Origin: Alphaproteobacteria bacterium
Lineage (GTDB): Bacteria > Pseudomonadota > Alphaproteobacteria > JAJFIK01
NCBI GenBank assembly: GCA_028280665.1
Contig: JANQLJ010000010.1
Coordinates: 1-34,744, forward strand
Direction: 5' to 3'
Length of the DNA: 34,744 nt
Below are positions 1-34,744 of the stretch, in pieces. How positions within the stretch are numbered: position 1 is the stretch's first letter; the number at the start of each line of letters is the position of its first letter. The position numbers and the translations under genes were made by a program. Below the pieces are notes generated by a model. It was not told where the DNA came from, ran no database searches, and saw nothing but the letters and a program-made list of their open reading frames with translations.

Positions 1-527
1 TGTAGTTCTTGACCGAATCGCCCCACACGGCGGCGTTCGGGATGATGATCTGCACATTGTCGGCGGTGGCAAGCTCGGTGGTAAAAAGCGTCAGCCCCTT
101 GACCGTTCCCGCGTGCCCCGCGACCTCCACAAACTGCCCGGTGTTGAAAGGCCGGAAGATCAGCAGCATGACCCCGGCAGCAACGTTGGAAAGCGTGCCC
201 TGCAAGGCAAGACCGACCGCAAGGCCGGCGGCGCCGAGCACGGCAATGAAACTTGTGGTCTCAATCCCGAACTGGGCGAGTACCGCCAGAATGGTGATGG
301 CGATAATGGTGTAGCGCGCGAGGCTTGCCAGAAACGCCGTCAGCAACTGATCGAAATCGGGAAGCCTGCCCAGCACGCGCTTGATCCAGTTGCGGATGCG
401 CGCGGCGATCCAGAAACCAATGCTGAGGACCAGAATGGCGCCCAAAAGGTTCAGCCCCATTTCGCTCACGGTGGGGATCAGCCAGTCCATGAATTCTTGC
501 ATTTGTTCTTCGGACGCTTCAGGCATC
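1..527 (-). CDS. Mechanosensitive ion channel, MscS family (partial, runs off the left edge)
   Basis: Minus-strand translation from ATG at 527: MPEASEEQMQEFMDWLIPTVSEMGLNLLGAILVLSIGFWIAARIRNW... AVLGAAGLAVGLALQGTLSNVAAGVMLLIFRPFNTGQFVEVAGHAGTVKGLTLFTTELATADNVQIIIPNAAVWGDSVKNY; typical MscS core. Absent from the ORF track because it lacks a stop in the window. Confidence 0.93.
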
Positions 528-664
528 GGGGCTTCCTCTTAAGGGCAATGGTTGCGTGCAATGATCGAGTTAGATGGCGACGAGCTTCATAGCCTTTCGG
601 GGCCCGCCCCGCCAATAGGCGCGCGCACTTTTCGTGGCCTAGGCCAAGCCCCTATAGTCCCTCC

Positions 665-3160
665 ATGGACGTGACCCTCTCCGCCAAGGCCGACCTGCTG
701 CCGCCGGTTTTCGCAAGTTGGTTCGCCGCGCGCGGCTGGCGGCCCCGGTCGCATCAGCTGGAGCTGTTGGAAAAATCGCTGGCGGGGCGCTCGTCGCTGC
801 TGATCGCGCCCACCGGCGGTGGTAAAACCCTGGCCGGGTTTCTGCCGAGCCTGATTGAGCTTGCGGATCGTGGGCGCCGCAAGCCCGGCACGCCGGCGCA
901 AATGGGCGGCACGCACACGCTTTACATTTCGCCCCTAAAGGCGCTTGCGGTGGATATCGCGCGCAATCTTGAAGAGCCCATCGCCGAGATGGGGCTTCCC
1001 ATCAAGGTGGAGACCCGTACCGGCGATACGCCCGCCGGGCGGCGCCAGCGCCAGAAAATCTCCCCGCCGGATGTTTTGCTTACGACGCCCGAACAGCTCG
1101 CGCTTCTGCTCGCCTACAAGGACGCGCGGCGGTTCTTCCGCTCGCTCAAATGCGTGATCCTTGACGAGCTGCACGCGCTCGTCACCTCAAAGCGCGGCGA
1201 TCTGCTGGCGCTCAATCTGGCGCGGCTTGAAGACCTCGTGCCGGGCGCGCGGCGCATTGGCCTTTCCGCAACCGTTCAGACCCCGGACGATCTTCGCCGC
1301 TTTCTAATGCCGCAAGGCGAAGAAGAACAGCTCGCCGATCTCGTGCTCGGCAAGGCTGGCACCGCCCCCCGCGTCACGGTGCTGGCGAGCGAGGCGCATA
1401 TTCCGTGGTCCGGTCATTCGGCGCGGCACGCGGTGCCGGAAGTTTATAACGCCATTCAGGCGGCGGACCTGACGCTCGTCTTCGTGAACACGCGCAGCCA
1501 GGCGGAGATTATCTTTCAGGAACTTTGGCGGCTTAACGATGCGAACCTGCCCATCGCGCTTCACCACGGCTCGCTGGCGAAAGAACAGCGCCGCAAGGTG
1601 GAAGCGGCCATGGCGTCGGGCAAGCTCAAGGCCGTGGTCTGTACTTCCACGCTTGATCTGGGGATCGACTGGGGCGAGGTGGACCTTGTGGTCCATGTGG
1701 GCGCGCCCAAAGGCGCAAGCCGGCTTTTGCAGCGCATCGGCCGCGCCAATCACCGCATGGACGAGCCCTCCCGCGCGCTTCTGGTGCCGTCGAACCGTTT
1801 TGAGGTGATGGAATGCACTGCCGCCCGCGAAGCGGCGGAGAAGAACATTCTCGACGGCGCGCCGCCGCGCAAGGGCGCGCTCGATGTCCTTGCGCAGCAC
1901 GTGCTGGGGGCGGCGTGTGCCGAGCCCTTCGATCTTGTGGAACTCTATAACCAGGTGCGCCGCGCCACTCCGTATCAGGATCTTCCTTATGAGGACTTTG
2001 AAGCGGTGGTGGATTTTGTCGCCACTGGGGGCTATGCGCTCCGCACCTACGACCGCTTCCGCCGCATCGTAAAAACCCCCGAGGGGCGGTATCGGGTGGC
2101 AAATCCGCAAATCGCCCAGCGCTACCGTATGAATGTGGGCACGATTGTGGAATCGCCTGCGCTCAAGGTGCGGCTGGTAAAACCGGGGCGCGGAAAGACG
2201 GCGCGCGGCGGCCGCGTGCTGGGCGAGGTGGAAGAATGGGTCATCGACCAGCTCGCGCCGGGGGAGACGTTTTTGTTCGCAGGAGAAGTTCTGCGCTTCG
2301 AGCGTCTTCACGAAACCGAGGCCTTCGTCTCGCGCACCTCCGACGACAACCCGATGATCCCCAGTTTCTACGGCGGCAAGTTTCCGCTTTCCACTTATCT
2401 GGCCGAGCGCGTGCGCCACATTGTCTCGAACCCGTCCGAGTGGCAGGGCCTGCCCGGGCCCGTCGCCGAATGGCTCGAGATTCAGCGGCGCAAGTCGGTG
2501 CTCCCCAAACCGGGCGAGATGCTTGTGGAAACCTTCCCCCGGGGCGGCAAGCACTATCTCGTTTGCTATCCGTTCGAAGGCCGCCTTGCCCACCAGACCC
2601 TCGGCATGTTGCTCACCCGGCGGCTTGAGCGCATGCGGCTCCACCCCATGGGGTTTGTTGCCAATGAATACGCGCTTTCCATTTGGGGGCTCGAGGACAT
2701 GAGCGGCCTCGACATGGACGCGCTTTTTGACGAGGACATGCTGGGGGACGATCTTGAAAACTGGCTGGGCGAGTCGGCGCTCTTAAAGCGCACCTTCCGC
2801 GACTGTGCGGTGATCGCCGGTCTTATCGAGCGGCGCTTTCCGGGTCAGGAAAAAACCGGGCGGCAAGTGACCTTTTCGTCGGACTTGATTTATGACGTCC
2901 TGCGCGAGCATGAGCCCGATCACGTTCTTTTGCGCGCGACCTATGCGGACGCGGCGGGGGGTTTTCTCGACATTGCGCGGCTTGGCGACGCGCTGCATAG
3001 AATCAAGGGCAATATCGTGCAGCGGACCCTTGAGCGCATATCCCCGCTCGCCGTGCCGGTGATGCTGGAGATCGGCAAGGTTCCCATTTACGGTGAGGCG
3101 AACGAGGCGCTGTTGCGCGAGATCTCGGAAAGCCAACTGATCAAAGAGGCGATGGAATAA
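665..3160 (+). CDS. Ligase-associated DNA damage response DEXH-box (Lhr-like) helicase
   Basis: 831 aa; Walker A APTGGGKT, DEXH-type motif ILDELH, SATVQTPDDL, QRIGRANHR helicase motif VI; followed directly by PdeM-like ORF. Confidence 0.93.
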   Translation: MDVTLSAKADLLPPVFASWFAARGWRPRSHQLELLEKSLAGRSSLLIAPTGGGKTLAGFLPSLIELADRGRRKPGTPAQMGGTHTLYISPLKALAVDIARNLEEPIAEMGLPIKVETRTGDTPAGRRQRQKISPPDVLLTTPEQLALLLAYKDARRFFRSLKCVILDELHALVTSKRGDLLALNLARLEDLVPGARRIGLSATVQTPDDLRRFLMPQGEEEQLADLVLGKAGTAPRVTVLASEAHIPWSGHSARHAVPEVYNAIQAADLTLVFVNTRSQAEIIFQELWRLNDANLPIALHHGSLAKEQRRKVEAAMASGKLKAVVCTSTLDLGIDWGEVDLVVHVGAPKGASRLLQRIGRANHRMDEPSRALLVPSNRFEVMECTAAREAAEKNILDGAPPRKGALDVLAQHVLGAACAEPFDLVELYNQVRRATPYQDLPYEDFEAVVDFVATGGYALRTYDRFRRIVKTPEGRYRVANPQIAQRYRMNVGTIVESPALKVRLVKPGRGKTARGGRVLGEVEEWVIDQLAPGETFLFAGEVLRFERLHETEAFVSRTSDDNPMIPSFYGGKFPLSTYLAERVRHIVSNPSEWQGLPGPVAEWLEIQRRKSVLPKPGEMLVETFPRGGKHYLVCYPFEGRLAHQTLGMLLTRRLERMRLHPMGFVANEYALSIWGLEDMSGLDMDALFDEDMLGDDLENWLGESALLKRTFRDCAVIAGLIERRFPGQEKTGRQVTFSSDLIYDVLREHEPDHVLLRATYADAAGGFLDIARLGDALHRIKGNIVQRTLERISPLAVPVMLEIGKVPIYGEANEALLREISESQLIKEAME

Positions 3161-3853
3161 GTGGAGAACGGCTGCGCGAAAATCGCGGTTCTGGACGAGG
3201 TGCTGCTGGGCGATCCCACCGGCGCTGCCTTCTGGCCCGCGCGCGGCGTTCTGCTTGTCGCCGATCTTCACTTTGAGAAAGGCTCGGCCTTCGCCGCCAA
3301 GGGGCAGATGCTGCCGCCTTATGACACCCGCGCCACATTGCAGGCGCTTGGCGTGGCCATTGCGCGGCACCAGCCGCAGACGGTGATTGCGCTGGGCGAT
3401 TCCTTTCACGACGGCGAAGCGGGCGAGCGCATTTCCCATGAGGACTTGAGCGCTATTCAAGAGCTTACTGCAAATCTTCATTGGATCTGGCTGACCGGCA
3501 ATCACGACGAGGTGCTGCCCGGCGGGATCGGCGGGGAGGTAGCAGTTGAGCTCGACCTCGGCCCGCTGACTTTGCGGCACGAGCCGCGCGCGGGTGAGGC
3601 ACTGGGCGAGATTGCGGGGCACCTCCACCCCGCCGCCATTGTCCGTACACGGAGCCGGAACCTGCGGCGGCGCTGTTTCGCAGGCGATGGGCGCCGCCTT
3701 ATCCTGCCGGCCTTTGGCGCTTTTACCGGTGGGCTCGATATCACGGACGCGGCGTTTGCCGGGCTTTTTTGCGCGGCGCCCACGGCCTGGGTCCTCGGCC
3801 GGGACCAAGTTTACGAGATTCCACCGCAAAAAATCGCGCGGGCCGCCCTTTAG
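3161..3853 (+). CDS. pdeM: Ligase-associated DNA damage response endonuclease PdeM (calcineurin-like phosphoesterase)
   Basis: 230 aa, GTG start abutting the helicase stop; phosphoesterase motifs DLHFEKG, GDSFHD, GNHDE, GHLHP. Confidence 0.9.
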   Translation: MENGCAKIAVLDEVLLGDPTGAAFWPARGVLLVADLHFEKGSAFAAKGQMLPPYDTRATLQALGVAIARHQPQTVIALGDSFHDGEAGERISHEDLSAIQELTANLHWIWLTGNHDEVLPGGIGGEVAVELDLGPLTLRHEPRAGEALGEIAGHLHPAAIVRTRSRNLRRRCFAGDGRRLILPAFGAFTGGLDITDAAFAGLFCAAPTAWVLGRDQVYEIPPQKIARAAL

Positions 3854-4614
3854 TTTCCGCGGAAGATGAAGTTCGCTCCCAGCCCGACGATCAGCGCCAT
3901 GAAAAGCGCCATGAAGCCATAAATAAAAGGAAACTCGTAAGCCAGCGTCGCAAGCCGCCCCTCGATGCCGACCTTGTCGATAGTCAACAGTGCGTTTTGT
4001 GCGCCGATGACGCTTTCGTTTTCAAACAGGAACACGGTGACGTTGTAGGTGCCCTCTTGCACGGTTGCGGGAATGGGGATGCGGGCGCGGAACAAATGCT
4101 CGCCGCGAAAGCGCACCCCTTGCTGGTTTTCGACAACCAGCCCCTCTTCGGTCATAAGTCCGATCATGGCGGCGCGGAACTGCTCGAAGCGTTCCGACTG
4201 GGCGGGGTCGAAGGGCCCATCGGGCAATCCCAAAACGTCCGTGCCAATATCGTAGGAATTGCGGCGGCTCGCCGACATCAGCTCATAGAAGGGCGAGCTG
4301 CTGGCCACATAATAGAAGCTCGGCAGGTCCTCGATGGTCACCGATTGCGTGTTCATCCAGATGCCCGCTATGCGTTCCTTGCGGCGCACGGCGATGGTTT
4401 CCGGCGGCCCTTGCACCACCACCGCAATATCGAAGGGGCCCGTGCCGTCTTCGGGCAAATCTTCAATGGTGCCGAAGACGATAATCTCGGTTCCCGTGAA
4501 ACTCGAGGTAAGCGAGATGTGGTGGTCGGAAAGATCGGCCACCAGGCGCTGGGCCGCCGCGCCGGTGGGCGCGAGCACGAGCAAAAGCGTGAAGAGGTAT
4601 ATGAGTGGTCTCAT
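3850..4614 (-). CDS. TIGR02186-type secreted/membrane-anchored protein of unknown function
   Basis: Internal start of the 564-aa ORF: MRPLIYLFTLLLVLAPTGAAAQRLVADLSDHHISLTSSFTGTEIIVFG..., signal peptide and C-terminal TM; ATG overlaps upstream TauE stop (TGATG). Confidence 0.8.
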   Translation of the reverse strand: MRPLIYLFTLLLVLAPTGAAAQRLVADLSDHHISLTSSFTGTEIIVFGTIEDLPEDGTGPFDIAVVVQGPPETIAVRRKERIAGIWMNTQSVTIEDLPSFYYVASSSPFYELMSASRRNSYDIGTDVLGLPDGPFDPAQSERFEQFRAAMIGLMTEEGLVVENQQGVRFRGEHLFRARIPIPATVQEGTYNVTVFLFENESVIGAQNALLTIDKVGIEGRLATLAYEFPFIYGFMALFMALIVGLGANFIFRGN

Positions 4615-5531
4615 CAATGCGCTATCGCCCCCAGCGAGAATGGATTTGCGGGCTCGGCGATAAGCCCATAGGCGAGCCGCGCGCAAACGAAGATCACGAG
4701 GATGGCGAGGAGCGCGCGCAGTTGCTCGCTCCTCAGCCGCGCGCCCACGCGTACACCGAACTGCACGCCCACCACGCTGCCCACCAGCAAGAAGAAGGCG
4801 AGCACCATGTCCACGGTCTGGTTCGCCACCGCGTGCAGCATGGTGACGAAGGCGGTCACGAACAGAATCTGAAACAGCGAGGTCCCGATCACCACATTGG
4901 TCGGCATACGGAGGATATAGATCATCGCCGGCACCATAATAAAGCCGCCGCCCACGCCCATGATGGAAGCAAGCAGGCCCACCAGAACCCCGATGCCGAG
5001 CGGGGGGATGGCGCTGATATAAAGCCGCGAGCGGTGAAACCGCATCTTGAGCGGCAGGCCGTGCACCCAATTGTGCTGGCCGGGACGGCGCGCAAGGCTC
5101 GCGCCGCGGTCGGCGGTGCGCATGGCGCCGAGGGATTCGACCAGCATCAGGCTGCCGATGGCGCCGAGAAAAATCACGTAAGACAGCGAAATGATGAGGT
5201 CGATCTGCCCCAGCTCGCGCAGATAGCGGAAGATCCATACGCCAGCGGATGATCCGATCAGCCCGCCGGCGAGCAGCACGCTGCCCATTTTGAAATCGAC
5301 CGCCCGCCGCCGCCAATGGGCGCCGACGCCCGCCGCCGAGGAGGCGACGATCTGATTGGCTTCCGTGGCGACGGCGACCGAGGGCGGCACGCCGGTAAAG
5401 ATCAAAAGCGGTGTCATTAGAAAGCCGCCGCCCACGCCGAACATGCCCGACAAAAATCCGACCCCTCCGCCCATCGCCACAAGCAAAAGGATGTTTACGG
5501 ATAATTCGGCGATCGGCAGATAGACCTGCAT
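4614..5531 (-). CDS. Sulfite exporter TauE/SafE family protein
   Basis: MQVYLPIAELSVNILLLVAMGGGVGFLSGMFGVGGGFLMTPLLIFTGVPP...; TauE/SafE glycine-rich GVGGGF motifs duplicated; polytopic. Confidence 0.9.
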   Translation of the reverse strand: MQVYLPIAELSVNILLLVAMGGGVGFLSGMFGVGGGFLMTPLLIFTGVPPSVAVATEANQIVASSAAGVGAHWRRRAVDFKMGSVLLAGGLIGSSAGVWIFRYLRELGQIDLIISLSYVIFLGAIGSLMLVESLGAMRTADRGASLARRPGQHNWVHGLPLKMRFHRSRLYISAIPPLGIGVLVGLLASIMGVGGGFIMVPAMIYILRMPTNVVIGTSLFQILFVTAFVTMLHAVANQTVDMVLAFFLLVGSVVGVQFGVRVGARLRSEQLRALLAILVIFVCARLAYGLIAEPANPFSLGAIAH

Positions 5532-5613
5532 GAGTAAGCGCCACTCCGCACCCCCGCGCGGGTGGACGTCTCTGCCGGTCCCGCCGGATTTTGTGTGTCT
5601 AGGTTTCTCCCGC

Positions 5614-8529
5614 TCAGCCCCGCCCGCCGCGCGAGGCAAGTTCGATTTCGAGACGGGAAATCAACTCTGGAGTAACACGGCCCGTGACCGCGATGCCAGC
5701 AGTCCGTTCAAAGGCGCGAATGGCTTCCGTGGTGCGCGGGCCGGTCACGCCGTCGGCGGGCCCGGGGTCATAGCCCATGAGCGAGAGCAGATACTGAGTC
5801 CGGGCGATCTCCGCAGGGCTCGGGCCAAGGGGGCGGGAGATGGAGAACTGGCCGTTGGCTTCGGGATCGCGCGGGCGCGGGCGCCAGCGCACCACCGCCT
5901 CATCGATGCGAGTGCGCACGTTTTCCTCAAGACGGCCCCCGAGCACCACGCGGCGGTTCGCCGCTTCCGTATCGCCGCCCCGTTCGGCGATGGCATACCA
6001 GAGATAGGCCTGGCGCAAATCGGTGCGCACGCCAAAACCCCGTTCGAACAGCACCGCCAGATTATACTGGGAATCGCGGACATCGTAGGCGGCGGCTTCG
6101 GCGAACCAGCGCGCGGCTTCGGCATAGCTGGGGGCGCCGCCGATGGCGCCGTCCGCGTAAAGGATCGCAAGACTGTGCATGGCCCGGGCGTTGCCGCCTT
6201 GGGCTGCCCGCTCGTACCAATCGCGCGCGGCGTTTGTGTCTTGGGGAACCCCCAGGCCCGCTTCGTAAAGGGCACCCAGTTGGAACTCGGCCGCGGTCAG
6301 GCCCGCCTCGGCGGCCTCGCGCAGAAGCTCCGCCGCGCGCGCGTCCGCGCCGCCGGTTTCGAGCAAGGACAGCGCCTCACCATAAAGCTGCTCGGGGCCG
6401 CCCGCCGCCGCCTGCGGTTCAGCCGGTTCAGATGTCGCCGGTTCGGATACGGAGGAGGGTTCGGATGCAGCGGGCTCTGATGCGGTTTGCGTGCTTGGCG
6501 CGGGTACCGCCAGAACCGGCGCGGCGGTTTCCGGTTCAGGCCCGGTTGTTTCGGTTTCGGCCAGAGTGCTTTCCAGGGTGCTTTCGTCCGGCCCGGCGCC
6601 CGCCACCGGGTCGGACATTGCTTCCGGTTCTTCGGCGGGCTCCGGCTCGCTCGGCCGCGCGGGTTCGACCTCGATGGATTGCTCAGGCAGAACCCAGTTG
6701 AGAAACGACAAATCGAGCTGGCCCTGCGACCACAGGCGCCAACCGCTATAGCCGATCAGCCCGACGCTCGTGAGCAACAACACGATCACGAACAGCGCGA
6801 TGGAGGTGCGGACGCCGTAATGGTCGTTGTCATTATCGCTGCCGACCCAGAAAACACCGGTTTCGCTCGGCCGCGCCGCCGCCTCGCGCAGGCCCGCGCT
6901 GTCAGCGGCAAAGCTGGCGGCAACCTGCTCGGGCTCTACGGGCGCGGGGTCTTCAGGTTCCTCGGGCGCTGTTTCTCGAGCAGGGGTATCCGGGGCCGTC
7001 TCGTTGCTGGGGGCAGGGGGCTCTTGGTCGAAAAAGGGTGACCGCTCGGGCAACACCGGCTCGGGCGGTGCGCTGTTGCCAAACTCCTCGCGCAGGGATT
7101 CAATTTCTTGGCGTGCGTCAAGGCCCACCCGGTCGATGCGCGAATCGATATCGCGCGCAAGGTGGTCGAACTGCGCCGCCATCTGATCGAAACGGGCGGC
7201 GATGCGCTCTTCGAACTCCGACATCTCCGGCGCGTTGTGCCCCATGGCGGGCGCTTCCGGTTCCTCGCGCGCGTCCTTCAAATGCTCGACGATCTCGGCC
7301 TGTAAAAGCTCGACCGCCTTGGCGTTCCGCGTCTCAGTGGCATCCAGGCGGTTTGCCAGTTCCTCGTAAAGATCGCGCTGCAAGGTGCCCACCGCGTCCT
7401 TGACGATTTCAGTGGCGTTCGCGGTAACGCGAGATTCAAGCTGCGTGATGTCCTCGTGCAGCTCACGCTGCAGCGCGCCAACCGCGCCCTTGACGGTTTC
7501 CGTGGCGCCGACCGTGACACGGGATTCAAGGCTGACAAGGTCTTCGGCCTTGGCCGTGTTTTCCAGCGCATCGGCAATGCGCTGCTCGACATCGGAAAGT
7601 TTGCTTTCCACCGCTTCCCGTCCGGCGGTGCGTGACGATTCCAGTTGGTCGGAAAGCTCGAACATCCGCTCACGGAGCAAATCGACCGCGGGCGCGATGG
7701 CGTTGTCGCGCTCTGAGATCTCATCGCGCAAGTCCGCGATCACACGCTCGGCCTCGCGCGCGGCGTCCGTTTGCTGCTGGGAGGTGTCGTCTTGCCGCTG
7801 AGAAACTTCATCAAGGCGGCTCACCACCTCGGTCACCGCGCGTTCAAGCCCGCTGATCGCTTCCATGCGGCGGTCGTCGCGGCGTTCGGTCTGGTCGGCC
7901 ACCCGTTCGACCGACCGCTCCACTTGGTCGATGCGCTGGGTAGTTTGGGCGCTGGCTTTGTCAAAGGCTCGGCTGATCTCGCCGAACGAACGCTCGACCC
8001 CCATCATGTCCTGGGCGGAGTCGCGCCGCGCCTCTACGGCAGAAAGCCGCTGGGTGACGTCGGTCAGCGCGCGCTGAATGGCGTGAAGGCCTTCGGTGCT
8101 GGTCTTGCCTGTGTCCGTGCGCCGCCGCGCCGATGCCTCATCAAGCCGGGCGAGCATCGCTTCGAGGGAACGCGAAACTTGGCCGTAGGTATTTTCGGCG
8201 CGGGTATCGGCATCTTCAAGGTGACGGCGCAGCGCATCGATGGAATTGCTGACCGCGCCCAGCTCCACCGTCGGGCGGGCTTCGGGCTCGCCATAGCGGG
8301 CGGATCCGGCGAGAAGGCCGGGGCCGGAACTCGGGGGCTCATTTGTCCGGTAGCCGAGCGAACCAGCTTGCGTGACGGTCGAAGCGCTGCCGCCGGCGCC
8401 TTGGCCTTCCAGAATCTTCTGGTTCAGCCAAGCCCCTAACGTCATCCCGGCGCTCCGGGCCGCCCGTTTCGCCGCTTCGCGGGCATCAGGATCAACCCCT
8501 TTTACACTCCAAGGGATCGCAGGTTTCAT
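5614..8529 (-). CDS. PodJ-like protein: coiled coil, single TM, SEL1-like repeats, C-terminal peptidoglycan-binding domain
   Basis: 971 aa; N-term MKPAIPWSVKGVDPDAREAAKRAARSAGMTLGAWLNQKI, long coiled coil, TM SIALFVIVLLLTSVGLIGYSGW, SEL1 units (AAEFQLGALYEAGLGVPQDTNAARDWYERAA), PG-binding end (YLLSLMGYDPGPADGVTGPRTTEAIRAFE). Confidence 0.88.
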   Translation of the reverse strand: MKPAIPWSVKGVDPDAREAAKRAARSAGMTLGAWLNQKILEGQGAGGSASTVTQAGSLGYRTNEPPSSGPGLLAGSARYGEPEARPTVELGAVSNSIDALRRHLEDADTRAENTYGQVSRSLEAMLARLDEASARRRTDTGKTSTEGLHAIQRALTDVTQRLSAVEARRDSAQDMMGVERSFGEISRAFDKASAQTTQRIDQVERSVERVADQTERRDDRRMEAISGLERAVTEVVSRLDEVSQRQDDTSQQQTDAAREAERVIADLRDEISERDNAIAPAVDLLRERMFELSDQLESSRTAGREAVESKLSDVEQRIADALENTAKAEDLVSLESRVTVGATETVKGAVGALQRELHEDITQLESRVTANATEIVKDAVGTLQRDLYEELANRLDATETRNAKAVELLQAEIVEHLKDAREEPEAPAMGHNAPEMSEFEERIAARFDQMAAQFDHLARDIDSRIDRVGLDARQEIESLREEFGNSAPPEPVLPERSPFFDQEPPAPSNETAPDTPARETAPEEPEDPAPVEPEQVAASFAADSAGLREAAARPSETGVFWVGSDNDNDHYGVRTSIALFVIVLLLTSVGLIGYSGWRLWSQGQLDLSFLNWVLPEQSIEVEPARPSEPEPAEEPEAMSDPVAGAGPDESTLESTLAETETTGPEPETAAPVLAVPAPSTQTASEPAASEPSSVSEPATSEPAEPQAAAGGPEQLYGEALSLLETGGADARAAELLREAAEAGLTAAEFQLGALYEAGLGVPQDTNAARDWYERAAQGGNARAMHSLAILYADGAIGGAPSYAEAARWFAEAAAYDVRDSQYNLAVLFERGFGVRTDLRQAYLWYAIAERGGDTEAANRRVVLGGRLEENVRTRIDEAVVRWRPRPRDPEANGQFSISRPLGPSPAEIARTQYLLSLMGYDPGPADGVTGPRTTEAIRAFERTAGIAVTGRVTPELISRLEIELASRGGRG

Positions 8530-8578
8530 CCGAATCGCTATGCGTTTGAACAGGCGGCAAGAATCTAGCGATGGGCTT

Positions 8579-8611
8579 ATTTAGTGTAAACCCGCGCGCT
8601 TCACACTAAAT
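8579..8611. repeat. Inverted repeat ATTTAGTGT-N15-ACACTAAAT upstream of the PodJ-like gene
   Basis: Perfect 9-bp arms at 8579-8587 and 8603-8611. Confidence 0.85.
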
Positions 8612-8701
8612 CTTGCGAATCACCTCTTGTGGCCTGCCTGCCGCTTGTCAATGCCGTTCATTGTCGGTGGCCACCGAACCCCGAGGATGGCCCACGCGCT
8701 G

Positions 8702-8717
8702 TTAATTCCCAGTTAAC
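8702..8717. promoter_or_regulatory. CtrA full-site candidate TTAA-N7-TTAAC
   Basis: TTAATTCCCAGTTAAC read directly; the reverse strand also reads TTAACTGGGAATTAAC. Confidence 0.65.
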
Positions 8718-8845
8718 CTTGTTTTTCAAGGGCACGGGGCAGCCCGCCGCAGGCGAGCGCACGCAATAATATATCAAGCATGCGACATAATTTTGCTGGT
8801 TCAGCGCGTTGAACTTGTCAGAAGTTAACGATAGGTAAAGCATGA

Positions 8846-8874
8846 TTGACGCTTACGTCAGCGGTATCTAATCT
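8846..8874 (+). promoter_or_regulatory. Promoter with overlapping LiuR-type operator
   Basis: TTGACG-N17-TAATCT; palindrome TGACGCTTACGTCA at 8847-8860 spans the -35 and spacer, 44 nt upstream of the MerR ORF. Confidence 0.65.
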
Positions 8875-8917
8875 CCCCTCACCATTCCGGCAGGCCAACC
8901 AGCAAGGGGGAAGCGAC

Positions 8918-9370
8918 ATGCCGACCAATGCCCAAGAGACTTTCACCATCACCGAGCTTTCGCGCGAATTTAATGTCACCGCGCGGGCCATTCGTTTCTA
9001 TGAAGACAAAGGTTTGATCGCGCCCACGCGCAACGGTCAGCAACGGGTGTTCTCCCCACGCGACCGCGCGCGGCTGCGCCTTATTCTGGTGGGCAAGCGC
9101 GTGGGCTTCTCGCTGGCCGAGATCGGCGAGATGCTCGACCTTTACGATCTCGGGGACCGGCGCGAGACCCAATGGCGCCACAGCCGTGAAAAATTCGAAA
9201 AGCAGATTGTCGATCTTGAGCAACAGCGCCAAGACCTCGAAGGCGCCCTCGAAGAACTGCGCAAAGGCATCGAATATATCGACCTGCGCCTTGCGCAACT
9301 CGCCAAGGAACCCGGCGGCCAGGACGGCGTGAAGGTCGTCGGCTACGGCATCGGTAACGCCGCGGAATAA
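8918..9370 (+). CDS. MerR family transcriptional regulator (LiuR/AcuR-like)
   Basis: MPTNAQETFTITELSREFNVTARAIRFYEDKGLIAPTRNGQQRVFSPRDRARLRLILVGKRVGFSLAEIGEML; SD AAGGGGG upstream; internal start of the 8846 ORF. Confidence 0.9.
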   Translation: MPTNAQETFTITELSREFNVTARAIRFYEDKGLIAPTRNGQQRVFSPRDRARLRLILVGKRVGFSLAEIGEMLDLYDLGDRRETQWRHSREKFEKQIVDLEQQRQDLEGALEELRKGIEYIDLRLAQLAKEPGGQDGVKVVGYGIGNAAE

Positions 9371-9387
9371 TCAGTACGCGGAAGGGG

Positions 9388-9420
9388 GCGGGCTTTTCTC
9401 ACGTCTCCGCCCGCGTCTTT
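9388..9420 (+). terminator. Possible weak Rho-independent terminator
   Basis: GCGGGC ... GCCCGC hairpin followed by GTCTTT(TCT); large 15-nt loop. Confidence 0.35.
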
Positions 9421-9472
9421 TCTCTAGGCGTCCTTCGGGTCGCCCCTTCCACGTTCAACCGGAGTTTAGATC

Positions 9473-10678
9473 ATGACCGACTGTTACATCTACGACGCCG
9501 TCCGCACCCCGCGCGGCAAAGGCAAGGCAAACGGCGCGCTGCACGAAGTGACCGCGCTCGCTCTCGCAACCCAGGTGCTCGAAGCCATCCGTGACCGGAA
9601 CGATCTCAACACAGCGAAGGTGGATGACGTTTACATGGGCGTCGTCTCACCCGTGAACGAACAGGGCGCGGTGATCCCGCGCACGGCCGTTCTGAATGCG
9701 GGCTTTGACGACAGCGTGGGCGGCGTGCAGGTGAACCGGTTCTGCGCGAGCGGTTTGGAAGCGGTGAACATCGCCGCGGCGCAAGTCATGTCCGGCCAAT
9801 GCGATATGACCATCGGCGGCGGGGTTGAGGCCATGAGCCGGGTGCCCATGGGCTCCGACGGCGGTGCCTGGCCCACGGACCCGTCGATCGCGCTCGATGC
9901 TTACTTCACGCCCCAAGGGGTTTCAGCCGATTTGATCGCCACGATGGACGGCTTTTCCCGCGACGACGTGGACGGCTTTGCGGTGGAAAGCCAAAAGCGC
10001 GCGGCGCACGCCTGGGACAACGGCTATTTCGATAACTCCGTGGTGCCGGTGAAGGACCAGCTCGGCCTTACCCTGCTCGACAAGGACGAACATTTGCGCC
10101 CCGATGCCACCATGCAATCCCTCGGTGCGCTCGATCCTTCCTTCGCCATGCCGGGGGAGTTTGCCTTCGATGCCATTTCGATCCAGCGTTATCCGGAAGT
10201 CGAAGCCATTACCCATGTGCACACGGCGGGCAATTCGTCGGGCATCGTGGATGGCGCCTCCGCCGTCTTGCTGGGCACCAAGGAAATGGGCGAGGAGTTT
10301 GGCCTCACGCCGCGGGCGCGGGTGAAGGCCTTCGCTTCCATCGGCTCGGAACCCTCCATCATGCTGACCGGCCCGCAATACGTGACGGAAAAGGCGCTTC
10401 GCCGCGCGGGGCTGCAAGTCGATGACATCGATCTCTATGAGCTCAACGAAGCCTTCGCCTCGGTGGTGCTGCGTTACATGAAGAACCTCGGCATCGCGCA
10501 CGACAAGATCAACGTGAACGGCGGCGCCATCGCCATGGGCCATCCGTTGGGCGCGACCGGCGCCATGATCCTCGGCACGGTGCTTGATGAGATCGAACGG
10601 CGCGACCTTTCCACCGCCCTTGCCACCTTGTGCGTGGGTGCGGGCATGGGCACGGCCACCATTATCGAGCGCGTCTAA
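9473..10678 (+). CDS. Acetyl-CoA C-acyltransferase (thiolase, FadA/FadI type)
   Basis: 401 aa; VQVNRFCASGLEAVNIAA active-site region, GGGVEAMSRVPMGSDGG, NVNGGAIAMGHPLGATGA, CVGAGMGTATI. Confidence 0.95.
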   Translation: MTDCYIYDAVRTPRGKGKANGALHEVTALALATQVLEAIRDRNDLNTAKVDDVYMGVVSPVNEQGAVIPRTAVLNAGFDDSVGGVQVNRFCASGLEAVNIAAAQVMSGQCDMTIGGGVEAMSRVPMGSDGGAWPTDPSIALDAYFTPQGVSADLIATMDGFSRDDVDGFAVESQKRAAHAWDNGYFDNSVVPVKDQLGLTLLDKDEHLRPDATMQSLGALDPSFAMPGEFAFDAISIQRYPEVEAITHVHTAGNSSGIVDGASAVLLGTKEMGEEFGLTPRARVKAFASIGSEPSIMLTGPQYVTEKALRRAGLQVDDIDLYELNEAFASVVLRYMKNLGIAHDKINVNGGAIAMGHPLGATGAMILGTVLDEIERRDLSTALATLCVGAGMGTATIIERV

Positions 10679-10699
10679 GAGATCTGAAGGAACATCCCC

Positions 10700-12913
10700 A
10701 TGACATACGAAAACTTCAAAACCGATCTCGACGGCGACGGTATCTTCACGGTCACCTGGGATATGCCGGACCGTTCCATGAACGTGCTTTCGGCGGCGTC
10801 CATGAAGGACCTAGGCGCCATCGTCGAAGAGGTGACAAAGAACGACGCCATCAAAGGCGTCGTGCTCACCTCCGGCAAAAAAGCGTTCGGTGCGGGCGCG
10901 GACTTAGGCGAGATGGGCTCATCTGCCGGCTCCGGCACGGGCGAGCTGAGCCGCGAGCAGAAGCTGCAAAAGCAATATGACAGCCATATGGGCTTTATTC
11001 ATTTGCTGCGCACTATGGAAACTTCGGGCAAACCGTGGGCCGCCGCCATCAACGGCCTTGCCATGGGCGGCTGTCTTGAGATCACGCTGGCCTGCCATTA
11101 CCGCGTGGCGGCGGACGACGATGCCATTCAGCTTGCATTACCCGAGGCGAAGGTGGGCCTTCTGCCCGGCGGCGGCGGCACCCAGCGGCTACCCCGCCTC
11201 ATCGGCGCGGCGGAGGCCCTGCCGCTGCTTTTGCAAGGCAAATCCGTGCGCCCCAAGAAGGCCGCCGAAATGGGCATCATCCACAAGACGGTCCCGGCGA
11301 ACCAGCTTATCGCCGAGGCCAAACGCTGGCTCAAGGAAGAAGGCGATGCTGAGCAGCCTTGGGACAAAAAGGGCTTCAAGGTCCCCGGCGGTTCGCCTTA
11401 CGACAAAGGCAACGGCACCACCTTCGTCATTGGCAACGCGCTTTTGCGCAAAACGACGTATGGGAACTATCCCGCCCAGATCAACATTATGAAATGCGTT
11501 TATGAAGGCACCCAGGTGCCCATCGATGCGGGCCTCCGCATCGAAGCGCGCTATTTCATTGACCTTCTGAACCGGCCTGAATCGAAGAACATGATCCGCT
11601 CCCTGTTCCTTTCCTCTCAGGAACTGCAAAAGGGCGCGCGCCGGCCCCAAGGGGTTGAGCGCAAGGAGGTCAAAAAGCTCGGCATGCTCGGCGCGGGCAT
11701 GATGGGCGCAGGGATTGCGTATGTCTCCGCCAAGGCGGGCATGGACGTGGTGCTGATCGACGCGGACCAGGAAGGCGCTGAAAAAGGCAAGGCCTATTCC
11801 GAAGGGCTTCTGGATAAAGCCATCGCCAAGGGCCGCGAGACCGAAGACGGCAAGGCGGCGCTTCTTTCCCGCATTACGCCAACCACGGATTACGGTGCGC
11901 TCAAGGATTGCGACCTTGTCATCGAGGCCGTCTTCGAAGACCGCGAGGTAAAAGCGGAAGTCACCAAAAAGGCCGAAGCCGTGATCGGCGCGGATGCCAT
12001 TTACGGCTCCAACACCTCCACCCTACCCATCACGGGCCTTGCCAAGGCCTCGGAACGGCCAGGCAATTTCATCGGCATTCACTTCTTTTCGCCGGTGGAC
12101 CGGATGCCGCTGGTTGAGATTATCCTGGGCAAGGAAACCTCGGACGAGGCGCTGGCGCTCGCCATCGACTATGTGGCGCAGATCAAAAAGACGCCGATTG
12201 TGGTCAATGACAGCCGGGGCTTTTACACCTCGCGCTGTTTCGGCACCTATGTGGCCGAAGGCGTCGAGATGCTGGCCGAAGGCATTGCCCCCGCCATTGT
12301 GGAAAATGTGGGCCGCATGACCGGGATGCCGCGTGGGCCATTGGAGCTTTCGGACGACGTGGCGCTCGATCTCGCCCATCGTGTCCGTACACAGACGAAA
12401 AAGGACCTGGGCGACAAGTACACCGCAACCGCCGCCGATCCGCTGATGGAAAAAATGGTGGCGGAGCTTGGCCGCTATGGCCGCAAGAACGGCAAGGGCT
12501 TTTACGACTACCCGGCGGAGGGCAAGAAACGCCTGTGGCCGGGTCTTGCCGATCTCGTGGACATCAAGGTGACCACCACCACGCCGGAACTTGTGGAGCG
12601 GCTTAAAAAGCGGCTTCTCTACCGCCAGGCGGTGGAAGCGGCCAAGTGCTTTGAGGAGCAAGTGGTGACCGACGTGCGCGACGCGGATGTGGGCAGCATC
12701 ATGGGCTGGGGTTTTGCGCCTTACACGGGCGGGCCTTTGTCGCTGATTGACACGGTGGGCACCAAGGCCTTTGTCGAAGCGTGCGACGGGTTCGCTGATG
12801 AGCTGGGCGAACGCTTCCGTCCGTGTGCGCTCTTGCGCGACATGGCGGCGGCGGACGACACGTTCTATAACCGCTTCAACCCGAAGGGGCAGGTGGCGGC
12901 CGCGGCGGAGTAG
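10700..12913 (+). CDS. Multifunctional fatty acid oxidation enzyme: enoyl-CoA hydratase/3-hydroxyacyl-CoA dehydrogenase (FadJ/FadB type)
   Basis: 737 aa; crotonase domain (INGLAMGGCLEITLACHYRVA), NAD-binding GMLGAGMMGAGIAYVSAKAG, HFFSPVDRMPLVEII. Confidence 0.95.
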   Translation: MTYENFKTDLDGDGIFTVTWDMPDRSMNVLSAASMKDLGAIVEEVTKNDAIKGVVLTSGKKAFGAGADLGEMGSSAGSGTGELSREQKLQKQYDSHMGFIHLLRTMETSGKPWAAAINGLAMGGCLEITLACHYRVAADDDAIQLALPEAKVGLLPGGGGTQRLPRLIGAAEALPLLLQGKSVRPKKAAEMGIIHKTVPANQLIAEAKRWLKEEGDAEQPWDKKGFKVPGGSPYDKGNGTTFVIGNALLRKTTYGNYPAQINIMKCVYEGTQVPIDAGLRIEARYFIDLLNRPESKNMIRSLFLSSQELQKGARRPQGVERKEVKKLGMLGAGMMGAGIAYVSAKAGMDVVLIDADQEGAEKGKAYSEGLLDKAIAKGRETEDGKAALLSRITPTTDYGALKDCDLVIEAVFEDREVKAEVTKKAEAVIGADAIYGSNTSTLPITGLAKASERPGNFIGIHFFSPVDRMPLVEIILGKETSDEALALAIDYVAQIKKTPIVVNDSRGFYTSRCFGTYVAEGVEMLAEGIAPAIVENVGRMTGMPRGPLELSDDVALDLAHRVRTQTKKDLGDKYTATAADPLMEKMVAELGRYGRKNGKGFYDYPAEGKKRLWPGLADLVDIKVTTTTPELVERLKKRLLYRQAVEAAKCFEEQVVTDVRDADVGSIMGWGFAPYTGGPLSLIDTVGTKAFVEACDGFADELGERFRPCALLRDMAAADDTFYNRFNPKGQVAAAAE

Positions 12914-12934
12914 GCGTCACCACCCACACCCCCT

Positions 12935-13087
12935 GTCATTCCGGAAGCGATACCGCCCCAAATCTTTGATTTGGCTGGCGGGGTCAGCTCTCCGGAATCT
13001 CGGGCGGCGAGTCGCGGCGCAAGATTCCGGGTCTAACATTCGCCTCCAAGGATTTTGTCCTTGGGCTCATGTAACGCCCGGAATGAC
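12935..13087. repeat. Palindromic intergenic element (copy A) with terminal inverted repeats GTCATTCCGG/CCGGAATGAC
   Basis: 10-bp TIRs 12935-12944/13078-13087; inner arms CCGGAATCT 12992-13000/AGATTCCGG 13022-13030; hairpins CCAAATC-TTT-GATTTGG 12958-12974 and CCAAGGA-TTTTG-TCCTTGG 13046-13064. Confidence 0.85.
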
Positions 13088-13112
13088 GAGTCTTTTTTAT
13101 GTCACCCCCACC

Positions 13113-13198
13113 CGGCGCGTTCGCGCCGACCTCCCCCGTCAAGGGGGAGGTAGAAGTAAAGAACGCTCTTTCATTCCCTCCCCCCTTGCGGGGGAGGG
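13113..13198. repeat. Tandem array of three GC-rich hairpins
   Basis: CGGCGCG-TT-CGCGCCG (13113-13128), ACCTCCCCC-GTCAA-GGGGGAGGT (13129-13151), CCCTCCCCC-CTTGC-GGGGGAGGG (13176-13198). Confidence 0.85.
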
Positions 13199-13306
13199 TT
13201 AGGGAGGGGGGTACAAAACAAAAGGTCGGCGTTTCGCCCGCCTTCTTTCTGCCCGGGTTCAGTGTGCTAGGCTCTCCTCCGGCGGGGTTCCAGAGAGGAA
13301 TGAGAC

Positions 13307-13747
13307 ATGTCTCTTAGACCCATTTGTTTTGTTGCCGCGGCAATGCTTCTTGCCTTGCCCGCGGGCGCACAGGAAAGCGGGCGCTACAGCCTTGAGCGCG
13401 GCGAGGACGGCTTTGTGCGCCTCGACACCATGACCGGCGAAATGAGCCTTTGCCGGGAAACCGGCGATGGCCTTTCCTGCGACACGGCACGCGACGATGC
13501 GGCCGAGCTGCGCCGCGAGCGCGACCGCTTGCATGATGAAAACCGCGAACTTGCCCGCGAAAACGAGCAGTTACGTGACGAGCTTGCGCGTTACGATGAT
13601 TTTTCCACCGAAGGCCTGCCCTCCGAGGAAGAAATCGAAGAAGTGGCCACCTGGTTCGAGCGTGTGCTTGTCATCATGGCGCGCACCATGCGCAACGCGG
13701 AAGAACAAATAGACGAAGAACTCGAAGGCGGCGGCGAAGGGCGCTAG
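13307..13747 (+). CDS. Hypothetical secreted coiled-coil protein
   Basis: 146 aa, signal peptide MSLRPICFVAAAMLLALPAGAQES; coiled coil ELRRERDRLHDENRELARENEQLRDELARY. Confidence 0.7.
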   Translation: MSLRPICFVAAAMLLALPAGAQESGRYSLERGEDGFVRLDTMTGEMSLCRETGDGLSCDTARDDAAELRRERDRLHDENRELARENEQLRDELARYDDFSTEGLPSEEEIEEVATWFERVLVIMARTMRNAEEQIDEELEGGGEGR

Positions 13748-13756
13748 ATCGCCAAC

Positions 13757-14692
13757 TCAGATTCCAAGCCCCTCGACAATGTGTTTTGCCATGGCCGCCT
13801 TGCGCGCGTCGTCGTTGGGGATAATCTTACGTTCCACAATGTCGAAGCTCGCGGCCGCCGCGGCCATGGTGGCGGCGGCCTCGCCCGTTTCCATGTCGAT
13901 CATCCAGTGACACATGGTCATGGTCTTGTCGCCCACCGCGGCAAGGCCCGAACACACCGCCAGAATATCGCCGGGGCGCGGGCGCTTGCGGATGATGATG
14001 CGGTATTCGAGCGCCGCGCCGCCAACCGTGCTGTCTTTTTCCCCGCGTGACGGATTAAAAGTGCGGACGAGGTTGCCGATCCCGTCCGAGACGCGCCCCA
14101 TAAACCATTCGGCTTTCATCTCGCCGGTAAGATCGCACTGGTCGCGGTGGACGATGCCTAGGTTGATTTCATGAAGCCCGAGCTTTTCGGAGTTTTCTTT
14201 GCTCGCATCCGCTTTGGTGGGCGCAAGGTCAAGGCTGCGCGGCGCAGCAAAGGCGGGCAGTTCTACCATGTGGCGTTCGGCTTCCGCCAGCACCGCGGGC
14301 GGCCATGACATAAACCGGTTTGTGTCGTCTTGCAGTTGGACCAGCACGTTGAAGGTGGCGGCGGGCACGTGGCTGCTCGCGTGGCGCAGGTCGATGAAAA
14401 CGCGAAAGTAATCGGCGCGCGCTTCAAGCACCCCGGCGGTGGCATAAAGCCCCGCGCCCGGATGCAGTTCGGCCAGAAAGCGGATGTGATAATCCATCGA
14501 AAGCGCGCGCAAGTTTTGCCGCGTGAGTTCGGCGGGCGAATAGCCCATCTCCGCCAGCAGGATAACGATCGCTTCCTCGGCCTTGGCGACGTAGAAGCGC
14601 ACGTTCATGTGCCCCATCTCGTCGCATTCCCAGGTGTTGACGTTGCCGCGATAGGCTTGGGTGCCCTGGGGGGCGGGGAATTCCTTGGCCAT
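13757..14692 (-). CDS. Thioesterase family protein (double hot-dog)
   Basis: 311 aa; AYRGNVNTWECDEMGHMNVRFYVAKAEEAIVILL (acyl-CoA thioesterase hot-dog); second hot-dog half VHRDQCDLTGEMKAEWFMGRVSDGIGNL. Confidence 0.82.
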   Translation of the reverse strand: MAKEFPAPQGTQAYRGNVNTWECDEMGHMNVRFYVAKAEEAIVILLAEMGYSPAELTRQNLRALSMDYHIRFLAELHPGAGLYATAGVLEARADYFRVFIDLRHASSHVPAATFNVLVQLQDDTNRFMSWPPAVLAEAERHMVELPAFAAPRSLDLAPTKADASKENSEKLGLHEINLGIVHRDQCDLTGEMKAEWFMGRVSDGIGNLVRTFNPSRGEKDSTVGGAALEYRIIIRKRPRPGDILAVCSGLAAVGDKTMTMCHWMIDMETGEAAATMAAAAASFDIVERKIIPNDDARKAAMAKHIVEGLGI

Positions 14693-14797
14693 GGCGGGGT
14701 CCCGGGTTCGTTGCGGTTGGCCTCAAGATAACGGGCGCGCGCACGAGAGCAAGATGCCGCGAGGGCAGGGGTCAAGGGAAAGAATCGAGGGTAGGGG

Positions 14798-15982
14798 TTA
14801 AACTCCCAACTGCCGCGCCGCGAGATCGCGCATGATTTCTTCCGACCCGCCGCCGATGGCGTTGACCCGCACCTCGCGGTAAATGCGCTCGACCCGGCTT
14901 CCGCGCATATAGCTTACCCCGCCCATGATCTGCATGGCCTCGCGGGCACAGAATTCCATGGTCTGGGTGGCTTGCACTTTCAAAAGCGCAAGATCGGCCA
15001 CCGGCGTCTCGCCGTTTTGCACGCGCCAGGCGCATTGATCGAGATAGGCTTGGGTCGCGTTGATGTGGCGGTACATTTCCGCGAACTTGTGGCGGATCAC
15101 CTGATGATCGGCGAGCCGCTTGCCAAAGGTCTTTCGCGTTTGCGCCCAATCGGCGGCGTCTTCCAGGCACACCCGCGCCATGGCGGTGCACCCCGCCGCC
15201 ATGCCCAGCCGCTCGCTGTTGAAATTCATCATGATGCCGGCAAAGCCGTGATGCTCAGCGCCAATCAGGTTCGCGGCGGGCACGCGCACATTATCGAAGA
15301 AGATCTGCGCGGTGTCGGACGCCCACCAGCCTTGTTTCTTAAGCCGCTGGCGGGTGACGCCGGGACTATCCATTTCAATCAACAGCAGCGAAATGCCGCC
15401 CGCCCCTTCGCCGCCCGTGCGCACGGCGGTGGTAAGGTAATCGGCGCGCATACCGCCGGTGATATAGGTCTTCGAGCCGTTGACGATGTAGTCGTCGCCG
15501 TCGCGCACCGCACGGGTTTTAAGCTGCGCCACGTCCGAGCCCGCGTCCGGTTCGGTAATGCCGAGGGAGATGAGTTTTTCCCCTGCGATCACCCCCGGCG
15601 CGATGCGGCTTTTCAGCTCGTCCGAACCCACGGCCAAAACCGGGGGCAGGCCGATGCCATGGTACATAAGCGAGGCGTTGATGCCGCCCGCGCCGGGGCG
15701 CGCCAGTTCCTCCGACGTGACGATGGAATGAAAGCGGTCGAGCCCTTCGCGGATGCCGCCATATTCCTCCGGGTACCCCATGCGCGTAAGGCCGATATCG
15801 GCGGCTTTCTTGTGGAGCGCCATGGGAAACTCGCCCGCCTCGTCCCATTCATCGGCAAAGGGCATGATTTCCTTTTCGACCCAGCGGCGGAGCTGCTGGC
15901 GCCACTCGTGGTGGCTTTCGTTAAAGAACGGCGAGGGCGGCCGCGTGGCGTCAAAATCGAGTGGCTTGAAGTTCTTGGTCAT
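14798..15982 (-). CDS. Acyl-CoA dehydrogenase
   Basis: 394 aa; ISLGITEPDAGSDVAQLKTRAVRDGDDYIVNGSKTYITGG, FGKRLADHQVIRHKFAEM, QIMGGVSYMRGSRVERIYREVRVNAIGGGSEEIM. Confidence 0.95.
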   Translation of the reverse strand: MTKNFKPLDFDATRPPSPFFNESHHEWRQQLRRWVEKEIMPFADEWDEAGEFPMALHKKAADIGLTRMGYPEEYGGIREGLDRFHSIVTSEELARPGAGGINASLMYHGIGLPPVLAVGSDELKSRIAPGVIAGEKLISLGITEPDAGSDVAQLKTRAVRDGDDYIVNGSKTYITGGMRADYLTTAVRTGGEGAGGISLLLIEMDSPGVTRQRLKKQGWWASDTAQIFFDNVRVPAANLIGAEHHGFAGIMMNFNSERLGMAAGCTAMARVCLEDAADWAQTRKTFGKRLADHQVIRHKFAEMYRHINATQAYLDQCAWRVQNGETPVADLALLKVQATQTMEFCAREAMQIMGGVSYMRGSRVERIYREVRVNAIGGGSEEIMRDLAARQLGV

Positions 15983-16077
15983 GGGGCTCCCTCGCGGGCG
16001 GTGCGGTCAGCCGCACTCTATCACGCGCGGAACGGGGGCCGCCACGCTGACGCGGGGGAAGGTATTGCTGTGAGTTC

Positions 16078-16389
16078 CTAGCGCCGCCGGATGCGGGAGC
16101 CTTGATCGGTCACGCAAGGGGTGTGCCTTGGGTCGTGATCGGCGGCGACCATCAAGGTCCACCCCGCTGATTCGCGGGAATACTCCTCGCAAGAATTCGA
16201 CCGCCGCGCGACTTCCGACTGAACAAATTCTTCTTCGGCTGTTTCAATCGTGTCAGCCGCTTGTTCTTCTTGAACCGCTTCGCCGCTTGCTTCTTCGGCG
16301 TCCTGCGCAAGCGCGCCCGTAACCGAAAGACCGCCCGTAAGCGCGAGCGCCGCTAATACGCCAGTCATTGATTTGAGATTGAGAACCAT
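16078..16389 (-). CDS. Small secreted hypothetical protein
   Basis: MVLNLKSMTGVLAALALTGGLSVTGALAQDAEEASGEAVQEEQAADTIETAEEEF...; clear signal peptide, acidic Glu/Ala linker. Internal start of the 16078..16482 ORF. Confidence 0.6.
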   Translation of the reverse strand: MVLNLKSMTGVLAALALTGGLSVTGALAQDAEEASGEAVQEEQAADTIETAEEEFVQSEVARRSNSCEEYSRESAGWTLMVAADHDPRHTPCVTDQGSRIRRR

Positions 16390-16505
16390 GGCTCGCCTCC
16401 GCCGCCAAATGGACCCCTCGGCCCGCAAGTATGCGGGGGCGCCGGTTGGCCAGCAAGGCGGGCGGCGCCCCCCGCTCATCACAAAAGCGAGAGGCGGGCC
16501 GCCAT

Positions 16506-18212
16506 CTAACCCGACTTACTGCCCTCCAAGGAGTCGGCGAGACCCAAAAGCTGGATGAATTCGGCGCGCAGGCCCCGTTCGTCGGTGCCGCGGCCCGTTT
16601 GCGCAAGGGCTTGAATCTCAGTGAGCCCGTAATCCGGCAGGTAAGGATCGTTGCGCAAATATTGGCCGAAGGCGGCAACGGCGGCGGCGAAGCGGGCGTC
16701 ACCGGATGCTTCGACAAGACTGTCGATTGCTTCATCCACGCGAATGGGTCGTTCGATGAGCCGGCTTTCGTCCTCGCCCGGCAGTTTGTACCTCATACGG
16801 AGGAACGCAAGCTCCTCGCCATATGGTGCTTCAGGTTGCGTTTCGCCATAACGCAAGGGCTCGTAGTGACCAGCGTCCGAGCCTACGGGCACGATCTCAT
16901 AGATCGCGGTCACCGTATGGCCCGCGCCGATGTCGCCCGCGTCCACTTCATCGTTGTTGAAGTCTTCGCGGTTCAGCATGCGCGTCTCGTAGCCGATCAG
17001 GCGGTACTCGGCGATGCGGCCCGGATTGAACTCCACCTGAAACTTCACGTCGTTGGCGATGGGGAACAAGGTGCTGCGCATCTCATCCACCAGCACTTTG
17101 CGCGCCTCAGTGAGCCCATCGATATAGGCCGCGTTGCCGTTGCCCGCTTGCGCCAGGCGCTGGGCCATCACATCGTTATAATTGCCCGTGCCGAAGCCTA
17201 GATAAGTGAAATAGATGCCGGTCTCGCGCTTGCGGGAAATGAAATCGCGCATGGCGTCCGGGTCGGCGATGCCCACGTTAAAATCGCCGTCGCTGGCAAG
17301 GATCACCCGGTTGACGCGGGTATTGTCAAACCCGGCCTCGGCAAGATGATAAGCGGTGCGGAGGCCCTCCGCCCCGGCGGTAGAGCCGCCCGCGGTGAGC
17401 CCGTCAATGGCGGCGATAATCTCACCCCGGTCGCGCGCCTCGGTGGGCTGCAACAGAACGCCCGAACGTCCCGCATAGACAACGATCCCGATGCGGTCGT
17501 CGGGGCGCATTTCATTGACCAGCAGGCGGAGCGATTGCTGCACCAGGGGCAGCTTGTCCTGCGCCTGCATGGAGCCGGAGACGTCGATCAGAAAGATCAA
17601 GTTGAGCAGCGGCGGCTCGGCGCCCAAATCGTCAAAGCCGCGAATGCCGATATGCATTAACTGTGTGCTTGCGTTCCATGGCGTGGGCGTAACCCACACC
17701 GTCGGCGCGAAAGGCTGCGCGCGGTCCTCCGGGTACGCATAATCATAAGAGAAATAATTGACGAGCTCTTCGGTGCGCAGGGCGCCGCGTGGGGGAAGCC
17801 GCCCCTCTTCCAACATACGGCGCATGTTGGAATAACTTGCAGTGTCCACATCGGCTGAGAAGGTGGAGACGGGCTGTTCGCCCACCAGCAGAAACCGGCC
17901 GGGCTCCACGTCTTCATAGTTTTCCCGGTCGGGGATGGGGTGGGGCCAGGGCCAGGCTTGCGGGCCTGCGGGCGGTGCGTAATATCCGAGCAGGGCTTGA
18001 TCGGCCACGGATCTTTCCGACCGCGATCCGGTGACGACGAACGTTTCTTCGTCCGGTTGCGCCTCTTGAGCTTGGGCAGTCTCGGTGGTTTCCGGCGGGG
18101 TCTCCGGATCGTCATGGATGCGGGGGTCGACGACGTTGCAGCCGCTCAAAACCAGAAGTCCGATGAATGAAAGTACGATCAGCCAGAGAACGCTGCGCTC
18201 GACGAGGCTCAT
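16506..18212 (-). CDS. VWA domain-containing lipoprotein (YfbK-like)
   Basis: 568 aa; lipobox LVLSGC, MIDAS LIFLIDVSGSMQAQDKLPLVQQSL, ASDGDFNVGIADPD, C-terminal YfbK-type domain. Confidence 0.88.
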   Translation of the reverse strand: MSLVERSVLWLIVLSFIGLLVLSGCNVVDPRIHDDPETPPETTETAQAQEAQPDEETFVVTGSRSERSVADQALLGYYAPPAGPQAWPWPHPIPDRENYEDVEPGRFLLVGEQPVSTFSADVDTASYSNMRRMLEEGRLPPRGALRTEELVNYFSYDYAYPEDRAQPFAPTVWVTPTPWNASTQLMHIGIRGFDDLGAEPPLLNLIFLIDVSGSMQAQDKLPLVQQSLRLLVNEMRPDDRIGIVVYAGRSGVLLQPTEARDRGEIIAAIDGLTAGGSTAGAEGLRTAYHLAEAGFDNTRVNRVILASDGDFNVGIADPDAMRDFISRKRETGIYFTYLGFGTGNYNDVMAQRLAQAGNGNAAYIDGLTEARKVLVDEMRSTLFPIANDVKFQVEFNPGRIAEYRLIGYETRMLNREDFNNDEVDAGDIGAGHTVTAIYEIVPVGSDAGHYEPLRYGETQPEAPYGEELAFLRMRYKLPGEDESRLIERPIRVDEAIDSLVEASGDARFAAAVAAFGQYLRNDPYLPDYGLTEIQALAQTGRGTDERGLRAEFIQLLGLADSLEGSKSG

Positions 18213-18320
18213 GGGGGTCCCTCCCTTTTTGCGAAGGGCGGAGGGTGCGCGTGGAATGTGCCGCCGCCCGGGCGCGCGGTGGGCGGAAACGGTGTTTCTT
18301 TAGGGCGAGTTTGTGACCGG

Positions 18321-20240
18321 TTAACCGGCCGCCGCGAGCGTCACGAGTAATTGCTTCGCTGCCACCTGATCGCCCTCGGCCACGTGGATCGCTTCAACGG
18401 TCGCATCAGCCATGGCGGTCAGCTCGTGTTCCATTTTCATGGCTTCCAAGGTGACGATGATCGCACCCTTTTGGGCGGTGCCTCCTTCTTCCGCGCGGAT
18501 CGAGACGATCCTCCCCGCCATGGGCGCGCGGATGGCGCCCGCCGCACCCGCCGCGGCCTCGGGCGGGGCGTAGGTCACGTCTTCCATGCTCCACGTGCGC
18601 GCGCCATCGGCAAAGTAAAGATGATCGCCGCTTACGGCAGTGGTGATCACCCGCTCCGCGCCATTTTCCATAACGCGCACGGCCCCCGCGGTTCCGGACA
18701 AGGAAAATGAAAATGCAGCGTCGCCGAGGGTGACGGTCATCTCGCCGAACCGGCCCGTCACGCGCAGGTCATAGGTTTCCTCGCCCAGTGCAAGACGTAA
18801 AGGCACGGACGCCTCCCCCGCCGAGCGCCAGGAAAGACCGCCATCGCGGAACACGATCAGCGCCGCCGCCAGGGCGAGCGCATGAGTACATTCCGCCTCG
18901 TTTGGCGCGGGGGCTCGCCAGCTATCCAAAAAATCCGTGGTGACAGTGCCGTTTGCAAACTCTTCCGATTTCAAAACATCGATCAGGAAATCCCGGTTGG
19001 TGGTGACGCCCAAAATCGCCGCGCCTTCGAGGGCCGCGATCATCCGCGCGCACGCTTCCTCGCGGTTTGCGCCATGGGTAATCAGCTTAGCGAGCATGGG
19101 ATCATAAAAGGCGCTCACCGTGCTGCCCGCTTGGGTGCCCGTGTCGAGCCGCGCGCCTGGGGGAATGTCGAACGCGAGCAGCTCCCCCGTTTGCGGCAGG
19201 AAGCCGTGGGCCGGATCCTCCGCATAAAGACGAACTTCGATGGCATTGCCCTCAGGTTCGGAGTCAAGATCGGACAGCGCTTCACCGCGCGCCACCGCAA
19301 GCTGAAGCGCAACGAGATCATGGCCGGTCACTTCTTCGGTGACCGGGTGTTCCACCTGAAGGCGGGTGTTCATTTCAAGGAAATAGAACTTGCCGTCTTT
19401 ATCGAGCAGGAACTCCACCGTTCCCGCGCCTTCATAATCCACCGCCTTGGCCGCGTTCACCGCGGCAAGACCCATGGCCGCGCGCAAGGCCGGCGTCACG
19501 GCGGGGGAGGGCGCTTCTTCGATGATCTTCTGATGCCGGCGCTGGACCGAGCAATCCCGTTCGCCCAAGTGCACCGTGTTGCCGTGCTTGTCCGCGACGA
19601 CTTGCACTTCCACGTGCCGCGCGCCTTCGATCAGCTTTTCAAGGATGATCGCGTCCGACCCGAAAGCGTTTTTGGCTTCCGACTGCGCGGTGGTCAGCGC
19701 CTCCATGAACGCGGTGTCGGAATAAACCCGCCGCATGCCGCGCCCGCCACCGCCGGCCGCCGCCTTGATCATCAAGGGAAAGCCGATATCGGCCGCCGCC
19801 TTCTGCAACGCCTTGTCCGTTTGTGCCGTGCCTTCATAACCGGGGACCAATGGCACGTCCGCCTTCCCGAGCAACCGCTTGGCGGCGGCCTTGTCGCCCA
19901 TGGCTCTTATGGCATCGGGCGGCGGGCCAACCCAGACAAGCCCCGCCTTGATGACGGCTTCGGCGAACGCCGCGTTCTCGGAAAGAAAGCCGTAGCCCGG
20001 ATGAACCGCTTCCGCGCCCGCGCGCTGCGCCGCGTCAAGAATGGCGTGTGCATTCAAGTAGCTCTCGGCCACCGGCGCGGGGCCGATGCGCACCGCCTCG
20101 TCCGCCTCCGCCACATGCGGCGCGGTTTCGTCCGCATCCGAATAAACCGCGATGACGCGCAAGCCCTCGGCCCGCGCGGTCCGGGCAATGCGGCAGGCAA
20201 TCTCGCCGCGATTGGCGGTGAGGAGGGAGGTGAAGCTCAT
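18321..20240 (-). CDS. Acyl-CoA carboxylase alpha subunit (biotin carboxylase + biotin carrier domain)
   Basis: 639 aa; LLTANRGEIACRIARTARAEG, MIKAAAGGGGRGMRRV, FLEMNTRLQVEHPVTEEVTG, C-terminal biotinyl motif LEAMKMEHEL. Confidence 0.94.
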   Translation of the reverse strand: MSFTSLLTANRGEIACRIARTARAEGLRVIAVYSDADETAPHVAEADEAVRIGPAPVAESYLNAHAILDAAQRAGAEAVHPGYGFLSENAAFAEAVIKAGLVWVGPPPDAIRAMGDKAAAKRLLGKADVPLVPGYEGTAQTDKALQKAAADIGFPLMIKAAAGGGGRGMRRVYSDTAFMEALTTAQSEAKNAFGSDAIILEKLIEGARHVEVQVVADKHGNTVHLGERDCSVQRRHQKIIEEAPSPAVTPALRAAMGLAAVNAAKAVDYEGAGTVEFLLDKDGKFYFLEMNTRLQVEHPVTEEVTGHDLVALQLAVARGEALSDLDSEPEGNAIEVRLYAEDPAHGFLPQTGELLAFDIPPGARLDTGTQAGSTVSAFYDPMLAKLITHGANREEACARMIAALEGAAILGVTTNRDFLIDVLKSEEFANGTVTTDFLDSWRAPAPNEAECTHALALAAALIVFRDGGLSWRSAGEASVPLRLALGEETYDLRVTGRFGEMTVTLGDAAFSFSLSGTAGAVRVMENGAERVITTAVSGDHLYFADGARTWSMEDVTYAPPEAAAGAAGAIRAPMAGRIVSIRAEEGGTAQKGAIIVTLEAMKMEHELTAMADATVEAIHVAEGDQVAAKQLLVTLAAAG

Positions 20241-20243
20241 CGC

Positions 20244-21863
20244 CTACCCCCTCGCCACCGCGAACGTGGACGGGCGGAGCTTGCGATATTCCGCCTCCTG
20301 ACAAATGGAAAGGCACATGGCGACGACCTTACGAGTGTCCCGCGGGTCGATAATGTCGTCATCCCACAGCCGCGCCGTGGCGAACAGCGCGCGGCTTTCC
20401 GCATCATAAGTTTCAACAACCTGCTGGAACATGGCATCGAGCGCCTTTTGATCGGGCTCCTGGCCCCGCCGCTTGGCGCCGCTCTCGGCCACAATGCGCA
20501 TGACCGTGGCGGCCTGTTCGCCGCCCATCACGGCAATGCGGTTGTTGGGCCAAGCGAAAATAAAATCAGGATCATACGCGCGCCCGCACATGCCGTAATT
20601 GCCCGCGCCGAACGACGCGCCGATGTGCAGGGTGATTTTGGGCACGCTCGCGTTGGTCACCGCCTGGATCATCTTGCTGCCATGCTTGACGATGCCGCGG
20701 GTTTCCGCGTCCTTGCCCACGATGTAGCCGGTGGTGTTCTGCAGGAACAAAAGCGGCGTTCCCGACTGATTGCAGCTTTGGATGAACTGCGCGGCCTTGA
20801 CCGAGCCGTCCGGGCAGATGGGCCCGTTATTGCCGATAATTCCGATGCGGATGCCTTCGACGCCCGCAAACCCGCAAACCGTATGCGCGCCATAGTCCGC
20901 CTTGTAATCAAGAAAGACCGAGCCATCGGCAATGCGCGCGATCACTTCGCGCACGTCATAAGGCTTGCGGTAATCGGTGGGAACGATCGAAAGAATCTCT
21001 TCCGCGTCATAAAGCGGCTCGTCAAAGGCCGCGCGTTCGGGCCGCACCAGCCGGCCGTTCCAGTTAAGGTTCGCCATCAACTCGCGCGCCTGGCGGATGG
21101 CGTCGCGGTCGTCTTCCGCCATGTATTCGCCAAGCCCCGTGACGGTACTGTGCATCTCCGCACCGCCAAGCTCTTCGTCGGTGGCTTCCTCGCCCGTGGC
21201 GGCTTTGACCAGCGGCGGGCCGCCCAGAAAGATCTTCGTGCGCCCGCGCACCACGATGACATAGTCCGACATGCCGGGCTGGTACGCGCCCCCCGCAGTG
21301 GATGATCCGTGTACGACGGAAATGACGGGAATGCCCGCGGCGCTTAACTTCGCTTCGTTGGCAAAGCTCCGCCCGCCGGGGATGAAAAGCTCGGCCTGGC
21401 GGAAGAGGTTCGCGCCCGCGCTTTCCACAAGTTGGACGTAAGGGAGTTTTTGTTTAAGCGCGATCTCCTGGCACCTGAGCCCGCGATGCATGCCCATGGG
21501 CGTCGCCGCGCCGCCCTTAATACCGCTGTCGGAAACGCCGATCATGGCGCGCACGCCCGCGATGGTGCCGATGCCGGCAATGCCGCCGCCCCCGCTGGCG
21601 TTTTCGGCGCCGTCATCGTCGTGCATGTTAAGCCCGCAGAGCGATGAGATCTGCAGGAACGGCGCGCCCCGGTCGAGCAAGAGATCGAGCCGGTCGCGGG
21701 GGAGAAGCTGGCCGCGTGCCTCGAACTTTGGCCGCGCGCGCTCGGAATTTGCCCGCACCTTGGCCTCGAGCCCGCGCACCTCGGCGAGGAGGGCGAGATG
21801 GTCCTCGCGGTTCTGCCGGGCGGCGGCGGAGGTGAGGTCGGCGGCGGATTCAAAAACCGGCAT
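20244..21863 (-). CDS. Acyl-CoA carboxylase beta (carboxyltransferase) subunit
   Basis: From internal ATG at 21863 (MPVFESAADLTSAAARQNREDHLALLAEVRGLEAKV...); GGAYQPGMSDYVIVVRGRTKIFLGGPPLVKAATGEEATDEELGGAEMHS; about 539 aa, 3 nt upstream of the alpha subunit. Confidence 0.93.
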   Translation of the reverse strand: MPVFESAADLTSAAARQNREDHLALLAEVRGLEAKVRANSERARPKFEARGQLLPRDRLDLLLDRGAPFLQISSLCGLNMHDDDGAENASGGGGIAGIGTIAGVRAMIGVSDSGIKGGAATPMGMHRGLRCQEIALKQKLPYVQLVESAGANLFRQAELFIPGGRSFANEAKLSAAGIPVISVVHGSSTAGGAYQPGMSDYVIVVRGRTKIFLGGPPLVKAATGEEATDEELGGAEMHSTVTGLGEYMAEDDRDAIRQARELMANLNWNGRLVRPERAAFDEPLYDAEEILSIVPTDYRKPYDVREVIARIADGSVFLDYKADYGAHTVCGFAGVEGIRIGIIGNNGPICPDGSVKAAQFIQSCNQSGTPLLFLQNTTGYIVGKDAETRGIVKHGSKMIQAVTNASVPKITLHIGASFGAGNYGMCGRAYDPDFIFAWPNNRIAVMGGEQAATVMRIVAESGAKRRGQEPDQKALDAMFQQVVETYDAESRALFATARLWDDDIIDPRDTRKVVAMCLSICQEAEYRKLRPSTFAVARG

Positions 21864-21930
21864 GGGCGCTTCCCTGGGGGCCGTGGGCGGGGGGACGAGA
21901 CTAGCCCCCGGGGATACCCCATAAAAGGGT

Positions 21931-22509
21931 TTACGCTGCGTCAGTTTCCCCTTCGGGGGGCAGAAGATAATCCACCGCCTGGCGGCCGGCCTTGAGAATG
22001 CGAGTCGATAGCATGGGATCATCCACCGCGCGGGCGATTTGCACCGTGCCCGCCATCTGCGCGGCGAGGGCGATGGCGTCTTCGGAGATGGACCCGCTCT
22101 GATTGCCGAGGTAACTGTCGATTCGCCCCACGAGGGTCCTAAAAAAGGCGGTATAGGCGGCGCGGACCTCGGGCCCTTCGCGTGCGGCGGCCTGGGTCAG
22201 GGCCGCTGCCGCACAACCCTCGCTTGGGCTGTCCCGGTGGAGAGCTGAAACGTAAGCATCCGCGAAAATGCCAAGCTCATCGAGATCTACCCCCAGGGGT
22301 TGCGGGGCGGGCGCTTCTTCGAGGAGCGCCTGGGCGATGAGATCGGCCTTCGATTTGAAGTGGGCGTAGAAGCCCCCGCGGGTGAGGCCCGCCTCGGCCA
22401 TCACCTCGTCGATGGAAACAGCCTCGAACCCGCGCTCCTTAAAAAGCCTCATGGCCGCCCGGATGACCTTCTCGCGCGACTTTTTCTTCTGATCGGGGGC
22501 GTAGGGCAT
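21931..22509 (-). CDS. TetR/AcrR family transcriptional regulator
   Basis: 192 aa; KVIRAAMRLFKERGFEAVSIDEVMAEAGLTRGGFYAHFKSKADLIAQAL. Confidence 0.94.
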   Translation of the reverse strand: MPYAPDQKKKSREKVIRAAMRLFKERGFEAVSIDEVMAEAGLTRGGFYAHFKSKADLIAQALLEEAPAPQPLGVDLDELGIFADAYVSALHRDSPSEGCAAAALTQAAAREGPEVRAAYTAFFRTLVGRIDSYLGNQSGSISEDAIALAAQMAGTVQIARAVDDPMLSTRILKAGRQAVDYLLPPEGETDAA

Positions 22510-22544
22510 TGCTTTGCTTGACTTTTTTCGTTTGAACCATCTAT

Positions 22545-22580
22545 ATGATTCGTATCATTTCTAATTATGTTAATCAACAT
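22545..22580. promoter_or_regulatory. Candidate TetR-type operator region (two imperfect palindromes)
   Basis: ATGAT-TCGT-ATCAT at 22545-22558 and ATGTT-AATC-AACAT at 22567-22580, immediately upstream of the TetR ORF. Confidence 0.4.
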
Positions 22581-22786
22581 ATTTATCTAACGAAAAGAAA
22601 ATGGCCCGCCGAAACCTCAAGGGTTTCAAGCGCTTCTCGTGGCCCCTGGACAAAGACCGCCCGGCGCACTTTTTGGTAGTTTTGCGGGGATAATCGTTAA
22701 CCATAAGCCATTTTGGCATCCGGAGTGATTCGGTGAGAGCTAACTATTTGAAAACCATAAGTTCCGCATGACGTACTTGAATCTAA

Positions 22787-22802
22787 TATGATAATTATCA
22801 TA
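22787..22802. repeat. Perfect 16-bp AT-rich palindrome TATGATAATTATCATA
   Basis: Self-complementary, read directly. Confidence 0.85.
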
Positions 22803-23372
22803 CGTATAAATTGGCGGAAATCGGCATGTTTGGGTTGAAAAACTCTGGACCGGCTCCCGCGGGCGCGAGATATCTTCCGGCTCATTTTTGTCCTCTCGGC
22901 CCGCGTCCGGGGGCACCGGTGGGTCCCCCCGGGCGGCGACCCAGCCCGGCCTGGTCTTTTTAGGAGGGGGTGTCTTCGCAGCTGCGGGAGCTGGGCCGCC
23001 GAGGACATGGTTAAGATTGGCAGCACCCTTACTGAGTGTGTTGGGGCCTGGCAAGTTTTGCTGCCATGCCCGCGGAAGGAGAATTTGCGCGGGGGGCGTC
23101 TTTCATTAATAGGCATGGTTAACGAACCATTGCTTAGTTATGACCAGTCCATTGCTGATTCATGGTCCGGCCCGTCGCCTCCGCCCAAAAAGACGGGGAG
23201 ATTATGGTGCGATGCACATAATGGTACCCTTTTCGGATGGCGGCTGGCTTGTGTTGGAAGGGTTTCACACGGGCAATTGGGACCTCGCAAACACCGCGAC
23301 GGTTGATCCGCGGCATTACCGAAATTTACGAGACCTACTTGTAGATAAGGACGGGTTTGGCGGGAGGGCCCC

Positions 23373-23531
23373 ATGGGCAGCTACGGCTTTGTTCTGTTTT
23401 TGTTACCGTTTGTCATCACCTTGGTACTGGGGCACCTGCTGTTACGGGTGGGCAACTTGCTGCCCACCCACGGACCAGCAATCACCCAACTCCGTATGTT
23501 CTGCCCCCGCTTTCGCGGGGGTAAACCTTGA
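23373..23531 (+). CDS. Candidate small membrane protein (52 aa)
   Basis: MGSYGFVLFLLPFVITLVLGHLLLRVGNLLPTHGPAITQLRMFCPRFRGGKP*; SD-like GGGAGG 5 nt upstream; one strong TM helix; C-terminus runs into repeat DNA. Confidence 0.35.
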   Translation: MGSYGFVLFLLPFVITLVLGHLLLRVGNLLPTHGPAITQLRMFCPRFRGGKP

Positions 23532-24029
23532 CCAGAGCATCCGGCTCCCGTTGCAACAGTTAGCAGAGCCCGGAATCTCGCGCGGCGAGCCCGGGAGCAA
23601 GATTCCAGGTCTAACCTGTCGCGGCGGATGCGTACCGCATCCGGCTCCACGTAACGCCCGGAATGACATTTTGTTTTTTGTATCCTCTGGCAAGCGAAGC
23701 GCGACCAGAGGATCTGGCTGCGATGCATCTTTCCTCAAAGGAAGACGTTTTCCTCCAAAGGCGTGACTGATTCAGCCAGGCCCTCTGGTCCTTCTTGCGC
23801 CATGGCGCAAACCGGCCAGAGGGTACGATTCATTTTTTGATCAAACACAACATCCAGTCCCATGGGCGAGGCGCCCTCATCCGTCATCCTCTGGCAAGCG
23901 CAGCGCGACCAGAGGATCTACCTCGCTCTCCGAGCGTGATGAAACTAAGGTAGATGCTCGGGTCGAGCCCGAGCATGACGACTTCTTGGCTATGCACCTA
24001 TTCAGACCAGGGCATCTGGCTCCCGGTGC
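23504..24029. repeat. Repeat island: hairpins and diverged copies of GACCAGAGGATCTGGCTCCCG-type and ATCCTCTGG-type units
   Basis: 34-nt repeats at 23682-23715 and 23886-23919 (1 mismatch); related 25-nt units at 23530-23554, 23703-23726, 24005-24029; CCCCCGC-TTTC-GCGGGGG at 23504-23521; nested palindrome 23781-23823. Confidence 0.8.
23570..23667. repeat. Copy B of the GTCAT/ATGAC palindromic element (left end diverged or missing)
   Basis: Shares CCGGAATCTCG, GCAAGATTCC, GGTCTAAC and GTAACGCCCGGAATGAC (17/17) with copy A; central hairpin replaced by CGGATGCG-TAC-CGCATCCG. Confidence 0.8.
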
Positions 24030-24035
24030 GGCAAA

Positions 24036-24320
24036 CTAGTCTACGACCTCAACCCCATTCCAAAAGGCGATGCGGCCGCGCAGGCGGTCGGCTTCTGGTT
24101 TGGTTTCGGGATAGACCCACGCGCCGTTTTGCGCCGTGGCGCCCGCCACCACCACGTGATGATAATGCGCCGTCCCTTTCCAAGGGCAAACGGAAGTGTG
24201 GTCGGAGGGCTTGAGGTATTCCGCTTTCACGTCTTCGGGCGGGAAATAGTGATTGCCTTCGACGACGATGGTGTCGCTGCTTTCGGCGATGACGGCGCCG
24301 TTCCACATGGCTTTAGGCAT
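24036..24320 (-). CDS. DUF427 domain-containing protein
   Basis: 94 aa MPKAMWNGAVIAESSDTIVVEGNHYFPPEDVKAEYLKPSDHTSVCPWKGTAHYHHVVV...; characteristic CPWKG.A.Y motif. Confidence 0.92.
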   Translation of the reverse strand: MPKAMWNGAVIAESSDTIVVEGNHYFPPEDVKAEYLKPSDHTSVCPWKGTAHYHHVVVAGATAQNGAWVYPETKPEADRLRGRIAFWNGVEVVD

Positions 24321-24326
24321 TGGTCC

Positions 24327-24944
24327 TCACACTTCGGCGGCGTAAGGCGGCGCGGGATCGTACTCCATCATGCGCTGGACCATGCGGGCGTGGCCGGGCC
24401 CGTACATTTGCCCCAACAGCCATAGCGCCATGTCGATCCCCGCGGAAACGCCCGCGGCAGTGACAACATTGCCGTCGCGCACATAGCGGATATTCTTCAA
24501 AACCTCCGCCGCCTCGCCGCGATCTTCCAGGGTGTCGATAAAACTCCAATGGGTGGTGACGCGCTTGCCCGCGCCGGGCCCCGCGGCGGTAAGGATCATT
24601 GCGCCGGTGCAAACGCTCGTCACCCATTCGCAATTCCGCGCGACTTTCCCTATCCAATCAAGCACTTGGGGTTTCAGCACCTCTTTCCGCGTGCCCCGCC
24701 CGCCGGGCACTAGAACCACATCGAGCGCGGGCGCCGTCTCAAAGGAATGATGCGCCATCACGGTCATGCCCTTGGCGCATTCAACGCGGCCGCCTTTTTC
24801 TGAGATCAGCACCACATCGGTGCGCGGCTCGTCCGTCTCAAGATGATCGGCCAGCTCGTTCGACATGGTGAAGACCTCGTAAGGTCCCACGAAGTCGAGC
24901 TCCTCCGCGCCGTCGAAAATGAAAATGCCGACCGTTTTGGTCAT
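24327..24944 (-). CDS. DJ-1/PfpI family protein
   Basis: MTKTVGIFIFDGAEELDFVGPYEVFTMSNEL..., LVPGGRGTRK, VTSVCTGAMILTAAG nucleophile elbow; internal start of the 24968 ORF. Confidence 0.9.
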   Translation of the reverse strand: MTKTVGIFIFDGAEELDFVGPYEVFTMSNELADHLETDEPRTDVVLISEKGGRVECAKGMTVMAHHSFETAPALDVVLVPGGRGTRKEVLKPQVLDWIGKVARNCEWVTSVCTGAMILTAAGPGAGKRVTTHWSFIDTLEDRGEAAEVLKNIRYVRDGNVVTAAGVSAGIDMALWLLGQMYGPGHARMVQRMMEYDPAPPYAAEV

Positions 24945-24949
24945 GGGGG

Positions 24950-25807
24950 TCAGTCCGCCAACAGGCACTTGCCGTTTTTGATCACCGTGGCGTCACGTTC
25001 CTTGAGTCGGCACTCGAAGGAAAGCACATTGCCGTCCCGCCACATATCTGTGATGACGGTCTCGCCCGGGAAGACGGGCGCGGAAAAGCGCACGTCGAAG
25101 CCCTTGATGCGGGTGTGGTCGTAGTCGCACGCGGTTTTCAGCACCGCGCGGGCGGCGGTGCCATAGGTGCAAAGCCCATGCAGGATGGGGCGGGGGAACC
25201 CGGCGGCCTTGGCGAAGGCGGGGTCCGCGTGCAGGGGGTTCCGGTCCCCCGAAAGGCGGTAGAGCAGCGCTTGATCGGCACGGGTTTCTAGCTCGCACGA
25301 CATATCGGGCGCACGGGCGGGCACTTCGTGAGGCACGGGCGCGCCGTCCGTGGGGCCGCCAAAGCCGCCATCACCGCGGGCGAAAATGGTGGAACCGAGG
25401 GTACAGAGCTTGTCGCCGGTGGCTTTGTCGAAAATCTCGGTCTCGGAGATGATCAGCGCGCCTTTGTCCGCGCCCTTGTCCACCGCGCCCACCACCTTGC
25501 CATTGGCAACGATAGTGGCGGCGGGGGGCAGGGGCTTGTGCAGCTCCAGCCGCTGCTCGCCGTGAACGATCATCACCCAGTTAAGGTCCGCGCCCGCCAG
25601 CGTGCGGCTGCCCCAGGCGATCACCGTCGCCAGGGTGGGCACCGTGCGCATGTCCGGGGACTCGTAGACGTATCTAAGCTCCGCCTCGTCCAGGGGGTCG
25701 CGGCCCATGCCCACCCCCAGGGCATAGAGCATGGTCTCCCGGTCCGTATAGGTGAACTCCTCGCCTTCGGATTTAAGGCTCATGAGTTTGTCGTAGTCGA
25801 TCGGCAT
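24950..25807 (-). CDS. MaoC family enoyl-CoA hydratase-2-like protein
   Basis: 285 aa; hot-dog hydratase-2 motif YRLSGDRNPLHADPAFAKAAGFPRPILHGLCTYG. Confidence 0.92.
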   Translation of the reverse strand: MPIDYDKLMSLKSEGEEFTYTDRETMLYALGVGMGRDPLDEAELRYVYESPDMRTVPTLATVIAWGSRTLAGADLNWVMIVHGEQRLELHKPLPPAATIVANGKVVGAVDKGADKGALIISETEIFDKATGDKLCTLGSTIFARGDGGFGGPTDGAPVPHEVPARAPDMSCELETRADQALLYRLSGDRNPLHADPAFAKAAGFPRPILHGLCTYGTAARAVLKTACDYDHTRIKGFDVRFSAPVFPGETVITDMWRDGNVLSFECRLKERDATVIKNGKCLLAD

Positions 25808-25866
25808 GGCGGTGCGCCTTTTTTAAAGTTGGTGTTGGATTAGGTTGGTGACAGGTGGGGCTGGCG

Positions 25867-26289
25867 TCAAGTGATGGCGCCGCGCTGGCGCTCGACAATC
25901 ATCAGTACAATGACGCTTACAAGAACCACGAACATAAGCGCTTCAAGGGCCTGCTCGGCGGGAGAGATCACCTCCACATAGGCCGTCGCCGAGCGCGCCC
26001 AAATCCAGCGGCCGATGTCGATCACCACGGCAACGCTAAGGGTGCGCGTTGCGCCCGCGCGGCCCAAGGCAACCATGGTAAGCGCGGTGACATAGGCGGC
26101 GAGGGCGATCCACATGAGCGTGATCACGCCCCAGGGCATCGTCAGGAAATAAGCCGCCTGTTCCGCGGGCGCAGTTGCGGGCACGGTGCCTGAAAGGCGG
26201 ATCGCGGTCATGGTGAGCGCGCCGAGGGTATTCATCACCACATAGACGGCGATGAGGGCGACGGTGATCCACTTGGAGAGCTTGATCAT
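25867..26289 (-). CDS. Hypothetical four-TM membrane protein
   Basis: 140 aa, hydrophobic segments LSKWITVALIAVYVVMNTLGAL, GVITLMWIALAAYVTALTMVAL, ALEALMFVVLVSVIVLMIV. Confidence 0.7.
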   Translation of the reverse strand: MIKLSKWITVALIAVYVVMNTLGALTMTAIRLSGTVPATAPAEQAAYFLTMPWGVITLMWIALAAYVTALTMVALGRAGATRTLSVAVVIDIGRWIWARSATAYVEVISPAEQALEALMFVVLVSVIVLMIVERQRGAIT

Positions 26290-26390
26290 GGGACCTCGGC
26301 GAAAGAGGCGCGGGCTGAATGCACGCCGACCCTATCACGGTGTCTTGCGGGGGGCGAGGTCCTCTCCCAAGGGAATGACCACATGAGAAG

Positions 26391-26414
26391 AGGGCGGGCC
26401 GCGGGACCCGCCCT
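26391..26414 (-). terminator. Rho-independent terminator candidate downstream of ompW-like gene
   Basis: AGGGCGGG-CCGCGGGA-CCCGCCCT hairpin (8-bp stem) followed on the minus strand by CTTCTCATGT. Confidence 0.45.
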
Positions 26415-26443
26415 CATCAAGCGTCAGATATATGTCCCCGCGC

Positions 26444-27064
26444 TCAGTAGCGGTAGCCGAATCCGACACCGACAACCCAGGGGTCGAGGTCCACATTGCC
26501 GGTAACAAGGCCCGCGTTCACGTTGACGTCGGTGCTGAGCCAGATTTTCTTGACGTCGATGTTAAAGAGCCAGTGCTCGTCGATCATGATGTCCACGCCG
26601 CCTTGGAGGGCAAAGCCGAACGAATCGTCATAGCTCATATTGATGCCAGCGGGCTCGTCCTCGCCGTAGAAGATCGTGTAGTTGATCCCCACGCCCACAT
26701 AAGGCTGAAACTGGCTTTGGGGGTTGAACCGGTATTGCGCGGTCAGCGTGGGCGGCAGTACCCAGACACTGCCCAGATCGACGTTCCCCAGCCCCGTGAC
26801 ATTTGCGGAGACATCGTGCTCGGTGGTGGCGAGAATAAGCTCGAACGAGATGTTCTCGCTTGCGAAGTAAGTAAAGTCCAGTTCGGGCATCCATGCATCG
26901 TCCACCGAAACGCTGCCCGACGGGGTAAAGGACGCGCTTTCGTCGGGGATGACACCGATGGCGCGTGCCCGCACCTGCCATCCATCCATGTTTGCCAGGG
27001 CCGGGGCGGCAAAACCCGTTACCAAAACGCCGGCGATTGCCGCCGCGATGATCCGTAACCGCAT
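26444..27064 (-). CDS. OmpW family outer membrane protein
   Basis: 206 aa; signal peptide, WQVRARAIGVIPDES, LPPTLTAQYRF, FQPYVGVGINYTIFY, FALQGGVDIMIDEHWLFNIDVKKIWL, VGVGFGYRY. Confidence 0.94.
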   Translation of the reverse strand: MRLRIIAAAIAGVLVTGFAAPALANMDGWQVRARAIGVIPDESASFTPSGSVSVDDAWMPELDFTYFASENISFELILATTEHDVSANVTGLGNVDLGSVWVLPPTLTAQYRFNPQSQFQPYVGVGINYTIFYGEDEPAGINMSYDDSFGFALQGGVDIMIDEHWLFNIDVKKIWLSTDVNVNAGLVTGNVDLDPWVVGVGFGYRY

Positions 27065-27156
27065 GTGTTTGATCTCCCCTCTAGGGTCTAAGGCTTCCCG
27101 CGCGACAGGCGCCCGGTTTGTGAGGCGTACTCATAGCCATATTGCGCGGCGCAACA

Positions 27157-27170
27157 TTGATCTTGATCAA
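27157..27170. promoter_or_regulatory. FNR/FixK-type box TTGAT-N4-ATCAA
   Basis: TTGATCTTGATCAA, perfect match to the anaerobox consensus, upstream of the ompW-like gene. Confidence 0.7.
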
Positions 27171-27263
27171 GCGGGGGAGGGATAGGGGTGCCGGGACCGG
27201 CGCTCAAAATCCCGCGCCGAATTTGACTTTGTTCGTGAAGCACAAGTCGGATAGCGTCATCCC

Positions 27264-27884
27264 ATGGCCGACGAGTTTGACGAGGAACTGGACCGGGGCC
27301 CCGAGGGTTCCATCATCACGCCCATTTTCCTGGGCTGCAGCGCCATGGGGCTTGGCTGCGTCTTTTCCCTGGGCGCGATCATCATCGGCGTGATGATTTT
27401 TCTGCCCGGGGTGTGGTCGCTGGTGAACCAGTTCAGCAGCAATCCCATGCGCGAGCCCGCCATCGCGCTGGCCGAGGCCAACCCCCAGGTGATGGCCGCC
27501 CTTGGCACACCGCTTGAGGCCGAACTTGACGACATTGACGAAACCTCCGGCACCGACGGCATCAACATCGAGGTCGGCGATGCCATTGAAATCAGCGCGA
27601 CTTACGTGATCACCGGTCCCGTGGGCTCGGGGCGCATGCATGTGGTGGGCAGCCGCTTGCTGGAAGCAGACAGCGAGTGGAACCTCAGCTCGGTTCTGGT
27701 CACCCTTGCGGGAGGCGAACAAATCCGCGTCTATCCGGGCGAAAGCGACGTGCCGCCGCCGCCCGCGCAGCTTGCCCCGCCCGCGATCCTGTCACCCCCG
27801 GAGGAAAGCGGCGCGCAAGATGGCGAGACAGGGGAAGATCAAACGCAAGATGACGCGCTGGAGGGCCAGCCGCCTGACAACTAA
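27264..27884 (+). CDS. Hypothetical membrane-anchored protein, possibly Coa1-like domain
   Basis: 206 aa; TM FLGCSAMGLGCVFSLGAIIIGVMIFLPG; ANPQVMAALGTPLEAE ... VITGPVGSGRMHVVGSRLLEADSEWNLSSVLVTL resembles the Coa1/Tim21 pattern; Pro/Glu-rich tail. Confidence 0.65.
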   Translation: MADEFDEELDRGPEGSIITPIFLGCSAMGLGCVFSLGAIIIGVMIFLPGVWSLVNQFSSNPMREPAIALAEANPQVMAALGTPLEAELDDIDETSGTDGINIEVGDAIEISATYVITGPVGSGRMHVVGSRLLEADSEWNLSSVLVTLAGGEQIRVYPGESDVPPPPAQLAPPAILSPPEESGAQDGETGEDQTQDDALEGQPPDN

Positions 27885-27899
27885 CGCGAGGGGTTTTTG

Positions 27900-29669
27900 A
27901 TGCGTCTACTGACGATTGTGACGGCGATTGTGGCAGGCCTTGCCTTCCTGGCGGCGCCGGCATCTGCGCAAGAAAGCGCCGGGGACGGCGTGCCGGCAAC
28001 GGTCGCCCCCTCGCTTTGGCATCATTCCGCCGAGTTCGAGCGCGAAGTGATCGAGGTCACCGACGGCGTGTGGGTCGCGGTGGGCTTTGCCCTTGCCAAC
28101 TCGATCATGGTGGAAGGCAGCGACGGCGTCGTCATTATCGATGTCACCGAAAGCGTCGAGGAAGCCGAGGCTGTCTGGGCCGCCTTCCAGGAGGTAACCG
28201 ACAAGCCCATCGTGGCGCTCATCTACACTCACAATCACGCCGATCACACTTTCGGCGGCCGGGGCTTTGTTCCCGAGGGCGACATCCCCGTCTATGCCCA
28301 TGACACAACGAACTACTACCTCGACCGGGTGATCAATATCGTACGGCCCATTATCGGCCAGCGGTCCGCGCGCATGTTCGGCACGTTTTTGCCGGAAGGT
28401 CCCGAGGGCCTTGTGAATGACGGCATCGGGCCGTTTCTGGGTCAGGGCGGCGAGAACCAATCGACTATCGGGATCATCCGTCCCAACCATACGTTCCCGC
28501 AGACCCTCGACGTTACGCTCGCGGGCGTGCAGTTCCACCTTGAGCACGCGCCGGGCGAAACCAATGACCAGATCCTGGTGTGGCTGCCGGAAAAGCGCGT
28601 GCTCTTTCCCGGCGATAACATCTACCGCGCTTTTCCCAATCTCTACACCATTCGCGGCACGCCTTACCGGGACGTGGCGGCGTGGGTGCGCTCGCTCGAC
28701 CGTATGCGCGCGCTCAGGCCCGCCTTTCTGGTGCCGTCTCATACCCGCCCGCTTGTGGGCGAGGATGAGATCACTGAGACCCTCACGGTCTATCGCGACG
28801 CCATTCAATATGTGCACGACCAGACGATCCGCGGCATGAACCAGGGCCTTTCACCGGATGAGCTGGTGGAGGAGGTGCATTTGCCTGCGCATCTGGCGAG
28901 CCAACCTTACCTGCTCGAACATTACGGCACGGTGGAATGGTCCGTACGCAACATATTCGGTGGTTATCTCGGCTGGTTCGGCGGCGATGCGGCGTATCTT
29001 TCCCTTACGCCGGTGGGTGAGCGCGCGGAACAAATCGTTGGCCTTGCCGGGGGCGTTACGGGCACCATGGAGGCGTTGCGCGCGGCGGCGGCCAATGATG
29101 AGCACCGCTGGACGGCGGAGCTGGCGAGCTATGTGCTGACCGTCGATCCGGAAAACGCCGAGGCCCGTCAAATCAAGGCCGATGCCTTGCGCGCGCTCGG
29201 CTATGCTTCGGTCAGCCCCGCGGGCAGGAATTATTATCTGACCCAGGCGCTGGAACTCGAAGGTGCGGTTGACGTGGGCGGCGATACGGTCAGCGCGGCG
29301 CAAAGCGCCAGCATCGCGCAGTCGTTCCCCATGGCCAGCATCATGGCCTCGCTGCCCGTGCGCCTGAACCCCGAACGGGCGGCGGGGAAGGACATTGTCG
29401 CCGGGTTCCGGTTCACCGACACCGGTGAGAGCTTCACCATTCACATCCGCAATTCGATCGCGGACTTGCAGGAAGGTTTTCCGGAAGACCCGGACGTTGC
29501 CATCGCAACGACCACCGGGTCGTGGTTCGCGATCCTCACGCGGCAAAAATCGCTGCCCCTCGCCATCGCCACGTTCGACGTGCGGGTGACCACGGGCGCG
29601 CTCTCGATCCCGCAGCTTGTTGAGCTCCTCATGCTCTTTGGCGAGGATGATCCGGATACGGACGACTAA
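27900..29669 (+). CDS. Alkyl/aryl-sulfatase, MBL-fold metallohydrolase with dimerization and SCP2-like C-terminal domains
   Basis: 589 aa from ATG 27900; signal peptide; zinc motif THNHADHTFGG; HAPGETNDQI; alkylsulfatase dimerization region and sterol-carrier-like C-terminus. Confidence 0.9.
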   Translation: MRLLTIVTAIVAGLAFLAAPASAQESAGDGVPATVAPSLWHHSAEFEREVIEVTDGVWVAVGFALANSIMVEGSDGVVIIDVTESVEEAEAVWAAFQEVTDKPIVALIYTHNHADHTFGGRGFVPEGDIPVYAHDTTNYYLDRVINIVRPIIGQRSARMFGTFLPEGPEGLVNDGIGPFLGQGGENQSTIGIIRPNHTFPQTLDVTLAGVQFHLEHAPGETNDQILVWLPEKRVLFPGDNIYRAFPNLYTIRGTPYRDVAAWVRSLDRMRALRPAFLVPSHTRPLVGEDEITETLTVYRDAIQYVHDQTIRGMNQGLSPDELVEEVHLPAHLASQPYLLEHYGTVEWSVRNIFGGYLGWFGGDAAYLSLTPVGERAEQIVGLAGGVTGTMEALRAAAANDEHRWTAELASYVLTVDPENAEARQIKADALRALGYASVSPAGRNYYLTQALELEGAVDVGGDTVSAAQSASIAQSFPMASIMASLPVRLNPERAAGKDIVAGFRFTDTGESFTIHIRNSIADLQEGFPEDPDVAIATTTGSWFAILTRQKSLPLAIATFDVRVTTGALSIPQLVELLMLFGEDDPDTDD

Positions 29670-31486
29670 CCCGTAAACCGGGCGAGATCGATCTCGTTGA
29701 GCTTTTCGCTGGCGTGGGCATAGCCTGCGTCCACCACCCGGCGGAACTCGCCCCAGTCGCGAATGGCGATGTCCTGAACGGGGGGCTCGAACAGCAAGTC
29801 TGCGTGCTCGCGGCTTGCCTTGGTTTGCGCCTCGCTGTTCACGGTGCCAGCGCGCATGAGCAGGGAAATGATATTGGGTCCGCCGCGCGCCTCCTCGCCC
29901 AAGATGCCCCAGGGCGGGTTGTCCTCCCAGCCCTTGGTGAGACCGGTGAAGGCGCGGTGGGTTTCCACATCAACGCCGATCACGCAGCCCCGGCGCATTT
30001 CGGCCATGACGTCGGCGGGAAAATTGTTCATGACCGCGCCGTCCACCAGGACCTCGCCGTCCTTGACCACGGGCGGCGCGATGCCGGGGATCGCCACCGA
30101 GGCGCGCAGCGCCCGCCACAGCCTGCCGCGCCGCTGCACAATCTCGTGGCCGGTGGTGAGGTTCGAGATAACGCAGAAGTAAGGCAGCCAAAGTTCTTCA
30201 ATGCAAAGGTCACCGAAGTTCCGTTGCAACAGCTTTTGGATCCTGCCGCCAGTGAACAGCGAGATAGATGGGAACGTGAGGCGGCCCAGGGGATTGGTTT
30301 TGACGAACGATTCATGCATGCGCTCTTCAAGTTCCTGGGCGCTCCATCCGCACGCCACACCGGCCGCGACAATGCCGCCGATGCTGGTCCCGCCCGTGTG
30401 ATCGATGGGGACGCCCGCTTCGCGCAACGCGCGGATGACGCCGATATGGGCAAACCCCCGCGCGCCCCCGCCCGCAAGCACCAGCCCCACCGCGCGGCCT
30501 GAAAGATGCCGCGCCATGCGCTTCATGTCGGCCTCATTGCCGTGACGAATGTTGTGAAGGTAGTCGGCGCCGATGGCGCTTTCCCACGTGGCGGCGCCAT
30601 CGGCTTTCGCAGCACCGCCACCGTGAAGAAGCGCAAGCTCGATGAACCCCCGCGAACTGTGGCTGCCTGCGTGCGCAAGGGGGTGTTCCACGGGCGGCGC
30701 GCTTGAGGCGTGACCCACCAGCAATATGCGGTCCGCTTGGCGGAGGCAGAGCTTGGTCCAGCCGTCATGGGCTTGGTCCGCCAGATAGATCACGTGCTCG
30801 TGGTGGGTTTCCACATTGTAGAACCACTCGCTACTTTGATCCTTGGACTGATGATCGAGCAGGCGCACGCGGCCCCCCATGGCCGCCAGCGCAAGGCCGA
30901 GCCTCTCGCCGATCTCAAGCTCGATACCCGCCTCGGCGACGGGCACCACCGCGATGGTCTTGGGGACCGAGCGCCACTCTTCGATATTGCGCTCGCCACG
31001 CATCACCTCGTGAAGGCGTTTGCTCAAGAGCTTGGCGAGGTTTTCAAGGATCACCGGATAGCGCGCGGTAAGCTCGTGAAAGCCTTCCGCCGAGAGGCGC
31101 AGAAGCTCGGTATCGCGCAGCGCGATCAGGGTGCCGATGCGCCGTTCCCCCGACAGCATGGCAAGCTCGCCCACGGTCTGGCCGGGCACGAATTGCGCCG
31201 CCATGCGGTCCGCGCCGTCCGCGCCCTCGACCCACATGCCCACGCTGCCCGCGGTGATGACGTAGAGCGATTGGCCTTCTTCGCCCTTGCTCATCAGCGT
31301 CCAGCCGCCGGGAATGCTAAGCCATTCGAAGTCGCGCAGGATTTTCGGAAAGTCTTTCGGGTTTACGCCCCGGAAGAGCGCCAGCTTGGGCAGGATCTCA
31401 AGCAGCCGGTCAGGATAGGCCTCAAGGCCCGCGCCGCGCGTGCGAGGCCGTTTGAGTGGTTGTTGCGTGCCCGCGCCTTGGGGCAT
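29666..31486 (-). CDS. Patatin-like phospholipase with N-terminal cyclic nucleotide-binding domain (NTE-like)
   Basis: 606 aa; cNMP domain GWTLMSKGEEGQSLYVITAGSVGMWVE; patatin GLVLAGGGARGFAHIGVIRALREAG, GTSIGG, DGAVMNNFPADV. Confidence 0.92.
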   Translation of the reverse strand: MPQGAGTQQPLKRPRTRGAGLEAYPDRLLEILPKLALFRGVNPKDFPKILRDFEWLSIPGGWTLMSKGEEGQSLYVITAGSVGMWVEGADGADRMAAQFVPGQTVGELAMLSGERRIGTLIALRDTELLRLSAEGFHELTARYPVILENLAKLLSKRLHEVMRGERNIEEWRSVPKTIAVVPVAEAGIELEIGERLGLALAAMGGRVRLLDHQSKDQSSEWFYNVETHHEHVIYLADQAHDGWTKLCLRQADRILLVGHASSAPPVEHPLAHAGSHSSRGFIELALLHGGGAAKADGAATWESAIGADYLHNIRHGNEADMKRMARHLSGRAVGLVLAGGGARGFAHIGVIRALREAGVPIDHTGGTSIGGIVAAGVACGWSAQELEERMHESFVKTNPLGRLTFPSISLFTGGRIQKLLQRNFGDLCIEELWLPYFCVISNLTTGHEIVQRRGRLWRALRASVAIPGIAPPVVKDGEVLVDGAVMNNFPADVMAEMRRGCVIGVDVETHRAFTGLTKGWEDNPPWGILGEEARGGPNIISLLMRAGTVNSEAQTKASREHADLLFEPPVQDIAIRDWGEFRRVVDAGYAHASEKLNEIDLARFTG

Positions 31487-31495
31487 CGGCGCTCC

Positions 31496-32110
31496 TTAGT
31501 CTGCGACCGCGGTCTGAAAGGCTGGCCGCGCCTCAATGCGTTCGTAATACCTCATAAGATGGGGATGACCCTCCGACGGCAACAGCCCGAAGAGCTGCGA
31601 CAGAACCAGCGGATAAACCACCATGATGTCGGCGGCGGTGAATTGATCCCCCGCCACGTATTCGTGCTCGCTCAAATGCGCGTCCAAGAGCCCCATGCAG
31701 GCGAGCGCGTTTTCGCGCGCCTTTCCGGCGACCTGGGGAAGGCGCTCTTCTTCCGGCAAGATGGCCAGATGCTGCGCCATCACCGAGAGATATGGCTGGT
31801 GCGTTGCCTCGCCGAAATGAAACCATTGCAGATAGCTCGCCGCCGCGGGCGTTGCGGGCAGCGGGTGCAGGCGCCCCTCGCCGTACTTGTCGAGCAGGTA
31901 CTGGATGATCGCGCCCGATTCGAACATGCGCACATCGCCGTCGGCCAGCGCGGGCAAACGGCCCAGGGGATGGATGGCGAGATACTCGGGCGCTTTGTGC
32001 TCGCCCGCCTGAAAGTTGAGGCGCTTAAGCTCGTAGTCGAGGCCAAGCTCTTCGAGCAGCCAGCGGACGCGGAGCGAGCGGGTGTACCGGGCGTGATAGA
32101 GGGTAATCAT
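31496..32110 (-). CDS. Glutathione S-transferase family protein
   Basis: 204 aa; MITLYHARYTRSLRVRWLLEELGLDYELKRLNF, GRLPALADGDVRMFESGAIIQYLLDKYG. Confidence 0.94.
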   Translation of the reverse strand: MITLYHARYTRSLRVRWLLEELGLDYELKRLNFQAGEHKAPEYLAIHPLGRLPALADGDVRMFESGAIIQYLLDKYGEGRLHPLPATPAAASYLQWFHFGEATHQPYLSVMAQHLAILPEEERLPQVAGKARENALACMGLLDAHLSEHEYVAGDQFTAADIMVVYPLVLSQLFGLLPSEGHPHLMRYYERIEARPAFQTAVAD

Positions 32111-32193
32111 GAACGGGTCTTTCCTTAGCGTTGAGGCGGATTGGCGGGCAGGTTAGCGCGGGGCGCGGCCCGGACCAAGGGGTGCCGCGCCCC

Positions 32194-32667
32194 TCACTTC
32201 CCGATAATCTTCCAGAGTGAGCTTGCGGTCATGACAAGGCGCCCGTCCACAAAGAACTCGCCGCCCACGAACAGCACCGCCCGGGTGGCCCGGTTGAGTT
32301 TGGGGCGGCATTCCACCAGGTCGCCCTCGCGCGGACCCGCCAGGAAATTCGTCTGCATACTGAGGGTTACGCACGGCGCGCGGCCCGTCGCGTTCCACGC
32401 AATGGTGCCGAGCACCGCATCGGCGAAGGTGGCCATCATGCCGCCGTGAACCACCCCGCGCATGTTGAGGTGGCGGCCATCCACGCGGAACGCCATCCAA
32501 AGCTCTTCCTCGCCACCTACCCCCGGCACGCGCTTGTCGAACAAGGGCCCCATGAATGCTTCGTAAGGGTCCCACAGGGGCGTTTCGATATAGCCCGGCG
32601 GCGGCTCCACGGTGCGCGCGGGCGCTAGTGGCTTTTTTGCGGGATCGGCGTTGATGCTCTCGGTCAT
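32194..32667 (-). CDS. PaaI family thioesterase (paralog 1)
   Basis: 157 aa; MRGVVHGGMMATFADAVLGTIAWNATGRAPCVTLSMQTNFLAGPREGDLVE. Confidence 0.9.
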   Translation of the reverse strand: MTESINADPAKKPLAPARTVEPPPGYIETPLWDPYEAFMGPLFDKRVPGVGGEEELWMAFRVDGRHLNMRGVVHGGMMATFADAVLGTIAWNATGRAPCVTLSMQTNFLAGPREGDLVECRPKLNRATRAVLFVGGEFFVDGRLVMTASSLWKIIGK

Positions 32668-33071
32668 TTTGCGCCGAGGATTTTCCAGATGCCGCTTGCG
32701 CTTAGAAGGGTTTTCTCGCCCGCGTAGATGCGGCCCGCGACGAAAACCACCGAGCGGGTCGCGCGCGTGACTTCCGCCTCGCCTTCAATGCGCGCGCCTT
32801 TATCGGCGCTTGCCACGAAATCCGCGTTGAGGGTCATGGTGGCGCAAGGCGCGCCCTCGACCGCAACGCTTACGGCGGTCCCCAGCACCGCGTCGGCGAA
32901 CGCCATTAAAAGCCCGCCATGGGCCACGCCGCCGCCGTTCAGGTGCTTATCGCGCAAGTCGAGAATGAAGTGCACCGAACCGTCCTCGCGCGGGCGCCCG
33001 TAAAAAGGGCCCACATAGGCGTTGAAGCCCTCGTTCCACGCAGGGGCGTAACCTTCGGGGATGCCGCTCAT
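32664..33071 (-). CDS. PaaI family thioesterase (paralog 2)
   Basis: 135 aa; LNGGGVAHGGLLMAFADAVLGTAVSVAVEGAPCATMTLNADFVASADKGARIE; 4-nt overlap with paralog 1. Confidence 0.9.
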   Translation of the reverse strand: MSGIPEGYAPAWNEGFNAYVGPFYGRPREDGSVHFILDLRDKHLNGGGVAHGGLLMAFADAVLGTAVSVAVEGAPCATMTLNADFVASADKGARIEGEAEVTRATRSVVFVAGRIYAGEKTLLSASGIWKILGAK

Positions 33072-33484
33072 GAGCTTTCCGGTGTGATGAGAATTGAGTC
33101 CGCGCTTGCCGTGACGGGCCCCTGATCCACTGCTTCGATATTGTTGCCATCCGGGTCGAGTACGAAAGCGCCATAATAGTGGGGGTGATATTCAGGCCGC
33201 AGGCCGGGAGGCCCATTGTCACGACCCCCGGCAGCAAGAGCGGCTTTATAGAACTGATTCACCGTCTCGCGATCGGCCGCGACGAAAGCGAGATGCAACG
33301 CGCCGGATGGTGTTGCCGCTTGCGAGATGTAAAGCTCATCGGCCCAGAAGTGATCTTCCTCCTCGCCACCTAGCGGAATACCAAGGACTTTGAAAACAGC
33401 CTTGTAAAACCGTTTCGAGGCCTCAAGGTCTCGAACCGTGAAATGGAGATGATCAATCAGGCGGCCGCGATGATATTCTTCCAT
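33068..33484 (-). CDS. VOC (glyoxalase/bleomycin resistance) family protein
   Basis: 138 aa; IDHLHFTVRDLEASKRFYKAVFKVLGIP ... ALHLAFVAADRETVNQFYKAALAAGGRDNGPPGLRPEYHPHYYGAFVLDPDGNNIEAV. Confidence 0.94.
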   Translation of the reverse strand: MEEYHRGRLIDHLHFTVRDLEASKRFYKAVFKVLGIPLGGEEEDHFWADELYISQAATPSGALHLAFVAADRETVNQFYKAALAAGGRDNGPPGLRPEYHPHYYGAFVLDPDGNNIEAVDQGPVTASADSILITPESS

Positions 33485-33491
33485 GGGCCGC

Positions 33492-34403
33492 TTACTCCAA
33501 ATCGAAATGTTTGAGCGCGGGGTGGGTCAGCTCCTCCGCCCACTCTTGAACAAAGTGCCCGCCTTCCTCAATCACATGAAGGTCCGACGCGCCTTTGATC
33601 ATCTTTTGCAGGGCGGTCATGGTCTCGACCCCGAGCACCGGGTCCTGCGCGCCCACGGCGATAAAGCATTCGCCCGCCCAATCGTTTGCGAAGAACTTGA
33701 GCGCTGCCTCGGAACACTTGATCCCCTCCATGCCCGGATCCGTCATCACGAGCTGGGGGAAGCGCCGCACGCCGCCCATGTATTCCGGCGTAGGGAAGGG
33801 CGCATCATAAGCCGCCGCTTCGGCTTCGGATAAAATTGGATTTGCGCGGCCCATAAGCTCGCCCACATTGAACTCAGGATTGGTCGCCACGTAATCGCGC
33901 CAGGCCTTGAAGCCGTCACTCGCGCCTTGCCCTGTGGGCAGAAACGTGTTGGCGACGATCATCCGCGTAATGCGGTCCGGATAATCCATGGGCAGGGTCA
34001 GGCCCAAAAGCCCGCCCCAGTCCTGATTGACCGAACAGACATTGCCCAAGTCCATGCGCTCGAAAAATGCCTTCAGCGCATTGCGGTGGAAATGATACGT
34101 GTACGCCGCATCATCTTTGGGCTTGTCCGACCGGCCAAAGCCGAAGAAATCGGGCGCCACGCAGCGGTGGCCTGCCGCCGTCAGTATGGGAATCATTTTA
34201 CGGTAAAGATAGGCCCAGCTCGGCTCCCCATGAAGGCAAAGGAATGTGACCTCGGCATCCTTGGGCCCTTCGTCCAGGTAATGCATGCGCAGGCCTTCGT
34301 AGCCCGGCAGGTCGTCGATGTAGTTGGGGGCGAAATCAAACCCGGGCAGGTTTTCAAAGCGCTCATCGGGGGTGCGCAAGGCATCGTCGCGGGGACTGGT
34401 CAT
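33492..34403 (-). CDS. Haloalkane dehalogenase-like alpha/beta hydrolase (DhlA-type, subfamily HLD-I-like)
   Basis: 303 aa; LCLHGEPSWAYLYRKMIPILTAAGHRCVAPDFFGFGRSDKP, nucleophile elbow NQDWGGLLGL, AQDPVLG acid region, EEGGHFVQEWAEELTHPALKHF. Confidence 0.88.
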   Translation of the reverse strand: MTSPRDDALRTPDERFENLPGFDFAPNYIDDLPGYEGLRMHYLDEGPKDAEVTFLCLHGEPSWAYLYRKMIPILTAAGHRCVAPDFFGFGRSDKPKDDAAYTYHFHRNALKAFFERMDLGNVCSVNQDWGGLLGLTLPMDYPDRITRMIVANTFLPTGQGASDGFKAWRDYVATNPEFNVGELMGRANPILSEAEAAAYDAPFPTPEYMGGVRRFPQLVMTDPGMEGIKCSEAALKFFANDWAGECFIAVGAQDPVLGVETMTALQKMIKGASDLHVIEEGGHFVQEWAEELTHPALKHFDLE

Positions 34404-34497
34404 GGGGCGTCTCCTCTTTGGGGCTCGATTTGCTGGCAGCGGCTCGATGGGATGGTAAGATAGGCGAGGGGCGCCACCGGCAACAAGGAAAACTACG

Positions 34498-34587
34498 ATG
34501 AGGACAATTGTCGATCGCCATGACGCTCGCCATGACCCCGGCCATGACCTAAGGGAACAACACCTCGATCATGTGGAAGCCGCGTGA
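34498..34587 (+). CDS. Candidate His/Asp-rich small ORF (29 aa) overlapping yjbQ start
   Basis: MRTIVDRHDARHDPGHDLREQHLDHVEAA*; SD AAGGA with 8-nt spacing; TGA overlaps the downstream GTG (GTGA). Confidence 0.4.
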   Translation: MRTIVDRHDARHDPGHDLREQHLDHVEAA

Positions 34588-34744
34588 AACAAGCGGCCAC
34601 AACTCTCAGCATCGAAACGAACGGGCCGGGCCTTACGGAATTAACAGGGCCCGCGGCGGAGTGGCTCGCGGCGCAATCCGTGCACGAGGGGCTTATGACC
34701 GCCTTCGTGCGGCATACCTCCGCCTCGCTTTTGATCCAGGAAAA
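34584..34744 (+). CDS. YjbQ/UPF0047 family protein (secondary thiamine-phosphate synthase type), partial at right edge
   Basis: GTG start: VKQAATTLSIETNGPGLTELTGPAAEWLAAQSVHEGLMTAFVRHTSASLLIQE; RHTSASLLIQE is diagnostic. Confidence 0.9.
   Translation, partial: MKQAATTLSIETNGPGLTELTGPAAEWLAAQSVHEGLMTAFVRHTSASLLIQE

Follow-up and report, generated by a model that had tools for sequence, protein, structure and literature searches.

The palindromic element at positions 12935-13087 of the window (the whole 34,744-nt stretch of alphaproteobacterial DNA that was analysed) carries four complementary arms, which raises the question of whether these arms constitute a switch between two folds or have another origin. 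A sequence-only reading had proposed such a switch, with a possible role as terminator or attenuator. The best explanation, which we hold to be very probable, is a different one: a mobile heterodimer without coding function, formed by two long-loop CGTC-tagged REP units (here B and C) joined head to head and inserted just behind the stop codon of a fadJ-like gene. The arms themselves are where that reading had placed them, with ATTCCGG at 12938 and 13024 and CCGGAAT at 12992 and 13078; within the window, only these two sites fit the pattern ATTCCGG-N40-60-CCGGAAT, against none expected (0 in 100 shuffles). Equally present are the 10-bp terminal inverted repeat (12935-12944/13078-13087), the inverted repeat 12992-13010/13012-13030 and both inner hairpins. 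The tags are TGTC on the left and CGTC on the right, and the window has no match to an Rfam family above gathering score. The parts of the locus are as follows:

10700..12913, + strand: fadJ-like gene (enoyl-CoA hydratase plus 3-hydroxyacyl-CoA dehydrogenase)
12921..12934: C-side outer leader, G-poor when read toward the tag
12935..12999, + strand (tag first): unit C, tag GTC (covariance-model E=1.7e-22)
12938-12944/12992-12998, + strand: outer stem of unit C, ATTCCGG/CCGGAAT
Interior of unit C: internal loop AAGC../..AGCT, then a variable middle stem
12958-12974: conserved apical hairpin of unit C, CCAAATC-TTT-GATTTGG
13000..13022, no strand: inter-unit spacer, 23 nt
13023..13087, - strand (tag first): unit B, tag GTC (covariance-model E=2.0e-21)
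Within 13023..13087, - strand: outer stem of unit B, ATTCCGGG/CCCGGAAT
Interior of unit B: conserved internal loops CGTTA../..TTAGA and GAGCC../..GCGA, stems variable
13088..13101: B-side outer leader, GAGTCTTTTTTATG
23566..23667, + strand: second copy in the window, B intact (23601-23667, tag-first on the - strand), left unit truncated

The element starts 21 nt past the stop codon of the fadJ-like fusion gene, which itself stands behind a thiolase gene; the next gene follows 219 nt beyond the element. Other repeats lie close to both copies: immediately next to the element, at 13102-13215, comes a second family (CACCCCCACCCGG..CCTCCCCCGTCAAGGGGGAGG..), which recurs beside L010 and, in the sister species G001 (L232), at the 3' end of fadJ, and the truncated second copy neighbours a cluster of palindromic repeats at 23682-23990 (ATCCTCTGG..CCAGAGGAT, ATGCTCGGG..CCCGAGCAT).

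The two halves of the element recur unequally. A search of the window's genome returns about ten further copies of the right half (12992-13087) and no further copy of the left half; covariance models match other alphaproteobacterial genomes as well. The earlier placement of the element in the alphaproteobacterial class of GTCATTCC...GGAATGAC palindromic repeats is upheld. Typically B has a short unit as its partner in this genome; in the element the partner is C, a second kind of long unit. A pattern admitting any unit yields 23 short units and 8 long ones in the window genome; short units number 79 and 38 in two congeneric species, and the reversed control pattern has zero matches. The loose scan of genome contigs gives mostly chance matches, and only those with matching flanks were kept; the genomes are in part draft MAGs. 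The 66 distinct dimers collected from the window genome (G000) and its two relatives (G001, G002) are arranged head to head with tags outward, join B with C, B with short units or short units with each other, and have restricted spacers (22-25 nt in 45, 11 nt in 10, 4 nt in 5, with few others). In the dimers L004, L012 and L014 the spacer contains another, nested palindromic repeat, such as GTCATGCTCGGGCTTGACCCGAGCATC... in L014. Although real, the equality of the two 54-nt arm offsets noted in the earlier reading is a coincidence of this copy: the units of the sister-species copy are 70 and 65 nt long.

Covariance models built from 20 copies of B and 5 of C were searched against 385 alphaproteobacterial genomes and match in 15 (B) and 16 (C) of them, the weakest matches being doubtful. 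B scores above 45 bits in G000, G001, G002, G202, G230, G340, G366, G384 and G040, with G352 borderline. B-C heterodimers occur in the window, in G002 (C10), G202 (C172, C158, C95), G230 (C99, C247, C292) and G384 (C239), and further in a Marinicaulis MAG (L126) and the MAG OFTM124 (L166); of the three genomes analysed from the genus, two have them, as do several other families of Alphaproteobacteria. Elsewhere B is also found paired with an ordinary CGTC REP, with a CCA tail. Ordinary CGTC homodimers were matched in only 3 of 142 genomes by a pattern that was too strict, and no paper naming B or C units was found in the open-access literature.

The dimers sit characteristically at gene ends. 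By our own simple gene calls, 31 lie between convergent genes, 24 between co-directional and 3 between divergent ones, 1 of the 66 lies inside a called gene, and the median distance to a gene 3' end is 18 nt; this position agrees with that given for CGTC REPs in PMC3733652. Clustering between convergent genes and close to stop codons (about 20 nt or less) would suit an element under selection at gene ends, as a terminator of transcription in both directions or as a protector of mRNA 3' ends, and the T-tract 3-4 nt past the right end of the window copy points the same way. We nevertheless regard this reading as rather unlikely. The region 12860-13330 contains no terminator-like site, and only 18 of the 132 outer flanks have a T-run of at least 4 within their first 20 nt, a mild enrichment over the other 20-nt bins (3-11). 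The T-run on which the earlier terminator proposal leaned does begin where described, but is not a feature of the family: together with the CACCCCC repeat that follows, it resembles the fadJ 3' end of G001, where an ordinary-looking terminator hairpin stands and the dimer is absent, as is also the case in G002. The T-run probably belongs to a neighbour or to an old terminator, at which, to judge from these comparisons, the dimer was probably inserted. The proposed terminator or attenuator role is not borne out.

That the dimers move is indicated by the orthologous fadJ 3' ends of both sister species, which are empty, and by host DNA flanking other copies. Five dimers, all of them in G002, stand between exact direct repeats of 11, 12, 15, 15 and 28 nt; repeats of at least 11 nt thus flank 5 of the 66 dimers, against 0 of 1680 mismatched flank pairs, and G340 C39 (L308) provides a further case with 10 nt exact. 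The window copy has no clear target duplication. In the five G002 dimers the repeat starts 12-20 nt from the tag on either side, and with the G340 case included the range is roughly 9-21 nt (L055, L046, L036, L105 and L096 in G002; L308 in G340). The intervening leader has a composition of its own, the first 12 nt outside the tag, read outward, being depleted in C (215 C against 468 G). The depletion is strong and extends about 13-15 nt outside the tags, in a sequence that is not conserved, among the 66 dimers and also in L290-L328. The bias recurs in unrelated genera. It does not simply reflect a location behind stop codons, since its position is set by the tag and the G-depletion stops at about 15 nt in longer gaps too. 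The target duplications, variable in length, and the leader composition both imply that the inserted unit is larger than the stretch from tag to tag; by analogy with the family, the C-side leader at 12921..12934 likely belongs to it.

A Y1 (RAYT-type) transposase is absent from 8 of 11 host genomes tested, which are partly draft MAGs (G000, G002, G202, G230, G340, G366, G053, G011), and Y1_Tnp is present in the other 3; target duplications are in any case not expected of a RAYT-type transposase, though they are found here. DDE transposases produce target duplications of fixed length, and RAYT/HUH enzymes are not known to produce any. We tentatively suggest that CGTC-type REP dimers may be mobilised by a machinery of another kind, whose insertions reach 12-20 nt past either tag and duplicate a variable 11-28 nt of target, with the loops of B and C as its recognition structures. 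In two genomes the B-C dimers are enclosed by longer terminal inverted repeats that begin CTAGGGC or CTAGGTCA, in the manner of a classical MITE (L296, L297 and L298 in G230; L291 and L292 in G202). An element of MITE type moved by a classical IS transposase would explain these cases, the G230 dimers lying within CTAGGGCNTGTCGTCAATT... and the G202 leaders starting with CTAGGTCACGTACCC, sequences that look IS5-like; but such ends are not found in the window genus, the leader sequence is not conserved, and the duplications range between 11 and 28 nt, where DDE enzymes would leave a constant length. For the element as a whole we consider this origin improbable; the G230 dimers look like hitch-hikers on MITE-like ends, which would represent another route of movement there.

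Each unit is a compound hairpin of its own. The 154-nt stretch folds at -77.6 kcal/mol as RNA, against -52.4 for shuffles (z = -6.0), and departs from shuffles likewise when folded as DNA (z = -6.9). Across 30 copies of B outside the model training, 96.0% of cells are paired, with 102 double changes against 30.4 in shuffled and 3-11 in slid controls; for C, in a set of 20 copies of which 5 are also training copies, 93.7% of cells are paired, with 86 double changes against 25.1 in shuffled ones (the alignments of both were fitted to the models, which favours structure; the slid controls are nonetheless far lower). Amid these variable stems the internal loops are conserved: in B, CGTTA with T..GA and GAGCC with GCGA; in C, AAGC with AGCT, plus the apical AAATC-TTT-GATTT. 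The outer stem of B has 8 pairs, the first being A-U in 28 of 30 sequences and the second U-A in all 30, and the GTC tag is kept in nearly all copies (those found by pattern required GTC beforehand). Wobble pairs, taken as a test of RNA, show no strand preference (G-T against A-C, 20 to 14), which gives no sign of a role at the RNA level. The same indifference to strand would suit covariation arising from mutation, through template switching that perfects palindromes, instead of from structural selection; perfect palindromes are typical products of this process. Perfecting mutation would, however, erase internal loops, and these remain unpaired and conserved between hypervariable stems in several families, which makes a purely mutational origin distinctly improbable.

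There remains the pairing between units, on which the proposed switch depends. Both folds are indeed available to the window copy, the cloverleaf at -79.7 and the tandem hairpins at -77.2 kcal/mol of ensemble energy, and 105 of the 132 strand folds of the 66 dimers have the cloverleaf as their minimum; it is physically possible, and favoured by about 3 kcal/mol, yet it is not conserved. Arms within a unit (1/2, 3/4) pair in 114 of 132 comparisons, where 68.6 are expected, whereas arms across units (1/4, 2/3) match in 59 comparisons out of 132, with 67.8 expected if units are paired at random within each genome, and in G002 in 5 of 40 against 16.1, significantly below random (P = 0.001). The expectation of conserved pairing thus holds for the stems within units, which covary, and fails for the cross-unit arms. 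Outside the genus, a unit is in many cases joined to an ordinary CGTC REP whose stem is unrelated; the partner stem is often entirely different, as in G340 C39, or the arms have changed in concert, as in G384 C239, where one unit has ATTCCAGA/TCTGGAAT and its partner ATCTCAGA/TCTGAGAT. The four-arm symmetry of the window copy is therefore a by-product of two units that share a stem type by chance. That the element is a conserved bistable RNA attenuator or terminator, its arms toggling between cloverleaf (1/4 + 2/3) and tandem hairpins (1/2 + 3/4), is therefore scarcely credible, for all the closeness of the two folds in energy: cross-unit arms match no more than random partners, pairing within units is what is kept, and a canonical terminator was not found; the outcome for the switch is a clear negative.

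The picture of the heterodimer is then as follows. Each unit forms its own compound hairpin, its stems covarying around conserved internal loops; units recombine into many pairings at restricted spacings, and the dimers sit at gene 3' ends, some between target duplications. The conserved loops and the stem would be recognised by the machinery, either within a single strand or after extrusion as a cruciform. In RNA, the hairpins would fold in succession, and any function they had there would be that of a passive structure at the 3' end, giving RNA protection or weak termination, not that of a switch. New here are two families of long-loop units with strong covariation, a compositional leader and clear target duplications; real ends, a recognition motif and recent insertions offer handles for seeking the machinery of CGTC REPs.

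The nearest known system is that of the CGTC-tagged REPs, which are widespread in Alphaproteobacteria and divided into families CGTC-1 to CGTC-4 (Di Nocera et al. 2013, PMC3733652); their mode of movement is stated there to be unknown. The superfamily is marked by an unpaired CGTC (or TGTC or CCTC) tag at one end and by a stem of 8-9 bp whose first pairs are A-T and T-A. The neisserial dRS3 repeats, equated in the same source with CGTC-1 REPs, form NIME mosaics of clustered palindromes, which resemble the neighbouring repeats described here; dRS3 units are short, and the parts of PMC3733652 drawn on report no B or C units for these mosaics. The Rickettsia palindromic elements RPE-4 and RPE-6, equated there with CGTC-4 and CGTC-1, often lie inside genes, unlike the present dimers (1 of 66). 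GTAG REPs and REPINs are likewise paired inverted palindromes, extragenic and in many copies, but have a different tag and are moved by RAYT, whereas Y1_Tnp occurs here in only 3 of 11 hosts and not in the window genome. With the CGTC REPs of PMC3733652, the family shares the CGTC/TGTC tag, a 7-9 bp stem beginning AT, head-to-head heterodimers with tags outside, restricted spacers, placement at gene 3' ends and the lack of a dedicated transposase. It differs in its loops, which are 45-50 nt long (about 47) and form two- or three-storey hairpins, where those of CGTC REPs are given as 4-5 nt with exceptions only in some species; in its tail, which is CTCG/CTTG in the window genus and CCA in most B and C copies elsewhere, against mostly CCA in CGTC REPs; and in its outer leader and target duplications, which the consulted parts of that paper do not describe. 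Because its loops exceed 4-5 nt, the family is filed as a long-loop variant and not as a member of CGTC-1 to CGTC-4, while its tag, stem, dimeric arrangement and position fit the superfamily.
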